Origin: Desulfobotulus pelophilus
GTDB lineage: Bacteria; Desulfobacterota; Desulfobacteria; Desulfobacterales; ASO4-4
Direction of reading: 5' to 3'
DNA length: 64,000 nt
Assembly (NCBI RefSeq): GCF_026155325.1
Contig: NZ_JAPFPW010000002.1
Location: forward strand, 310,001-374,000
The notes beneath the pieces are model-generated. The model was not told where the DNA came from and ran no database searches. It was given only the letters and a program-made list of their open reading frames with translations. Positions 1-64,000 of the stretch are shown piece after piece; position 1 is the stretch's first letter; each line of letters begins with the position of its first letter. A program made the translations under genes and the position numbers.

Positions 1-1020
1 AATGGTTTTGAAGCCCTTGCCCGTGCCGCGGAGCCACCCCCGCCGGATCTGATTACCCTTGATATTGATATGCCCGGTTTTGGTGGTTTTGAAACCTTCC
101 GTAAACTCCAGGAAGAACATTACCGCCGCTTTTTTACCCATGTGGAAGATTCCCGCATACCTATTATTTTTGTTACGGCCAATGACACCCTGGATGTTCG
201 TCAGAAAGGGTTTTCTCTGGGAGCCGCCGATTTTATCACCAAGCCTTTTCGGAAGGGCGAGCTGAAAGCGGCTGTTGAATCCATACTGAAGCCTCCCCAG
301 CCCATGGCCGGTCTCAGGGCATTGGTTGTGGATGACAGCGATACAGCCAGGGCCATCGTGGCGGAAAATCTGCGACGTGAGGGTCTGCAGGTTTCGGAAG
401 CAGAAGACGGGCAGGCTGCCTGCGATATTCTGACGGATCTCAACTGGACCATGGATATTGTGGTCACCGACCTTGTCATGCCGAGGATGGACGGTATAGC
501 CCTGTGCCGTGAGGCCCGCCGACAGAAGAATCTGGAGGATACTCCTTTTATTTTTCTGACGGCCCTTGCGGATCAGAAAGAGCTTTTGAAGATTTTTGCA
601 GCGGGTGGTACGGATTATCTTGTTAAGCCTTTTTTCAAGGAAGAATTCCTTGCCCGGGTCAATGTGCATTTGGAGCGGACTCTTCTTACGCGCAAGCTGC
701 GTAAAACCATTGCCGATCTTGAAGTGAACCAGGTGGCAAAGGAGCGACAGCAAAAGCTGGAAGGAGCTCTGGGCATGGCCGCTACGATCTGCCATGAGCT
801 GAATCAGCCTCTTCAGAAAATCAGCGGTTATGCCGAACTTCTGAAGTCACAGGCCGTAGTACGCAGCAGGGAGGATCTGTATGCGGATCATGTTCTGCAG
901 GCTGTACAGGATATGGGAGCACTGACGCGCAGGCTGATGACACTGACACAGTACCGGACCCGTGCCTATCCTGGGGGGGAAAGTCTTCTCCATCTGGACT
1001 CAGAGGGTCCTTCGGGTTGA
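1..1020 (+). CDS. Double-receiver protein with histidine-kinase-like H-box, 5' end outside window
   Basis: The frame is open from base 1, so the N-terminus is missing. A first receiver domain is visible with the phospho-acceptor context LDIDMPGFGG and the later KPF lysine. It is followed by a second complete receiver (LVVDDSD, then VVTDLVMPRMDG with the likely Asp, then LVKPF). After that come a coiled-coil stretch and an H-box-like segment, HELNQPLQKISGY, which matches the dimerisation/phosphotransfer helix of histidine kinases. The protein then ends after about 60 residues without any N, G1 or G2 box of an ATPase domain. It may therefore act as a phosphorelay intermediate or scaffold rather than an autokinase. 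The upstream partner gene is outside the window. Domain identity is secure; the signalling role is inferred. Confidence 0.85.
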   Translation, partial: NGFEALARAAEPPPPDLITLDIDMPGFGGFETFRKLQEEHYRRFFTHVEDSRIPIIFVTANDTLDVRQKGFSLGAADFITKPFRKGELKAAVESILKPPQPMAGLRALVVDDSDTARAIVAENLRREGLQVSEAEDGQAACDILTDLNWTMDIVVTDLVMPRMDGIALCREARRQKNLEDTPFIFLTALADQKELLKIFAAGGTDYLVKPFFKEEFLARVNVHLERTLLTRKLRKTIADLEVNQVAKERQQKLEGALGMAATICHELNQPLQKISGYAELLKSQAVVRSREDLYADHVLQAVQDMGALTRRLMTLTQYRTRAYPGGESLLHLDSEGPSG

Positions 1021-1094
1021 TAATTATCTGTTGTTGCGGTCTCCGTGGTGTTGTGTATGGGTTCTCATGAAGGATCTTTAGGTGGAGAGGCTGC

Positions 1095-1691
1095 GTGTAC
1101 CATATAGCAATTCGTCGGCGTATTTCCCGGAGCACTTTTTTTTACTACATGGATGTGGACGGCGGCAGAGACCATTGGGTGGGCAGGGCTCAGATGGTGT
1201 GCAAGCCGCTGGAGGCCTATCGGTCGGCTAAGTTTTTTCCCACGGATGACATCTATGATACCTGCATTGCCTGCGGCGTGAAGCCAGGGCAGTGGATCGG
1301 TCATCTGCGTATATTTTATCCCAACGGGGACACGGCCCCTTTGTATCGTATGCGCATGGGTGTAGGGGGAGAGGTTTTCTGTGCCATCTGTTCGGATCTC
1401 ATGGCCGCAGGGGGCAGGCTTCTTTACGCTCTGCCCACAACGGAAAGCATGCGTGATTTTCTGCAGAAGAAGGGGCTGATTCCTTCTGCGAGGTTTCCCG
1501 GTCATTATTTTTATCCTCTGGATGGAGTGAGGCCTGACGGACGGATCCGCCCGGGAAAAGTGATTCTGTGTGCGGATTGTGCCGGTCACCTTGACGGTGG
1601 CGGGCATGGTAGTGCTGAAGAGGCCGTCTGCGTAGAAGGCCGGATGGAGGGTATGCCGGTGTTGCGGGATATTTCCGGGCAGGAGCCTTAG
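1095..1691 (+). CDS. Hypothetical protein with three CxxC pairs
   Basis: 198 residues from a GTG start preceded by a GGTGGAGAGG ribosome site. I do not recognise the family. It carries three CxxC pairs (CIAC near residue 55, CAIC near 96, CADC near 158), which suggests bound zinc or another metal in a rubredoxin- or ribbon-like fold. The C-terminal part has GKVILCADCAGH. There are no membrane segments or signal peptide. It follows the receiver protein by about 75 bases on the same strand and could share its transcript. Base composition is like the neighbours. Confidence 0.6.
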   Translation: MYHIAIRRRISRSTFFYYMDVDGGRDHWVGRAQMVCKPLEAYRSAKFFPTDDIYDTCIACGVKPGQWIGHLRIFYPNGDTAPLYRMRMGVGGEVFCAICSDLMAAGGRLLYALPTTESMRDFLQKKGLIPSARFPGHYFYPLDGVRPDGRIRPGKVILCADCAGHLDGGGHGSAEEAVCVEGRMEGMPVLRDISGQEP

Positions 1692-1900
1692 ATCCGGAAG
1701 AGCGAACCATGTCTATAGGATGCTTTTTTCTTGCGTTCCGTATGTTTTGTGCCTAGTTTTCTCGGCAAGCAAAAGTTTTTTTGTTGTCTTTTTTTGTGCA
1801 GCCTGCGACGGCAGAAAATACAGCGGCTCTTCATTGGTAGAGCAAAGTGAAGCATTGAGGTCTTTAGGGGCCGAATGCAGAAAAGGCAGGAGGTTTTCTG
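1692..1900. other. Intergenic region before copA
   Basis: About 210 T-rich bases. An ORF runs through it and into copA in another frame, but it has no family signature and is treated as noise. I see no clear CueR-type dyad. The copA ribosome site (AGGAGG) lies at its end. Confidence 0.4.
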
Positions 1901-4345
1901 ATGAGGAAAATACGGTTGCCCGTCATGGGCATGCATTGTGTGAACTGCGCCAATGGTGTGGAAAAAGCGGTTGTTGCCCTGGACGGCGTCCAGACGGCCC
2001 GCGTGAATTTAGCTTCGGAGTTGCTGGATGCCGAAGTGGATGAAGAAAAGGTTTCTGCAGGGGATATTGCCGAAGCCGTACGAAAGGCCGGATTTCAGAT
2101 TCCCGAAGCAAGTCTTCGTATTCCTGTCATGGGCATGCATTGTGTGAACTGTGCCAATGGTGTGGAAAAGGCGCTGAAGGGGGTGGCGGGTGTGATGGAT
2201 GCCCGTGTCAATTTCGCCCTTGAAGAAGCACAGGTCCGATACCTGCCCGGAGAGACCGGAGCGTCTGTTCTGATGGAGGCCATACGTAAAGCAGGTTTTA
2301 CTCCGGTCATGGATGAAGAGAACGGTCCGGATGCCGATGATGTGGAGACGTCGGCCAGAGAAGCAGACGTTGCCGATCAGAAGAAAAAGTTTTTGGTCGG
2401 GGCTTTTTTTACTCTTCCCCTTTTTATTCTTTCCATGGGAAGGGATTTTGATCTTATGGGTGCATGGAGCCATGGGGTCTGGGTAAATTATTTTCTCTGG
2501 TTTCTGGCAACGCCGGTGATGTTCTATACGGGGCTGGATTACTTCCGGGGCGGCTGGCAGAGCCTGAAAAATAAGAGCGCCAACATGGATGTTCTGGTCA
2601 GTATGGGTACTTCCGTTGCCTATGGATATTCTGTGTGCGTGATTCTCTTTTCCAGCCTTGATGGGCACGTTTATTTTGAAACGGCTGCTGTTATTATTAC
2701 CCTTATTAAGTTCGGCAAGCTCCTTGAGTCCAGAACCCGGGGCAAAAGTGGCGAAGCCATCCGTAAGCTGATGGATCTGTCGCCGAAAATGGCCATACGG
2801 TTGGAAAAAGGCCGGGAAGTGGAAGTGGCTGTTTCTGCAATCCGTAAAGGAGACAGGCTGGTATTGCGGCCGGGCAGTCTTGTTCCTGTGGATGGCATTG
2901 TGGAGGAAGGGTTGAGTTCGGTGGATGAGGCCATGCTTACGGGCGAATCCATTCCTGTGGATAAAAAGCCGGGAGACGGTCTGACGGGCGGAACCGTTAA
3001 TCATGATGGACATCTTGTCTTCATTGCGGAACGGGTAGGTGCGGAAACGGTGCTTGCAGGCATTATCCGTATGGTGCGGGAGGCGCAGGGCAGCCGCACA
3101 AGGGTGCAGGCCCTTGCGGACAGGGTGGCGGCAGTCTTTGTTCCTGCGGTGGTGATGGTAGCGCTGTTCACCTTTGCCGTATGGTGGCTGGCTTCGGGAG
3201 ATGGTGTGGAAGCCATGGTGCGTCTGGTTGCCGTTCTTGTCATTGCCTGTCCCTGTGCCCTGGGTCTGGCAACACCCACGGCGGTTATGGCAGGAACGGG
3301 CAGGGCTGCAGAAAATGGTATTTTGTTCAAAAACGGCATGGCCCTTGAAGATGCGGCAGAAGTTCAGACGGTGGTTTTTGATAAAACCGGTACGCTGACC
3401 TACGGTAAGCCTGAGGTGACGGACATTCTTTCTGTGTCGGAGGAAATGTCGGAAGACGATATCCTTGCACTGGCTGCTGCGGTGGAGAAGGGATCGGAGC
3501 ATCCTGTGGGACGGGCTGTCGTTAATAGGGCAGAAAAGCAAGGGCTTTCTTTTCCGGATGTTTCGGCTTTTACCAGTGTGGGAGGGGCCGGGGTGAAAGC
3601 TGTGGCAGCAGGCCGGTCCGCAGCCATAGGCCGTCCGGACTGGCTCCGGGATACGGGGGTGAGTACGGAATCCGGAACAGAGGCAATAAAGGAACTGAGG
3701 AAAGCGGGAAAAACCGTACTGGGACTGGCTGTGGAAGGGCGTCTTGCAGGGTTGATTGCTGTGGCGGATACTCCACGACCGGAAGCGCCTTCTGTTATTT
3801 CTGGCTTGAAGGCCATGGGGATGCATACGGTTCTCATGACAGGCGATACCCCGGAAAGTGCGGGAGCTGTTGCCGCTTTCTGCGGTATAGGGGAAGTGCT
3901 GTCCGAGGTGCGCCCCGAAGGAAAAGCCGGGGCCATAAAGCTCCTTCAGGCAGGAGGGAGGCGGGTTGCCATGGTGGGAGACGGCATCAATGATGCACCT
4001 GCACTGGCCGCTGCCGATCTGGGCATTGCCATGGGATCCGGAACGGATGTGGCCATGGAGACTGGAGATGTGGTTCTGGCCGGAGGGCGACTGTCTCAGG
4101 TCCCCATGGTTTTCAGAATAGGCAGGGCCAGCCTTCGTGTGATCAGGCAGAATCTTTTCTGGGCCTTCTGTTATAATGTACTGCTCATTCCCATTGCGGC
4201 AGGTGTGCTGGCTTCCTTTACTCTTCTTCCTATGATGCTGCGGCATCTGGATCCCATGGCCGCAGCGCTGGCCATGGCCCTGAGCAGCCTTACGGTGGTG
4301 AATAATTCTCTGCGTCTTTATCGTTCCCGAAGTTTGATCCGCTGA
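1901..4345 (+). CDS. copA: Copper-translocating P1B-type ATPase
   Basis: 814 residues, the usual CopA size. Two N-terminal heavy-metal-associated domains (about 1-70 and 72-140) each carry GMHCVNC. Then come eight predicted membrane helices, the A-domain TGES motif, the CPC metal-site motif with ALGLATP near residue 449, the phosphorylation loop DKTGT near 493, the SEHP motif of P1B pumps and the hinge GDGINDAP near 693. It would export Cu(I) across the inner membrane using ATP. The ATG at 1901 follows AGGAGG at good spacing. The two HMA domains are unusually alike at DNA level (see the repeat entries). No chaperone or MerR regulator is adjacent. A silver or other monovalent-metal role is possible, but CPC favours copper. 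Confidence 0.96.
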   Translation: MRKIRLPVMGMHCVNCANGVEKAVVALDGVQTARVNLASELLDAEVDEEKVSAGDIAEAVRKAGFQIPEASLRIPVMGMHCVNCANGVEKALKGVAGVMDARVNFALEEAQVRYLPGETGASVLMEAIRKAGFTPVMDEENGPDADDVETSAREADVADQKKKFLVGAFFTLPLFILSMGRDFDLMGAWSHGVWVNYFLWFLATPVMFYTGLDYFRGGWQSLKNKSANMDVLVSMGTSVAYGYSVCVILFSSLDGHVYFETAAVIITLIKFGKLLESRTRGKSGEAIRKLMDLSPKMAIRLEKGREVEVAVSAIRKGDRLVLRPGSLVPVDGIVEEGLSSVDEAMLTGESIPVDKKPGDGLTGGTVNHDGHLVFIAERVGAETVLAGIIRMVREAQGSRTRVQALADRVAAVFVPAVVMVALFTFAVWWLASGDGVEAMVRLVAVLVIACPCALGLATPTAVMAGTGRAAENGILFKNGMALEDAAEVQTVVFDKTGTLTYGKPEVTDILSVSEEMSEDDILALAAAVEKGSEHPVGRAVVNRAEKQGLSFPDVSAFTSVGGAGVKAVAAGRSAAIGRPDWLRDTGVSTESGTEAIKELRKAGKTVLGLAVEGRLAGLIAVADTPRPEAPSVISGLKAMGMHTVLMTGDTPESAGAVAAFCGIGEVLSEVRPEGKAGAIKLLQAGGRRVAMVGDGINDAPALAAADLGIAMGSGTDVAMETGDVVLAGGRLSQVPMVFRIGRASLRVIRQNLFWAFCYNVLLIPIAAGVLASFTLLPMMLRHLDPMAAALAMALSSLTVVNNSLRLYRSRSLIR
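1922..1965 (+). repeat. Direct repeat copy 1, HMA motif of copA
   Basis: A 44-base segment encoding VMGMHCVNCANGVEK recurs at 2126-2169 with one silent difference (C at 1948 against T at 2152), exactly 204 bases (68 codons) apart. This fits tandem duplication of the metal-binding domain with later homogenisation. Confidence 0.9.
2126..2169 (+). repeat. Direct repeat copy 2, HMA motif of copA
   Basis: Second copy of the 44-base element at 1922-1965, in the same reading frame and covering the same residues of the second HMA domain. DNA identity falls away quickly on both sides. Confidence 0.9.
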
Positions 4346-4689
4346 TGCGGAGTATGGAGAGGGGGATGCTTTCTGTTTTATCGGATCAAAAGAGGATGTT
4401 CATGGATTCTCCTGAGCGGGCAGAGGCGGTTTAGGGAAGGCGGCAAAGGAGCGGAGGTTGCCCGGAGGCAGCTCCCAGACCGTGGAAACCATGACGCGGT
4501 TTTCCGTCATATTGCGGGTAGGAGGGTTTTGTCCTTTGCGGTGGTTTCCTGGATGGCGGTAACCGGTTGGCCGGAAACAGATGAGTGGCGTGATTCTTTG
4601 CGTGATTTATTTCCGGGGCTTTTGGCACAAAGAGTAACCACTATTTTATCATTTTTCGGCATAAGTGCGTCAGTAAAGGAGGGTGTCGG
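4346..4689. other. Intergenic region with no recognised gene
   Basis: 344 bases between copA and the hydrolase. It holds nested short inverted repeats around 4486-4511 (ATGACG pairing CGTCAT, overlapped by GGAAACC pairing GGTTTTCC) but no riboswitch class or terminator I recognise. Its end provides the ribosome site AAAGGAGG for the gene at 4690. Confidence 0.4.
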
Positions 4690-5547
4690 GTGAGCTGGCA
4701 GATACATATTTTGGCTAATGGCCGCTTTTCCATACGTTTTCGTACTCAATGGGGGGGGGATCTTCTGCCTTCCATGGAAAATATCCCCAGCAGTATTTTT
4801 CTTGCGTATTCTGCATCGGGGCTGGTTCTGGTGGATACGGGTTTTGACCCTGAAGATGTAGGCGGTCATGGATCTTTCGCGGCACAGAAAAGAACCGAAT
4901 CTCTGGAGGAGTTGCTGAAAAGTCTGGGCCTTGTGCCGGAAGATGTCGGTGATGTGATCATGACCCATCTGCACTGGGATCATACGGCAGGGATGCGGCT
5001 TTTCCCCCATGCCCGTTTCCATGTTCAGGCCGATGCCTTCCGGGCTTTTTTATGTCTGAAGCCCAATGAAGAAACTTATTACCGGCCTCAACACTGGCTT
5101 CCACTGCTGGATCGCATGGTGCTCATCGAAGGAGACAAAGAAATTGTACCGGGGATTCGGGTGCGGCGTACGGGAGGGCACTGCGCGGGGCATCAGGTCG
5201 TTCTCGTGGAAACGGAGGAGGGAACCCTTGCTCTGGCGGGAGATCTGCCCTTTGACTATTCCGGTCTCTGGTCGTCACTGCCTGCAGATTTTTGGGAGGA
5301 TTACCGTAGGTGCAAAGGGGAAAAAACAGGGTGGTCTGATGAACAGTGGAAAAGATTGCGGGCTTTTATGAAAAAAAACAAATTAATGGATGCGCCATGC
5401 GGAACAAGGGAAGTGAGTTTTTCGCGATTGCGCAGGGGGTGTGCCCGGATACTGCTGACCCATGATCCGGGGCCCTTTATCCTGACAGTGAAGAGCGGAA
5501 ACAGCCGGCCTGACAGCGGCAAGGGCAGCAGAAGGATGCTGCCCTGA
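4690..5547 (+). CDS. Metallo-beta-lactamase-fold hydrolase (N-acyl homoserine lactonase-like)
   Basis: 285 residues, GTG start after AAAGGAGG. The metal-binding motif HLHWDHTAG gives ligands H93, H95, D97 and H98. Further ligands are seen in GGHCAGHQ and in LAGDLPFD, and the last conserved His is in LLTHDPGP. The arrangement resembles the AttM/AiiA-type lactonase branch of the superfamily, but many such proteins are general hydrolases, so the substrate cannot be read from sequence. It has no signal peptide and is expected in the cytoplasm. It is convergent with the PurF-like gene, 7 bases apart. An 8-bp inverted repeat (5523-5530 with 5537-5544) over its last codons may help end transcription. 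Confidence 0.85.
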   Translation: MSWQIHILANGRFSIRFRTQWGGDLLPSMENIPSSIFLAYSASGLVLVDTGFDPEDVGGHGSFAAQKRTESLEELLKSLGLVPEDVGDVIMTHLHWDHTAGMRLFPHARFHVQADAFRAFLCLKPNEETYYRPQHWLPLLDRMVLIEGDKEIVPGIRVRRTGGHCAGHQVVLVETEEGTLALAGDLPFDYSGLWSSLPADFWEDYRRCKGEKTGWSDEQWKRLRAFMKKNKLMDAPCGTREVSFSRLRRGCARILLTHDPGPFILTVKSGNSRPDSGKGSRRMLP

Positions 5548-5554
5548 TGAAAAA

Positions 5555-6961
5555 TTAAAAGCCGAAACCTGATCCGTCCCAGCAGTGGGTGCAGAGTTTT
5601 TCTTTGGGTAGGCCGATGGCTGTCACCAGATCTTCCAAAGCCTGAAACTGTAAAGAAGTCAGTTCCATCCGTTGTTGAATCCATGCTGTCATTGCTTTGT
5701 TTTTTGGATCAGCGGCATTTGCGTATCGATGAAGATCCATGGCTTCATCCCCTTCAAGGGCGAGTATGGCTTTACGCCCGATGAGTTCCAGGGAAGAGCG
5801 CGAGCTGGAGAAATTAAGAAACTCGCAGGGGAATATCAGTGCGGGGCAGGCCACTCTCATGTGAACATGGCGGGCACCATAGGCACAGAGTACCCGTGCA
5901 TTGTCGGCGAGCTGGGTTCCCCGGACGATGGAATCATCCATGAGAACCATGGATTTTCCTTCGATCAGGCTGCGATTGGGGATCAGTTTCATGCGGGCGA
6001 CCAAAGAACGGGTTTTCTGGTTCTGGGGCATGAAGCTTCTCGGCCATGTGGGGGTATACTTGACAATGGGGCGCTGGTAGGGAATCCCTCGGGCATTGGC
6101 ATAGCCTACGGCATGACCGATGCCGGAATCCGGAATGCCGGCTGCAAAGTCTGCCGGAACCGTATCTTTTGCAGCCATGGCTGCGCCACAGCGGTAGCGG
6201 AATGCTTCCACGTTGATGCCTTCGTAACTGGAAGAAGGGTAGCCGTAGTAGACCCAGAGGAAAGAGCAAACCTGCATGGGCTCCTTTGCAGGAATACGAT
6301 CTTCCCAGCCTGTCGGACTGATGAAAATCGCTTCTCCCGGTCCGAGATCCCTGACTGGTTCATAGCCAAGATTTACAAAAGCACTGGATTCGGAAGAAAA
6401 AGCATAACCACCATCTCTCTGGCCGAGGATGAGTGGCGTTCTGCCAAGAAGATCCCTGCAGCCGTAAATGCCCTTTTCCGTCATCAGGATAAAGGTGCAG
6501 GAACCCTTGAGTTTTTCCTGTACGGCCAGAATTCCCGACTCAAAGGATTCTTCCGCACTGATGAGCATAGCCACAATTTCTGTGGGATTGATTTTGCCGG
6601 CGGAAGACTCACTGAAGGCATAGCGGGTTGAATGGGCTTTCTGGGCAAGGGTGTCAATGTTGGTTATTTTCCCAACGGTTACAAGGGCAAAACGTCCCAA
6701 GTGAGATGAAAAGACCATGGGTTGGGCATCCGTATCGCTGATGACTCCGATTCCCATATTGCCGGAAAAAAGACCTAGATCCGGTTCAAACTGGGTACGG
6801 AAATAGCTTGATTCCAGATTGTGGATTTTGCGGGTAAATCCCGATGGCCCGGCTACGGCCATGCCGCCCCGCCGGGTGCCGAGATGGGAAAGGTAGTCTG
6901 TTCCGTAAAAAAGGTCTCCCACACAATCTGTCTTCCGGGCCACGCCGAACACGCCCCCCAT
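5555..6961 (-). CDS. PurF-like amidophosphoribosyltransferase paralogue lacking the glutaminase cysteine
   Basis: 468 residues from the ATG at 6961, chosen because AGGAAGGGAG lies just upstream; an in-frame ATG 24 codons earlier has no such site. Overall it aligns with the Bacillus-type PurF. An N-terminal Ntn glutaminase-like domain (about 1-230) is followed by a phosphoribosyltransferase domain with the PRPP motif VLMDDSIVRGTQ at 339-350 and GIPDSG near 275. Cysteines expected to bind a 4Fe-4S cluster are in place (C232, C379, C457, C460). However, the processed enzyme should start with the nucleophile Cys, and here residue 2 is Gly (MGGVFGV). The oxyanion-hole region HNGN reads TVGK near 95-98. 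Glutamine-dependent activity is therefore unlikely; ammonia use or a different role is inferred. Its promoter lies between it and ilvL. Confidence 0.85.
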   Translation of the reverse strand: MGGVFGVARKTDCVGDLFYGTDYLSHLGTRRGGMAVAGPSGFTRKIHNLESSYFRTQFEPDLGLFSGNMGIGVISDTDAQPMVFSSHLGRFALVTVGKITNIDTLAQKAHSTRYAFSESSAGKINPTEIVAMLISAEESFESGILAVQEKLKGSCTFILMTEKGIYGCRDLLGRTPLILGQRDGGYAFSSESSAFVNLGYEPVRDLGPGEAIFISPTGWEDRIPAKEPMQVCSFLWVYYGYPSSSYEGINVEAFRYRCGAAMAAKDTVPADFAAGIPDSGIGHAVGYANARGIPYQRPIVKYTPTWPRSFMPQNQKTRSLVARMKLIPNRSLIEGKSMVLMDDSIVRGTQLADNARVLCAYGARHVHMRVACPALIFPCEFLNFSSSRSSLELIGRKAILALEGDEAMDLHRYANAADPKNKAMTAWIQQRMELTSLQFQALEDLVTAIGLPKEKLCTHCWDGSGFGF

Positions 6962-7152
6962 GATACTCCCTTCCTTACATGTTTTGCCGGTATGCTGTCT
7001 TTTCAGTCCCATTTTTTCAAAAGGGAATGGCAATGGTGGATTGGAATTTTTTGCTGGTGAACTTACATATCAGACAGGTGGCGTTATAGAATCCATTGGC
7101 TCTCAAGTACAGAAAAAAATATGAAGGTACGGATTTTTCATGCAAAAGAGTG

Positions 7153-7181
7153 TTGACATTAAAATGGGCTGTTGTTAAAGC
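7153..7181 (+). promoter_or_regulatory. Putative sigma-70 promoter for the ilv leader
   Basis: A perfect TTGACA at 7153-7158 is followed after 16-17 bases by a weak -10 (TTAAAG). It lies about 35 bases upstream of the leader peptide ORF, a suitable place for an attenuated transcript. The -10 is only a partial match. Confidence 0.5.
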
Positions 7182-7214
7182 ACACACTCAAACAAAATGG
7201 AGAAAGACAGTCCC

Positions 7215-7301
7215 ATGCTTACTCTTATACTTATCAGCCTTATTCTCGTGATTATCGTTCTCGTGGTGGTGGCGCCACCGCTCGAGGGTCAGGCTTGGTA
7301 A
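7215..7301 (+). CDS. ilvL: ilv operon leader peptide (attenuation)
   Basis: A 28-residue ORF (ATG 7215, TAA 7299-7301). Seventeen residues are branched-chain (7 Leu, 5 Ile, 5 Val), and 16 of them fall within residues 2-19; the run ends LVVV before APPLEGQAW. It lies 94 bases before ilvD and is followed by a strong terminator hairpin, the classical arrangement of enterobacterial ilv leaders, where scarcity of charged tRNA stalls the ribosome on these codons and prevents terminator formation. A 12-base perfect palindrome (7268-7279) overlaps the Val codons and proline codons. The upstream SD (GGAG at 7199) is distant. The function is inferred from composition and position, both of which are unusually clear. 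Confidence 0.85.
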   Translation: MLTLILISLILVIIVLVVVAPPLEGQAW

Positions 7302-7332
7302 TGGCATTATAAACGCCGAACGGAAGATTCAG

Positions 7333-7369
7333 AACCGTTATCAGCCTGACAGCTGATAACGGTTTTTTT
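7333..7369 (+). terminator. ilv attenuator (intrinsic terminator before ilvD)
   Basis: A perfect 13-bp stem (7333-7345 with 7352-7364, loop CTGACA) runs into seven T at 7363-7369. It sits between the leader peptide and ilvD. A competing 5-bp pairing, AACGG at 7319-7323 with CCGTT at 7335-7339, would remove the 5' arm and could be part of an antiterminator. Confidence 0.9.
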
Positions 7370-7395
7370 GTTTTTCAAGCATGAAAGGAGTGACC

Positions 7396-9066
7396 ATGCG
7401 CAGCGGGCAAGTGAAGGACGGTATAGAGCGGGCTCCCCACAGATCCCTTTTCAAGGCCATGGGCTATACGGATGAGGAGATCCGGCGGCCTCTTATTGGT
7501 ATTGCCAATGCAGCCAACGATATTATTCCGGGTCATGTGCACCTCGATAAGATTGTGGAAGCTGTCAAGGCCGGAATTTACATGGCAGGCGGGCTTCCCG
7601 TAACCTTTGGTGTTATCGGTGTCTGTGACGGTATTGCCATGAATCATACGGGTATGCACTATTCCCTGGGAAGCCGGGAGCTGATTGCGGATACCATTGA
7701 GGTTATGGCCACGGCCCACGCCTTTGACGGTTTGGTCATGGTTCCCAACTGTGACAAAATCGTTCCGGGCATGCTCATGGCTGCTGCCCGCCTTGACCTG
7801 CCCACAGTGGTCATCAGTGGTGGTCCCATGCTGGCGGGCAGACACCCGGAGAAGCCTGGAACCAAGGTGGACTTGATTTCTGTTTTCGAAGCCGTCGGTG
7901 CGGTGAAGCGCGGTGCTATGGATGAGCGAGAGCTGGCCCTGATTGAAGATGCGGCCTGTCCTACCTGCGGCTCCTGTTCCGGTATGTTTACGGCTAATTC
8001 CATGAACTGTCTTACGGAAGTCATTGGCATGGGGCTTCCCGGTAATGGTACGGTACCTGCGGTCATGGCGGAGCGGCAGCGTATGGCCAAGTACGCGGGC
8101 ATGAAGGTGATGGAGCTTTTTGAGGCAGGTATTACCCCCCGCACCATCATGACGAAAAAGGCCTTTGAGAATGCCCTGGCTGTGGATATGGCTTTGGGAT
8201 GTTCCACGAATACCGTTCTGCATCTGCCGGCCATCGCAGGTGAAGCCGGGGTGCAGATTGATCTTGATATGATTAATGAGGTGAGTGCCCAAACTCCCCA
8301 TCTCTGCTCCTTAAGTCCCGGCGGCAAGGACCATATCGAAGATCTGAACCGTGCGGGCGGTATTTCAGCGGTGATGAAGGTTCTGGCCGATGCGGGACGG
8401 ATTCACGGAGACTGCATGACGGTTACGGGCAAAACCATTGCAGAGAATATTGCCGCAAGCCGGGTGCTGGATACGGAGGTGATACGGCCTCTGGATAACC
8501 CCTACCATGAGCAGGGAGGTCTTGCCGTTCTTTTCGGCAATCTGGCACCCGAAGGCTGTGTGGTGAAGCAGTCGGCGGTTCGGGATAAAATGATGGTCCA
8601 TGAAGGGCCTGCCCGTGTATTTAATTCCGAGGAAGCCGCTTCGGCAGCCATTATGGCAGGAGATATACGCAAAGGCGATGTGGTGGTGATCCGCTATGAA
8701 GGTCCTAAGGGTGGGCCCGGTATGCGGGAAATGCTGACTCCCACATCCACCATTGCGGGTATGGGGCTGGACGCGGACGTGGCCCTGATCACGGATGGTC
8801 GCTTTTCAGGTGGAACAAGGGGGGCCGCCATCGGGCATGTATCTCCCGAAGCCAGCAGTGGTGGAACCATTGCCTTTGTGGAAGAAGGAGACCTTATTGC
8901 CATTAACATTCCGGAGAAAAGTATTGTTCTCAGGGTGGGGGATGAGGTTCTCGCACAGAGGAAGGCCGTCTGGGTGCCGCCCCCACCCAAAATAACCAGA
9001 GGGTACATGGCCCGTTACAGCCAGAGGGTATCTTCCGCAAGCAGAGGTGCGGTGCTGGACGGGTAG
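7396..9066 (+). CDS. ilvD: Dihydroxy-acid dehydratase
   Basis: 556 residues, full length for the family. It dehydrates 2,3-dihydroxy-isovalerate and 2,3-dihydroxy-3-methylvalerate to the oxo acids of valine, leucine and isoleucine synthesis. IlvD/Edd signatures are evident: [11 protein letters not shown], the Fe-S cysteine cluster [15 protein letters not shown], and the C-terminal [12 protein letters not shown]. The ATG at 7396 is preferred over an in-frame ATG at 7381 because AAAGGAG (7384-7390) overlaps the earlier codons. First structural gene of the attenuated ilv operon, followed by ilvB 60 bases on. Confidence 0.98.
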
Positions 9067-9126
9067 TTTTTATAAGAATTCATTGATAAAGCAATAGTTT
9101 TTTTACCCAAACGAAGGATGATTCCC

Positions 9127-10821
9127 ATGGAGTTGACAGGCGCACAAATTCTCTGGCAGTCGCTCAAGGACGAGGGCGTGGATACGGTTTTCGGCTATCC
9201 CGGCGGCGCTGTCATCGATTTTTATGATGCATTGGTAAACTATGACATCAGGCACATTCTTGTCCGCCACGAGCAGGGTGCTGTCCATGCGGCAGATGGC
9301 TACGCCAGAGCTTCGGGCAAGGTGGGGGTCTGTGTGGCAACATCCGGTCCCGGGGCTACCAATACCGTAACGGGTATTGCCACGGCTTACATGGATTCCA
9401 TTCCCATGGTTGTGATTACAGGGCAGGTGCCTACCAGTCTCATCGGTAACGATGCTTTTCAGGAAGTGGATATTGTCGGGATTACAAGGCCCTGTACCAA
9501 GCACAACTACCTTGTGAAAGATATCACGAAGCTGGAACGTATTATCAAAGAGGCTTTTTATATTGCCCGTTCCGGTCGGCCCGGTCCTGTTCTTGTTGAT
9601 ATCCCTAAAGATGTAACGAACAGCCGTACCCTTTATAAAGGGATTAAGGATATCCAGATGGAATCCTACAATCCCACCTATTATCCGAATACCAAGCAGG
9701 TGGCCAAGGTTGTGGGCCTGATCAAGCAGGCAAAAAAGCCCATTATTTTTGCCGGTGGCGGTGTGGTGCTTTCTAAAGGATCGGAGGCGCTTACCCACCT
9801 TGCAAGGCGGGCGAATATTCCCGTTACCGCATCCCTGATGGGCCTTGGAGCTTTTCCGGGGACGGATGAAAAGCTGTGGCTGGGTATGCTGGGCATGCAT
9901 GGGACGTACAGAGCCAACATGGCTATTTCCGACTGTGATCTGATGCTGGCCATCGGAGTTCGTTTTGATGACAGGGTAACGGGAAAAACCGATGAGTTTG
10001 CCAATCAGGCCACCATCGTGCATGTGGATATTGACCCCACGTCCATTCATAAGAATGTGACTGTGGATGTGCCTGTGGTGGGTGACTGCCGTCTTACCCT
10101 TGAAGCCCTGAATCAGCTTCTGGATGCGGAGGATCCGGAGGAAATCGGGCCGGAGCGCAGGGAATGGCTTGGGCAGATTCAAAAATGGAAAGATACCAAT
10201 CCTCTGAAATATGATCAGCAGAACTGTGAGACGATCAAGCCTCAGTATGTGGTGGAAAAACTGTTTGAGATAACAAAGGGTGACGCCATAATCAGTACAG
10301 AGGTGGGGCAGAACCAGATGTGGGCGGCCCAGTATTATCATTTTTCGAAACCCAATCAGTGGCTGACGTCTGGGGGGCTGGGAACCATGGGCTATGGTTT
10401 TCCTGCAGCCATCGGTGCGCAGATGGCGTTCCCGGACAAGCTTGTGGTAGATGTGGCAGGTGACGGTTCCATTCAGATGAATATTCAGGAAATGGCCACG
10501 GCTGTTCAGAATAAGCTGCCGGTAAAAATTGTTATCCTGAACAATCAGTATCTCGGTATGGTGCGGCAGTGGCAGGAACTGTTTTATAAGAAAAATTATT
10601 CTCAGACGGATATGACCCATGCCCCGGACTTCGTAAAGTTGGCGGAGGCTTATGGCGCTGCCGGTTTCCGGGCAACCCGGCCCGATGAAGTGGAAGCCGT
10701 ACTGAAAAAAGGTATAGAGACTCCCGGTCCCGTGATCATGGAGTTTATGGTTTCCCGTGAGGAGTGTGTCTATCCCATGGTTCCTGCCGGAGCCCCCATC
10801 ACCAACATGCTTTTGGTCTGA
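9127..10821 (+). CDS. ilvB: Acetolactate synthase, large (catalytic) subunit
   Basis: 564 residues. This ThDP enzyme condenses pyruvate with pyruvate or 2-oxobutyrate in valine, leucine and isoleucine synthesis. The N-terminal pyrimidine-binding domain shows GYPGGAVIDFYD with the catalytic Glu in RHEQGAVHAADGYAR. A central FAD/DHAP-like domain follows. The C-terminal domain carries the ThDP motif beginning GDGSIQMN and ending in NN. Start chosen at 9127 (MELTGAQI), 8 bases after GAAGGA; the ATG at 9118 overlaps that site. It is followed after 14 bases by its regulatory subunit. Confidence 0.98.
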   Translation: MELTGAQILWQSLKDEGVDTVFGYPGGAVIDFYDALVNYDIRHILVRHEQGAVHAADGYARASGKVGVCVATSGPGATNTVTGIATAYMDSIPMVVITGQVPTSLIGNDAFQEVDIVGITRPCTKHNYLVKDITKLERIIKEAFYIARSGRPGPVLVDIPKDVTNSRTLYKGIKDIQMESYNPTYYPNTKQVAKVVGLIKQAKKPIIFAGGGVVLSKGSEALTHLARRANIPVTASLMGLGAFPGTDEKLWLGMLGMHGTYRANMAISDCDLMLAIGVRFDDRVTGKTDEFANQATIVHVDIDPTSIHKNVTVDVPVVGDCRLTLEALNQLLDAEDPEEIGPERREWLGQIQKWKDTNPLKYDQQNCETIKPQYVVEKLFEITKGDAIISTEVGQNQMWAAQYYHFSKPNQWLTSGGLGTMGYGFPAAIGAQMAFPDKLVVDVAGDGSIQMNIQEMATAVQNKLPVKIVILNNQYLGMVRQWQELFYKKNYSQTDMTHAPDFVKLAEAYGAAGFRATRPDEVEAVLKKGIETPGPVIMEFMVSREECVYPMVPAGAPITNMLLV

Positions 10822-10835
10822 TACGGAGGCGACAA

Positions 10836-11324
10836 ATGAACGGAGACAAAAGTATTCTTTCCATCCTTGTGGACAATGAGCCCGGTGTTCTTTCGCGTAT
10901 TACGGGTCTGTTTTCCGGCAGAGGGTACAATATTGAATCCCTGTCCGTTGCGGAAACCATGGAACCGGGTATTTCCCGCATTACCATGATTACCCGGGGA
11001 GACAAGCCCATTGTGGAGCAGATTAAAAAGCAGCTGAATAAACTGATCAATGTGATTAAGGTTCTTGATTTCACGGAGCAGCGTCATGTACTTCGGGAGC
11101 TGGCCCTGATCAAAGTGCATGCACGGTCGGAAAATCGGGCGGAAGTTCTGCGTATCGTGGATATTTTCCGGTGTAAAATTGTGGATTCCGGTCCTGAGCA
11201 CTACACCCTTGAGGTGGCGGCGGATGAAGATAAGCTGTCTGCTCTTCTCAATATGCTGCAGCCCATGGGGATCAAGGAAATTGCCCGTACGGGTAGCATC
11301 GCCCTTGTCAGAGAAATGCATTAA
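10836..11324 (+). CDS. ilvN: Acetolactate synthase, small (regulatory) subunit
   Basis: 163 residues, typical of the IlvH/IlvN family. The N-terminal ACT domain contains LVDNEPGVLSRITGLFSGRGYNIESL, and a C-terminal AHAS-associated domain follows. It confers valine feedback inhibition and activates IlvB. ATG 10836 follows GGAGG with good spacing; the longer in-frame ORF inside ilvB is rejected. It ends the ilv operon before the terminator at 11419. Confidence 0.97.
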   Translation: MNGDKSILSILVDNEPGVLSRITGLFSGRGYNIESLSVAETMEPGISRITMITRGDKPIVEQIKKQLNKLINVIKVLDFTEQRHVLRELALIKVHARSENRAEVLRIVDIFRCKIVDSGPEHYTLEVAADEDKLSALLNMLQPMGIKEIARTGSIALVREMH

Positions 11325-11418
11325 GTTTTTTTGAATTTACCCTTGGAGGGCAGAAGGTGCTCTTCAGGGGTAAGGGATGCATTTTTTTGTAGTAGCTGAC
11401 AGTGGAGTAGATTTTGAA

Positions 11419-11458
11419 AAAAGACCTGTTCTTCCTTAATCAAGAGGGCAGGTCTTTT
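11419..11458 (+). terminator. Intrinsic terminator after ilvN
   Basis: The inverted repeat AAAAGACCTG (11419-11428) / CAGGTCTTTT (11449-11458), with a few extra inner pairs, ends in a T tract. It lies 95 bases after ilvN and separates it from the CGGC gene. Confidence 0.8.
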
Positions 11459-11515
11459 AAGCCTTTGCGTGAAATTTATGTACTATGTAATAAATGATGT
11501 GAAAGGAGGATCTGT

Positions 11516-11848
11516 ATGAAAAAAGCAGGTATTATCCGATGCCAGCAGACGGAGGATCTCTGTGCAGGAGCAACGGACTTCAAGGTGGCAGGGCAAGGTA
11601 AGCTTGCCTTTGAACAGACAGGCCCAGTGGAAGTGCTGGGTTTTCTTTCCTGTGGCGGATGTCCGGGAAAAAAGGCTGTGATGCGGGCAAAAATGATGGT
11701 GGATAAAGGTGCGGAGGTCATTGCTTTTGCTTCCTGTATCTCAAAGGGAAACCCCATTGATTTTGCCTGTCCCCACTTTGAAACCATGAAGGCAGCCGTG
11801 AGGAAAAAGCTTGGTCCGGATATTAAAATCCTTGATTATACCCACTGA
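11516..11848 (+). CDS. CGGC-domain protein
   Basis: 110 residues after a strong AAAGGAGG site. The segment FLSCGGCPGKKA carries the CGGC motif that names a small family found mostly in anaerobes. Other conserved-looking cysteines are in RCQQTEDLCAG, ASCISKGNP and FACPHF. The cysteine pattern suggests a metal- or cluster-binding redox protein; no reaction is established. It lies between the ilv and cimA transcripts with its own SD and is probably a separate unit. No signal peptide. Confidence 0.8.
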   Translation: MKKAGIIRCQQTEDLCAGATDFKVAGQGKLAFEQTGPVEVLGFLSCGGCPGKKAVMRAKMMVDKGAEVIAFASCISKGNPIDFACPHFETMKAAVRKKLGPDIKILDYTH

Positions 11849-11903
11849 GTAATTTGTATCTTCTTTTTTATGGGAGTCTCTTAACAGTAATTGTTCCGGT
11901 TTT

Positions 11904-11937
11904 CTGTATTGCCCGGATCCGCATCCGGGTAATACAG
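11904..11937 (+). promoter_or_regulatory. Long perfect hairpin in the cimA leader
   Basis: A 15-bp stem (CTGTATTGCCCGGAT pairing with ATCCGGGTAATACAG, one G-T pair) with the loop CCGC. There is no T tract directly after it, so it is not a simple terminator. It lies 123 bases upstream of cimA. Confidence 0.6.
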
Positions 11938-11941
11938 GCAG

Positions 11942-11972
11942 CCGGAAAGATCTTTTTTTTAGATTTTTCCGG
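11942..11972 (+). promoter_or_regulatory. Second hairpin in the cimA leader, poly-T loop
   Basis: A 12-bp stem (CCGGAAAGATCT with AGATTTTTCCGG, one G-T pair) whose loop is seven T. It begins four bases after the first hairpin. The tandem arrangement suggests a regulatory leader or a processed transcript end; its class is unknown. Confidence 0.55.
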
Positions 11973-12060
11973 TAAGGGGCCTTTCTTCAGAATAAGGTTT
12001 CCCGTGAAAAAGACCCTTTCCCCGGTTACAGGCCGGGTATGAACCATAAAGGCGGTTACC

Positions 12061-13650
12061 ATGACATCCATGCTGCTCTACGACACCACCCTGAGGGACG
12101 GCGCCCAGGGAGAACACATCAATTTTTCCGCTGAAGACAAAATGAAGATAGCCCTGCGCCTTGATGATATGGGCTTTCATTATATCGAAGGCGGATGGCC
12201 CGGAGCCAATCCCAAGGATACGGCTTTTTTTGAGGCTGCCAGATCCATTACGTTTAAAAATGCAAAGCTTGCTGCCTTCGGTTCCACCTGCAGGCCGGGC
12301 ATGAAGCCGGGCGATGATCCTCTCCTCAAGGCGCTGGCCGCAAGTGAGGCACCGGTAATAACCCTTTTCGGCAAAACCTGGGATCTCCATATCGAGCGTA
12401 TCATGGAGAACACCCTGGAAGAAAATCTGCGTATGATCCGTGAGTCCGTGGCCTGGTTTGTTTCTTTGGGCCGGGAAGTGATATACGATGCAGAGCATTT
12501 TTTCGACGGGTACAAGGATAACGGGGAGTATGCCCTTGAAACCCTGACGGCGGCATGGGAAGGCGGGGCAGAGGTTCTGGTTCTCTGCGATACCAATGGC
12601 GGTTCCCTCCCTCACGAGATTGAAACAGTGATGGAAGATGTAAAAGTCTGGCTGGGAGACCGGTTCTCCGGAGACGCCCGGCCCATCAAGCTGGGTATCC
12701 ATGCCCACAATGATGCAAGCCTTGCCGTTGCCAATACCATTACGGCGGTTCGCTGCGGAGCGGTTATGGTACAGGGTACCATTAACGGATACGGAGAGCG
12801 CTGTGGAAATGCGGATCTGACTTCCATCATTCCTGTGATGCAGCTGAAGATGGATGTTGACTGCATGAGTCCGGAACGGCTGGCTCGCATGAAAAGTCTT
12901 TCCCGCTTTGTCAGTGAGACGGCCAATGTGCCTCCACTGAACAGTCGTCCTTTTGTTGGTAAGAGTGCTTTTGCCCATAAGGGAGGCGCTCATGTTTCCG
13001 CCGTTCTGAAAGAGCCCAGGGGTTATGAGCACATGGTGCCTGAGCTTGTGGGCAATGAGAGACGGGTTATCATGAGTGATTATTCCGGAAAGAGCAATGT
13101 TACCTATAAAGCAAGGGAAATGGGCATTGACATGGAGGGGGTGGATTCCAGGGAGGTGGTGTCTGAAATTAAGCGCCTGGAGCAGGAAGGCTACCAGTTT
13201 GAGGCGGCAGAAGGTTCTTTCCGTCTGCTGGTGGAACGTATGGCCGGTCGTTTCAAGCCCCGCTTTCAGCTCAAGAATTTCCGGGTTACCGTGGAGAAGG
13301 ATAAGGACAGACACTGCCGGTCCCATGCTGTTGTGCACATTGACACTCCCTTTGGTGAGGAGATGAGCGCTGCATCCGGAGACGGACCTGTTTCAGCTCT
13401 GGACAATGCCCTGCGTAAAGCCCTGGAGTGTTTTTATCCCAGAGATATGGCCCATATGCAACTGGTGGACTACAAGGTTCGGGTGCTGGACGGTTCCGGT
13501 GGCACAGCTTCTAAGGTACGGGTACTTATAGATTCCCGTGATCCGGATACCATATGGAGCACCATTGGTGTTTCCGAAGATATCATAGAAGCCAGCTGGC
13601 AGGCCCTGGCGGACAGCTTTCATTATAAGCTGGGCTCTTCCGAGATTTAA
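12061..13650 (+). CDS. cimA: (R)-citramalate synthase
   Basis: 529 residues, the length of the CimA branch of the HMGL-like family. It joins pyruvate and acetyl-CoA to citramalate, the first step of the threonine-independent route to 2-oxobutyrate and isoleucine. Visible signatures are LYDTTLRDGAQGEHINF at the N-terminus, the metal-site IHAHNDASLAVANT, NGYGERCGNADL, and a C-terminal LeuA-type allosteric domain (about 400-525) where isoleucine feedback would act. GAQ in the first motif, in place of LeuA's GEQSPG, supports CimA rather than LeuA. ATG 12061 follows AAAGGCGG. It lies in the branched-chain block, and its upstream region contains two stacked hairpins. Confidence 0.93.
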   Translation: MTSMLLYDTTLRDGAQGEHINFSAEDKMKIALRLDDMGFHYIEGGWPGANPKDTAFFEAARSITFKNAKLAAFGSTCRPGMKPGDDPLLKALAASEAPVITLFGKTWDLHIERIMENTLEENLRMIRESVAWFVSLGREVIYDAEHFFDGYKDNGEYALETLTAAWEGGAEVLVLCDTNGGSLPHEIETVMEDVKVWLGDRFSGDARPIKLGIHAHNDASLAVANTITAVRCGAVMVQGTINGYGERCGNADLTSIIPVMQLKMDVDCMSPERLARMKSLSRFVSETANVPPLNSRPFVGKSAFAHKGGAHVSAVLKEPRGYEHMVPELVGNERRVIMSDYSGKSNVTYKAREMGIDMEGVDSREVVSEIKRLEQEGYQFEAAEGSFRLLVERMAGRFKPRFQLKNFRVTVEKDKDRHCRSHAVVHIDTPFGEEMSAASGDGPVSALDNALRKALECFYPRDMAHMQLVDYKVRVLDGSGGTASKVRVLIDSRDPDTIWSTIGVSEDIIEASWQALADSFHYKLGSSEI

Positions 13651-13676
13651 GCCGTTAGTATGGCACATAACTTCTG

Positions 13677-13860
13677 AGTAACATAACAGGTTACTTTATA
13701 GGCAAAGTGCCGCAACCCCGGCGTGAGCTGGTATTCAGCCTGTTGCTGGTAAGGGATCTGTCTGGCGGACAGGGCCCTAAGCGGGGGTGCCAAGTCACGG
13801 GAATTACGGTTCCGGAGTTTCATGAAAAAACGTGCTGAGTAGTCAGGGTGTTACTTTTTT
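13677..13860 (+). ncRNA. Candidate structured leader RNA upstream of leuA (class unknown)
   Basis: Several helices can be drawn. AGTAAC (13677-13682) can pair with GTTACT at 13690-13695 or with a second GTTACT at 13850-13855, which runs straight into T6. GGCA (13701-13704) and CCCC (13716-13719) can pair with GGGG and TGCC at 13784-13791, enclosing three hairpins: one with a GTGA (GNRA) tetraloop at 13718-13731, which competes with the CCCC pairing for two bases; one at 13736-13748; and one with CTGTC/GACAG at 13752-13778. Alternative pairing ending in a T tract resembles a riboswitch or attenuator platform. I could not match it to cobalamin, SAM, c-di-GMP-I, T-box or TPP consensus. The pairing is my hand fold, not a computed one. 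Confidence 0.45.
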
Positions 13861-13885
13861 ATAAACCGGGAAAGGAGCAATCACT

Positions 13886-13981
13886 TTGAGTCCATGGAGC
13901 GTATACGCCGCAGGCAAGGCAAAGGCCCCTGTCCTGCGGCCCATGCTTGGCAATATCGGGATGCGTCTGTCGTACTTGTGA
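13886..13981 (+). CDS. Possible 31-residue leader ORF before leuA
   Basis: A TTG start with AAGGAG eight bases upstream opens 31 codons ending TGA at 13979-13981. It begins LSPWSVYAAGKAKAP and ends GMRLSYL. It is not rich in leucine codons (five Leu counting the initiator), so it is not a textbook attenuator peptide. An 8-bp inverted repeat (GCCGCAGG / CCTGCGGC) spans its middle. The good ribosome site and its position between a structured region and leuA are the only support. Confidence 0.35.
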   Translation: MSPWSVYAAGKAKAPVLRPMLGNIGMRLSYL

Positions 13982-14054
13982 GAATTTTTTTGAGATAAAA
14001 AAATGACGGGCAGAGGAATCTGTCTGTTTCGTATGGTCCTGAAAGGAACTCCCG

Positions 14055-15596
14055 ATGAATAACCGTGTAATTATTTTTGATACTACCCTGCGGGATGGCG
14101 AACAGTCACCCGGTGCCAGTATGAATACGCAGGAAAAAATCCGTATAGCAAGGCGCCTGGAGGAGCTGGGGGTTGATGTCATTGAGGCCGGTTTTCCTGC
14201 GGCCAGTGATGGGGATTTTGATGCGGTACGTCGTATTGCTGCCTCTGTTGAAAGGGTGCAGGTAGCCGCACTGTGCCGGGCATCAAAGGGTGATATAGAC
14301 CGGGCATGGGAAGCCATCAAAGAAGCAAAACATCCAAGAATTCATACCTTCCTTGCTACATCTGAGCTCCATATGAAATATAAGCTGCAGATGGATCGGG
14401 AAACGGTTCTCCGGAAAGCTGTTGAAGCAGTTCGGTATGCAAAAACCCTGACGGACAATGTGGAGTTCTCTGCGGAGGACGGCTCCCGTTCGGACAGAGA
14501 TTTTCTCTGCAGGGTCTTCGCAGCCGTGATTGAGGCGGGTGCCACAACGGTGAACCTGCCCGATACGGTGGGTTATGCTGTTCCGGAAGAATATGCTGCG
14601 CTGGTCCGTTATGTGATGACCCGGACACCGGGAATGGACAAAGCGGTACTTTCGGTTCACTGCCATAATGATCTGGGGCTTGCAACGGCCAATACTCTGG
14701 CTGCTCTGGCTGCTGGTGCAAGGCAGGCGGAGGTGACCATTAACGGTATCGGTGAGAGGGCAGGCAACACGGCCCTTGAGGAAGTGGTCATGGCTATCAA
14801 CACCCGCAAAAATGTATTTGGTCTGGAGACGGGTATTGATACCACCAAAATTTATCCCGTGAGCCGTACGGTACGGGAGATCACGGGTATGATTGTTCAG
14901 CCCAACAAGGCCATAGTGGGAGCCAATGCCTTTGCCCATGAGTCCGGTATTCATCAGGACGGTGTGCTGAAAAACCCCATGACCTATGAGATCATGCAGC
15001 CGGAAACGGTCGGTCTTGCCAAGAATAATCTGGTGCTTGGCAAGCATTCGGGCAGGGCAGCCATAAGGGCCCGCCTTGAAGCCATGGGGTATACGCTGGA
15101 GCCTGATCAGATCAATGTTATCTTTACCCAGTTCAAAGATCTTGCGGATAAGAAAAAGAGTATACAGGATGAGGATCTGGAAGCGCTGGTTACGGAGAAC
15201 GTGCTGCGGGCCAATGATCTCTTTGAAGTGGGGGATGTGCAGATCTCCTGCGGCAATACCTTTCATCCCATGGCGGGCGTTACCATCCGCAGGGAAGGTG
15301 TGCTTCTGGGGCCTGTTTTCACCAGTGGTAACGGTCCCATTGATGCTGTCCTTAATGCCATTATGCAGCTGACGGGTATGTGCCCGGAGCTTCTGCGCTT
15401 CACCGTTTCTGCCATTACGGGAGGAACGGATGCCCAGGGGGAAGTGACCGTACGTATTAAGGAAGGTGACCGTGTGGCCATGGGAAGAGGGGCGGATCTG
15501 GATATTGTCACAGCCAGTGCCAGGGCCTTTGTTAATGGTCTCAACCGTCTGGTTGCCATGAAGAATAATCCGGACCGGTCCATGGAGAGTATCTGA
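14055..15596 (+). CDS. leuA: 2-isopropylmalate synthase
   Basis: 513 residues. It condenses acetyl-CoA with 2-oxoisovalerate, the first committed step to leucine. The TIM-barrel catalytic domain shows [17 protein letters not shown], the metal-site [14 protein letters not shown] and [26 protein letters not shown] follows. The C-terminal LeuA dimer/allosteric domain (about 390-505) binds leucine. Start ATG 14055 follows AAAGGAA. It is downstream of cimA, with which it shares ancestry, but the 404-base structured gap suggests separate control. The leuCDB genes are not in the window. Confidence 0.97.
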
Positions 15597-15749
15597 GAAT
15601 GTAACCGTGCTTCGGGTGTCTGAGCCCTGTTTTTTGTGTGGAATCCGGGCCGGATTTGTCGGTGCTGGGATTCGGTGAGGGACTGATCAATCTAAGAAAC
15701 CGGTATCCTTGTAATCAGGATATCGGTTTTCGGATTCAGGCGGCATGGG

Positions 15750-16637
15750 ATGATGAAGAAAAATGAAGTAGGGGCTTTTTTGCGATCTCCATCCGGTGCG
15801 GTGGTTGCCGGAGCCCTTTTTCTTGTTGCGGCAGGTTTTTTTCTGGCGGTCATGGGAGCCATGGTGAAGTCTGCCACAGAAGATATGCCCACGGCCATGG
15901 TTGTGTTTTTACGGAATGCGGCCACCTGTCTTTTCATTCTGCCTCAGCTGTTCTGGGGTCCCGGGGCACGCATCGGTCTGCGTACCGGCTCTTTCGGCCT
16001 CCACCTTCTGCGTTCTCTCAGCGGTCTTGTGGCCATGTATGCCTATTTTTATGCCCTGAGCGTGCTTCCTCTGGGTGAAGCCGTGCTGCTTTCTTATACC
16101 AGTCCGCTGCTGACTCCGGTGGTGGCCCGTATCTGGCTGAAAGAGCCTTTGGAAGGGCATCATGTTGTGGGCGGTATGCTGGGGTTTGTTGGTATTGTGA
16201 TGATCCTGCGACCGGGTTTTCATGAGGTGCATCCGGCTGCTGTGGTGGCACTGATTTCAGCTGCATTTGCCTCCATTGCCATGGCAACGGTTCGAAAGAT
16301 GGGCGCAACAGAGCCCCCCTTCCGGACGGTTGCATGGTTTACCCTTCTTGCCACGCTGTTTTCAGCACCGGCGGCTCTGCCTGTATGGCAGGCAATGAAT
16401 GTGGGTCTGATAGTTTTTATTGTCTGTCTGGGCGGGGTGGGCTTTGCGGCACAGATATGCCTCACCAGCGGCTATGGCATGGCTCCATCAGCACGGATTG
16501 GTCCCTTCACCTACTCTACGGTTTTTTTTGCCAGCATACTCGGGACATTCGTGTGGGGTGAAATACTGCATCCCATGACTCTGGCAGGGGGGCTGCTGAT
16601 TGTTGCCGGTGGCATTATGGCTGGCAGAAGTGTTTGA
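15750..16637 (+). CDS. EamA/DMT-family transporter
   Basis: 295 residues with about ten hydrophobic helices arranged as two EamA repeats. The first repeat contains NAATCLFILPQLFWG and LPLGEAVLLSYTSPLLTPVVARIWLKEP, a typical EamA stretch; the second ends with GEILHPMTLAGGLLIVAGGI. Members export metabolites or amino acids through the inner membrane, but substrates cannot be predicted from sequence. Its place beside leuA makes an amino-acid-related role conceivable, nothing more. It is convergent with the Ste24-like gene. An alternative ATG lies three bases earlier. Confidence 0.85.
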   Translation: MMKKNEVGAFLRSPSGAVVAGALFLVAAGFFLAVMGAMVKSATEDMPTAMVVFLRNAATCLFILPQLFWGPGARIGLRTGSFGLHLLRSLSGLVAMYAYFYALSVLPLGEAVLLSYTSPLLTPVVARIWLKEPLEGHHVVGGMLGFVGIVMILRPGFHEVHPAAVVALISAAFASIAMATVRKMGATEPPFRTVAWFTLLATLFSAPAALPVWQAMNVGLIVFIVCLGGVGFAAQICLTSGYGMAPSARIGPFTYSTVFFASILGTFVWGEILHPMTLAGGLLIVAGGIMAGRSV

Positions 16638-16693
16638 TTCGTAATGTTTTTTATTTGGATGCTGCTCTGCCCGATACTTCCGCCAGTCCATAC

Positions 16694-17938
16694 TCATCCC
16701 TGCTTGTCAAGGGCCTCTATTCGATCTGCCAGGGGCGGGTGGCTGTAATGAAAAAAAACATACAGCGGGTGGGGTGTGATATTGGCAAGGTTATCCTTTG
16801 CCATGCGTCGAAGGGCGTTTTGCAGCCCTTCGGGTGATCCGGTTATTTTTTTGGCAAAGGCATCGGCTTTGTATTCGGCCTTTCTTGAAAGGGCATTGGA
16901 TAAAGGAGCCAGAATAAGTGCAGCGGGTGTCCAGATGAGGGTAAGGAGGAACAGCCCTGTGTGGGCGCTGGGCTGCTGGAATCCAAAGGCTTCGTACAGC
17001 AGGGGCCATGAGATCAGCTGACCTGCGATAGAAAAAATGAGAAGAGAGATAATCGAAAAATAGAGAAGCTGCCGGGTAAGATGGCGACCTTTCCAGTGAC
17101 CGATTTCATGGGCAAGAATGGCAAGGATTTCATTTTCAGGGTGCTTGGTGAGTAAGGAGTCATACAGTACTATACGGCGGCTTTTTCCGAGGCCGGTCAT
17201 GTATGCATTGGTATGGGCTGTTCTTTTGGACGCATCCATTACAAGAATGTCTTTCAGGTGGAGCCCGGTACGCGAGCATAGGCAACGGATTCCTTCCCGC
17301 AGAGAACCTTCGGGCAGGGGGGTAAAGGTGTTGAAAAGCGGGGCGAGCCACGTTGGGTACACCAGAATCATGAGAAGCTGGAATCCCATGAAGAGGCAGT
17401 AGGCTGCCAGCCACCACAGATTGCCGGCAAACAGAAAAGCGGCAAGGATGCCTCCTAGAAGAATACCTCCGAGGATAAGGGAAAGGAGGAGGTTTTTGGC
17501 TTGATCAGACAGCCATACCTTTAGGGTTTTGGTGCTGAAGCCATGTTTTTTTTCCACTATGAAGTTATGGGCCCAGTCAAATGGCAGGCTGATAAGAAAA
17601 GAGGTAAGGCCGATACCACCGAAAAAAAACAGACCTGCCATAATGGGATGCAGGGAAAGCAGAAGGGTATCAAAGCCCTGAATAAGGCCTGAGAACAGGG
17701 CTGCGATGAGCAGGGTGTCTGCGCTGATCCGGTGAAAGGTGCTGAATCGATTCCGGTCCACACCATACCGGCGCATTTGTCTTATACTTTTTTTGTCAAG
17801 GGATCCTCTGAAGGCTTTGGGGATCCCATCGTTTTTTCTGGCCTGATGACTGTCATTGCACCAGACAAGGAAGTGCTCAAAGGCAGCTGCAATGAGGTAG
17901 GGCAGTAGAAAAAGGAAAAAAAGCGAACTGGTATTCAT
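16694..17938 (-). CDS. M48-family (Ste24/CAAX-type) membrane metalloprotease
   Basis: 414 residues with an N-terminal CAAX_prenyl_protease_1-like membrane region of several helices. The zinc motif HEIGHWKGRH follows (H277, E278, H281), and the downstream glutamate ligand is probably in SRKAEYKADAFA. The C-terminal NPHPLY-like segment, here TPHPLYVFFHYSHPPLADRI, is typical of the family. In bacteria these enzymes act in inner-membrane protein quality control. Length and architecture fit Ste24-like proteins better than the shorter HtpX. Single gene, convergent with the DMT transporter. Confidence 0.92.
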   Translation of the reverse strand: MNTSSLFFLFLLPYLIAAAFEHFLVWCNDSHQARKNDGIPKAFRGSLDKKSIRQMRRYGVDRNRFSTFHRISADTLLIAALFSGLIQGFDTLLLSLHPIMAGLFFFGGIGLTSFLISLPFDWAHNFIVEKKHGFSTKTLKVWLSDQAKNLLLSLILGGILLGGILAAFLFAGNLWWLAAYCLFMGFQLLMILVYPTWLAPLFNTFTPLPEGSLREGIRCLCSRTGLHLKDILVMDASKRTAHTNAYMTGLGKSRRIVLYDSLLTKHPENEILAILAHEIGHWKGRHLTRQLLYFSIISLLIFSIAGQLISWPLLYEAFGFQQPSAHTGLFLLTLIWTPAALILAPLSNALSRKAEYKADAFAKKITGSPEGLQNALRRMAKDNLANITPHPLYVFFHYSHPPLADRIEALDKQG

Positions 17939-18387
17939 GGGTGCTCCGTGGATGCAGATTGATTATAAGAAGGCCTGTAGAGATCTGGGAAAAATGCTTT
18001 CGGATCTTGTATAATAAATCAGGCTTCCGTATTTCCGGAAGGGTCAGATGACAGGTCCCTCTGGAACAACTTCATAAAAAAGTTTTTTTAGTGGAAAGCC
18101 CGCCTGAAAGCAATGTAAAAAGACGCTGGTTCTCCTCCGTGCAGCTGCCATGGAACGGAGAATGATACGGATGTTGCTGGGCTGCCGGTCTGTTTTTGAT
18201 TGTGAATTCTTTATGGGTAAAAAAGTACTCTTAGGAAGATTTTTTTATGCCGGTTTTTGCTTCATCTTGTACGCATAAAAAAATCATGATAGTATAACAG
18301 AATTGATAGAATACCCGGGTCGATATCTGCTCCGGGCATGCTTGTGGGAAAAAACTTTTGGAATGAAATGCTTGTGGTTTTTTTATT
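17939..18387. other. Long intergenic region with a stem-loop
   Basis: About 450 AT-rich bases between divergent genes. A stable hairpin lies at 18130-18162: TTCTCC and TCCGTG pair with CATGGA and GGAGAA across a two-base bulge, with the loop CAGCTGC. AT-rich stretches near 18200-18310 could hold promoters for the gene at 18388. I see no ORF with a ribosome site and no known RNA class. Confidence 0.4.
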
Positions 18388-18720
18388 ATGAAACAATATA
18401 TGGTCGATTCACTGCGGCTTGAAGATTACCGGAAACTGGAAGCCATACTGAAAGCCCGCTACGGAGTACCCCTTGTGGGCGGTGTTTACTGGGTACCTCT
18501 CCCTGAAACTATCTGTTCTCCCCTCCAGTTGGAACATGAGGAGTGCCGTCCCCATGTGGTTGCACTGGATCTGGAAGAAAACCGTCTTTGCTGTGAGTTC
18601 CTGATCCGTACCCGTAAAGCCATGCACTGTGGTTGTATGGGATATGCGGACACAAACCAGCGAGGATGGATTATGGATACTGTGGATGCTCTGCTGGAAG
18701 AGGCCTGCGTTATTGTCTGA
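18388..18720 (+). CDS. Hypothetical protein
   Basis: 110 residues, family not recognised. The cysteine-rich central part (HEECRPHV, NRLCCEFL, MHCGCMGY) and an otherwise soluble composition are all that can be seen. There is no good SD before the ATG, so the start is uncertain or initiation is weak. It stands alone after a 450-base gap and 150 bases before RNase J. Codon use is like the neighbours, which supports it being real. Confidence 0.55.
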   Translation: MKQYMVDSLRLEDYRKLEAILKARYGVPLVGGVYWVPLPETICSPLQLEHEECRPHVVALDLEENRLCCEFLIRTRKAMHCGCMGYADTNQRGWIMDTVDALLEEACVIV

Positions 18721-18874
18721 TTTCCTCCTGTTGTTATTCCTGCCCTGTCTTCAGGCATTTTCTTTTTTGTATAGATTCCGTTAATCGCTGACTTTCCTTT
18801 ATCCCGGCAGGCCTGTCCGTTTTGCTGGAGCCGGGTATATCTTGTACGCTAATCATTTCTGGAGATATGTTGCT

Positions 18875-20524
18875 ATGCTGAAAATAGTGCCTCTTGGCGG
18901 ACTCGGAGAAATTGGTCTGAACATGATGGTCTTTGAATATGAAGACGATGTGTTTGTGGTGGATGCGGGCCTTATGTTTCCGGAAGACTACATGCTGGGT
19001 GTTGACATTGTCATCCCTGATATGGAGTATCTCAAGGGGCTTTCCCATAAGATTAAAGCAGTTATCATTACCCACTCCCATGAGGATCATATAGGAGCCC
19101 TGCCCTATCTGCTCAGAGAAATCAGTGTTCCCGTCTATGGGACGCCTTTCACCATCGGCATGATCGAACACAAGCTTTCGGATTTTGATTATCCCATTGA
19201 TGCGGACTTGAAAAGAGTCCATCCGGGAGACGTGCTGGATATCGGAGTTTTTTCCCTTCGTTTTATCCGGGTCAGCCATAGTACGGTGGATGGGGTGGGG
19301 CTGGCGATCAGCACGCCTGTCGGCCTTGTTGTACATACGGGGGACTTCAGGATCAACCATAACTCCATCGATGGTATGATCACTGATGTGAATGCCTTTG
19401 CCCGTTGCGGTGAAGAAGGGGTTCTGGCTCTTTTGTCCGATTCCACCAATGTGGAAAAAAGCGGTTACACCATTTCCGATGAAACCGTGGGCCGGACTCT
19501 GGAACAGCTGATTCATGATGCACCGGGCAGGGTGATTGTGGCGCTTTTTGCTTCCAATGTAGCCAGAATTCAGCAGATCGTAGATATTGCAAGGAAAAGG
19601 GAAGCCCGTGTAGTAATCAACGGGCGCAGCATGGAGCTCAGTGTTCGGGTAGCCCGGGAACTTGGCTACCTGTCCATCCCCGAGGGTATGGAAATGGATC
19701 TCGGGGAAATGGGCCAGAACAGTGATGGTAAGGTGATTATGATTACCACGGGTAGCCAGGGTGAACCCATGAGTGCACTGTCGCGTATGGCGGAGGGTTC
19801 ACATAAGCAGATCCGAATCCGTAAAGGAGATACGGTTATTCTCTCCTCCAAATCCATACCCGGTAATGAAAAAGCCATAACAGCTATCATCAACAGCCTT
19901 TACCGTCGCGGTGCGAATGTCATTTACAATAAGATGGCGGAAGTTCATGTTTCTGGTCATGCTTTTCAGGAAGAGCTGAAGCTCATGATGAGTCTGACTA
20001 AGCCGAAGTATTTCATTCCCATTCACGGAGAATACCGCCATCTTGTGCACCATGCGAGGTTGGCCGTGGAAACAGGAATCCCATCGGAAAGGGTTCTGCT
20101 TGCGGAAAACGGACAGACCATCCTCTTTGACGGGCGGGGTGGGCGTATGGGCAATGTGGTACACACGGGAAGGGTGCTGATCGACGGTAAGGGGATCGGC
20201 GATGTGGGCCGCAGCGTGCTCAGGGAGAGACGGATTCTTTCAGAAGACGGTATCGCCGTTATCACCATGGTGATTGATCAGGAAACCGGAGTTGTGTTAT
20301 ATGGGCCGGAACTGGTTTCAAGGGGGTTTGTTTTCTGGACAGAGACAGGTCATGTCCTTGACGATGCGCAGTGTGTTATCCTGGAAATTGTTGAAGATGT
20401 GGGCCCTGAGGTGGCCAATAGGGTAGAGATCATCAAGGCAAGGCTACAGAAGGCCCTGCGCCAGTATTTCTATTTTACGATCCGGAGAAGGCCCATTATT
20501 CTTGCCCATATTTTTGAGGTCTAG
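18875..20524 (+). CDS. rnj: Ribonuclease J
   Basis: 549 residues, usual for RNase J. It is a beta-CASP metallo-beta-lactamase nuclease with 5'-3' exonuclease and endonuclease activity in mRNA decay and rRNA maturation. Motifs are PLGGLGEIGLN at the N-terminus, the metal motif HSHEDHIG (H67-H72 in THSHEDH), VVHTGDFR, LLSDSTN, TTGSQGEPMSAL and HVSGHA, then FIPIHGEYRHL. Start chosen at 18875 because GGAG lies 10 bases upstream and the protein then begins MLKIVPLGG, as in other members. It precedes ftsK by 10 bases, so the two are probably co-transcribed. Confidence 0.95.
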   Translation: MLKIVPLGGLGEIGLNMMVFEYEDDVFVVDAGLMFPEDYMLGVDIVIPDMEYLKGLSHKIKAVIITHSHEDHIGALPYLLREISVPVYGTPFTIGMIEHKLSDFDYPIDADLKRVHPGDVLDIGVFSLRFIRVSHSTVDGVGLAISTPVGLVVHTGDFRINHNSIDGMITDVNAFARCGEEGVLALLSDSTNVEKSGYTISDETVGRTLEQLIHDAPGRVIVALFASNVARIQQIVDIARKREARVVINGRSMELSVRVARELGYLSIPEGMEMDLGEMGQNSDGKVIMITTGSQGEPMSALSRMAEGSHKQIRIRKGDTVILSSKSIPGNEKAITAIINSLYRRGANVIYNKMAEVHVSGHAFQEELKLMMSLTKPKYFIPIHGEYRHLVHHARLAVETGIPSERVLLAENGQTILFDGRGGRMGNVVHTGRVLIDGKGIGDVGRSVLRERRILSEDGIAVITMVIDQETGVVLYGPELVSRGFVFWTETGHVLDDAQCVILEIVEDVGPEVANRVEIIKARLQKALRQYFYFTIRRRPIILAHIFEV

Positions 20525-20534
20525 GGAGACGCCC

Positions 20535-22802
20535 ATGCGGCGGGAGTTTACGGCACTTTTTCTTGTTTTTATGGCGGTTTTACTTCTGGGAAGTCTTGCA
20601 AGCTTTCATCCTGAAGATCCCTCCATTATCCGATCCGTTGGAGACACTCCGGTATACAACCATTTCGGCATTGTCGGTGCATGGATTTCGGGTTTTCTCC
20701 TTGGCTGTTTTGGCGCAGGTTCTTTCTGGTTACCCGTTCTTATCGGAGAAACCACATGGAGGGTGCTGCGAAAAAAAGAGCATCCTTTTTCACCGGGGGT
20801 CAGGGCGGCGGGCGGTTTTCTTCTGATACTTGCTACCGGAGCCATTCTGTCCGGGTCTTTCGTTCCGCAGGGCCGTTTTGCGGTTAACAGTCTTGTGGGC
20901 GGGTTGCTGCGGGATCTGCTGGAGCATTACGTGAAGGAGCAGGGAGCCCTTCTGGTTCTTGCTTTTCTTTTTGTTGCTGGATTCATGGTGGCCACAGGGC
21001 TTTCTCTGGGGCGCGTGCTGGCAGGCCTTGCCAGGTTGTGGGTTTGGGGTGTGCGGCTGTTTTTTGCCGGTATACGGGCTCTTTGGCTGTGTGTTCTCCG
21101 TTTTTGCAGCCTGCTGAAAGGTCTGGTTTTATGGTTAGGACAACGATTTTCCCTCCGAAAAAATGCTCCGGTGAGCAGTGCCGGATCTCTGCCTGTTTCT
21201 GTAGTGCCGCCACCGATGCCTCCGAAGGAGGTCGGGGGGCGTAAAGAAACACCTGTTATTACCTCCCGCATGCCTGTAAAGCTGAAAAGCCGTCCATGCC
21301 CGGTGCAGGAAGAACTCCCGGTTACCCGTTCCGAGGGTGTGTTCCGGCTTCCTCCCCTGGATCTTTTGGAGAAGGTTCCGGAGAGCAGCAGCCCCGTGGA
21401 TGAAGACTTTCTGCGTTCACAATCTGAAATACTTGAAAAAAAACTGGCGGACTTCGGGGTTGACGGCCGGGTTGTCACCGTAACACCGGGGCCTGTCATT
21501 ACAACCTTTGAGTATAAGCCCGCACCGGGTGTAAAAATCAGTAAGGTGACAAATCTGGCCGATGATCTTGCTCTGGCACTGAAGGCCATGAGCATACGGA
21601 TCATTGCGCCCATTCCGGGAAAGGCCGCCATCGGCATAGAAGTGCCCAATGCCGTGCGGGAGATGGTGCATTTCCGTGAGATCGTGGTTTCGGAGTCTTT
21701 CCGGAAGAGTAAATCGCCCTTAACCGTTTGTCTGGGTAAGGATATAGTGGGGCTTCCCGTTGCCGTTGAAATGGACCGTATGCCCCATCTCCTCATTGCC
21801 GGTGCCACAGGAGCAGGAAAAAGCGTGGGGCTGAATGTCATGATTACAAGTCTGCTTTTCAAAGCCTCTCCCGAGGAGGTAAAGCTGATCATGATAGACC
21901 CCAAGCGCATTGAGCTGTCTGTATATGATGGTATTCCCCACCTCATTACTCCGGTGGTGACAGATATGAAAAAAGCCACAGCGGCATTGTTTTGGGCCGT
22001 AAAAGAAATGGAGCGGCGCTATGAGCTCCTTGCAGGATTGAGATGCCGCAATATCGGTCAGTATAATGAAAAAGTCAGGGCTGTTCGGGAAGATCCCGGA
22101 AAATTACCGAATGAACCGGAAGAAGATTGTCTTCCTGAAAAGCTTCCTTATATTGTTATCGTAATTGATGAACTGGCTGACCTGATGATGGTGGCATCCA
22201 AGGATGTGGAGGTGGCTCTGGCACGACTTGCCCAGATGGCCAGAGCGGCGGGTATCCATATCATCCTTGCAACCCAGCGGCCTTCCGTGGATGTTCTGAC
22301 AGGAATCATCAAGGCCAACTTCCCCACGCGCATGGCTTTTCAGGTTTCTTCCCGTATCGATTCCAGAACCATTCTGGATACCTCCGGGGCGGAGGCATTG
22401 CTGGGTAATGGGGATATGCTGTTCATGCCTCCGGGGACGGCCCGCTTGCAGCGTATACACGGGGCTTATATAGGAGAAGATGCTCTGATGGGAGTGATTG
22501 CATTCCTGAAGGAGCAGGGGGAGCCGGAGTATCTGTCGGAAGTTACGGAAGCCTTTGCGGGTAATGGAGATGGAGACAGTGAAGGTGGTGGCGGGGATCA
22601 CGATGCCCGTTATGATGAGGCGGTGGCTCTGGTAGCCAGGAATCGTCAGGCTTCCATTTCCATGGTTCAGCGCCATCTCCGCATAGGTTACAACCGGGCG
22701 GCCAGAATCATAGAGGCCATGGAGCAGGAGGGCGTAATCGGTCCTGCTGACGGAGCTAAGCCCAGAGAGGTGCTGGTTCCTGCTTTTGACGAAATACCCT
22801 AG
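20535..22802 (+). CDS. ftsK: DNA translocase FtsK
   Basis: 755 residues. The N-terminal part holds about four to five membrane helices (residues 5-210), followed by a short linker, shorter than in E. coli FtsK. The RecA-like motor has the Walker A GATGAGKS near 423-430 and the Walker B VIVIDELADLMMV near 538. The C-terminal gamma winged-helix domain (about 686-750, with ARNRQASISMVQRHLRIGYNRAARI) reads KOPS-type sites. It moves chromosome ends at the septum and activates XerCD. The ATG at 20535 follows GGGAGAC, 10 bases after rnj. Confidence 0.96.
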   Translation: MRREFTALFLVFMAVLLLGSLASFHPEDPSIIRSVGDTPVYNHFGIVGAWISGFLLGCFGAGSFWLPVLIGETTWRVLRKKEHPFSPGVRAAGGFLLILATGAILSGSFVPQGRFAVNSLVGGLLRDLLEHYVKEQGALLVLAFLFVAGFMVATGLSLGRVLAGLARLWVWGVRLFFAGIRALWLCVLRFCSLLKGLVLWLGQRFSLRKNAPVSSAGSLPVSVVPPPMPPKEVGGRKETPVITSRMPVKLKSRPCPVQEELPVTRSEGVFRLPPLDLLEKVPESSSPVDEDFLRSQSEILEKKLADFGVDGRVVTVTPGPVITTFEYKPAPGVKISKVTNLADDLALALKAMSIRIIAPIPGKAAIGIEVPNAVREMVHFREIVVSESFRKSKSPLTVCLGKDIVGLPVAVEMDRMPHLLIAGATGAGKSVGLNVMITSLLFKASPEEVKLIMIDPKRIELSVYDGIPHLITPVVTDMKKATAALFWAVKEMERRYELLAGLRCRNIGQYNEKVRAVREDPGKLPNEPEEDCLPEKLPYIVIVIDELADLMMVASKDVEVALARLAQMARAAGIHIILATQRPSVDVLTGIIKANFPTRMAFQVSSRIDSRTILDTSGAEALLGNGDMLFMPPGTARLQRIHGAYIGEDALMGVIAFLKEQGEPEYLSEVTEAFAGNGDGDSEGGGGDHDARYDEAVALVARNRQASISMVQRHLRIGYNRAARIIEAMEQEGVIGPADGAKPREVLVPAFDEIP

Positions 22803-22876
22803 GTCTGCCATGGTACACCCGTGGCAATGCGGGATACGGTTGCATGAAAAACGTGCAAGGAAGGGGAGTTGTTTTT

Positions 22877-23521
22877 GTGTATAATACTGATCTGATTGAA
22901 CGGACAAAAGGTTTTATGGACCCGGAAGAAGGGGAGCGCCTTTTTCAGCTGGCGCTGGATGCAGGGCGTATGGGACCCTGCCTTGAAATAGGCAGCTACT
23001 GCGGGAAATCAGCCCTTTACATGGGGCCGGCTTGTCAGTCACATGGGGGGATTCTCTATTCCATTGATCATCACAGGGGCAATGAAGAGCAGCAGCCTGG
23101 AGAACTCTATCATGACCCGGAGCTGGTTGACCCCCGTACCGGCCGTATGGACACTCTGTTTTTTCTGCGGAAAGTTCTGGCAGAAGCGGAACTGGAAGAT
23201 ACGGTGGTCCCCCTTGTTGGCGGGTCAGACCACATTGCCCGTTTCTGGCATACTCCCCTTTCCCTTGTTTTTATTGATGGGGGGCACACATTCAAGGCGG
23301 CGTATACGGATTATGTGAGCTGGTTTTCCCATGTGCAGCCCGGTGGTTTTTTAGTGGTGCATGATATTTTTGAGCGTCCGGAGGACGGGGGGCAGGCTCC
23401 CTGGTATGTTTATGAAACGGCTAAAAAATCAGGTCTTTTTGAAGAGCTGCCCCGTACAAAGTCCCTTGGGGTGCTGCGGCGTTATCGGCCGGGGGAATTG
23501 CCTCCGGATCTTCCTGAATGA
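22877..23521 (+). CDS. Class I SAM-dependent methyltransferase
   Basis: About 214 residues. GPCLEIGSYCGKSALYM is a SAM-binding motif I of the Methyltransf_24 type. An acidic ILYSIDHHRG and LVFIDGGHTFKAAYTDY follow, then PGGFLVVHDIF, all typical of that group. The substrate is unknown. The GTG at 22877 is preferred because AAGGGGAG lies about eight bases upstream; an ATG at 22844 gives 11 more residues without a ribosome site. It follows ftsK by about 75 bases on the same strand. Confidence 0.8.
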   Translation: MYNTDLIERTKGFMDPEEGERLFQLALDAGRMGPCLEIGSYCGKSALYMGPACQSHGGILYSIDHHRGNEEQQPGELYHDPELVDPRTGRMDTLFFLRKVLAEAELEDTVVPLVGGSDHIARFWHTPLSLVFIDGGHTFKAAYTDYVSWFSHVQPGGFLVVHDIFERPEDGGQAPWYVYETAKKSGLFEELPRTKSLGVLRRYRPGELPPDLPE

Positions 23522-23739
23522 GCAGGGGGCGGGATGGCCGGAGTAGGGGTGAACATGGTCTGCATTGACAGATTCTGTGTATTTTGTTAGTTTATATAAG
23601 TTTTGAAAGTAAAATCTGAATGAAGTATGAACATTCTGACAGAAACTGACTGAACTGAATATCTGACCGGAGCGGATGGATATTTTGGTGGATGTTATTT
23701 TACAGTAAACGTTCCTACAAACGGATTGAATACAGACAC

Positions 23740-24411
23740 ATGAATGCTTTTCTGCGACCTGAACTTCCTTCTGAAAGCGGCTTTCCCATTGCAAGGGCCG
23801 GATACCCGTTTATTTTGATTTCCGTTTTTGTGACGGCCATTGCTGCCCTTGCTGGGTGGGCATGGCTGACTGGATTGGGGCTTTGCGCCAGCCTTTTCTG
23901 CTTCTGGTTTTTTCGTGACCCGGATCGTCTGATTCCGGCTGATCCGGAAGCCATGGTTTCGCCTGCCGACGGGAAAGTAATTGTAGCACAAAGGGTGGAT
24001 TCTCATCCTTATGGAGATGGGCCTGCATTTCAGATCAGTATTTTCATGTCTGTCTTCAATGTTCATGTGAACAGAATTCCCTTTGACGGTACTGTACGGG
24101 AGATTCGGTATCAGCCCGGGCGTTTTTTTAATGCCAGTCTTGACAAAGCGTCAAAGGATAATGAGCGGAATGCACTTCTCATAGAGACCCCGTCTTCGGT
24201 AAAATTCTGGACCGTGCAGGTGGCAGGCCTTGTGGCCCGCCGTATCATCTGCAGAGTACGGGAAGGTGATCAGGTATCAAGGGGCGTTCGTTTTGGGATT
24301 ATCTGTTTTGGATCCCGCCTGGATCTGTATCTGCCCGAAGGTTTTGCGTGCTCCGTCAAAGTGGGTGAGCGTGTGTCCGCTGGCACAACAACACTGGGGA
24401 GTCTGAGATGA
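23740..24411 (+). CDS. psd: Phosphatidylserine decarboxylase proenzyme (short form)
   Basis: About 223 residues, the short type of Psd. It decarboxylates phosphatidylserine to phosphatidylethanolamine. One or two N-terminal helices anchor it to the membrane. MVSPADGKV and FMSVFNVHVNRIPFDG are family motifs. The self-cleavage site that forms the pyruvoyl group is the Gly-Ser in CFGSRLDLYLP. The start is uncertain: the ATG at 23692 adds 16 residues and neither has a clear SD; 23740 gives the usual N-terminus. It overlaps pssA by four bases, so decarboxylase and synthase are translationally coupled, a common pairing. Confidence 0.92.
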   Translation: MNAFLRPELPSESGFPIARAGYPFILISVFVTAIAALAGWAWLTGLGLCASLFCFWFFRDPDRLIPADPEAMVSPADGKVIVAQRVDSHPYGDGPAFQISIFMSVFNVHVNRIPFDGTVREIRYQPGRFFNASLDKASKDNERNALLIETPSSVKFWTVQVAGLVARRIICRVREGDQVSRGVRFGIICFGSRLDLYLPEGFACSVKVGERVSAGTTTLGSLR

Positions 24412-25172
24412 AAAAAACAAATGGGATGTCCCGCGCCCGGAAGGGTGTGTATGTGCTGCCTAATATGTTAACTTCCATGAATCTTTTCTGTGGCTTTTAT
24501 GCCATTATCTCTGCCATCAACGGGCAGTACGAGACAGCGGCTATCTCTATTTTTGTCGCTATTGTTTTTGATATACTGGATGGCAAGGTGGCCAGGGCAA
24601 CCAATACAACCAGCCGATTCGGCATAGAGTATGACTCCCTTGCCGATCTGATTTCCTTTGGTCTGGCCCCGGGTCTGCTGATTTATCTCTGGGCTTTACA
24701 GCCTATGGGAAGGTTGGGATGGCTTGCTGCTTTTCTTTTCATGATCTGCGGAGCTTTGCGCCTGGCTCGTTTCAATTCCATGGTGGACGCGACTCCCGGA
24801 AGTGATTTTTCTGGTCTTCCCATTCCCGGAGCGGCGGCCATGGCGGCCACAACGCTGCTTTTGTGTGAACGAACGCTGGTAAGTTTTGTGGAATGGCCTT
24901 TTATTCCCATGATTATGCTGTATGCGCTTTCTTTTCTCATGGTAAGTAATGTCCGTTATAGCAGTTTTAAAAAACACAGCCTTTTCAAACGGTTTAACTT
25001 CCATGTGCTGGTGGCCTGCATACTGATCTTTGTGTTCATTGCTGCCGAACCACCGGTGGCCCTTTTTCTTATTTCCCTTATCTATGTTCTTTCCGGTCCC
25101 CTTGGGATGCTGAAGGGGCATAAGGATGAACCGGTAGAAGAGGTTTTGGGAGAAGAAAAGCTGGACAGCTGA
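24408..25172 (+). CDS. pssA: CDP-diacylglycerol-serine O-phosphatidyltransferase
   Basis: 254 residues. The CDP-alcohol phosphotransferase signature is complete: DG-x2-AR-x8-G-x3-D-x3-D in DGKVARATNTTSRFGIEYDS and the following LAD. About seven membrane helices. It makes phosphatidylserine in the inner membrane, the substrate of the Psd encoded just upstream with a four-base ATGA overlap. The membrane-bound type II enzyme is expected from this sequence. The terminator at 25198 ends the pair. Confidence 0.95.
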   Translation: MKKTNGMSRARKGVYVLPNMLTSMNLFCGFYAIISAINGQYETAAISIFVAIVFDILDGKVARATNTTSRFGIEYDSLADLISFGLAPGLLIYLWALQPMGRLGWLAAFLFMICGALRLARFNSMVDATPGSDFSGLPIPGAAAMAATTLLLCERTLVSFVEWPFIPMIMLYALSFLMVSNVRYSSFKKHSLFKRFNFHVLVACILIFVFIAAEPPVALFLISLIYVLSGPLGMLKGHKDEPVEEVLGEEKLDS

Positions 25173-25197
25173 TCAGAGAATAAGAGAGACAGGCAAG

Positions 25198-25242
25198 GAT
25201 CCATTCTTCAATCCTGAAGGAATTGGGAATGGATCTTTATTT
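25198..25242 (+). terminator. Intrinsic terminator after pssA
   Basis: The inverted repeat GATCCATTC (25198-25206) / GAATGGATC (25227-25235) is followed by a T-rich tail. It lies 25 bases after the pssA stop. Confidence 0.75.
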
Positions 25243-25432
25243 TTATAATTCTATCAGGTTCTGAGAATGGTGTATAAAAGACAGGCGGTCTGGTCCCTGC
25301 CGTCATTCGGGTGATTTTCAGGCCCGAAGAGTTTTATGGAACCTCCGGTTGGCCTTTACCAATAGTCTCTCTCTGCAAGCAGGCCGGACTTTATACCCCC
25401 TTGTTTGAAAACCGTAAGGAGTTTGCATTACC

Positions 25433-26455
25433 ATGTCCGGAAAACTTTTGAATGTTGCCGTTGCCGGTGCAACGGGTGCCGTTGGCAATGAAATGATCCG
25501 TGGTCTTGAGTCTCGTAACTTTCCCGTTAAGTCGTTGAAACTTCTTGCTTCCAGCCGTTCCGTTGGACGGACGTTGTCATTTCGGGGGCAGGATATAGCC
25601 GTGGAAGAGCTTACAGCAGATTCGTTTACGGGCGTGGATATAGCTCTGTTTTCCGCAGGCGGTGGACCGAGCCTTGCGTTTGCCCCCCATGCGGCAGCAG
25701 CGGGGTGTGTCGTGGTGGATAATTCCAGTGCCTGGCGCATGGACCCTGATGTCCCCCTTGTGGTCCCTGAGGCCAACCCGGAGGCTGTTGCTGGCTATGT
25801 GGGTAAGGGTATTATTGCCAATCCGAATTGTTCTACCATACAGATGCTGGTGGCATTGGCGCCCATTCATCGTACATACGGGCTGAAGCGCATTGTGGTT
25901 TCAACCTATCAGGCGGTGTCTGGTACGGGTAAAAAAGCCATTGACGAACTGTCCGTACAGACACAGGCTGTTCTTGACAGGGCAGATCCGGTATGCGGAG
26001 TGTATCCCCATCGTATTGCCTTCAATTGTTTGCCCCATATTGATGTTTTTCTGGAAAATGGGTATACGAAAGAAGAGATGAAGATGGTGAACGAAACCAG
26101 AAAAATTCTTGGGGACGCCACCATCGGTATCACGGCTACAACCGTTCGTGTGCCAGTTTTTTATGGGCATTCTGAAGCTGTGAATGTCGAAACCCGTATG
26201 CCCTTTGATATGAAGGATGTCCGGAACCTGCTTCGAGCTGCACCCGGTGTGCGTGTGGTGGATGACCCTGCGGGTAATGTGTATCCCATGGCCATTGATG
26301 CGACTGGCCAGGATGATACTCTGGTGGGACGTATTCGAAGGGATGAATCCATGGAGAATGCCATGAACCTTTGGATTGTGGCGGATAATATCCGCAAAGG
26401 TGCAGCCACCAACACCATTCAGATTGCCGAAATACTGGCTGAAAAGTACCTTTGA
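25433..26455 (+). CDS. asd: Aspartate-semialdehyde dehydrogenase
   Basis: 340 residues. It reduces aspartyl phosphate to the semialdehyde with NADPH, for lysine, threonine, methionine and cell-wall diaminopimelate. The dinucleotide motif VAGATGAVGNEM is near the N-terminus, the catalytic Cys is in ANPNCSTIQM, the active-site Gln is in STYQAVSGTGKKA, and the His is probably in VPVFYGHSEAV. ATG 25433 follows TAAGGAG. It is flanked by non-coding gaps of 260 and 224 bases and is probably a single-gene unit. A small hairpin (TGTCTTC/GAAGACA, 26556-26574) lies downstream. Confidence 0.97.
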   Translation: MSGKLLNVAVAGATGAVGNEMIRGLESRNFPVKSLKLLASSRSVGRTLSFRGQDIAVEELTADSFTGVDIALFSAGGGPSLAFAPHAAAAGCVVVDNSSAWRMDPDVPLVVPEANPEAVAGYVGKGIIANPNCSTIQMLVALAPIHRTYGLKRIVVSTYQAVSGTGKKAIDELSVQTQAVLDRADPVCGVYPHRIAFNCLPHIDVFLENGYTKEEMKMVNETRKILGDATIGITATTVRVPVFYGHSEAVNVETRMPFDMKDVRNLLRAAPGVRVVDDPAGNVYPMAIDATGQDDTLVGRIRRDESMENAMNLWIVADNIRKGAATNTIQIAEILAEKYL

Positions 26456-26679
26456 TATCTGTTCTTGTGAGAATTTTATTTTGAATAAGTACGGTTTTTA
26501 CTGTGTGGGATGCCTTCCATCGTGGGATCACTGACGGAGGCGTTTCTGAAACATATGTCTTCATTCTGAAGACAGTATCGGTGAAATATCAAAGAGGATG
26601 GAACTTCTTATCCGATCATGGCAGAAGTTTCATCTTCTTTTACTTAGGCTGTTGAACAAAGAAAACAGGAGTTTTTCCA

Positions 26680-27147
26680 TTGGAACGTATTCCCATTACC
26701 AAGGAAGGGTATGAGCACCTTAAAAAGGAGCTTGAACATCTGAAGAGTGTAGAAAGGCCCAGGAATATAGAGGCCATAGAGGTTGCCCGTGCCCATGGCG
26801 ATCTTTCTGAAAATGCTGAGTACGATGCTGCCAAGGAGCGGCAGTCCTTTCTTGAAGGCCGTATTGCAGACCTCAGCTTCAAGCTGGCTAATGCCGATGT
26901 AATTGATACATCGAAGGTTACCAGAGATAAGGTGGTGTTTGGTTGCCGCATCCTTCTGGAGAATGTGGACTCCGGTGCTGAGGTGACCTATCAGCTCGTG
27001 GGTCCGGATGAATCGGATATCAGTAAGGGCAAAATCTCCGTATCCTCTCCCCTGGGCAGGGCTATCCTTGGCAAGGTCCCCGGAGATGAGGTTGTGGTGG
27101 ATGCTCCCGGTGGTAAACGTTGTTATGAGCTTGTGGATATTTTATAA
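26680..27147 (+). CDS. greA: Transcript cleavage factor GreA
   Basis: 155 residues. GreA rescues backtracked RNA polymerase by stimulating cleavage of the transcript 3' end. The N-terminal coiled coil contains the acidic tip HGDLSENAEYDAAKERQ, and the C-terminal FKBP-like domain ends with SSPLGRAILGKVPGDEV and a tyrosine-rich strand. The start is TTG, with AGGAG eight bases upstream. It is first in a tight group with rpoZ, ttcA-like and folE2, so two RNA polymerase partners are co-encoded. Confidence 0.96.
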   Translation: MERIPITKEGYEHLKKELEHLKSVERPRNIEAIEVARAHGDLSENAEYDAAKERQSFLEGRIADLSFKLANADVIDTSKVTRDKVVFGCRILLENVDSGAEVTYQLVGPDESDISKGKISVSSPLGRAILGKVPGDEVVVDAPGGKRCYELVDIL

Positions 27148-27171
27148 AACCCAGTAACAAAGGAGCCGTTC

Positions 27172-27387
27172 ATGGCACGTGTGACCATTGAAGACTGTCT
27201 GAGTAAAGTTCCCAACCGGTTTAAGCTTGTGCATATGGCTGCTAAACGGGTACGCCAGCTGCGGGAGGGATCTGAGTATCTGGTACAGCGGGCAAAAAAT
27301 GAGGATGTGGTAATGGCTTTGCGGGAGATTGCCGCGGGTCGGGTTGTCTCGGATACGGACTCCGGCAGCAAAAAGGGTGATAAATAA
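27172..27387 (+). CDS. rpoZ: RNA polymerase omega subunit
   Basis: 71 residues, normal for omega. [26 protein letters not shown] is the conserved N-terminal signature, with [10 protein letters not shown] following. It assists folding and assembly of the beta' subunit. ATG 27172 follows AAAGGAG. It is encoded 24 bases after greA and immediately before the ttcA-like gene. Confidence 0.96.
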
Positions 27388-27389
27388 GC

Positions 27390-28181
27390 TTGCTGGAAAA
27401 AAATAAAAATTATACCAAAATCTCCAAGGCGGTAGGCAGGGCCGCTTTTCAGTATCGGATGTTTGATTCAGGAGAGCGTATAGCCGTTGGCCTTTCCGGA
27501 GGTAAAGACAGCCTTACTCTGCTCCGGGTGCTGGTGGACCGGCAGCGCATTTCGGCCATCCCGTACACGCTGCATCCCGTTTATGTGGACCCTGGTTTTG
27601 ACGGCGGTTTCGATCAAGACCTGGTCCGGTGGTGCGCCGAACTGGGACTTTCCCTTACCGTAGAAAAAACGACCCATGGCCCCCTTGCCCACAGTGAGGA
27701 AAACCGTAAAAAGAGTCCCTGTTTTCTCTGCGCACTTATGCGGCGGAAGCGTCTCTTTTCCATTGCCGGAGATATGGGATGCCGGACTCTTGCTCTGGGG
27801 CATACCAAAGATGACATCATTGAAACACTTTTTATGAATATGTGTTACGCGGGTAAGATCGGTACCATGGTACCCCGCCAGGATCTTTTTAAGGGACGGT
27901 TGCGCATTATAAGGCCTCTCAGTCTGGTGGATGAGCAGCAGATTGTGAAATTGACGCGGACTTTTCCAGATCTTTTTCCCGTGTTCAGCAATCCATGCCC
28001 ATCTGCGGCACATAGCAAGCGCAGGCAGATTAAGGGGTTTCTCGAAACCCTCTATCGTCAGGATAAAAAAATTAAAAACAATGTTTTCAGATCTATGGGC
28101 AATGTGCGCATGGAGTACATGCTGCAGTCTCCCCCGGAGGCAGACTGTCACAACCCGCATACGGGTGAGGATGAGGAATGA
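27390..28181 (+). CDS. ttcA: TtcA-like tRNA 2-thiolation protein
   Basis: 263 residues. The PP-loop ATP-pyrophosphatase motif SGGKDS (36-41) activates the target base. CFLC gives the first cluster-binding pair and NPCPSA a later cysteine, the TtcA/TtuA arrangement for a 4Fe-4S cluster. TtcA makes 2-thiocytidine at tRNA position 32; the related TtuA makes 2-thiouridine, and sequence alone leaves some doubt. It starts with TTG directly after the rpoZ stop and overlaps folE2 by four bases, so it lies inside the greA operon. Confidence 0.82.
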   Translation: MLEKNKNYTKISKAVGRAAFQYRMFDSGERIAVGLSGGKDSLTLLRVLVDRQRISAIPYTLHPVYVDPGFDGGFDQDLVRWCAELGLSLTVEKTTHGPLAHSEENRKKSPCFLCALMRRKRLFSIAGDMGCRTLALGHTKDDIIETLFMNMCYAGKIGTMVPRQDLFKGRLRIIRPLSLVDEQQIVKLTRTFPDLFPVFSNPCPSAAHSKRRQIKGFLETLYRQDKKIKNNVFRSMGNVRMEYMLQSPPEADCHNPHTGEDEE

Positions 28182-28963
28182 AAGATGTGCAGCGTCAGCG
28201 GGATGAGCGTAATCTGCCCATTGACAAGGTGGGTATCAAGAATCTGAAATATCCCATTACGGTTCTGGACCGTGAAAAGGGCAGGCAGCAGACCGTTGCG
28301 GATATATCCATGTATGTGGATCTGCCCCATGATGCCAAGGGCACCCATATGAGCCGCTTTGTGGAAATGCTGCATCTTTTCCGTGAGGAGGTTTCCCTTC
28401 GGTCCTTTTCAACCATTCTGCAGGAAATGCGTACCCTGCTGGAGGCAGAAAGAGCTCATATTGATGTGACCTTTCCGTATTTTATCGAAAAGAAAGCACC
28501 CGTGAGTAAAGAGCCGGGACTGATGGATTATTCCTGCACCATTTCCGGGTCCATATCCGCAGAAGGCAGAACGGATCTTCTTTCCACGGTTCGGGTACCG
28601 GTAATGTCGGTTTGTCCCTGTTCGTTAGAAATCAGCGACATTGGTGCCCATACCCAGAGGGGGATGGTGACGGTTTCTGTGCGTTTCCGGAAATTTTTCT
28701 GGATAGAGGCTCTTATTCAAAGAATTGAAGGCTGTGCTTCCAGCGATGTTTTTTCCGTGCTGAAAAGAGTGGATGAAAAAGCGGTAACGGAGCATGCTTT
28801 CCGGAATCCCAAATTTGTAGAGGATATTGTGCGGGATGTGGCCCTTTCTTTACAGGAAGATCCCAACATTACCTGGTTTTCCGTGAGTGCGGAAAATTAT
28901 GAATCCATTCATAACCACAGTGCCTTTGCCCAGATTGCCAGCGAATCTCTGCAAGCTCTTTAA
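28178..28963 (+). CDS. folE2: GTP cyclohydrolase I, FolE2 type
   Basis: 261 residues. FolE2 converts GTP to 7,8-dihydroneopterin triphosphate for folate synthesis, using a metal site different from that of zinc FolE. Signatures include DIGAHTQRG, KGTHMSRFVEML and the catalytic cysteine region MSVCPCSLEIS; the C-terminal NYESIHNHSAFA is also typical. The ATGA overlap with the ttcA-like gene implies coupled translation. A folate enzyme within a transcription-factor and tRNA-modification operon is unremarkable but noted. Confidence 0.95.
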   Translation: MKDVQRQRDERNLPIDKVGIKNLKYPITVLDREKGRQQTVADISMYVDLPHDAKGTHMSRFVEMLHLFREEVSLRSFSTILQEMRTLLEAERAHIDVTFPYFIEKKAPVSKEPGLMDYSCTISGSISAEGRTDLLSTVRVPVMSVCPCSLEISDIGAHTQRGMVTVSVRFRKFFWIEALIQRIEGCASSDVFSVLKRVDEKAVTEHAFRNPKFVEDIVRDVALSLQEDPNITWFSVSAENYESIHNHSAFAQIASESLQAL

Positions 28964-29077
28964 AGGCTTTTCTTTCCTGAAGCATGGGCGTATGGTGCAA
29001 CAGTCCGGTTACCTTCGGGGTATCCGTTTTGTTGAACAGCGGGCAATTCTGTTATGCCCCCTTACAGGAGAGAAATG

Positions 29078-29638
29078 ATGATTCGTCGTAACCCCAGTGG
29101 GGATTTGCCGCAGGTCCACCCGGAAGCCTATGTGGACAATACAGCTATCATTTGTGGCAAGGTAATCATTGAGGAAAATGTGTATGTGGGACCTTATGCG
29201 GTCATCCGAGCCGATGAAACGGATGCATCAGGCAGTCTGGATCCCATTGTCATCCGTGCCAATTCCAATATACAGGATGGCGTTGTCATCCATTCCAAGG
29301 CCGGTGCACCTGTAACCATAGGTTTTTCCACATCCATTGCCCATCGTTCGATTATTCATGGTCCCTGTACCATCGGTGACAAGGTTTTTATCGGATTCAA
29401 CAGCGTTATTTTCAATTCCACAGTCGGAGACGGTTGTGTTGTCCGCCACAATGCCGTGGTGGATGGCTGTGATCTGCCACCGGAATTCTATGTTCCTTCC
29501 ACCATGCAGCTGGATGCGGATTCCGACCTGGATAATATTCCAAGGGTGCATGCGGAAGCATCAGAGTTTTCGGAATCTGTTGTCTGTGCCAACCATGAAC
29601 TGGTAAAGGGATACAAGGCCTTGAGCAATGAGTTTTAA
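29078..29638 (+). CDS. Gamma-carbonic-anhydrase-like left-handed beta-helix protein
   Basis: About 186 residues of hexapeptide repeats (for example VIIEENVYVGPYAVIRAD, then IVIRANSNIQDGVVIH), the left-handed beta-helix of the gamma-CA/transferase-like group. Candidate zinc histidines are in DGVVIHSKA and STSIAHRSIIHG, as in gamma-CA proteins, so CO2 hydration is possible but unproven for most members. Starts at 29075 (MM) or 29078 fit AGGAG at 29066-29070; the latter spacing is better. It stands between folE2 and the TetR-led cluster. Confidence 0.78.
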   Translation: MIRRNPSGDLPQVHPEAYVDNTAIICGKVIIEENVYVGPYAVIRADETDASGSLDPIVIRANSNIQDGVVIHSKAGAPVTIGFSTSIAHRSIIHGPCTIGDKVFIGFNSVIFNSTVGDGCVVRHNAVVDGCDLPPEFYVPSTMQLDADSDLDNIPRVHAEASEFSESVVCANHELVKGYKALSNEF

Positions 29639-29732
29639 CATGCTGTGATCCATGGTTTGTGTCTGGTAATGATGCCTGAAAAAATCAGCTCTTTTGAAAT
29701 AAAGGGGTGTTTTTTTCAGGCTTTTTTGTTTT

Positions 29733-29748
29733 GAACGTCCAGACGTTC
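29733..29748. promoter_or_regulatory. Palindrome, possible TetR operator 1
   Basis: GAACGTC-CA-GACGTTC is a perfect 7-2-7 palindrome about 190 bases upstream of the TetR gene, in AT-rich surroundings. Size and symmetry suit a TetR-dimer site. Confidence 0.5.
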
Positions 29749-29763
29749 GTATTTTTTTGTGCG

Positions 29764-29793
29764 GCTCGGTCGAGCAGCCGAAACCCTTCGGCT
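29764..29793. promoter_or_regulatory. Adjacent inverted repeats upstream of TetR gene
   Basis: GCTCG-GT-CGAGC (29764-29775) is followed directly by AGCCGAA-ACCC-TTCGGCT (29776-29793). The first is operator-like; the second could form a hairpin. No T tract follows. Confidence 0.4.
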
Positions 29794-29857
29794 GTATCTG
29801 AGGGCTTCGTGCGGAAGTACCGGGTTGCATGCATGGGCGCGCTTCTGATCATGGAGG

Positions 29858-29887
29858 TTGACAGGAAGGTTTTTTCTATGGTTAAAA
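29858..29887 (+). promoter_or_regulatory. Putative promoter of the TetR-led cluster
   Basis: TTGACA at 29858-29863 with a weak -10 (TTAAAA) 18 bases further. The palindrome at 29902 would lie at the expected transcription start, a typical place for autorepression. Confidence 0.4.
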
Positions 29888-29901
29888 GACAAAACAATGA
29901 T

Positions 29902-29917
29902 TCGGCCGGTCGGCCGA
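29902..29917. promoter_or_regulatory. Palindrome, possible TetR operator 2
   Basis: TCGGCCG-GT-CGGCCGA is a perfect 7-2-7 palindrome 19 bases before the TetR start codon. It has the same geometry as the palindrome at 29733 but different bases, so at most one is likely to be the cognate site. Confidence 0.5.
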
Positions 29918-29936
29918 GCGAAAAAGCGGAGGGGCC

Positions 29937-30548
29937 ATGACGGTTTTGGAAAGAACCAGGGGATATGCCCGCAGTGAGATTCTGGATGCGGCAACCCGTC
30001 TTTTTCTGGATAAAGGCGTAGACAAGGCTTCCTTGTCGGATATTGCTTCCGGTGCGGGTGTCAGCAAGGGGACATTGCATTACCATTTTGCATCTAAAAA
30101 TGATTTGATATTTGCCATCACGGAAGCCCACATGGAGTCGATTACCGCAGAACTGTTGAGAGTTCTGGATCATCGGGGGGAGAATCCAGAAGAGCTGTTT
30201 TCTCTGCTTATGACGTCTCTCCTTGAGGCCAGAACCAGAGGGCGTCTTCATCTTCATCTGGTTGGTGAGGCCGTAGGCGATAATTCCGTATTGGGGAAAA
30301 GGATAGAAACAAGCTACCAGCGCTGGGAGGAAATGCTGTCTGCCGCATTATTACGCCTGTTTCCAGGCCACAGAGCGGCGGGAGCAGTGGCCAGCCTTAT
30401 GATAGCCATCATTGACGGATTTATTATTCAGGATCTTATAAGGCAGAATGAGCTGCCGCTGTCCCTGCTGATTGAATCTTTGATGGCTATGAACAGGAGC
30501 TTTGTGGTGCAGGATATTTCGGAAGAAGAGAGTTTCCGGAAGGGGTAG
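29937..30548 (+). CDS. TetR/AcrR-family transcriptional regulator
   Basis: 203 residues. The N-terminal helix-turn-helix is clear: RSEILDAATRLFLDKGVDKASLSDIASGAGVSKGTLHYHFASKNDLIFA. The remainder is the helical ligand-binding domain typical of the family. GCGGAGG precedes the ATG. It heads a same-strand cluster with an SCP2-like protein, alcohol and aldehyde dehydrogenases and AOR, so it probably represses that set and responds to an alcohol, aldehyde or acyl-CoA. The palindromes upstream suggest autoregulation. Ligand and targets are inferred from position only. Confidence 0.92.
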   Translation: MTVLERTRGYARSEILDAATRLFLDKGVDKASLSDIASGAGVSKGTLHYHFASKNDLIFAITEAHMESITAELLRVLDHRGENPEELFSLLMTSLLEARTRGRLHLHLVGEAVGDNSVLGKRIETSYQRWEEMLSAALLRLFPGHRAAGAVASLMIAIIDGFIIQDLIRQNELPLSLLIESLMAMNRSFVVQDISEEESFRKG

Positions 30549-30619
30549 ATATGCAGGTGAGTCGTTACTTTACGGAGTAGGAGTCAGCCATCGGTCACTA
30601 AACCAGAGAGGAGAAAGCC

Positions 30620-31141
30620 GTGCCGCGAGAATATGGCCCCGTAAAACCGGGACGTAAGTGGTTGAAGGAGGGGGTTGCGCGTATTGTTTTTTTTGTTTTG
30701 GGCAGAGCATTTCAATCAGCAGCGCGCATGGATGAGGGGATACGTAGGGAAGTTGCCCAGTGGGAGGAGGGGTTTCGCCTTGCCATGAGAATTCTTCCCG
30801 ATGGTCCATCCATGGGGCTGACGAAAAGAGATGGGCGTATCCGTTATGTGGGTGAAGGCTCAGTGGATGCGGATTTGGTGATCCGGTTTAAAAATATCGA
30901 AAGTGCCTTCCTTGTTTTGACGCCCCAGATGGGCTCTGCCAGAGCCTTTGCGGAGAATCGCATCGGGCTTGTGGGGGATGTGGCCCGTTCCATGTCCTTT
31001 GTGCGCTGTCTGGACCGGCTGCTGGCTTATATGTACCCGGCATTTATCTGCAACAGGCTGGTGAAACGTATGCCTCAGATCAAACGCCCCTTCCGGCGCA
31101 GGCTCTATTTGTATGTATTGGGAATTCCATTTGGTATCTGA
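30620..31141 (+). CDS. Hypothetical protein resembling an SCP2-type lipid-binding domain
   Basis: 173 residues, GTG start after GAGGAGAAAG. The middle section (about 60-130), with RIRYVGEGSVDADLVIRFKN and ARAFAENRIGLVGDVA, recalls the sterol-carrier-protein-2 fold, where a hydrophobic cavity holds acyl chains. The match is by eye and modest. The C-terminus is basic (KRMPQIKRPFRRR). It lies between the TetR gene and the alcohol dehydrogenase, suggesting a role in binding the hydrophobic substrates of the cluster. Other families are possible. Confidence 0.6.
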   Translation: MPREYGPVKPGRKWLKEGVARIVFFVLGRAFQSAARMDEGIRREVAQWEEGFRLAMRILPDGPSMGLTKRDGRIRYVGEGSVDADLVIRFKNIESAFLVLTPQMGSARAFAENRIGLVGDVARSMSFVRCLDRLLAYMYPAFICNRLVKRMPQIKRPFRRRLYLYVLGIPFGI

Positions 31142-31168
31142 TTGAACCCACCGTAAGGAGAAAGAATC

Positions 31169-32350
31169 ATGCTGCCTTCCAGTTTTGAGTTCCATAATCC
31201 GGTTAAAATTATTTCCGGTTACAAAGTACTGGATAATCTGCCCTATGAGCTTTCGCAGATGGGTGCTGAACGTCCCCTTATCATAACGGACAGGGGCGTT
31301 GTGGAGGCGGGTCTTGTGCGCATAGTCCGTTCTGCTTTTGACAGTTCCGGTATGACCATTGGTGCTGTTTATGATGATGTTCCTCCGGATTCGTCCGTGG
31401 ATACGGTTAACGCCATAGCCGATGTGTACCGGAAAAACCAATGTGATAGCCTGGTGGCTGTGGGAGGCGGTTCTCCCATAGATACGGCCAAAGGCGTGAA
31501 TATTCTGGTTTCCCATGAAAAGGGGACCTTGAAGGATTATATGGGGGCGGATCGCCTAAGTGGCCCCCTGAAACCGTTGGTTGTGGTGCCTACCACAGCC
31601 GGAACGGGGTCGGAAGTTACCCTTGTAGCTGTCATTGCGGATACCCGGGATAATGTGAAAATGGCTTTTGTCTCGCGTCATCTGATGCCGGATGTAGCCC
31701 TGCTGGATCCTAGGATGACCCTTACCATGCCGGCAAAGATTACGGCGTCAACGGGGATGGATGCTTTAAGTCATGCCATGGAGGCCTGGGTTGGTCTGCA
31801 AAAAAATCCCCTGAGTGATGCCCATGCCACGGCAGCCATTACCCTCATCCGCCACTATCTTCCCCTTGCCATTGCGGATGGAAAAGACCGCACAGCGAGG
31901 CTGGCCCTTGCCAATGCTTCCTGCATGGCCGGGGCTGCTTTTTCCAACTCCATGGTGGGAATGGTGCATGCTCTGGGACATGCTGCCGGTGCGGTCTGCC
32001 ATATACCCCATGGCGTGGCCATGGGTATCTTTCTGCCCCACGGGCTCCGGTATAATCTTTTGAAAAGGGCGGATATCATCGGAGAGCTTCTTTTGCCCTT
32101 TGCGGGGGCCGATATCTATGCGGCAACACCTTCAGCCCAGAGAGCGGACCGGCTCATTGCGTTGCTGGTTGAATTTCAGCGCTTCCTGAAAGAAAAAGCG
32201 GGATTGCCTATGCGTCTGAAGGATGCGGGAGTTCGTGACGATCAGCTGGGAGCCATTGCGCTGAAAGCCATAAATGATGGCGCGCTGATGATGAACCCCG
32301 CAGAGATGGATATGGATGATGCCCGCAGGCTCCTTGCCGAAGCTTTCTGA
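31169..32350 (+). CDS. Iron-containing alcohol dehydrogenase
   Basis: 393 residues, the standard length of group III alcohol dehydrogenases. GGGSPIDTAKG binds NAD(P), PTTAGTGSEVT follows, and the metal histidines lie in HALGHAAGAVCHIPHGVAMG, with an upstream Asp in the SPxD-like segment. It would interconvert an alcohol and its aldehyde. TAAGGAG precedes the ATG. In this cluster it supplies aldehyde to the downstream ALDH and AOR or performs the reverse. Chain-length preference cannot be read. Confidence 0.94.
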   Translation: MLPSSFEFHNPVKIISGYKVLDNLPYELSQMGAERPLIITDRGVVEAGLVRIVRSAFDSSGMTIGAVYDDVPPDSSVDTVNAIADVYRKNQCDSLVAVGGGSPIDTAKGVNILVSHEKGTLKDYMGADRLSGPLKPLVVVPTTAGTGSEVTLVAVIADTRDNVKMAFVSRHLMPDVALLDPRMTLTMPAKITASTGMDALSHAMEAWVGLQKNPLSDAHATAAITLIRHYLPLAIADGKDRTARLALANASCMAGAAFSNSMVGMVHALGHAAGAVCHIPHGVAMGIFLPHGLRYNLLKRADIIGELLLPFAGADIYAATPSAQRADRLIALLVEFQRFLKEKAGLPMRLKDAGVRDDQLGAIALKAINDGALMMNPAEMDMDDARRLLAEAF

Positions 32351-32416
32351 GGCGGCTTCGGACTTTGTATTATGGGTAAACAGAACAGGCTTGTTACCCA
32401 CCAGAAGGAGATTGCT

Positions 32417-34006
32417 ATGCGTGAGAATCGGGTCGGGGGTAATGGACACCATACGGAGTGCAGAAATCCTGCAACGGATGAGGTTCTGGGGTATTCGCCT
32501 CTGCACAGTCCGGAGGAAGTGGCAGGCTTTATCCGTAAGGCGGAGGAGGTGCACTCCGAATGGTCTGCCCTTCCCCTGAAAAGAAAAATCGTAGCAATGA
32601 AAAAGATCCGCCGCTACATGGTGGATCATCTGGATGATCTGGCACTGAGCATAGCAAGGGATAATGGCAAAACGAGAATGGATGCACTGGCAACGGAGGT
32701 CTTTCCAGCCATAGCCGCTCTTGGTTATTATTGCAGAAAAGCGGCTTTTTTTCTCAAGGACCGTTCCGTTGGGCCATCTTCTTTACTTTTCTGGAACAAA
32801 CGGAGCAGGATCCGGCGCCTACCCTTTGGTGTGGTGGGTGTAATTTCTCCCTGGAATTATCCTTTTGTCATTCCGTTTTCAGAAGTGGTGATGGCTCTGC
32901 TTGCGGGAAACTGTGTGGTGCTCAAGGCGGCAACGGAAACCCAGATGGCCGGGTTGGCACTGAAGGAGTGTCTGGATGCGGGGGGATTACCGGAGGGAGT
33001 TTTTTCCTATGTAAATATGGGGGGACCGGATGCTTCCCGGGCATTTCTGGAGCATGGAGTGCAGAAACTTTTTTTTACAGGATCCGTTTCCGCAGGAAAG
33101 CAGGTTGCGGAACTGGCTGCCAGAAAACTGATTCCCGTCTGTCTGGAGCTGGGCGGGAATGACGCTATGCTGGTCTGTGAGGATGCGGACCTGCATCGTG
33201 CCGCATCCGGAGCTCTGTGGGCGGGTTTTCAGAATGCGGGCCAGTCCTGTGGCGGGGTGGAACGGGTGTATGTCCATAAAGATGTCTACGCCCCGTTTCT
33301 GGAGATTCTGAAGGAAAAGACCCTGAGACTGAGAGTAGGATATGACCTTGACCATGGGGTGGATGTGGGATGCATGACGACCCTGCGTCAGGTGGAAACC
33401 GTGCAGGGGCATCTGGCGGATGCCCTGGAGAAGGGAGCCAGCGTATTCGTCCGTGCAGCATCATATTCAGGAAAGGATTCCTCCCGGTTTGTGACTCCTG
33501 TCGTACTGACGGAAGTGGATCATTCCATGAAGGTGATGCGGGAGGAGACCTTTGGTCCCGTGCTGGCCGTGATGAAGGTGCAGGATATGGATGAGGGAGT
33601 CCGGCTGGCCAATGACTCCACTTTGGGTCTGACCTGTTCCGTCTGGTCCCGCAATGGAAAGAGGGCGGAGACCCTTGCCCGGAAAATTTTTGTGGGGGTA
33701 GCCACCATCAATGACCACCTCATGAGCCACGGGTTGCCGGAAACCCCCTGGGGAGGTCCCGGGGAAACGGGGGGAGGGCGCACCCATGGTCAGCAGGGGT
33801 TTGATGAAATGACCCTGCCTTCGGTGCTGGTGCAGGACCGTTTTGCCTTTTTTGCAAGAAAGAATCTCTGGTGGTATCCCCACGGTCCTTCCGTTTATCA
33901 GGGGATTCGCGGAGCCTGTCATTTTTTTTATGGTCATGATCTCATGCAGCGCCTGAAGGGAAGCTGGGGTCTGATCCGGATTCTGCCAAGAATGCTAAAA
34001 CCGTGA
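32417..34006 (+). CDS. Aldehyde dehydrogenase (NAD(P)-dependent)
   Basis: 529 residues. GVVGVISPWNYPFVIP is the cofactor-binding entry, LELGGNDAMLV carries the catalytic Glu and GQSCGGVERVYV the catalytic Cys. FTGSVSAGKQVAE is the Rossmann motif. A C-terminal extension of about 50 residues beyond the usual core ends in hydrophobic and basic segments (ACHFFYGHDLMQRLKGSW) and may aid membrane association. The start at 32417 follows AAGGAG; an in-frame ATG 45 bases earlier lacks one. It lies between the ADH and AOR genes, 12 bases before the latter. Confidence 0.94.
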   Translation: MRENRVGGNGHHTECRNPATDEVLGYSPLHSPEEVAGFIRKAEEVHSEWSALPLKRKIVAMKKIRRYMVDHLDDLALSIARDNGKTRMDALATEVFPAIAALGYYCRKAAFFLKDRSVGPSSLLFWNKRSRIRRLPFGVVGVISPWNYPFVIPFSEVVMALLAGNCVVLKAATETQMAGLALKECLDAGGLPEGVFSYVNMGGPDASRAFLEHGVQKLFFTGSVSAGKQVAELAARKLIPVCLELGGNDAMLVCEDADLHRAASGALWAGFQNAGQSCGGVERVYVHKDVYAPFLEILKEKTLRLRVGYDLDHGVDVGCMTTLRQVETVQGHLADALEKGASVFVRAASYSGKDSSRFVTPVVLTEVDHSMKVMREETFGPVLAVMKVQDMDEGVRLANDSTLGLTCSVWSRNGKRAETLARKIFVGVATINDHLMSHGLPETPWGGPGETGGGRTHGQQGFDEMTLPSVLVQDRFAFFARKNLWWYPHGPSVYQGIRGACHFFYGHDLMQRLKGSWGLIRILPRMLKP

Positions 34007-34018
34007 GGAATGAAAAAC

Positions 34019-35884
34019 ATGAAGTGTATTACAGGTACATCCAACCGGGTTCTTGAGGTGGATCTGGGAACCCGTTCCTTTTCCGTATATATCGTTTCCC
34101 GCGAAGAGCGCAGGCAATGGCTGGGCGCCAAGGGGCTTGGGCTGAAGCTTGTCTATGACCGTATGCCCATGAATGCTGACCCTCTTGGCCCTGATAATAT
34201 GGTTGCCCTGATGCCGGGGGTACTGATGGGGACGGGGGCTCCCTGCTCCGGCCGTTTCCATGCGGTTACCCGGTCGCCCATGACCGGCATTATGACTTCT
34301 TCTTCCTGCGGCGGACCTTTCGGTATGCAGTTGAAGACAGCGGGCTGGGATGGCCTGCTGATCCGGGGCCAGTCATCAGATCCTGTGATTGTAAGGGTGG
34401 ATTCGGAAGGGGTGGTGTTTGAAGATGCCCGGCCTTTCTGGGGTATGAATATCTCAGAAAGCCAGAAAGCGATGGTTCACGGGAAGGAATCAGCTCTGGT
34501 TATCGGCCCGGCAGGAGAAAAGGGAGTCGTTTTTGCCAATGTGGCTTCCGGGCATCGTTTTCTGGGGAGGGGAGGGATAGGCGCTGTCCTCGGAGCCAAA
34601 AAGGTGAAAGGCATTGTGGCAGAGGGGGGCAATTTTACCATTGCTCCTGCCAGTCCCAAAGCTTTTTCCAGGGTGAAGAAACGGGGAAATGCCTATATTC
34701 AGCGCAATGAAACCAGCGCGGTGGGTCTTCGCAACTATGGTACCAATATGAACCTTAATCCTGGTAATGAGGCCAATATCCTGCCGGTTCATAATTTTCA
34801 GGCTGGCCGCCATGACAGGTCTTTTGAGCTTTCCGGTGAAATGACAAAAGATATTCATGATACCCGTTACCATACGTGCAAGCCATGCACCATTCTCTGT
34901 GGTCATTCGGGTAATTATAGTGGAACACGTATGCCGGTTCCGGAATTTGAAACTACGGTCCTGTTGGGTACCAATCTGGGGCTTTTTGACAGAGAGCAGA
35001 ACGTGGAATTCAACCGTATCTGTTTTGAACAGGGGATGGATACCATCAGTGCTGGCGGAATTCTGGCCTGGGTCATGGAGGCTTCGGAAAAGGGGCTGGT
35101 ATCTACCGCGCTGCGCTTCGGTTCTCCGGAGGGTATTCGCGAGGCATTGATGAGTATGGCGGCAAAGGAAGGGTTCGGCGCGGAGATGGCCATGGGAACC
35201 CGTTATCTGGCCCGCCGGTATGGAGGCCGTTCCTTTGCCATGGAAGTGAAAGGGCTTGAAATGGCGGCCTATGATCCCAGGGGCTGTGTGGGGCAGGGGC
35301 TTGCCTACGCCGTTGCTAACCGGGGGGCCTGCCACCTTTCGGCCTATCTTGTGGCTCTTGAGGTGTATTTCGGGCTTCTCAACCGTCATTCTACCCGTTC
35401 CAAGGCGGAGTTTGTATGCTTTCTGGAAAATCTTACCTGTGTGATTAATTCTCTTCAAAGCTGTCAGTTTACCATGTTCGCCTATACGCTGGAGCCGCCT
35501 CTGTCAAAATATACACCGGATTTCATATTGTCCCTGCTGATGCGTTATGTGCCGAAGCTTGCCATCGGTCTGATGGATTTCAGCCTGTATACCCGCCTCT
35601 GGACATCCGTAATGGGGGAAAGGATGTCTTCTGCAGAAATACTCAAGGCCGGTGAACGCATCCATGTTCTGGAGAGGTATATGAATACATGTATGGGGAT
35701 TTCCCGTCAGGATGATCGTCTGCCGGAACGGCTTTTGACGGAAGGGCGAAGAGGTGATGATAAAAAACGAACCGTTCCTCTGGAAAAAATGCTTCATGCC
35801 TACTATCGCCTCCGCGGCTATGACCGCAACGGTATTCCTGAAGGTAAGTTATTGAAGCGTCTCGGGATTAAGGCTGCGGGGTGA
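34019..35884 (+). CDS. Aldehyde:ferredoxin oxidoreductase (tungsten AOR family)
   Basis: About 621 residues. The N-terminal AOR domain shows LGAKGLGLKLVYDRMP, GAPCSGRFHAVTRSPMTG and RFLGRGGIGAVLGAKK, which bind the bis-pterin cofactor. Three of the four 4Fe-4S cysteines are in CKPCTILCG, and the fourth is expected in the later CFLENLTC region. The enzyme oxidises aldehydes to acids, reducing ferredoxin, or runs backwards at low potential. The ATG at 34019 has GAGGA nine bases upstream; 34010 is a three-codon longer option. It is the last gene of the TetR-led cluster. Presence of both ALDH and AOR gives parallel NAD and ferredoxin exits for aldehyde electrons. Confidence 0.94.
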   Translation: MKCITGTSNRVLEVDLGTRSFSVYIVSREERRQWLGAKGLGLKLVYDRMPMNADPLGPDNMVALMPGVLMGTGAPCSGRFHAVTRSPMTGIMTSSSCGGPFGMQLKTAGWDGLLIRGQSSDPVIVRVDSEGVVFEDARPFWGMNISESQKAMVHGKESALVIGPAGEKGVVFANVASGHRFLGRGGIGAVLGAKKVKGIVAEGGNFTIAPASPKAFSRVKKRGNAYIQRNETSAVGLRNYGTNMNLNPGNEANILPVHNFQAGRHDRSFELSGEMTKDIHDTRYHTCKPCTILCGHSGNYSGTRMPVPEFETTVLLGTNLGLFDREQNVEFNRICFEQGMDTISAGGILAWVMEASEKGLVSTALRFGSPEGIREALMSMAAKEGFGAEMAMGTRYLARRYGGRSFAMEVKGLEMAAYDPRGCVGQGLAYAVANRGACHLSAYLVALEVYFGLLNRHSTRSKAEFVCFLENLTCVINSLQSCQFTMFAYTLEPPLSKYTPDFILSLLMRYVPKLAIGLMDFSLYTRLWTSVMGERMSSAEILKAGERIHVLERYMNTCMGISRQDDRLPERLLTEGRRGDDKKRTVPLEKMLHAYYRLRGYDRNGIPEGKLLKRLGIKAAG

Positions 35885-36047
35885 AAAGAAAGCTGGTTTG
35901 CGGGTAGAGAAAAGGGTAGGATGAAGCCATTCCCGTTCCAGAAATCAGGCCTGCGGTATTTGCCCGGAACTGCAGGGCAGTCAGCTGCCAGATGGTTTGA
36001 AGGCTTTTTTGTCCATATAATCCTGTTCTCACCATGGATACTTCCCA

Positions 36048-38670
36048 ATGAAAAGAACCGTGCAACCGGGAAAAGTGAAGGCCGTTCTTTCCTTGCTGGC
36101 AGTCGGGCTGACGGCGTTTTTCTGGCTGCATGGTTTCCTTTTTGCCGCAGGGCCTGAAGTAGTCGTGGGGTCATCGTCTGGTCATGTTTTAACCGCTTCC
36201 ATGTGCGTAGATCCGGACGGGGAGCCCTTTGAACAGCTTGGTGAAGATGGAAGATTTGAGGGTATAGCAGCGGATTTGATCCGTCTGATTGCGGAACGGC
36301 CAATGTCCGGCTGGAAGTTTTTTCCACACAAAGCTGGGATGAGAGCCTTGTTTTGTCCAAAAAAGGGAAGTGCATACTGCTTCCTTTCCTGAACCGGACT
36401 CCGGAGCGGGATGTGTGGCTGAATTTTACCCGGCCTTATTTCATAGATTCCCATGTTTTTGTGACTCGGGTGGATCATGACTATATCGCCAATGTTGCGG
36501 GTTTGAGAAACAAGATCATGGTACTGCCTTTGGGTACCAGCGTGGAGGAGAGGGTGCGAATGGATTACCCCAATCTGGATCTGGTTATTGTTCCGGATGA
36601 GGTTACCGTGTTTCGCATGGTGGAAGATGGGCGGGCGGATATGACCCTTCGCTCCTTAACCATGGCGGCCCATACGATCCGTAAAGAAGGGCGGTTCAAT
36701 TTAAAAATAGCGGGAGGAATTCCCGCCTATGCCAATGAGCTGCGGGCTGGGGTTCACAGAGATTATCCTGAGCTTAGGGACAGGCTGGATGCTGCCATTG
36801 CCACACTTATTCCGGAAGAAATACAGGATGCGGTGAATCGCCATGTCCCCATCCGTGTTGGGTATCGTATGGGTCATGGCCTGTTTTTTCAGGTTGCCGG
36901 TACCCTGCTTTTGCTGCTCATGGCCGCAGGACTGTGGACTGTGCAGCTCAGGCTGTTTAACAGGAAGCTGGCTGGGCTGGCAGAGAAGGCAAGACGGGCG
37001 GAGCAGCATCTCCGTCAGCTGATTGATCTGATGCCGGGCTATGTCTTTGTGAGAGATCAGCAGGGGCGTTTTGTGATTACCAACAGGGCGTTGGCAGATC
37101 TTCTGGGCTGTTTGCCGGACAGGGTGGCCGGAAAAACGGATCTGGATTATGGGCGGATCCGGATCATGTACTCTTGTATCTGGCAACGGATCACATGGTA
37201 ATGGAGAGCGGCTTGCCCTGTCTGATCGCGGAAGAGCCCGGTATCCGCAGGGATGGCAGCCCGGGCTGGTTTCAGACACGTAAGGTCCCCTACGGTGAAA
37301 CGGAGACGGGCATCAGGGCTGTTCTGGTTGTTGCCTTTGATATTACCGACCAGAAGATCATGAATGACCGGCTTATGGAAAGTGAGCGCAGCAAGTCTGT
37401 CCTTCTGAAAAATTTGAAAGGAATGGCTTATCGCTGCCGTTATGATGAGCACTGGACCATGGTCTTTGTTTCTGATGGCTGTTTTGACCTGACCGGATAT
37501 CAGCCCGAAGAGCTTATTGAGAATGCAAAAATTTCATACGATAAGGTTATTGCTCCGGAATACCTTGAAATGGCAAAGGAAAAGTGGTCGGAAGGGGTGA
37601 AAACCCGGAATACTGTGGAGCTGGAATATGAAATTATGCCTGCCTCAGGAGAGCGTAAATGGGTTTGGGAGCAGGGAAGAGTCATCTTTGGAGACAGGGA
37701 TGAGGTGGAGGCCATTGAAGGGCTGATTATGGATATTTCCGACAGAAAACGAATGGAAATCCACCTTCAGGAAAGCCAGTACCGCTATGATCAGCTGGCA
37801 GCAAAAAGTAGGACTTATTCCTGGGAGGTGGATGCGGAGGGGCGCTATAGCTATGTGAGCAGTACGGTGGAGGCTGTTTTGGGATATCGTCCCGATGAAA
37901 TGGTGGGGCATATGTACTTTTATGATATCTGTCACCCGGGAGACAGGGAAGAGCGGAAACGGATGGGCCTGCAGAGCATTGCCGATGGCCGGGATCTTCT
38001 GGATGGAGAAGACCGTGTGCTCCGCCGGGATCAGCGTACTTTATGGGTTTTGTGCAGTGGTGTGGCCATACGCAATAGTGAGGGAAGGGTAACGGGATTC
38101 AGGGGAACGGCAACGGATATCACAGAACGCAGGAAGATGGCAGAAAGGATTCAGCATCTGGCACTGCATGATCCTCTGACCGGTTTGCCCAACCGCACGC
38201 TTTTTGAAGACCGGGTGGGAATGGCTCTGGCTGCAGCGCAAAGGGATCATGTCAGCCTGTGTCTGATGTTTATGGATCTTGACCGGTTCAAGCCTGTGAA
38301 TGATCGTTTCGGTCATGGAACAGGAGATCTGGTGTTACAGGTGGTGGCAAGGCGGATAACCGGGATTCTGAGGGGGTCGGATACGGCAGCCCGCATCGGA
38401 GGGGATGAATTTGTGATACTCCTTCCCCGGATCCGCCATCCGCAGGATGGAATGCGGGTTGCTGAGAAAATCCGTGAGGCTCTGACTGCCCCCTTTGAGA
38501 TTGAGGGACATGAGCTGCAGCTTTCCGCCAGTATCGGAGTTGCCATTTATCCCGGTACGGGAGGGGAGTACAGGGATTTGTACGGGAAAGCGGATGCGGC
38601 CATGTATCAGGCCAAAAAAGAAGGGGGCAACCGTGTGGTTGCCTGTTCCGATCCTGCCTTCTCAGGGTAA
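36048..38670 (+). pseudogene. Sensor diguanylate cyclase split by two frameshifts
   Basis: Three overlapping frames (36048-36392, 36353-37201, 37174-38670) join into one protein of about 870 residues. It has a signal/membrane helix, a periplasmic solute-binding domain (SWDESLVLSKKGKC and LPFLNRTPERD are typical), a second helix near 36890-36960, three PAS domains and a GGDEF domain with intact ARIGGDEF and the inhibitory RxxD (RGSD) five residues earlier. The first shift lies at a run of six T (36318-36323), the second at GGG (37151-37153). In both, one added base restores the family sequence, which fits either real decay or homopolymer under-calling. If intact it would make c-di-GMP in response to a periplasmic ligand. 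Confidence 0.85.
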
Positions 38671-38881
38671 ATAACGGCTGCTTAGCGTAATTTTTGTCGT
38701 ATTCCAGTAATCTGATTTCTGTGCCCGGCACTCAGGTCCCAAAAAGTATCTTGTTCCCGTCCATGCATGGTGGTTTCAACTGTAGTGCCGGAAAGCAGAT
38801 GGTTCGGGTGCCTATGTCCTGCCTGACAACTAAGGAAATTGCCAGATGAAAATGGTAGCGAACCGGTTCAAAAAACGAAGT

Positions 38882-39373
38882 TCATATCGGTTTTTTTTCT
38901 GGTACGCCTGGATTTTCGGTTTTCCTGAGGGAAGCATAAAGCAGTTCGGATATACGGGGATTGCCTGCCTCGATTTCATGGATGCGTTCCGGCTCCAGAA
39001 GGGTATCCGGGTCTGGATGGGGATAGGAGATGCCATGCTCTCTGTGGATCGTCTCAAGGGTGGCGTAGAGGGCATAACAGGCAATGGACTCAAATAGAAT
39101 TTCCCGGGGCAGTGTTTCGATCTGAAAATGAGCCGGATAGTCGTAGCGGGACTGAAGAATTTCCGTAATAGCTGCCAGAAGCAGATTACCATCCATATCT
39201 TCAAAAATATCCAGAGGTCCCTGATCCGTGTCAGGCATGTTGCCATCGGATGCATGAAAGAGAAAACGGGCAGAAGCCTGGGCGATGGGTGTGAGCCATT
39301 CGTTGGAAAGATTCTGAGGCAGCAGGGCTTCCGCTCCCCTTGCCACAACCGAATCCATGAAATCACTGAGCAT
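38882..39373 (-). CDS. Hypothetical acidic protein
   Basis: 163 residues on the minus strand. GAGG lies six bases before its ATG. No family recognised. The composition is soluble and acidic, rich in Glu, Ile and His, with no signal peptide, metal motif or repeats. It is divergent from clpB across 185 bases and convergent with the broken cyclase gene. The good ribosome site and length argue that it is real. Confidence 0.6.
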   Translation of the reverse strand: MLSDFMDSVVARGAEALLPQNLSNEWLTPIAQASARFLFHASDGNMPDTDQGPLDIFEDMDGNLLLAAITEILQSRYDYPAHFQIETLPREILFESIACYALYATLETIHREHGISYPHPDPDTLLEPERIHEIEAGNPRISELLYASLRKTENPGVPEKKPI

Positions 39374-39469
39374 AGAAGCCTCTTTTTTCTGAAGGGTGAC
39401 AGATTACTTCCTTGGGTTACGGAAGTTTTTTTATGATTGCGATGCATATGCAAATTTCAGACCGTGTGT

Positions 39470-39497
39470 TTGACAGGCCTTGGCGAATGCTTATGAT
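39470..39497 (+). promoter_or_regulatory. Sigma-70-type promoter of clpB
   Basis: TTGACA (39470-39475), a 16-base spacer and TATGAT (39492-39497) form a near-consensus promoter 62 bases before the clpB ATG. I see no CIRCE element and no convincing sigma-32 promoter here. Confidence 0.65.
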
Positions 39498-39558
39498 TCC
39501 TGAAAAAGCATGCTTTTCTATCATTGAAAGTTCAGCCTATACGACATAAGGAGACGCC

Positions 39559-42156
39559 ATGCGTTTTGATAAATTTACCATGAAAAGTCAGGAGCTTTTG
39601 CAGGAAGCTCTGCATAGATCGGAAACCCATACCCATCCGCAGGTGGAGCCGGTGCACCTTCTGGAGGCCATGCTTCTGGATGAATCCGGTATTGCCATGG
39701 CCATTTTCCGAAAAATAGGAGTACCTCTTCAGACGCTGCAGCAGGAAGTTGCAGGCATTATCAGCCAATACCCAAAAGTAACAGGGGCTACAGGAGAAAG
39801 AGCGTTTTCAAGAGACCTGCATCAGGTTCTGGAAGCTGCCTTTCATGAAGCGGATGCCATGAAGGATCAGTATGTCAGTGTGGAACATCTGCTTCTTGCC
39901 CTTGCCGGAGAAAAAAAAGATGTGGGGGCTGTTTTTTCCCGCAGCGGGATCTCCCGTCAGAGCATTCTGGCAACCCTGCAGGGTATCCGTGGTAATGGTA
40001 AGGTAACGGATCCCAATCCCGAAGACAAGTACCAGGCTTTGGAAAAATATTCCCGTGACCTTACAGAACTGGCCCGGACAGGAAAGCTGGATCCGGTTAT
40101 CGGCAGGGACGAGGAGATTCGTAGGGTGGTTCAGGTACTTTCCCGCAGAACCAAAAACAATCCCGTTCTGATTGGTGAACCAGGCGTGGGAAAAACCGCC
40201 ATTGTGGAGGGGCTGGCCCGTCGTATTGTGGAAGGCGATGTGGCAGAATCCCTGAAGGACAAGCGTCTTCTGGCTCTGGATATGGGAGCCCTTATTGCCG
40301 GTGCTAAATACAGAGGTGAGTTTGAGGACAGGTTGAAGGCTGTCCTTAATGAGGTGGAAAAAGCCGAAGGGGGCATCATTCTCTTTATCGATGAGCTTCA
40401 TACCCTTGTTGGCGCTGGTGCGGCGGAAGGATCCATGGATGCTTCCAATATGCTCAAACCGGCATTGGCCAGAGGTCTTCTGCGTTGTGTGGGAGCCACA
40501 ACCCTGAATGAGTACAGAAAGTATATTGAAAAGGATGCCGCTCTGGAACGGCGTTTTCAGCCCGTACTGGCTCAGGAGCCCAGTGTGGAGGACACCATTT
40601 CCATTCTCAGGGGGCTTAAGGAAAAATATGAAGTACACCATGGAGTCCGGATCAAGGATTCGGCCCTGGTGGCGGCGGCAACCCTTTCGGATCGTTATAT
40701 TTCGGACCGCTTTCTTCCGGACAAGGCCATTGACCTTATGGATGAGTGCGCTTCCAAAATCCGTATGGAAATTGATTCCATGCCCGCATCTATTGATGAA
40801 CTGCAGCGTCGTATGACTCAGCTGGAGATTGAGCGGGAAGCACTGCGCAGGGAGAGTGATGCGGCTTCTGTGACAAGGCTTGAAAAACTGGAAGCAGAGC
40901 TTGCCGGATTGAAGGAGGAGGTGCAGGAACAGCGGGGACGCTGGCAAAACGAGAAGGATACCATAGGCCGGATTCGGTCCATCAAAGAGCGCATGGAACA
41001 GCTGGGTACGGAGGAGGAACAGGCCCAGCGGCGGGGGGATCTGGGCCGTGTGGCGGAAATACGTTATGGACTGATGCTGGAAAACCAGAAGGAGCTGGAG
41101 AGTGCCAAGGCCTATCTCGCAGAACTTCAAGGTGGAAACCGCATGCTCCGTGAGGAAGTGGATGCAGAGGATATAGCGGAAGTGGTTTCCCGGTGGACGG
41201 GTATTCCCGTGGCACGGATGATGGAGGGGGAGAGAGAAAAACTTCTGCGCATGGAAGAGGTGCTGGGCCAGCGTGTGGTGGGTCAGGAAACAGCCGTCGT
41301 GGCTGTGGCCAATGCGGTGCGCAGGGCCCGCTCCGGGCTTCAGGATCCCAATCGCCCCATGGGAAGTTTTATTTTCATGGGTCCGACGGGTGTGGGAAAA
41401 ACGGAGCTGGCCAAGGCTCTGGCTACTTTCCTTTTTGATTCGGAACAGGCCATGGTACGCATTGATATGAGCGAGTTTATGGAAAAACATTCCGTGGCAA
41501 GGCTGATCGGTGCGCCTCCGGGTTATGTGGGCTACGAGGAGGGAGGCTATCTTACGGAAGCGGTACGCAGGCGTCCCTACAGTGTGATTCTTTTTGATGA
41601 GATTGAAAAGGCACATCCCGATGTTTTCAACCTGCTTCTTCAGGTTTTGGATGATGGTCGGCTGACGGATGGTCATGGCCGTACCGTGGATTTCAGAAAC
41701 ACCCTGATTATTATGACTTCCAATGTCGGTAGCCGGATGATTCAGGAAATGGAAAATATGGATCGGGAAGAGCGGCAGGCGGGTATTGAAGCCGCTCTGA
41801 GGTCCACCTTCAAGCCGGAGTTTCTTAACCGTATTGATGAGACCATTGTATTTGAAGCTTTGAAGCCGGAACAGATTCGGAGTATTGTGGCTATTCAGAT
41901 TGCCCGGCTGGAATCCCGTATGAGTGAAAAGGGTCTGCAGCTTGTTATGGAAGAGGATGCCCTCGCCCTGCTGGCTAAGAAGGGATACAGCCCGATATAC
42001 GGTGCCCGTCCTTTGAAACGGGCCATACAGCAGCTGCTGGAAAATGCTCTTGCCGTAAGAATTCTTAAGGGTGAAGTTCCTGATGGCAGCCGGATACGGG
42101 TGTATGCCCTGGAAGACACCAGAGAGCCCGGCCTTGGTTTTGATGTCGAAGGGTAA
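39559..42156 (+). CDS. clpB: ATP-dependent disaggregase ClpB
   Basis: 865 residues, full length. The N-terminal double Clp repeat (1-145) is followed by AAA1 with Walker [10 protein letters not shown] near 205, then the coiled-coil middle domain (about 400-525) that marks ClpB and receives DnaK, and AAA2 with GPTGVGKTE near 610 and sensor motifs ending in [11 protein letters not shown]. It extracts polypeptides from aggregates together with DnaK, in the cytoplasm. No ClpP-binding loop is expected. AAGGAG precedes the ATG. The promoter at 39470 looks housekeeping; heat control is not evident from the sequence. Confidence 0.98.
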
Positions 42157-42365
42157 AAGGGCAAGGCGGTCTGTGAGCTGAGCTGTTCGAAAACACTAGG
42201 CTGACTGGTCCGGTTGTATGGTGAAGGGGGGAGCTATTGTATCTGTCCCGAATGGTTTGACTGGCAAAGTCCTTTTCCCATGCAGCCGGTTTCGGGTTGA
42301 AACGCGTAATTCCATTAATGTGAAGCCTGGTGAAGGAAACCTGATTCACCTGAAAGGATAGGGCT

Positions 42366-42554
42366 GTGACAGACTTTACTTCTCTGGATCCGAACCTGAA
42401 ACAATCGCTGGAATCTGTTTGTGCATTTGTGGAAACCCTTTCCGGTACGGCTCCGACGCAGGCAGAACTGGCTCTGGTGCTGAGCCGATATTTTGTAAAA
42501 AAAGAAATTTGTGACACTCTTCTTGCGGAGCGTCTTTCTGGTGGGGGCGAGTAG
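42366..42554 (+). CDS. Small hypothetical protein
   Basis: 62 residues from a GTG preceded by GAAAGGATAG. It is predicted mainly helical (LDPNLKQSLESVCAFVETL, then AELALVLSRYFVKKEI) and acidic at the N-terminus. Family not recognised. It lies 209 bases after clpB and 150 before the selenoprotein gene, with its own ribosome site, so it could be monocistronic. Modest support only. Confidence 0.5.
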   Translation: MTDFTSLDPNLKQSLESVCAFVETLSGTAPTQAELALVLSRYFVKKEICDTLLAERLSGGGE

Positions 42555-42593
42555 GGTGTGTATGGAAATTTTCAATCTCTTTTTGATAATGTA

Positions 42594-42622
42594 TTGACAA
42601 TGTGAATGGATCTGCTTACTTT
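42594..42622 (+). promoter_or_regulatory. Putative promoter of the HesB-like selenoprotein gene
   Basis: TTGACA (42594-42599), 17 bases, then TACTTT, which matches the -10 at three positions. It is about 80 bases before the start codon. Confidence 0.4.
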
Positions 42623-42647
42623 TTAACACGTTTGAAGTGATTTGGCA

Positions 42648-42676
42648 GGTAACTCGTTGGATTTTTTCGAGTTGCC
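42648..42676 (+). promoter_or_regulatory. Hairpin in the selenoprotein 5' leader
   Basis: GGTAACTCG (42648-42656) pairs with CGAGTTGCC (42668-42676), nine pairs with one G-T, enclosing a T-rich loop. It ends 15 bases before the SD. It could affect initiation; no class recognised. Confidence 0.4.
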
Positions 42677-42703
42677 AGAAAGTGTTTTTGTAAAGGAGGT
42701 CCA

Positions 42704-43024
42704 ATGATTGAAGTTACCCCTGCGGCCATAGAGCAGATTAATGCCTATTTTGAAGGGCGGCAGGTAATGCCTCTCAGATTGTTTATCACCTCAGGCGGCT
42801 GAGCAGGGCCGTCTCTGGCACTGGCTCTGGATGAGCCGAACAGCAAAGATGAAGTTTTTAAAATTGATGGTCATACCTTTGTAGCGGAAGCGGAATTTTT
42901 AAAGCAGGCGACCCCTGTGAAAATTGATTTTACGCCCATGGGCTTTAAAATTGATTCGAGCATGGATTTTGGTTCCGGTGGGTGCGGATCCTGCAGCTCC
43001 GGATCCTGCAGCACAGGACATTGA
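42704..43024 (+). CDS. HesB/IscA-like selenoprotein, Sec at residue 33 (UGA 42800-42802)
   Basis: Reading through an in-frame TGA gives 106 residues: MIEVTPAAIEQINAYF, then FITSGGUAGPSLALAL, then the A-type Fe-S carrier fold, ending with C94, C97 and C102 in GGCGSCSSGSCSTGH. The UGA falls exactly where IscA-family proteins have their first cluster cysteine (GGCSG), so Sec replaces Cys. A strong AAAGGAGG precedes the ATG, coding character continues unchanged past the TGA, and a SECIS-like hairpin follows it directly. HesB-like selenoproteins are a known family in anaerobic deltaproteobacteria. Its exact job (iron-sulfur or redox) is unproven. Ordinary gene callers miss or truncate it. A strong terminator follows. 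Confidence 0.9.
42804..42829 (+). promoter_or_regulatory. Bacterial SECIS-like hairpin
   Basis: Starting one base after the UGA codon, CAGGGCC (42804-42810) pairs with GGCTCTG (42823-42829), seven pairs with one G-T, around a 12-base loop GTCTCTGGCACT. The position directly 3' of the UGA inside the coding region fits bacterial SECIS elements recognised by SelB. Confidence 0.75.
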
Positions 43025-43051
43025 TTCTGTAATTGGTTTTTGAGAATAGCC

Positions 43052-43087
43052 AAACGACCTCACGGGGAGCCTCCCCTGAGGTCGTTT
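43052..43087 (+). terminator. Intrinsic terminator after the selenoprotein gene
   Basis: AAACGACCTCA (43052-43062) pairs with TGAGGTCGTTT (43077-43087), extended inside by GGGGA/TCCCC with one bulged C. The T tract is short and interrupted. Confidence 0.8.
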
Positions 43088-43239
43088 CTGTTTGTGTGAG
43101 TCTCCCTTTTTTTCCGAAAAGAAGAAACAGCTCTGAGGCCTGGGTATCCTGTTCCCTTTCTTGCCTTTACCTGTTCATTGGTATACAATTTTTTAACGTA
43201 TGCTTTTTCATGATGAAAACCGTGGAAGAGGGGCAAATC

Positions 43240-43593
43240 ATGGATCCGTGCAACCTCTGCGGCCGTTATCCGGCCGCTTCCTCCTGTATTGAAAGCCGTA
43301 TCCGGATTGATGGTGAGCTGTTTCTTCCTGTGCCCTATCAGCCTAAGAAGAAAAGCGTTTTTGAGGAAGATGGTCTGCCCCGTCGTTGTCCCTGCTGCGG
43401 CGTACTTCCCGGCGGATTCCATCATGTGGGTTGTTTTCTCGAAATTTGTCCCCGTTGCCATGGCTACTGGCTTTCCTGTCGGTGTTTCGGTATTAAAATT
43501 CCTTTACGCAGTGACAGAAACGATTCTGGCTGTCGGGTTATTCCCTTTCCCGCGGCCTTCATGGGTTCTTCGGATGCCCCGGGAGGATTATGA
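43240..43593 (+). CDS. Cysteine-rich zinc-ribbon-like protein
   Basis: 117 residues from the ATG at 43240, which has GAGGGG six bases upstream; earlier in-frame ATGs lack this. Cysteine and histidine motifs are dense: CNLC at the N-terminus, CPCCG, HHVGC, CPRCHG and SCRC. The CPCCG...HHVGCFLEICPRCHG part looks like a zinc-ribbon or treble-clef knuckle. No family name recognised and no reaction implied. Its stop overlaps the start of the next gene, so it heads a three-gene unit with a small membrane protein and a lipoprotein. Confidence 0.6.
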   Translation: MDPCNLCGRYPAASSCIESRIRIDGELFLPVPYQPKKKSVFEEDGLPRRCPCCGVLPGGFHHVGCFLEICPRCHGYWLSCRCFGIKIPLRSDRNDSGCRVIPFPAAFMGSSDAPGGL

Positions 43594-43778
43594 TCATGGA
43601 GTGGATTCTGGTTGGTCTGGTGGCGGTTTTACTTGGTACGGGTATACGGTTTGGGGCAGTACGGATTCAGGAAAGAAGGAAGGCCTCCCGCTATGTCTGC
43701 CAGCTGTGCGACGCTCAGGATTGTGTCTGCCATGAAGAAGACAGCCAGCTTGATGGGGAGAACAGGGGGATGAAATGA
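43590..43778 (+). CDS. Small membrane protein with CxxC and CxC
   Basis: 62 residues. A single N-terminal membrane helix (WILVGLVAVLLGTGIRFGA) is followed by a basic stretch and YVCQLCDAQDCVCHEED, a cysteine cluster in the predicted cytoplasmic tail. GGAGGAT precedes the ATG, and the gene overlaps both neighbours by four bases. Unknown function. Its cysteine content echoes the upstream protein and suggests a shared metal or redox theme. Confidence 0.55.
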   Translation: MIMEWILVGLVAVLLGTGIRFGAVRIQERRKASRYVCQLCDAQDCVCHEEDSQLDGENRGMK

Positions 43779-44647
43779 AGACCCTGAACAGGGGACTGCT
43801 GTTTTTTTTCTGTGTTTTTATATTTTTTTCCTGTGGCGGGAAAAAGGAAGAGGATCCCCGGATGCTGCTCATTGGAAGCTGGCGGATTTCTCACATGAAT
43901 ATTCACACCATTTTAACCATGAGAAATAATGGTTCATGGCAGTCTGAAGACAGGATGGAGGGGCAGCATACCCGTATCATTGAAAAGAGGGGCAAAAGTA
44001 CGGGGCGCTGGCAGATGGAGTCCAAAGATCGTCTGGTTTTTTCCGTAGAGAGTTCGGAAGAGGCCGGTCTCTGGTCTCAGGGATCGCTTCAGACCTTTAT
44101 TCTGGAGACGCTGGAACCCCGAAAGCTTGTTTTACGCCATCCGGAGACCGGCAGAACATCGGAGTGGACAAAGGTCCGTGCGGACAGGCCTGCAGAAGGG
44201 GAAATCCTTGCCCATCAGGCAGTCCGGATGGAACCCCTTATCGTCAATGTTGCCCGAACCCGCATTCTGGAACGGCAACGTTTTCTTTGTCTGGATCTTG
44301 AATTCATTCTGGGCCTTGAACATCCCGTTGAAAATCCGGAAGAGATTCCGCCCCCCCCCCCTCTGCATCCCGAGGTTCGGGAAACCCTTCTTTTTTATTT
44401 TTCCAGCCTGGAATACCGGGATCTTAATTCCTTTGAACGCGTGAAGGAGGTGCGGTTGCACCTGAGGAAGATGCTGAATCCTTATTTTGATAATCGTCTC
44501 GAAGAAATAGAAGTAAGAAACATTATTGTTGCGGCCAGTTCGGAAAGTCTGGAGGAATTTATTCTGCAGTATCCCCAGCTTCGGCATGAGTTTGGTCTGA
44601 CGATTCCCCAGAGACAAGCACCTGAAAAGCCGGTTCCTGAAAATTGA
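43775..44647 (+). CDS. Lipoprotein with FliL-like C-terminal domain
   Basis: 290 residues. The signal peptide ends in the lipobox FFSCGG, so the mature protein is lipid-anchored. The middle (about 30-130) resembles lipocalin-like small-domain lipoproteins (LIGSWRISHMNIHT, FILETLEPRKLVLRHPET). The C-terminal half (about 170-270), with HPEVRETLLFYFSSLEYRDL and KEVRLHLRKMLNPYFDNRLEEIEVRNIIV, matches the pattern of FliL domains, which associate with the flagellar stator, though no flagellar genes are nearby. Both assignments are by eye; the lipoprotein call is firm. The terminator at 44672 ends this operon. Confidence 0.7.
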   Translation: MKTLNRGLLFFFCVFIFFSCGGKKEEDPRMLLIGSWRISHMNIHTILTMRNNGSWQSEDRMEGQHTRIIEKRGKSTGRWQMESKDRLVFSVESSEEAGLWSQGSLQTFILETLEPRKLVLRHPETGRTSEWTKVRADRPAEGEILAHQAVRMEPLIVNVARTRILERQRFLCLDLEFILGLEHPVENPEEIPPPPPLHPEVRETLLFYFSSLEYRDLNSFERVKEVRLHLRKMLNPYFDNRLEEIEVRNIIVAASSESLEEFILQYPQLRHEFGLTIPQRQAPEKPVPEN

Positions 44648-44671
44648 TGCCGGAAGGTCATAGAACGGAGT

Positions 44672-44720
44672 AAAGGTCTTTATATCGTCCCTGTTGGACG
44701 ATATAAAGACCTTTTTTGTA
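44672..44720 (+). terminator. Strong intrinsic terminator
   Basis: A perfect 19-bp stem (44672-44690 with 44696-44714, loop CTGTT) running into six T. It isolates the lipoprotein operon from the dehydratase operon. Confidence 0.93.
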
Positions 44721-44783
44721 TCCTGCTATCGGGGGTGTTGTTTTTTTTCTATTTAATTTAAGTATTTATGCTTATGCTTTCTA

Positions 44784-44799
44784 TGGCACAGTCCTCGCT
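44784..44799 (+). promoter_or_regulatory. Sigma-54 (-24/-12) promoter of the dehydratase operon
   Basis: TGGCACAGTCCTCGCT matches TGGCACR-N4-TTGCW at every defined position but one (C for the first or second T of the -12 box), with GG and GC exactly 12 bases apart. It lies 70 bases upstream of the dehydratase ATG, directly after the strong terminator. Control by a sigma-54 activator such as the one at 51741-53345 is inferred. Confidence 0.65.
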
Positions 44800-44868
44800 T
44801 TGGAGAATGGACAGGAGTTCGTGTACCGCAGAATACGGTTTTCCCCATTTCTTTTAAAGGAGGCTGCC

Positions 44869-46338
44869 ATGAGAACAAAGGAACAATACGTTGCCGATCT
44901 GATGAAAATGAAGAAGAATATTTATTACAAGGGAGAAAAAATTAGCCGGGATCACGAGGAGCTGAAGATGACCCTGAATGTTCTGGGTCACACCTTTGAT
45001 GCGGCAATGGATCCTGAGAAAGCCCACCTTTGCACGGCCAAATCCCATCTGAGCGGTGAAACCATCAATCGTTTCTGTCATATTCACCAGAGTCCCGAAG
45101 ATCTGCATAAAAAGCAGGACATGACGCGCATGCTCTGCCGGGAAGTTGGCTACTGCATCGGTCGATGCATGGGCGCTGATGCCAGTAATGCGGTGAACAT
45201 CATCTCCTATGAAGCAGATAAGGCCAATGGAGGTGCTACGGAATACCATAAGAATTTTCTCAGATGGCTGGATAATTTTCAGAAAAAAGACCTGGTGGTG
45301 GCCTGTGCTCAGACCGATGTGAAGGGCGAAAGGATGCTGCGCCCCTCCCAGCAGCCCGATCCGGACCAGTACCTCCATGTGGTGGAAAAAAACAGCAAAG
45401 GGATTGTGGTAACGGGCTGCAAGGTGCATATCACCCAGGCTTCCGTTGCGGATGAGATTATGGTGGTGCCGACCCGTTCCCTTACGGAGGAGGAGAAGGA
45501 TTATGCGGTGGCTTTTGCCATTCCTTCGGATGCAGAAGGTATTACCCAGGTGGTGCATCCCCATAATATGAGAGCCCGTAAGCATTTTAAGCGGGGGTTT
45601 GATTTTGGGGCCGCGGATTCCTATGTGATTTTTGACAGAGTTTTTGTGCCATGGGACAGGGTCTTTCTCTGCGGTGAGCATCTTCACGGAGGGTTGTGTG
45701 CCCTGCTGTTTGCCCTCTTCCACCGCCACAGCTATTCCGGATGCAAACCGGCCATTGGCGATATTACCATGGGGCTTGCCGCTTTAGCAGCAGAGGTGAA
45801 CGGTATTGAGAAAAGCGCCCGTGTAAAGGAGAAGCTCGCCAGCATCATTCAGATTGCGGAACTGGGTTATGCCGCCGGCTATACGGCATCGTCCCTTGGT
45901 AAGGCAGAGATGACCATCCCGGGCATGGGGCCGGTACCTTTTGGTCCGGGTTCCTGCATTCCCAACTCCATTTACTGCAATGTGGGCCGCTGCCTTACGG
46001 GTGAGGCTGTTTTCCATGAACAGGAGATACTCTGTGATATAGCAGGTGGTGTACCCGCTACCTTCCCCTATGAACAGGATCTGGTGAATGAGGAGCTCAG
46101 GCCCTATCTGGAAAAATACCTGAAGCGGAATACAAAGATACCCGTGGAGGACCAGATCCGTTTCTGGCTGTATTTCAGCGATTTGACCGTTTCTTCCCTT
46201 GCAGGGTGCTTGAATTATGCAAGTTTCCACGGAGGAGGCTCTCCTGTTATGGAGCAGATTGCCATCACATCTCAGTACAATATTCAGGAAAGAAAGGATA
46301 TTGTCAAACGGCTTGCCGGGATGTCCGCGAGTTGGTGA
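44869..46338 (+). CDS. abfD: 4-hydroxybutyryl-CoA dehydratase/vinylacetyl-CoA isomerase family protein
   Basis: 489 residues. The FAD and 4Fe-4S ligand set of the clostridial enzyme (C99, C103, H292, C299) is matched in spacing by C96 and C100 (CIGRC) and H285 and C292 (HRHSYSGC), which separates it from the flavin-only 4-hydroxyphenylacetate hydroxylases of the same superfamily. It would dehydrate 4-hydroxybutyryl-CoA by a ketyl radical and give crotonyl-CoA. Start ATG 44869 has AAAGGAGG; a longer frame starting in the terminator is rejected. It is first in an operon with a 59-residue protein and an SDR, behind a sigma-54-type promoter. The substrate could be a related gamma-hydroxyacyl-CoA. 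Confidence 0.87.
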   Translation: MRTKEQYVADLMKMKKNIYYKGEKISRDHEELKMTLNVLGHTFDAAMDPEKAHLCTAKSHLSGETINRFCHIHQSPEDLHKKQDMTRMLCREVGYCIGRCMGADASNAVNIISYEADKANGGATEYHKNFLRWLDNFQKKDLVVACAQTDVKGERMLRPSQQPDPDQYLHVVEKNSKGIVVTGCKVHITQASVADEIMVVPTRSLTEEEKDYAVAFAIPSDAEGITQVVHPHNMRARKHFKRGFDFGAADSYVIFDRVFVPWDRVFLCGEHLHGGLCALLFALFHRHSYSGCKPAIGDITMGLAALAAEVNGIEKSARVKEKLASIIQIAELGYAAGYTASSLGKAEMTIPGMGPVPFGPGSCIPNSIYCNVGRCLTGEAVFHEQEILCDIAGGVPATFPYEQDLVNEELRPYLEKYLKRNTKIPVEDQIRFWLYFSDLTVSSLAGCLNYASFHGGGSPVMEQIAITSQYNIQERKDIVKRLAGMSASW

Positions 46339-46363
46339 TTCCCTTTGTATGGAAGGAGAAGCC

Positions 46364-46543
46364 ATGAAAAAAACAGAGGATGCAGGCAGGGCGGAGAAGA
46401 TTGAAGGGCCGAAAGCCGGATCTCCGAATTTGGATGCCATTGCCCGTGTGTTAGTGGAGAACCAGAGTGCTGCCATTCATGAAGTAAATGACAGCATGGA
46501 ACCCGGACAGGTGAACGGCGGAGAAGGGGAGGTGAAGGAATGA
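46364..46543 (+). CDS. Small hypothetical protein in the dehydratase operon
   Basis: 59 residues, start ATG 46364 after GGAAGGAG. Acidic and Gly/Glu-rich, no cysteine, no membrane helix; the middle (SPNLDAIARVLVENQSAAIHEVNDSM) looks helical. Unrecognised. It overlaps the SDR by four bases and follows the dehydratase by 25, so it is clearly in the operon. Whether it binds one of its neighbours is unknown. Confidence 0.55.
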   Translation: MKKTEDAGRAEKIEGPKAGSPNLDAIARVLVENQSAAIHEVNDSMEPGQVNGGEGEVKE

Positions 46544-47301
46544 ATCTGTTTTCCCTTGAGCATAAGACAGCATTGATTACGGGAGCGAGCAGAGGTATTG
46601 GTGAGAGTATTGCCGCAACGTTTGCGGAGTATGGCGCGCATTGTATTCTGGTGAGCCGTAAACTGGATAGCCTTGAGACTGTTGTGGACAGGATCCGTTC
46701 CCAGGGGGGCTCGGCCGAGGCCATGGCCTGTAACATGGGAGATCTGGATCAGATTGCCTCTCTCATGGATGCTGTGGAGGCAAAGCATGGGAGGCTGGAT
46801 ATCCTTGTAAATAATGCGGCAGCCAATCCCTATTTTGGTGAAATGCTCCATGCGGAGGCCTGGGCCTGGGATAAAACCCATGATGTGAATTTGAAAGGGC
46901 CCTTTTTTATGTCCCAGAGGGCGGCCATACTGATGAAAAAGAAAGGGCAGGGAGGCGCCATTGTCAACGTCTCTTCCATTAACGGAATCCGTCCCGCGCA
47001 GATGCAGGGGATCTATTCCATCACGAAAGCAGCCTTGATATCCATGACTCAGGCCTTTGCGAGGGAGCTGGCACCCTGTGGAATCCGTGTCAATGCCCTG
47101 TTGCCGGGTATGACAGAAACGAAATTTTCCAGTGCCATTACGGAGAACGAAGCTGTCAGCAAGGCGGTGATTTCCATGATTCCCCTGCAACGCATTGCCG
47201 CTCCCAGTGAAATGGCAGGCGCTGCCCTTTACCTTGTATCGGATGCGGCCTCCTATACCACGGGTACCTGCCTGATCTGTGATGGGGGCATGCTGGCCTG
47301 A
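46540..47301 (+). CDS. Short-chain dehydrogenase/reductase
   Basis: 253 residues, classical SDR. Cofactor motif TGASRGIG near residue 16, NNAA near 91, catalytic Ser in NVSSINGI and YSITK for Tyr and Lys; the C-terminal CLICDGGM is usual. The residue after the second cofactor strand (SRK) suits NADP but is not decisive. Its operon with 4-hydroxybutyryl-CoA dehydratase suggests oxidation or reduction of a hydroxyacyl or oxoacyl intermediate. FabG-like proteins look the same, so the substrate is open. Confidence 0.9.
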   Translation: MNLFSLEHKTALITGASRGIGESIAATFAEYGAHCILVSRKLDSLETVVDRIRSQGGSAEAMACNMGDLDQIASLMDAVEAKHGRLDILVNNAAANPYFGEMLHAEAWAWDKTHDVNLKGPFFMSQRAAILMKKKGQGGAIVNVSSINGIRPAQMQGIYSITKAALISMTQAFARELAPCGIRVNALLPGMTETKFSSAITENEAVSKAVISMIPLQRIAAPSEMAGAALYLVSDAASYTTGTCLICDGGMLA

Positions 47302-47532
47302 ATGCCGGAGCTGTCTCTATATGAATCATGAATCCGTAGTCCCTTTAATGGGGTGGATCATGGAGGATTGGATCTTTATGGACTGGAAGGACGTGGGCAG
47401 CCCCTTTTTGCCGGAAGTCCGTTTGCAGAGTCTTGCCGCAGGCTCCGCAAACGGAAACCAGGGTTCTTTGGGCCAGTCCTCTGTGCAGACATAAACGATG
47501 GGACTTTATAGCTTTGGTAAAAGGAGGAAGAT

Positions 47533-47841
47533 ATGGTGGTTACGGCGATGATACGGGTAAAGCCGGAAGTAGCAGCTCCGGCGGAAGAAAGGCTTGGCGA
47601 GCTTGTAAGAGCCGCAGCATCAGAAGAAGGGGTGCTGGTCTACTCCCTGCATAAAGACCGGAAAAACCCGGGTGTTTTCTTTGTATATGAAAGATATGCG
47701 GACAGGGAAGCTTTTCAGCGTCATGGCAGCATGGCCCATGTGCAGGAGTTTTTTAAATGGGTGGGGCCTCATCTCCTGCAGCAACCTGAACTCACTGTTT
47801 TTGAAGAGGTGGCTTCATTTGTAAAAGGGATGCCAGACTGA
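47533..47841 (+). CDS. Antibiotic biosynthesis monooxygenase (ABM) domain protein
   Basis: 102 residues, a single ABM/quinol-monooxygenase-like ferredoxin fold. VVTAMIRVKPE at the start, the helix AEERLGELVRAAASEEGVLVYSLHKD and FVYERYADREAFQRH are typical. Members include YgiN-like quinol monooxygenases and many uncharacterised proteins. An oxygen-using role would be odd in a strict anaerobe, so detoxification is a guess. AAAGGAGG precedes the ATG. Its terminator at 47897 also faces the kinase gene from the other strand. Confidence 0.8.
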   Translation: MVVTAMIRVKPEVAAPAEERLGELVRAAASEEGVLVYSLHKDRKNPGVFFVYERYADREAFQRHGSMAHVQEFFKWVGPHLLQQPELTVFEEVASFVKGMPD

Positions 47842-47896
47842 TCTGTCATTTCTGCCGTTCATCTGCAAGGAGAGATCTGAATCTGATGCAAGGATG

Positions 47897-47931
47897 GGGA
47901 GTTCCTGTTGTTCGGACAGGGCTCCCTTTTT
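47897..47931 (+). terminator. Intrinsic terminator after the ABM gene
   Basis: GGGAG and CCTGT (47897-47908) pair with ACAGG and CTCCC (47916-47926) around a short internal loop, followed by TTTTT (47927-47931). It lies between convergent genes. Confidence 0.8.
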
Positions 47932-47935
47932 CCTG

Positions 47936-50575
47936 TCAGTGATTCCTGGAGGTATCGGTGGGGTCTGCTGTGAGAGCATCCTGCAGGATGTTCTGCAGGG
48001 CATGGATGGAAAAGGGTTTTTTCAGAAAGAAAACCCTTTCCTTATCCTGAAGATTGCGGACAGCCTCCTGCTCACTGTAGCCGCTGCTGAGAATGATCTT
48101 CAGGTCCGGATTGATTTGCCGCATGGCATGGAGCGTGGCAATGCCGTCTTTACCGGGCATGGTCAGATCCAGAATGACACAGAGAATATGCGGCTGGTGG
48201 TTTTTGAAAAGTTCCAGTCCCTGTTCTCCATCGGCCGCGCAGATACTTTCATAGCCGAAGAAATGGAGAGAATCGCTAAAGAGGCTGCGTACGCTTTCTT
48301 CGTCATCCACAACAAGGATGATGCCGTTTTGTGATGAAGAAAGGTTTTGTGAAACCAGTGCTGTTTCAGGGGTGGTGGCATCATGGGTATTTTCATCCAG
48401 TAAAGCAGGGAAATAAACCCGGAATACCGTTCCTTTTCCCTTTCTGCTTTCCACCATAATCATACCGTTATGACCCTGCATAATGCCGAGCACGGCGGCC
48501 AGTCCAAGCCCGCGTCCGGTGAATTTGGTGGTAAAAAAGGGGTCAAAAAGACGCTGAAGACTTTCACTGTCCATTCCGGTACCCCCATCCTCCACGGTCA
48601 GTAACACAAAGTGACCCGGGTCCGGTTTTTTCAGTATACGGCTGCGGCTGATGCACTCCTCATCACAGAAAGCCACTGCCGTTCGTATGGTCAGGGTTCC
48701 CTCTCCCTCGGGCATGGCTTCTGCCGCATTGCTGATGAGATTCATGACAACCTGCTGCAACTGGCCGGGATCGGCAGAAATAAGGGGAAGGGAAGCGTCC
48801 GGAAGAAAGACCGTATGGACTGTTTTCGGTATGGCTGTTTGAAGTATTGCCATGGTCTGATGAAGAAAATCATTGAGCTGTACAGGCAGTACCATAAATT
48901 TACCCTTGCCGGAATAAGCCAGCATCTGACGGGTAAGATCCGCTGCCCTCAGGGTGGCGGTCAGGGCCAGTGAAATATGTTCCTTTGATACAGAAACAGG
49001 GTTGGGCTCATTGAGCAGTGCCAGCTCCAGGTTACCCTGAATGGCGGAAAGAATGTTGTTGAAGTCATGGGCGATACCACCGGCAAGAATACCAAGGCTT
49101 TCCAGTTTCTGCCTGTGGAAAAGATTGCGTTCCATTTCCATCCGCAGGTTTTGTTCCTGATGGGTCCGTGTCATGTCAATGATAAAGCCCCTTAATCCCC
49201 CCGGACTGGTACCGCTTGCAACCGGTGCAGCATGGAGTTCTGCGGGGAAGGTGCCATGGTTTCGGCAGAGGGCGGTGAAGGAAAGGGGTGCGGGTTTTTC
49301 GTCCCGGAAAATTTTCCATATATAGTCAAAAAGAAGGTGGCTCTCCTCGGCAATGGCCAGATCCGTGAGTCGCATGCCGGAAAGGGCTTCTTCCCTTGAA
49401 TGCCCAAACTGGTGGAGCATTTTATCGTTACAGTATGTAAGCTCAAATTTCATACCCATTTCAAAAATACTCTCCGGCAGTTCATCGGACAGATTGCGGA
49501 ATTTTTCTTCACTGACACGAAGATTTTTTTCCCTCTGCAGAATGGCTTCGGCCATATCCATGAAGCCTTTACGTAGTACCTGAAGCTCATAGAAGGGCGT
49601 GTGCCCCATTTCACTGAAAAGCCTGTGGTCTAGGGGGTTGCCGCGTTCCAGGGTATCCATAGCCCGGGCAACGGTCTGAATGGGGGTGGAAACCTGTTTC
49701 TGCAGAGTTTGCTGCAGTAGCCATACGGTAATGGTCAGAAGGGAAATCAGAAGAAGAGCCAGCATAACCATGGGCTTCAGTATGGAGAAAAATTGTGTTC
49801 TGGCCTGCCATGCCGTAAAAACAACCCAGTCTCCATCCAGAACAGGGGCCGCACTCATGAGATAAAAATCGCCCTGAAAGGCTGCAATACCGAGGAATTC
49901 CGGTCGGCCCTGAAGTCCGTACGCCACAGGAGGAAGGTGGCCCAGATTGACCTGTTGATCCACAAGTGTGCGGTCCGGGAAGGCGATGAGTGTTCCATAA
50001 CGGTCTGTGATGAAAAGGATGGTTCCGGGTTCTGTCTGGCCCAGCCCGCTTATGAAATCTTGCAGGTTGATGAGATTCAGTTCGCCAACCACAAGTTTGT
50101 TTGTAACGGAATAGCTGAAGATTCCGGAGGTGATATTGTCGCTGAGGGGTGCGAGGTAGGGAGAAGATATATGAATAGCATGGGGAGAGCCGTGCTGCTG
50201 CCTTGCAAGAAGGAGTCTTGAATAGTCTTTCAGCGGGCCAAGGGGAGGGTGGCTTTCCAGGACTTCTCCTTCGTCCGTGAGGAGAAGGATGCGTTCAAAG
50301 GCATCGGAATGTGCAAGGTAACGGCGGGTCACGGGGGAAAAAGCCGGAGTGGACGCCGTTTCGGCGAGCAGATTCACCGTTTCCATGGATGCCTTGAGGT
50401 AGGTGGCCACATATTCTGAAATGGCCATGGCCTGCAGGTGCTGTTCTTTCTGGATTTCCAGCCATCGCTGCCATCCCAGTAACAGGGAAATGAGCACCAC
50501 GAGGAGAACCGCCGGGAGCAGAAGCCGCCACATCAGATGCCGCCGGAGGAGAACGCTGAGGAATAGATGGCTCAT
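47936..50575 (-). CDS. Hybrid sensor histidine kinase with periplasmic sensor and C-terminal receiver
   Basis: 879 residues. Two membrane helices (about 14-34 and 270-292) flank a periplasmic Cache-like sensor. A PAS domain (about 355-465), the dimerisation H-box GGIAHDFNNILSA, an ATPase domain with NLISNAAEAMPEG, EDGGTGM and GRGLGLAAVLG, and a receiver with VILDLTMPGKDG follow. It is thus a full hybrid kinase whose own receiver may feed a phosphotransfer protein not found here. Its start overlaps the binding lipoprotein's stop by four bases. The order activator, binding protein, kinase on one strand suggests that the lipoprotein presents ligand to this kinase. Confidence 0.93.
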   Translation of the reverse strand: MSHLFLSVLLRRHLMWRLLLPAVLLVVLISLLLGWQRWLEIQKEQHLQAMAISEYVATYLKASMETVNLLAETASTPAFSPVTRRYLAHSDAFERILLLTDEGEVLESHPPLGPLKDYSRLLLARQQHGSPHAIHISSPYLAPLSDNITSGIFSYSVTNKLVVGELNLINLQDFISGLGQTEPGTILFITDRYGTLIAFPDRTLVDQQVNLGHLPPVAYGLQGRPEFLGIAAFQGDFYLMSAAPVLDGDWVVFTAWQARTQFFSILKPMVMLALLLISLLTITVWLLQQTLQKQVSTPIQTVARAMDTLERGNPLDHRLFSEMGHTPFYELQVLRKGFMDMAEAILQREKNLRVSEEKFRNLSDELPESIFEMGMKFELTYCNDKMLHQFGHSREEALSGMRLTDLAIAEESHLLFDYIWKIFRDEKPAPLSFTALCRNHGTFPAELHAAPVASGTSPGGLRGFIIDMTRTHQEQNLRMEMERNLFHRQKLESLGILAGGIAHDFNNILSAIQGNLELALLNEPNPVSVSKEHISLALTATLRAADLTRQMLAYSGKGKFMVLPVQLNDFLHQTMAILQTAIPKTVHTVFLPDASLPLISADPGQLQQVVMNLISNAAEAMPEGEGTLTIRTAVAFCDEECISRSRILKKPDPGHFVLLTVEDGGTGMDSESLQRLFDPFFTTKFTGRGLGLAAVLGIMQGHNGMIMVESRKGKGTVFRVYFPALLDENTHDATTPETALVSQNLSSSQNGIILVVDDEESVRSLFSDSLHFFGYESICAADGEQGLELFKNHQPHILCVILDLTMPGKDGIATLHAMRQINPDLKIILSSGYSEQEAVRNLQDKERVFFLKKPFSIHALQNILQDALTADPTDTSRNH

Positions 50576-51717
50576 GGCGTTTGCTCCGTATGGATGGTCC
50601 GGATCAGCCGGAATCTTCCTCCCTGAACCTCCGTTATGTATATGGGGCTGCGTACATCTCCGTAGGGATCAATGGATATAGGCCAGTGGAGGCCTGCAAA
50701 ATTTTGTGTCTGAAGCAGAGCTGCCGGAAGTCCCCTGTTTTTTCCTCCGGTTCTTTCAAGGGCCTCCGCCAGTACGCGCATGGCATCATAGGCATATTCG
50801 GCTGCAAAGGAAGGCCAGTGACCATACCGTTTACTGTAGTTTTTCAGAAATTGCTGATACTGGGGTGACTGTTTTTCACTGAAGGTATGGCCTGCGAAAA
50901 TAATGGTTTCAACAGTCCTGCCTCCTGCCGTAAACAGTTCTTCCGTCATGGCCCAGTTGGAGCTGAGCAGGGGAAAACGGATGCCGCGGGCATGGAGAGC
51001 CTGAGCGAGGGCAGCGGCATCCCTGGCAGCTAGAATAACCAGAAGGGCATCGAAACCTTCTTCTCCCAACTGAGCGGCCAGAGAGTCCCAGTTCGGTGCT
51101 CCGGTGGAATAGAGGGTCAGCTCAGGGCTGATTTTGCCCCCATATCTCTGGAAAATCTCTGAAAAAGCCTGATGAAAGGGATCTGCAAATCCACGGTTAT
51201 TGAGATCCCGGACCGTTCCGATGTGCAGAAGCTGTCTTTCCTGTGCCGCATAGGCAGCCAGTGCTCTGGCTGCCGTATCCGTTGTGGGCTGAACCCGGAA
51301 GAACATATCATCAATGCCGCTCAGCTCAGGGGTGGAGGTGGTTGGGCTGAGCAGAACCATGGAGGCCTGTTGTGCGGCTGGGAGGGCTGCCATGGACTGG
51401 GAGCTTGTCATGTGGCCGAGGATGGCAGTGACTCCGGCCTGAATAAGGCCTTCACAGGCAAGGAAAGCCCCTTCATCCGTACCGAAGTCATCGCGGCTCA
51501 GCAGGACAAGGCGACGGCCTGCAATACCTCCACGTGCATTGATTTCTTCCAGTGCCAGATGAGCTCCGTTTCTTCCGTGAACTCCCATGTCAGCGTAGGG
51601 GCCTGTGAGCGGTCCAGCAAAACCAATGACCAGAGGTTTCTTTTCGCAGCTGCTGATGAGAAAAGTACCGGCAACCAATGCAATGAAACCAAGTAACAGG
51701 ATGGGTGATTTCTGCAT
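50572..51717 (-). CDS. Periplasmic-binding-protein-type lipoprotein (Peripla_BP_6, Leu/Ile/Val-like)
   Basis: 381 residues from the ATG at 51717, which has GAGG before it. The signal peptide ends in the lipobox LISSC. The mature part starts IGFAGPLTGPYADMGVHGRNGAHLALEEIN, the hallmark of branched-chain amino-acid or urea receptors. No permease or ATPase genes are nearby, so it is probably a sensory ligand receptor rather than a transport component. It overlaps the hybrid kinase gene by four bases and follows the sigma-54 activator by 23. Ligand unknown. Confidence 0.9.
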   Translation of the reverse strand: MQKSPILLLGFIALVAGTFLISSCEKKPLVIGFAGPLTGPYADMGVHGRNGAHLALEEINARGGIAGRRLVLLSRDDFGTDEGAFLACEGLIQAGVTAILGHMTSSQSMAALPAAQQASMVLLSPTTSTPELSGIDDMFFRVQPTTDTAARALAAYAAQERQLLHIGTVRDLNNRGFADPFHQAFSEIFQRYGGKISPELTLYSTGAPNWDSLAAQLGEEGFDALLVILAARDAAALAQALHARGIRFPLLSSNWAMTEELFTAGGRTVETIIFAGHTFSEKQSPQYQQFLKNYSKRYGHWPSFAAEYAYDAMRVLAEALERTGGKNRGLPAALLQTQNFAGLHWPISIDPYGDVRSPIYITEVQGGRFRLIRTIHTEQTP

Positions 51718-51740
51718 GGCAGCCTCTTTTTCTGTTTTTG

Positions 51741-53345
51741 TCAGGGATCGGGAGATTTCCACGGATTACGGATGCCGAGTTTTTTCATTTTGGAGTAGAG
51801 GGTGGATGGTTTCAGTTCTAACATGGCGGCGGCTCCACCCGCGCCCTTAATTCTGCCTCTGGCCTGCTGCAGCGTAGAGAGAATCAGCTGGCGTTCTGCT
51901 TCGGCATGGTTCCGTGATTCCTGTGGTGGATATGCATGATCGCCCGGAGGAGGGCGCAGGGAAAGGACAGTTCCCTGGGAAGAAATCATGGCGTTTTCCA
52001 CCACATTTTTCAGCTCACGGATATTGCCCGGCCAGGAATAGGCGGTCATGGCTGCCATGTCTTTTTCTGACTGGGGACCAATATGTCGGCCCATGCTTTT
52101 GGAAAGCTGATGAATAAAAGAGTGTACCATTTCCGGTATGTCTTCCCGCCTTTCTCGGAGCGGGGGGACGAGTATGGGATACACATTCAGCCGGTAGTAG
52201 AGGTCGGATCGAAACGTCCCCTCTTGTACCATCCGGGCCAGATTCCGGTTTGTGGCTGCCACAATGCGGACATTGACACGTACGGTGCGGTTGCTGCCAA
52301 TGGGTTCAAACTCACCGTCATCCAGTACTCTGAGGAATTTAGCCTGGAGATCCAGAGGCAGCTCCCCTATTTCATCCAGAAAGAGGGTAGACCCATGGGC
52401 TATGGCAAAACGCCCGATTTTTTTGGTTGCCGCTCCTGTAAAAGCTCCTTTTTCATGCCCGAAGAACTCGCTTTCCAGAAGATTGGATGGCAGGGCCGCA
52501 CAATTGACCTTGATCATGGTTTTGGTACTTCGGCGGCTTATGGCATGGACCAGTTCTGCCAGAACGGTTTTGCCTGTGCCCGTTTCTCCCATGAGCAGAA
52601 CGGAGGCATCGGTCACGGCCACCTGTTCCATGCGGTTCAGTACCTCTGTCATGGCCGGACTGCTGCCGATTATGTGGGAGTAGCGGTTTTCACTGAGGAT
52701 GGTTTCTTTGAGATAACTGTTTTCTGCTTTCAGGCGTTCAGACAGCTCCTGTATGGTGTCAAAGGCTTTTCTGAGCTTGAGTTCGGTTTGTTTGCGTTCC
52801 AGCGCACCGGCAAATACCTGAGCCAGAAGCCGCATGTGCTGAATGGAGGTTTCCGTCCAGTTCTGGTGTTTGCGGTAGGATTCAAAAAGGATGACTCCCA
52901 GTACGGACCCTCCGATCTTGAGGCTTACGCCCACACATGATTTGAGCCCCACTTTTTCCGCATACTGACGTTCTTCATACCAGTCTTCCGGTGCGTCATC
53001 GGGAAGGCTGGAAAGGTTAACCACCTCGCCCCGCTTGAGGCGGAGGGTGATGTTGGGAGCGAGGGCATTGAGGATAATGCCCGGGTTTTCCGGCCATATA
53101 TGGGCGGTATACCCGTGGCTTATCCTCAGTTCATGGCTGCCATCCTTGAATTCTCCGAAAACACTCTGGTCAATGCCGAGAAACTCCACAATCTTTCTGA
53201 TGGCATCATTAATTTCCTGATCCACTTCCGAAGCAGGAATGTTGACGAACTTGGATGATATTTCAAAGAGGAGTCGTTCAAAGGCCATCATGGGGCTGCA
53301 CTTTCTTTGAAGAATGTTACTTGAGAATGCCGTAGCCGGGTCCAT
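51741..53345 (-). CDS. Sigma-54-dependent transcriptional activator with GAF domain
   Basis: 534 residues. A GAF-type sensor domain (about 20-190) is joined by a coiled coil to an AAA+ domain with Walker A GETGTGKT (253-260) and the sigma-54-contacting GAFTGA loop at 300-305; a Fis-type HTH ends the protein (SRNHAEAERQ to KPSTLYSKMKKLG). No receiver domain is present, so it is not directly phosphorylated; the GAF domain likely binds a small molecule. It heads the operon with the binding lipoprotein and hybrid kinase. The sigma-54 promoter at 44784 is a plausible target. The ATG at 53345 lacks a strong SD, so the start is less certain. Confidence 0.92.
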   Translation of the reverse strand: MDPATAFSSNILQRKCSPMMAFERLLFEISSKFVNIPASEVDQEINDAIRKIVEFLGIDQSVFGEFKDGSHELRISHGYTAHIWPENPGIILNALAPNITLRLKRGEVVNLSSLPDDAPEDWYEERQYAEKVGLKSCVGVSLKIGGSVLGVILFESYRKHQNWTETSIQHMRLLAQVFAGALERKQTELKLRKAFDTIQELSERLKAENSYLKETILSENRYSHIIGSSPAMTEVLNRMEQVAVTDASVLLMGETGTGKTVLAELVHAISRRSTKTMIKVNCAALPSNLLESEFFGHEKGAFTGAATKKIGRFAIAHGSTLFLDEIGELPLDLQAKFLRVLDDGEFEPIGSNRTVRVNVRIVAATNRNLARMVQEGTFRSDLYYRLNVYPILVPPLRERREDIPEMVHSFIHQLSKSMGRHIGPQSEKDMAAMTAYSWPGNIRELKNVVENAMISSQGTVLSLRPPPGDHAYPPQESRNHAEAERQLILSTLQQARGRIKGAGGAAAMLELKPSTLYSKMKKLGIRNPWKSPDP

Positions 53346-53380
53346 GAGGATCTTTTAATTGAATGCCTGTTGAAAAGCAA

Positions 53381-53399
53381 GGCAGACACGTGGTCTGCC
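53381..53399 (-). terminator. Possible terminator after the chemoreceptor gene
   Basis: GGCAGAC (53381-53387) pairs with GTCTGCC (53393-53399), and read on the minus strand it is followed by TTGCTTTT. It lies between the chemoreceptor gene and the downstream sigma-54 activator. Stem only seven pairs. Confidence 0.5.
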
Positions 53400-53410
53400 C
53401 GCACACTTCC

Positions 53411-55417
53411 TCAGGTTCGGAATCTTGACAGCAGACTTTGCAGCTCTTCCGCCAGCTGTCTCAGGTCCTGGGCATTGCTGGCCACTTCCCGGCTGCTCTG
53501 CTTCATCTCCACGGCCGCGCTGCTCACTTCGCCCACATCTTTTGTAATCTGGTTGATAACCGTGCTGCTCTGGGCAACGTTGGTTGTGACTTCCTGCAGC
53601 CCCTGGGAAGCCTGGCTGACGTTATCCGCAATTTCACGGGTGGCAGCGGACTGTTCTTCGATGGCTGTGGCGATGGTGGCAATGATTTCGTTGATTTCTA
53701 TAATGGTTTTATCAATGGTGCGAATCTGGCCGATGGTGTTATGGGTGCTGCCCTGAATATCGCTGATGCGTTTTTTGATGTCTTCCGTAGCGCTGGCAGT
53801 CTGTTTGGCCAGTTCTTTGATTTCATTGGCAACAACGGCAAAGCCTTTGCCGGATTCACCGGCACGGGCCGCTTCAATGGTGGCGTTCAGGGCAAGGAGG
53901 TTGGTCTGCTCCGATATTTCACTGATGGTAGCCGTAACTTTGCCAATGGCTTCGGCAGCCTCTCCCAGAAGATCCATGGAACGGGTGGCGTTTCGGGCTT
54001 CTTTTACAGCCTGTTCCGCCACATTTCTTGCGGATTCTGTATTTCGGGCGATTTCCGCTATGGTAGCGGACATTTCTTCGGAAGCCGTAGCCACCATATT
54101 GGTATTCTGATTGGCCTCTTCCATGGCCGCAGCAACGGCACTGAATCCCGTATTGATTTCCTGTACGGCAGAGGCAACGGTCTGGGCTCTCTGGGCCGTT
54201 TCTTCAACCTTTATGTCCATGCTTCCGGCAATATCCATGAGCTTACCGGAAGAGCGGTTGACAAGACCTGCTCTGGAGACAACATCGGCCACTATTTCAC
54301 GGATTTTTTCAATGAAGGTGTTAAATCCGGTGGCCATGTCCCCGATTTCATCCCGGCTCTGTACTTCCAGTTTACGGGTAAGATCCCCTTCGCCTTCCGC
54401 CACATCCTGCAGCATGCGGGTGGTTTTGCGGATAGGAATGGAAAGGGAGAGAGCCATGATATAGGCAAGCCCCATGAAGATGGCAAAAACCACAGCACCG
54501 ATGATGACCATGAGGCGCATCATGGTTCTGAACCCTTCCATGACTTCACCGCGCTCAATCAGGCCCACAAGTTTCCACCCCAGTTCCGGATGGGTGTGAA
54601 CTTCGGCCAGCCATGGGGCCTGGTCGATTTCAAGGGCTGTGCCGCCTGATGCAAGATTAGCAAAAACGTTCAGTGCCGGAATGCCGCTTTCCCTGATGTT
54701 TTTAAAGTTGGTTCCCGGGTGTCTCGGATTGGCAAGGATCACACCGTCCCCCTGAATCAGCATGACGTAGCCCGTTTCGCCGATGCGGCTGTTCTGGATC
54801 AGGCTGGTGAGGGCGAGGAGGCTGACATCCAGACCGGCAATGCCGCTGAGCTCATTGTTGTGGGAGCGTATGGCATGCATGACGCTGATGACGGGTTCTT
54901 TGGTCGTGGACATATAAGCATTGGAAATGCTGGGTCTGGTCGGGTCTCTCATGGCTTCCTGATACCAGGGGCGTGCCCTTGGATCGTAGCCCGCAGGCAG
55001 GCTTGAATTACCCGAAGATGTGAAGCCACCCCAGCGGGTGCCAAGGAAAACTTCCACAAAGTGGGGACTGCTGTTTTCAATGAGAGCAAAGAAGGTTCGT
55101 ATGGTTTTTTCCAGATCCGAGAGTTCCAGATCCGTGGGGCTCAGGTCCCTTTGTGCATCTTTGTAGGTGGTGATTTCTTCATTGATGGTACGTACAGTGG
55201 GGTGCATGGCCTGCATGGCCACCGTATTCAGGGCGTTCTCCATGAAAATATCCATGGCTGACTGAATATGGGCCAGTTCCTTGGCCGCCGAGGCATGAAA
55301 GGCGGATACAGCTGATTGGCGCATCTGTATGCCAAGAAAGAAAAAAACAAGCAGGAGCGGAATCAGAATACTCATGGAAAAGGCAAACAGTAGTTTCTGA
55401 CGGATGGAAAAACGCAT
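53411..55417 (-). CDS. Methyl-accepting chemotaxis protein with Cache sensor
   Basis: 668 residues. The N-terminal helix, a periplasmic dCache-type domain (about 35-290, containing [13 protein letters not shown] and [12 protein letters not shown]), a second helix near 305-330, HAMP ([19 protein letters not shown]) and the signalling domain follow, with the conserved hairpin tip [22 protein letters not shown]. It reports small-molecule ligands to CheA. GPWYQ-like RPWYQ in the sensor suggests an amino-acid-binding dCache subset, not proven. Its own promoter is at 55552. It is the upstream neighbour of the sigma-54 activator operon. Confidence 0.95.
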
Positions 55418-55551
55418 AAGGCCTCCTTGGATGGTGCAAAGGCTTGGGAAATGCCGGGTGCGAAGGTATCATACCCGGACAGCCTGCCCGTAAAAAACAG
55501 ATGAGTGCTGTTATGAGGATGTATGGAAAGAATGGCTGTGGACTTGTATGT

Positions 55552-55580
55552 ATTATCGTATATTACGGAAAACGAATCAA
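55552..55580 (-). promoter_or_regulatory. Sigma-70-type promoter of the chemoreceptor gene
   Basis: On the minus strand TTGATT, 17 bases, then GATAAT, a good -35/-10 pair. It lies about 135 bases before the start codon at 55417. Confidence 0.55.
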
Positions 55581-55663
55581 GTAAAAAGACAGGCGCTTAT
55601 CAGATATTCGGGTAGGGGCTTCCGGTCATGGAGTGGAACCGGAAGCATGCCGGGATGCTCCAT

Positions 55664-56101
55664 TCAGGCAGAGGCCTGAAAAAGGGCCAGTCTCTGAATG
55701 AAGGTATCGGGAATACGAATGGCTTTGAATTCTGGTCCGATACATACCAGGGTGAATTCGGCCCTGTTGCATAACTGTACTGTCCCGTTGACGTCTTTTG
55801 TCATTTCCTGAACAACGCAGAGGCTTCGGTTCCGGATCCAGGCAATGCGGGTGCGGATGATTGCTGTTTCAAGGTAGCGGATGGGTCTTTTGAACTGAAT
55901 ATGGGTATCGGCAACGGCCAGATGATAATTTTTTTCCATAATTTCTCTGTAGCTGCAGTCCGCGGCATCGAGATAATGATCCCTTGCTTCGTGATACAGG
56001 TCCAGATAGCGGCTGTGATAGATAACATTGCCGAGATCTACCATGTGCATGGGGATACGGATGGATACTTCATGGGGAAAGGCTGGGGCAAACTCCTGCA
56101 T
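55664..56101 (-). CDS. Acyl-CoA thioesterase (4HBT family)
   Basis: 145 residues, a single hotdog fold. MVDLGNVIYHSRYLDLYHEARDHY matches the 4-hydroxybenzoyl-CoA thioesterase signature, where the Asp is catalytic. It would hydrolyse a short acyl-CoA. ATG 56101 chosen; a GTG nine bases earlier is possible, and neither has a clear SD. An inverted repeat, GCTTCCGG/CCGGAAGC (55618-55646), lies after the gene and could mark its end, though no T tract follows. Confidence 0.87.
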   Translation of the reverse strand: MQEFAPAFPHEVSIRIPMHMVDLGNVIYHSRYLDLYHEARDHYLDAADCSYREIMEKNYHLAVADTHIQFKRPIRYLETAIIRTRIAWIRNRSLCVVQEMTKDVNGTVQLCNRAEFTLVCIGPEFKAIRIPDTFIQRLALFQASA

Positions 56102-56189
56102 GCAAAACACTTTCTGAGGGAAAAAGGATAAGGGAAAAGGGGGCCGTGGCCCCCGGATGGACGGTGTATCAGGCAGTCTGGTGAGATGC

Positions 56190-56708
56190 TCAGCGAAGAC
56201 TGCGGATAACGGTTCTCATGAATGCCGGAAGATCGTCAGGGGTCCGGCTGGTGATGAGATTGCCATCCACACAGACCTCCTGATCGACCCAGGTGGCACC
56301 GGCATGTTCCAGATCATCCCGGATGGCAAAGAATGAGGTTACGGTTCTCCCCGTGAGAATTTTGGCCGAAGCCAGCATCCAGCCGCCATGGCAGATGGCG
56401 GCAATCATTTTTCTGCGGGCATTCAGTTCGGTCACAAGGGCTACCATTTCTTTGGATCGGCGCATGAAATCCGGAGCAAAGCCGCCGGGGATGACCACTC
56501 CATCTATTTTGGAGATGTCCACGGAGGCCGCATCCCTGTCCACGCCGGTTACGGTACCGGCCTTGCCTGTGTAGGTGCGGGCTGTACCGGTACCCACGAC
56601 AATCACCTTCACTTCCGCTTCCAGAAGCCTGTAGAAGGGGTACCAGAATTCCTGATCATTGAACTGTTGTTCCACAAGAAGCAAAACGGTGCGTCCATGA
56701 AGTTCCAT
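56190..56708 (-). CDS. DJ-1/PfpI-family protein
   Basis: 172 residues. The nucleophile elbow AAICHGGWML contains the reactive Cys-His, and DGVVIPGGFAPDFMRR is a typical family segment. Members are proteases, chaperones or deglycases; the YhbO/PfpI type is closest by eye. The ATG at 56708 is preferred because GAGGAGG lies just before it. It is separated from the thioesterase by 88 bases on the same strand. Confidence 0.9.
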   Translation of the reverse strand: MELHGRTVLLLVEQQFNDQEFWYPFYRLLEAEVKVIVVGTGTARTYTGKAGTVTGVDRDAASVDISKIDGVVIPGGFAPDFMRRSKEMVALVTELNARRKMIAAICHGGWMLASAKILTGRTVTSFFAIRDDLEHAGATWVDQEVCVDGNLITSRTPDDLPAFMRTVIRSLR

Positions 56709-56801
56709 TGAAAAACCTCCTCTCAAGTAATCGGGTTGCCAAAGGGCTGTTCTGTAAAGGGAAGAGTTCCTGTATCCCGGCCATCTGTGTTTGTGAGGGC
56801 A

Positions 56802-57782
56802 TCAGGCTGAAGCATTGAACCAGCACCGGGTGATGGCGTCTTCATAATGAATCAGCAGCTTCAGATAGTCCTGTTCAAGGGAGATCATATCCAGGTCCTG
56901 TTTTCTCAGCCATTCCGAAAGCCAGCAGAAACGGATGGCAACCACCATGGGAAAGAGGGCCTGTAAACCCGCAGAGGAGAGAAGCCCGGAGGCGTTGACA
57001 CCTCTGATGGCCTGAAGAGCAAAATCTTCCTGCAGGGCCACGGGATCCTCGCTGCCAAGGCACCCCAGAAGATTGGCCAGATCATGAATTTCCGGCTTGG
57101 AACCGCAGAATTCCCAGTCAATGATGTATAAGAGCTCTTTTTTTTCAAAAAGAGCATTTACGGGATGCAGATCACCGTGGCAGAGCTTTACGGGAATATG
57201 AGGCATAAGGGGCGTAAGGGCATGAATAACCCATTTCTGAATACCCAGCAGATTCTGGTAGAGGGAGGGTTCCCGCCTTTGCAGAACTTCCATGAGAGCC
57301 CGGATATAGTCGATAATATCGAAAAAAGGCGTCCGAAAACCGGTCTGGCTGCCTTTTTCAAGAAGATGGCATATAAAAGCGGCGAAAAACCGGCCTCTCC
57401 AGCCGTCTTTCGTATATTCCGGCCTTGGCAAGTTTTCCCCTTGGATATAGGGTGTCAGCTGATAAAAATACCCCTTTTGTTTCATGAGGTATTTCCCTTC
57501 CCCATCTTGTAAGGGGGGTAGAATCCATGGCATTTTCTGTTCTTGCAGCTGGAACAGAAGGCGGGCAATGCGGTTTTTTACAGGGGCCTGATTCGGAGAA
57601 AAACGTTCCAGCACAAACAGTCCTTTTTCCGTACGTATGGCCATACGTCCCTGACTGCGCTCCGGACTTCCCGCCAGGGGTATTTCCGGTACCGGTTCAG
57701 AGGCACCCAGGCCCATCCGGAGGGTCAGCTCCCTTGCCATAGCCCTGTCAATGGGATGGATGGATGGTGTCATTGTGTCCAT
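56802..57782 (-). CDS. Aminoglycoside-phosphotransferase-like kinase
   Basis: 326 residues of the APH/choline kinase-like fold. KLCHGDLHPVNALF is the Brenner-type catalytic loop (Asp and Asn), and YIIDWEFCGSKPEIHDLANLLG is the metal-binding DFG equivalent. The N-terminal part is a standard ATP-binding lobe. Candidates include HomoSer kinase-like ThrB2 or a CotS-like kinase, but the substrate cannot be read. The start has no strong SD. It is divergent from the methionine aminopeptidase gene across 145 bases. Confidence 0.82.
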   Translation of the reverse strand: MDTMTPSIHPIDRAMARELTLRMGLGASEPVPEIPLAGSPERSQGRMAIRTEKGLFVLERFSPNQAPVKNRIARLLFQLQEQKMPWILPPLQDGEGKYLMKQKGYFYQLTPYIQGENLPRPEYTKDGWRGRFFAAFICHLLEKGSQTGFRTPFFDIIDYIRALMEVLQRREPSLYQNLLGIQKWVIHALTPLMPHIPVKLCHGDLHPVNALFEKKELLYIIDWEFCGSKPEIHDLANLLGCLGSEDPVALQEDFALQAIRGVNASGLLSSAGLQALFPMVVAIRFCWLSEWLRKQDLDMISLEQDYLKLLIHYEDAITRCWFNASA

Positions 57783-57927
57783 GAGGTTGACTTGGCTTTC
57801 GTTCTTTTATACTTTTCTTTTCTTTCAGGCACTGCCTGAAGCTTTTATCACAGCCGTCTCCGTGTTGAAAGGGAAAGGACGTTCAACAGGTAAAGACGCT
57901 GTGCCTATGCATGAATAAGGATGTGAG

Positions 57928-58836
57928 ATGATGCAGCTCCTCATGAAAATCGGTCGCAATGATCCCTGTCCCTGTGGTTCCGGCAGGAAATATAAAAAGT
58001 GCTGTGCAGGCAGCAAGGAACCCCTGAAGGTGAATATGAAGGATTATTATCTCAGAAATTATGATATTCACCTGAAAACACCGGAGCAGATAGAAGGAAT
58101 CCGCAGGGCGGGGCGTCTGGTGATGGAGACCCATGGACTTGTGGCAGAAAGCCTGAAGCCGGGTATGACCACAGATGAGATTAATGACATCGTTCACCGG
58201 CATACCCTGAAAAACGGAGGCATACCCGCTCCCCTGAATTATCGTGGATTCCCTAAAAGTGTCTGTGTTTCTCCCAATGAAATTATCTGCCATGGGATTC
58301 CCGGAGAAAGGGTGCTTGTGGACGGGGATATTGTGAATGTGGATATCACAACCATTCTCGATGGATATTATGCGGATGCAAATTATACGTATTTTGTGGG
58401 AACACCATCGCCGGGAGCCCGGCGGCTTGTGGAAGTGACCCTGGAAAGTCTGCGCCGTGGGCTGGACATGGTCAGGCCGGGTAACACTACCGGGGATATC
58501 GGCTGGGCCATACAGCGGTATGCCGAGGGTGAGGGCTATTCTGTGGTGAGGGAGTTTGTGGGCCATGGAGTGGGGCTGGATTTCCATGAATCTCCTCAGA
58601 TTCTTCATTTCGGGAAAAAGGGGACGGGTGTTCCACTGGTGCCGGGCATGACCTTTACGGTGGAACCCATGGTGAATCTCGGTAAGAAGGAGCTGTATAT
58701 CCTTGAGGACAGGTGGACAGCCGTTACCCGTGACGGCGGTCTTTCCGCCCAGTTTGAGCAGACCATTGTTGTGACAGAAGATGGGTATGAAAGCCTGACG
58801 CCCTTTCCTCTGGACGCATGTATCCAGAACTTGTAA
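57928..58836 (+). CDS. map: Methionine aminopeptidase with N-terminal SEC-C motif
   Basis: 302 residues. The N-terminus carries the zinc knuckle NDPCPCGSGRKYKKCC, the SEC-C motif otherwise seen in SecA and YchJ, joined to a complete type I Map catalytic domain. Metal ligands are visible in VNVDITTILDGYYAD (two Asp), GHGVGLDFHE (His), VEPMV (Glu) and EQTIVV (Glu). It removes initiator Met. A SEC-C extension may place it on ribosomes; this is a known variant. The start may be 57928 or 57931. Confidence 0.96.
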   Translation: MMQLLMKIGRNDPCPCGSGRKYKKCCAGSKEPLKVNMKDYYLRNYDIHLKTPEQIEGIRRAGRLVMETHGLVAESLKPGMTTDEINDIVHRHTLKNGGIPAPLNYRGFPKSVCVSPNEIICHGIPGERVLVDGDIVNVDITTILDGYYADANYTYFVGTPSPGARRLVEVTLESLRRGLDMVRPGNTTGDIGWAIQRYAEGEGYSVVREFVGHGVGLDFHESPQILHFGKKGTGVPLVPGMTFTVEPMVNLGKKELYILEDRWTAVTRDGGLSAQFEQTIVVTEDGYESLTPFPLDACIQNL

Positions 58837-58978
58837 AGAAGATCTGCGTAACAGGAACGGTGCTTCCTGATGTAGTGCCGTTGGCTGGGTCTGCGGCACT
58901 TTTCCAGTTGAATAAAGAACGTTTCCGGAGCAGCCGTTTCGGCTGCCGCCGGATGATAGAGGAACGAGGAGATCAAAA

Positions 58979-59479
58979 ATGGAATTATGTCCCTGCGGAT
59001 CCGGTCAGAACTTTGAGGCCTGCTGCGAACCCTATATTACGGGTGCCCTGGCTGCACCAACGGCGGAAGCTCTGATGCGTTCCCGTTATACCGCCTATGC
59101 CCGGGTATCCATGGATTATATCTTTGATACCACCCATCCGGATCAGCGGACGGATTATGATGCGGATGGTGCCAGGCAGTGGGCGGAATCTTCTCAGTGG
59201 CACGGCCTTGAAATTCTGCACAGAGAAAAGGGGCTTGCGGAAGACAGGGAAGGTAACCTCGAGTTTGCCGCCCATTTTTCCCAGGATGACAAACGTTATG
59301 TCCACCATGAGCGGGCTTTTTTCCGTAAGGGAGAAGATGATAAGTGGTATTTTTATGATGGACAGCCTGTTACGGCAGAAACCTTCCGCAGGGAAGGTCC
59401 CAAGGTAGGCCGTAATGACTCCTGCCCCTGCGGTTCCGGTAAAAAATATAAAAAATGCTGCATTGACAGTGTCGCATGA
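58979..59479 (+). CDS. YchJ-family protein with two SEC-C motifs
   Basis: 166 residues, UPF0225. SEC-C motifs flank the protein: [13 protein letters not shown] at the N-terminus and [13 protein letters not shown] at the C-terminus, both probable zinc sites. The central NTF2-like domain contains [12 protein letters not shown], a YchJ hallmark. Function not established. It lies 142 bases after the SEC-C-bearing map gene, so two such proteins are adjacent. Its stop overlaps the likely mqnD start. Confidence 0.93.
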
Positions 59480-60317
59480 ACAAGGGGCCAGGCTCCGCCT
59501 GGCTTTTTCTCCCTGCCCCAATGACACCTTTATTTTTGAAGCCCTTGTCCATGGCAGAATATCCTTGCCGGGTTTTTTTCCGGAAGCTGTTCTTGAGGAT
59601 GTGGAAACCCTGAATCAGCGGGCTTTTAAGGGCCTCTACCCCATTACCAAGCTTTCTTTTGCGGCCCTGGGTCGTTTGCGGCAGAACTATGCCCTTCTGC
59701 CCTGTGGAGCTGCGCTGGGAAGGGGATGTGGCCCACTTCTGGCTGGCAGAACAATGCTGACTCCGGAAGAGTTGCGCCGTGTGGTAATTGCCGTTCCCGG
59801 CATGGATACCACAGCGGCTTTTCTGCTGCGTTATTTTCTGGGTCAGGATATCAAGCTTCGGCCCATGGCCTTTGAAACCATTATGCCTGCCCTGCAGGAT
59901 GGCAGGGCAGAGGCTGGTGTGATTATCCATGAAGGGCGTTTTGTCTTTGAGGAGTACGGCCTGATCTGCATGCAGGATCTCGGTCTTTTCTGGGAGGAGT
60001 CTTCTGGCCTGCCCATACCTCTGGGTGGCATTGCCCTGCGCAGGGATATGCTGTCACTGGCACCTGCCCTCAGCCGGGCCATTCGGGAAAGCATACTCCA
60101 TGCAAGGCAGTTCCCGGAGCTGGTCATGCCTTATATCCGTACCCATGCCCAGGAAATGGCAAGGGAAGTCATTGACCGCCACATAGGCCTTTATGTGAAT
60201 GATTTTTCCCTGAACCTGGGGGAGGAGGGCAGGGCGGCGGTTGCCTTTTTCTTCCGGATGGGAGAAAGCATGGGGCTTTTCCCACCCTTTGCAGGAGACT
60301 ATATGGCTCCTGTCTGA
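59469..60317 (+). CDS. mqnD: 1,4-dihydroxy-6-naphthoate synthase (futalosine pathway)
   Basis: About 282 residues. [16 protein letters not shown] is the MqnD N-terminal signature and the remainder is a periplasmic-binding-protein-like fold (GRCGPLL-like [21 protein letters not shown]). It converts cyclic dehypoxanthine futalosine to 1,4-dihydroxy-6-naphthoate for menaquinone. The GTG at 59469 puts the start just before that signature and overlaps the ychJ stop by 11 bases; no SD is visible, so it probably depends on coupling. A terminator-like hairpin lies in its first codons. Its presence suggests menaquinone made by the futalosine route, though other mqn genes are outside the window. Confidence 0.87.
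59487..59508 (+). promoter_or_regulatory. Terminator-like hairpin in the start of mqnD
   Basis: GCCAGGC (59487-59493), loop TCC, GCCTGGC (59497-59503), then TTTTT. It falls 10 bases after the end of the ychJ coding region and inside the mqnD coding sequence. It could terminate some transcripts when mqnD is not being translated, or be chance coding sequence. Confidence 0.4.
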
Positions 60318-60331
60318 TTTTTTTATCTGTA

Positions 60332-61297
60332 TCAGACGAGGATACGCCAGCAGCGGTGTATCCTTTTTTGTTTGTTCTGATAATCTTCTGGAATGGTTTT
60401 CTGTGTTATTTCTTCAATTGTTTCAGATCTGAACCTTTCCATGCAGGGTTCAAAACCCTGATGGTTGGTGGAAAAAAAGATGGTAGATCCTTTTTCCATG
60501 ACCTGAATGACCCTTGTGATGAGCTCGGGGTGGTCCCGTCGGATGTCAAAGGTGCGGTCCTTTTCCCTTGCGGAAGAATAGGAGGGAGGATCCACGACGG
60601 CAAGAGAAAAGGTCTGTCCTTTTTGTTTGAGGATCTTCAGGTAGTCCATGGCGTCGGCCTGCAGAAGCCGGTGCTTTTCCCTGTGGGTCCCGTTGAGAAT
60701 GAAATTTTCTTCTGCCCAGTCCAGATTACTCCGGGATCTGTCAATGGAAAGGCTTTCTGCCGCACCGCCTGCGGCCGCGTAGCAGGTAAAACTTGCCGTA
60801 TAACAGTAAAGATTCAGAAACCTTGTTCCAGCCGCCATATTTCTGACCATGGCCCGGGTATTTCTGTGGTCGGAAAAAAGGCCCGTATCCACAAAATCCG
60901 ATGGATTGATCCAGAAGGAAAGATCCCGTTCCTTCATCCTGATTTTTTCACCGGTCCGGTCTATCCGCTCATATCGCCTGCCATCTCTGATACCGGCGTG
61001 TCTTTTTTTCAGATGCACCCGGTCCATGGGAATGCCAAGGGTTGTGGCCACAGCCTCTGCCATGGACGGAAGCCAGTGGTCCATGGACTGTTCCCGAACA
61101 TACTCTGCAATGACAAGATGGCCTGCATACCAGTCCACAACCGCACGGATTTCGGGAATATCCCAGTCATAGAGCCGGAATATTTCAAGGCCTTCACGTT
61201 GAAAACGTTTATGGAGGTGCTTGAAACGTTTTTGGATACGGTTGGCAAGCATGGCTGCCTGCCGGGCTGTTTTTTCGTCGTGAATGGGGTGGGGCAT
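60332..61297 (-). CDS. RlmK-like class I rRNA methyltransferase
   Basis: 321 residues, aligning with the C-terminal (RlmK) half of RlmKL, which makes 7-methylguanosine in 23S rRNA. An N-terminal region of about 100 residues (VHLKKRHAGIRDGRRYERI and similar) precedes a Rossmann SAM-binding motif, RFLNLYCYTASFTCYAAAGGA, and the catalytic VDPPSYSS. AAAGGAG precedes the ATG. It is convergent with mqnD, and its last codons overlap the mqnD terminator. RlmI-type methyltransferases are related, so the exact target base is not certain. Confidence 0.87.
   Translation of the reverse strand: MPHPIHDEKTARQAAMLANRIQKRFKHLHKRFQREGLEIFRLYDWDIPEIRAVVDWYAGHLVIAEYVREQSMDHWLPSMAEAVATTLGIPMDRVHLKKRHAGIRDGRRYERIDRTGEKIRMKERDLSFWINPSDFVDTGLFSDHRNTRAMVRNMAAGTRFLNLYCYTASFTCYAAAGGAAESLSIDRSRSNLDWAEENFILNGTHREKHRLLQADAMDYLKILKQKGQTFSLAVVDPPSYSSAREKDRTFDIRRDHPELITRVIQVMEKGSTIFFSTNHQGFEPCMERFRSETIEEITQKTIPEDYQNKQKRIHRCWRILV
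60340..60369 (+). terminator. Intrinsic terminator after mqnD
   Basis: GGATACGCC (60340-60348) pairs with GGTGTATCC (60355-60363), nine pairs with one G-T, loop AGCAGC, then six T (60364-60369). It overlaps the 3' end of the opposing methyltransferase gene. Confidence 0.8.
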
Positions 61298-61661
61298 GGA
61301 GGCTCCTTTTGTTCGGAATCAAGGTAGAGTCAATTTTCTTGCATAATTTTTTTGAGTTTAGTAAGATTGCATATAACTCACTACATAATGTTGAAAAACT
61401 GTAAGTTTTTTTATGGGCCGCCGCCCATTTTACAGTGCAGATGGAGCCGGTATCATACGGATTCCATTATCCCTTCAGGCTACCCGCCAAACCGCAGTTG
61501 ATCTGCAAAGCTGCCCCCTGAACCTGAAAAAAGGGGCATGGATTACGTCTTTTTGTATCCAGCCGTCGGCATGAAATGGATCCTTATGTATTCAGTCCTG
61601 TTACCAAGCCTTTTCTGATGTGAAAATCCGTTGAAAAATTGCAACCGCAAGGAGCCTTTCC
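61298..61661. other. Intergenic region with a long hairpin
   Basis: 364 AT-rich bases between divergent genes. A hairpin at 61398-61436 has ACTGTAA pairing TTACAGT outside and ATGGGC pairing GCCCAT inside, with a T tract in its 5' side. AT-rich tracts near 61330-61390 are candidate promoters. The chemoreceptor ribosome site (AAGGAGCC) closes the region. No known RNA class recognised. Confidence 0.4.
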
Positions 61662-63248
61662 ATGGAAACCACCTCGTTGCACATTCCGGTGCAGAAGCGC
61701 ATTTTTGTCCGCATTATCACAACCGTACTCCTGATGACCACACTTATTCTTGTGATCATGGGCTTCTGGCAGTATCAGACAGCCAGATCCAGCCTTCAGC
61801 AGGGGATGGCTGTAGATGCGGATCTTGTTGTGCAGCGTCTCCTTCAGGCCCTTCAGGAACCCCTTTATAATTTTGACATGGCCCAGGCGGAAGCACTTTT
61901 GCGATCAGAAATACCTGACAACAGGCTTTCTGCCATAGGTCTTTCGGACCCTGCCAACACCCGAATGATCATGGTCGTGGTGAAAGATGGAGCGGGCAAA
62001 CCTGCAAAGACGGAGAAACTCCCTGAAACGAACGGTTATCGGCAGGAAAGTCCTGTCAAACGGTCTGATGATGTGCTCGGTCATATAACAGTGGTGATGA
62101 ATCTTTCCCATTATGAGGAAAATCTCCGGCAGATTCTTCGTAATACGGTTCTGACCATTGTTTTATTGAACATCCTGCTTCTGGCGGTTATGGCCCTAAG
62201 TCTGCGCATCATGGTTTTTATGCCCCTGCAGTCTACCATTGCAGCCGTCAGAGATATTGCGGAAGGGGAGGGAGATCTGACGAGAAGAATTTCCGAGGCC
62301 AGTGGCAATGAACTCAGTCTTGCTGCCCGCTGGATCAATGTTTTTATCCTTCAGATTCATGGGATAATGAGCCGTATCCGGGATAACGGGAACAGTCTTG
62401 CGGATTCTGCCGCCAGTCTTCTTTCCATATCCGAACGGTTGGCAACGGATTCCAGAACATCATCGGAACGGGCATCGGCCGTATCCCGGGCCACCGGCAG
62501 CATGAGCCAGAGTATGGACAGCATTGCTTCGGCCATGGAGCAGGCATCCACCAACACTTCCATGGTGGCAGCAGCAGCCGAACAGATGACGGCAACCATC
62601 GATGAAATTGCAAAAAACACGGAGAGTGCACGGCGCAACACCAAGAATGCCGTTGACCGTTCCGAAGTGGCCACGGAAAAAATGGCTCAGTTGGAAAAGG
62701 TTGCAGGAGAAATCGGTAAGGTTACGGAGTCCATTACGGAAATATCGGAACAGACCAACCTCCTTGCCCTTAATGCCACCATAGAGGCGGCCCGTGCCGG
62801 TGAGGCAGGCAAAGGTTTTGCCGTTGTGGCCAGTGAAATCAAAACCCTGGCTACCCAGACAACCACCGCCACGGAAAATATCCGAAAAATTATTGGTACG
62901 GCGCAGAGTCTGATCAAGGATGCCACCGGTGAAGTGCAGGATGTGTCCGGTGCCATTCAGTCCACCAGTGATATGGTTACGGTAATTGCCACTGCTGTGG
63001 AGCAGCAGTCAGCCGCAACAAGGGAGATATCGGGCAATGTACATCAGGCCGCCCAGGGCATTCAGGAGGTGAATGAGAACATGGCGACCATGACGGGGTT
63101 TGTGCAAAGTATTCGCAATGATATTGAGAGCGTGGATCAAATCAGCCAGGAAATGAACAATATCAGCTGTGATGTGAATGGGCGGGCCAGGGAGGTGGCT
63201 TCCATGGCCGAAGGTCTTCAGGGGCTTATCGGCCGGTTTGTTCTGTAA
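61662..63248 (+). CDS. Methyl-accepting chemotaxis protein
   Basis: 528 residues. A first helix (about 17-37) and a second (about 160-185) flank a small periplasmic domain of about 120 residues. HAMP is visible as [16 protein letters not shown], and the signalling tip is [22 protein letters not shown]. It lacks the dCache sensor of the other chemoreceptor and may take a bound protein as its signal. It is followed 92 bases on by a gene for a secreted solute-binding protein, a possible partner. Confidence 0.95.
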
Positions 63249-63340
63249 AGGATTTGTTCAACAGTGCCATGACACATAAGGCACGGGCATTGGATGCAGA
63301 AATTTCTTGCTGTCTACGGATTGTTCAAAAGGAGGTGTGT

Positions 63341-64000
63341 ATGATGGGTTCCGTGAGGGTGAGTATTTTGATCAGCAGCATGCTTTTGATTGCCATGGCA
63401 TTATTTGTCAGTGCGGTTTGTGCCAGAGAGACCGTGCGTGTTGTGGGGCACCAGTATACGCCATATCAGAATCAGGATCAGTCAGGTTTTCAGAATGATC
63501 TGGTGAAGGCAGCCTTTGATGCCGTTGGCTTGCAAGCGGATATTGCCATCACCCCTCCCTTTCGAACCATTCAGGATTTTTATAACTGCAGGTATGCTGT
63601 CTCCGCTGATGGAGAGACTTTGGAAGATGAGATCAAAAACAGAGAGCTTGATGTACGAAAGCATGTCTACTGGAATGTGCCCATAGGGCTTATGTACTAT
63701 AAACCCAACTTAACGGAAGCGGAGCGGAAAGCCCTTGAATCCGTAAGTGATTTTTCTCAGATTAATCCGGAGTATTCCATATTGAGTTATGGAGGATATG
63801 ATCCCTATACCCCGGAGGGTTTTCAGGGAAAGGTAGACTCCCGGTCCCATTCTCCGGAACAGACCATGATGATGATAAAGGGCAATCGATATAAGCTGGG
63901 TTTTGAAGTGCTGGGAGTAACTCCCTATACTATTATGAACAGTGATGATCCGGCGGATCTGAAAAATTGGGGTTTTGTGAATGCCTGGGTCTTTGTACCG
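63341..64000 (+). CDS. Secreted solute-binding protein, truncated at the window edge
   Basis: The frame is open from the ATG at 63341 (AAGGAGG upstream) through the last base, 220 codons so far. A signal peptide (ISSMLLIAMALFVSAVCA) is followed by VRVVGHQYTPYQNQDQSGFQNDLVKAAFDAVG, the opening of an extracellular solute-binding family 3-like domain. The product is periplasmic. The upstream chemoreceptor suggests it delivers a ligand for taxis or uptake; the 3' part and any permease genes lie beyond the window. The call is by pattern only. Confidence 0.75.
   Translation, partial: MMGSVRVSILISSMLLIAMALFVSAVCARETVRVVGHQYTPYQNQDQSGFQNDLVKAAFDAVGLQADIAITPPFRTIQDFYNCRYAVSADGETLEDEIKNRELDVRKHVYWNVPIGLMYYKPNLTEAERKALESVSDFSQINPEYSILSYGGYDPYTPEGFQGKVDSRSHSPEQTMMMIKGNRYKLGFEVLGVTPYTIMNSDDPADLKNWGFVNAWVFVP

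Follow-up and report, generated by a model that had tools for sequence, protein, structure and literature searches.

A 64,000-nucleotide stretch of the Desulfobotulus pelophilus genome (contig NZ_JAPFPW010000002.1, positions 310,001 to 374,000; hereafter the window) encodes a PurF paralogue that has no catalytic cysteine. Judged from the sequence, its glutaminase site is dead, and the loss spans the whole glutamine site and not merely the cysteine. The protein belongs to a group of Cys-less PurF-like proteins, labeled FAM here, which is common, is found in many phyla and makes up a single clade. Since the glutamine site is lost and the PRPP half of the protein is kept, free ammonia or an unfamiliar acceptor is the probable substrate. 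The explanation that we prefer, tentatively and with slightly less than even confidence, is that FAM is a PurF-derived phosphoribosyltransferase forming phosphoribosylamine from PRPP and free ammonia, and that a second carbamoyl-phosphate synthase large subunit, CarB2, is its glutaminase-less counterpart.

In the scheme that we envisage, FAM would bind PRPP and then close an altered flexible loop, C1 would be aminated by free ammonia to give phosphoribosylamine, and the pseudo-glutaminase domain would stay as a structural or allosteric part. For pyrimidines and arginine, the corresponding enzyme working with ammonia would be CarB2. The pair would provide a glutamine-sparing entry to nucleotide synthesis in ammonia-rich anaerobes, beside the glutamine-dependent carA-carB-purF operon. 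FAM proteins are probably annotated as amidophosphoribosyltransferases, a name whose reference to glutamine is likely wrong, and misleading where the metabolism of gut Bacteroidales and sulfate reducers is modeled. If ammonia is indeed the substrate, organisms with FAM could start purine synthesis without glutamine, and those that also have CarB2 could do the same for pyrimidines; a new acceptor would instead mean an unrecognized branch of PRPP metabolism.

Table 1. Positions of the FAM gene, of its notable residues and of the related INT proteins
Feature	Position	Strand	Basis
Cys-less PurF-like protein (FAM), 468 aa plus stop	5555..6961	-	sequence, alignments, model
Shine-Dalgarno-like AAGGAAGGGAG, purine-rich, 5' of ATG	6966..6976	-	sequence read; function inferred
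Gly2 codon at the place of catalytic Cys1	6956..6958	-	alignment to E. coli PurF
Residues 74-81 (ISDTDAQP), shortened; E. coli Arg73 glutamine loop deleted	6719..6742	-	alignment
T95-V96-G97-K98, replacing the HNGN oxyanion segment	6668..6679	-	alignment
Cys232, counterpart of B. subtilis Fe-S ligand Cys236	6266..6268	-	alignment
Residues 301-312 (KYTPTWPRSFMP), altered PRTase flexible loop	6026..6061	-	alignment, model
Residues 339-349 (VLMDDSIVRGT), PRPP loop	5915..5947	-	alignments
Cys379, counterpart of B. subtilis Cys382	5825..5827	-	alignment
Cys457-T-H-Cys460, C-terminal Fe-S ligand pair	5582..5593	-	alignments
INT proteins	L117:2735-4111, L118:2738-4117, L119:3618-4952, L120:3328-4710

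Residues lost and kept in the FAM proteins

The gene runs from an ATG at 6961 to a stop codon at 5555-5557 (Table 1). An earlier note on this DNA had its coordinates and residues right; the strand is corrected here to minus. On the plus strand, it is flanked by genes for a metallo-beta-lactamase-fold protein (4690-5547; Pfam PF00753) and for a protein that is ilvD-like by eye (7381-9066), neither of which looks like a purine gene or offers a functional hint for FAM. A small CGGC-domain protein (PF08821) is encoded at 11516-11848 of the window, within a run of genes that by eye resemble those for branched-chain amino acids.

Residues were compared, in E. coli numbering, across an alignment of E. 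coli PurF, 14 canonical PurFs, four proteins of the sister group INT and 61 FAM members. Gly2 of the window protein aligned with Cys1 of E. coli PurF, just as the earlier note had placed it, and the Cys1 position was occupied by Gly in 48 of the FAM rows and by Ser in 13. A script gathered a wider set of 121 FAM sequences. As L177 is a copy of another one with its end cut off, 120 of them are distinct, and one of these is truncated at its N-terminus, leaving 119 readable. Position 2 is Gly in 96 of them and Ser in the remaining 23, and Cys is never found. The conserved family with an altered nucleophile that the note had envisaged is thereby borne out, with Ser as a second state beside Gly; close homologues do not keep Cys.

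The loss extends to the other residues of the glutamine site. Arg26 is replaced by Leu in 59 FAM rows, the window protein included, and by Met in two; Arg73-Thr76 of the E. coli protein are deleted; and Val, Ile or Ala stands at the place of Asn101. The E. coli HNGN segment (residues 100 to 103) aligned with TVGK, as had been read from the window alone. No consistent Asp was found at the place of Asp127, a poorly aligned column where the alignment is uncertain. His25 is present in all 61 rows. Across the protein, 58 positions are both near-invariant and specific to the family, and 28 of these fall within the first 207 residues, which is more than a mere relic would retain and counts against the ammonia reading.

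The gene is under purifying selection within the genus, a result that favors the ammonia reading. The dN/dS ratios between the window protein and its counterparts in two congeners were 0.063 and 0.080, both with dS above 1, and the ratio between those two congeners was 0.031. An artefact or a decaying purF copy (base-calling error, wrong start codon or pseudogene) was rejected on the family alignment, the dN/dS values of 0.03-0.08 and the Shine-Dalgarno-like sequence at the ATG, and we regard it as extremely improbable. The base-calling error that the earlier note had allowed for is contradicted by the Gly or Ser of all 119 readable relatives; the open frame is full length, and the proteins form a clade of their own with maximal support.

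The PRPP loop and its neighbors in the site fare differently. Tyr258, Arg332, Phe334, Asp367, Ser368, Arg371, Gly372 and Thr373 are invariant in the 61 FAM rows. The PRPP loop that had been recognized in the window protein belongs to a DDS-x-x-RGT motif found, together with Tyr258, in every row; the place of its first Asp is occupied by D in 44 rows and by E in the other 17. According to one report, the Asp-Asp-Ser of this loop and the counterpart of Tyr258 are important for activity in the plant enzyme (PMC7056826). Loss of the tested glutamine-site residues, combined with PRPP-site residues that are retained in all 61 rows, favors the ammonia reading. In its support, PMC3261824, citing Mei and Zalkin 1989, states that E. 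coli PurF without its cysteine still uses ammonia.

The flexible loop, on the other hand, has been rewritten, which speaks against simple use of ammonia. KNRYVGRTFI of E. coli reads KYTPTWPRSFM in the window protein, with Asn327, Arg328, Tyr329 and Val330 replaced by Thr, Pro, Thr and Trp. The new loop is itself conserved: 11 of the 12 positions of residues 301 to 312 are identical in at least 58 of the 61 rows. Elsewhere, Arg261 has become Tyr or Phe, Asp263 is lost, and Asp408 has become Phe or Tyr. All of these changes, and the 58 family-specific positions, would fit a phosphoribosyltransferase for a different acceptor, in which a new nucleophile is bound by the altered loop together with what used to be the glutaminase pocket, and the phosphoribosyl compound formed lies outside the purine pathway. 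We consider this unlikely, if a serious rival. It is favored by the canonical PurF that most FAM genomes already have and by the scarcity of purine genes next to FAM, and disfavored by the failure of our searches of FAM loci to find a pathway partner, carB being the one neighbor that recurs often across taxa. A more specific form, to which we likewise give only a minor share of our confidence, has the former glutaminase domain bind a new acceptor or effector and the KYTPTWPRSFMP loop form a new acceptor pocket, with a product that feeds or controls a pathway linked to the carA-less CarB2; FAM might, for example, take nitrogen or carbamate made by CarB2.

Cys232, Cys379, Cys457 and Cys460, which the earlier note had matched to the Fe-S site, are invariant in alignments of 28 and of 61 rows. 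The C-terminal motif CxxC[WFY] is present in 119 of the 121 collected sequences, and the other two stop at the edge of their locus. The place of Cys232 is presumably that of an Fe-S ligand, a role that we take from B. subtilis PurF. FAM proteins can thus be expected to hold a [4Fe-4S] cluster.

Origin, sister group and coexistence with canonical PurF

The AlphaFold2 model of the window protein, built on the 61-row alignment, had a mean pLDDT of 89.9, with values below 50 at residues 304 to 311. Its best PDB match in Foldseek was B. subtilis PurF (1ao0; TM-score 0.84 by query and 0.86 by target, E 2.9e-38), followed by relatives of that protein. Against the NCBIfam purF model TIGR01134, the window protein scored 204.3 bits, below the curated cut-off of 350 bits. 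FAM has the fold, the domain order, the PRPP loop and the four Fe-S cysteines in common with canonical PurF of the B. subtilis type (1ao0, 1gph; TIGR01134), but differs from it in lacking Cys1, Arg26, the Arg73 loop, Asn101 and Asp127, in its altered flexible loop and in its score below the cut-off.

A maximum-likelihood tree was built from 44 proteins: 21 FAM members (of the 61 rows), the four INT proteins and 19 Cys-bearing PurFs, the latter being 17 of the 21 canonical loci fetched (without L162, L163, L171 and L175) together with L046 and L076. FAM formed one side of a branch with support of 100/100, and FAM plus INT were joined by a branch with support of 100/99. The family was present in 31 of 58 relatives of D. 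pelophilus, in 17 of 99 genomes sampled across the phylum and, as full-strength matches, in 2 of 118 Bacteroidota drawn evenly. A scan of genome contigs confirmed at least 593 FAM stretches, with up to two per gene. Metagenome-assembled genomes predominate among the best 80 of these loci, and the hosts are Bacteroidales and further Bacteroidota, Desulfobacterota, Lentisphaerota, Planctomycetota, Spirochaetes, Acidobacteria or Aminicenantes, Anaerolineae, Erysipelotrichaceae and a Lokiarchaeote. We take these host groups to be mostly anaerobes.

The INT proteins, four in number, were encountered by chance during genome searches and do not represent a systematic sample. They resemble FAM in lacking the Arg73 loop and Asn101, in having Gln at the place of Thr374 and in often lying next to CarB2. 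Unlike FAM, they retain Cys1 and Arg26, and their flexible loop has stayed more canonical; they scored 296 to 319 bits against TIGR01134. Seen through INT, the glutamine site would have been lost stepwise, and the same losses within the same clade favor the ammonia reading. A CarB2 sequence was found in all four INT genomes, next to the INT gene in three; in G042 it is a contig-end piece.

The best single hint that this clade makes phosphoribosylamine without glutamine comes from one draft genome, G042 (98% complete). Here INT was the sole PurF-like match above 40 bits, purD and CarB2 were present, and a search for carA gave no match. Because INT is apparently the only PurF of an organism that has purD, phosphoribosylamine is suggested as the ancestral product, which supports the use of ammonia and weighs against a different acceptor. 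Two further candidates were set aside: G088, as a second INT-only and carA-less genome, is 85% complete and of suspect assembly, and G076, as an INT-only genome, has a 33-residue fragment of canonical purF at a contig end. Fusions of CarB2 pieces with a methyltransferase and with a WecG-type domain in G088 (L210:3598-5817 and L211:3648-5165) probably stem from chimeric assembly.

The second, canonical purF that the earlier note had suggested looking for was found in the D. pelophilus genome (L002:1471-2877; 512 bits against the cut-off of 350). It keeps the Cys, sits elsewhere than FAM, in a carA-carB-purF operon, and encodes a protein with 30% identity to the window protein. Among the 31 relatives with FAM, 29 have a second match that is a canonical PurF or a candidate for one; the exceptions, regarded as weak cases, are G023, which is 92% complete and also without purD over the cut-off, and G053, which is 84% complete. 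Thus, with a glutamine-type PurF in most FAM genomes, FAM is not needed for purine synthesis there, and this coexistence counts against the ammonia reading.

Seven named Bacteroidales have no PurF over the TIGR01134 cut-off. FAM as the sole PurF of Bacteroidales was nevertheless rejected, since 630-aa proteins with a Cys-bearing N-terminus occur in G155 and G161. PurF matches also lie in frames of 630 to 641 aa in G159, G160, G162 and G163; in the metagenome-assembled genome G164, FAM alone was found at E 1e-15. Wherever Bacteroidales loci were read, the coexisting PurF was of this 630-aa form, which falls far under the cut-off. The one at L046:8491-10392 keeps the Cys, HNRGQ, GHLRYGT and the PRPP loop; those at L207:803-2692 and L218:4728-6611 share its N-terminus and lie in purF-carA-carB runs, extended in L218 to glmS-purF-carA-carB (by eye). 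It is thus a PurF homologue in Bacteroidales that also bear FAM but, unlike FAM, it retains the Cys (as seen in L046).

Cys-less relatives of PurF are not new as such. Brown et al. 2011 describe a crenarchaeal PurF' for which ammonia use was proposed but not tested there (PMC3261824). By that description, PurF' is like FAM a Cys-less paralogue beside a genuine PurF in the genome. Many PurF' carry Ala or Val instead of the Cys and are encoded near purF and other purine genes; FAM differs in having Gly or Ser there and in lying near carB2 or unrelated genes. Relative to the literature, what appears to be new is this clade of bacterial proteins, the gradual disappearance of the glutamine site that INT reveals and the CarB2 link, none of which was reported in the papers reached by our search, most subscription journals being outside its scope. 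A functional parallel is offered by animal carbamoyl-phosphate synthase 1, which has retained an inactive glutaminase portion and works with free ammonia. Its glutaminase is of the unrelated class I and its reaction is another one, so that the parallel is an analogy only.

Association with a second CarB

The commonest neighbor of FAM is a gene for the carbamoyl-phosphate synthase large subunit, found at 22 of 120 loci. In Desulfobacterota, this neighbor is a second carB, encoding CarB2, and not the carB of the carA-carB-purF operon (CarB1). CarB2 proteins were 66 to 85% identical to the search query, as opposed to 42 to 60%, and mostly 50 to 56%, for other CarB matches, and they exceeded both curated CarB cut-offs. 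In a FastTree phylogeny of 47 CarB proteins, the 33 CarB2 rows formed a group (support 0.90) separate from the CarB1 of the operon; the branch that adds the partial CarB2 of G157 had support of 0.55.

FAM and CarB2 tended to occur in the same genomes. The 58 relatives comprised 31 with FAM and 35 with CarB2: 25 had both, 6 FAM only, 10 CarB2 only and 17 neither (Fisher p 0.0011). The corresponding numbers in the 99-genome phylum sample were 12, 5, 18 and 64 (p 0.0002); the two tests share some genomes, and their p-values ignore phylogeny. Of the 118 Bacteroidota, only one genome had CarB2 (76% identity), and it belongs to the pair in which FAM matched at full strength. The two genes lay within 1 kb of each other in 14 of the 25 relatives with both, and were also adjacent in Victivallis (L069 and L217), G128, G091 and G093. 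The 14 pairs were arranged as carB2 then FAM (4), FAM then carB2 (3), divergently (6) or convergently (1).

No carA was found next to CarB2 in the loci read. By contrast with CarB2, carA and CarB1 adjoin the canonical purF in, e.g., G000 (the D. pelophilus genome), G012, G018 and G025, and by coordinates CarB1 directly precedes purF in several genomes. A hint from a motif scan that canonical purF rarely adjoins carB was dismissed as misleading, for the loci were short and the motif narrow, and the coordinates contradict it. Co-occurrence, adjacency and the missing carA all favor the preferred reading, with ammonia feeding both enzymes. One source states that the ammonia-using synthesis of carbamoyl phosphate in E. 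coli is carried by CarB, which agrees with this, but also that ammonia is effective with the E. coli enzyme only at very high concentration, which does not (PMC6245113).

The coupling is not a strict one. FAM is missing from 10 of the 35 relatives with CarB2, and CarB2 from 6 of the 31 with FAM. Desulfobacterota with FAM and without CarB2 include G077, G114, G102, G098 and G058. Outside this phylum, only 4 of 13 FAM genomes tested had CarB2 (G156, G157, G166 and G245), and it was absent from all seven Bacteroidales among them, from the Lokiarchaeote G158 and from G167. In D. pelophilus itself, CarB2 is on a different contig from FAM (L179:5200-8397, contig C7); in G154, which has no FAM, it forms a tandem with CarB1; and in L055 what lies opposite FAM is not CarB2 but a carA-carB pair of the ordinary kind. 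Moreover, carA was present in all 16 FAM genomes tested, and CarB2 could share CarA in trans. Each of these points weighs against the ammonia reading. CarB2 is widespread in Desulfobacterota (L179, L144, L136, L145, L148 and others), and G067 and G140 gave no other carB match.

The occurrence of the carB2 linkage in four arrangements would also suit a regulator, that is, a pseudo-amidotransferase that senses PRPP and Fe-S status and both binds and controls canonical PurF or carbamoyl-phosphate synthase with no turnover of its own. At a few loci FAM adjoins guaA (L032, L041 and L133, by eye) or a Cys-bearing purF (L046 and L076), as a regulator might. PurF is described as a tetramer in PMC7056826, and mixed assemblies of the two proteins may be possible. 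Retention of the catalytic-loop and PRPP-contact residues Arg332, Phe334 and Tyr258 in all 61 rows speaks against a regulator, and we rate such a role as improbable, somewhat below a different acceptor.

Few other purine genes stand beside FAM: in a motif scan, purF was next door at 2 of the 108 loci in which the FAM gene was picked out, some of these loci being cut by contig ends. The idea that FAM forms a conserved operon together with pepT- and gcvT-like genes was rejected, as these were seen in just six or seven loci, all of Bacteroidales. Rfam scans of 20 and of 8 FAM loci gave a single match, to a lysine riboswitch that lies upstream of FAM in L110, at a distance of about 5.5 kb. At two of the FAM-CarB2 loci, CarB2 adjoins a gene for a protein of about 550 aa (L131:11581-13218 and L145:12720-14378) that starts with a Cys cluster, CTLCRADC, in its N-terminal part and also contains a Glu_synthase domain (PF01645). 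These two proteins had no NCBIfam match, and their presence is a weak hint of a link to nitrogen metabolism.
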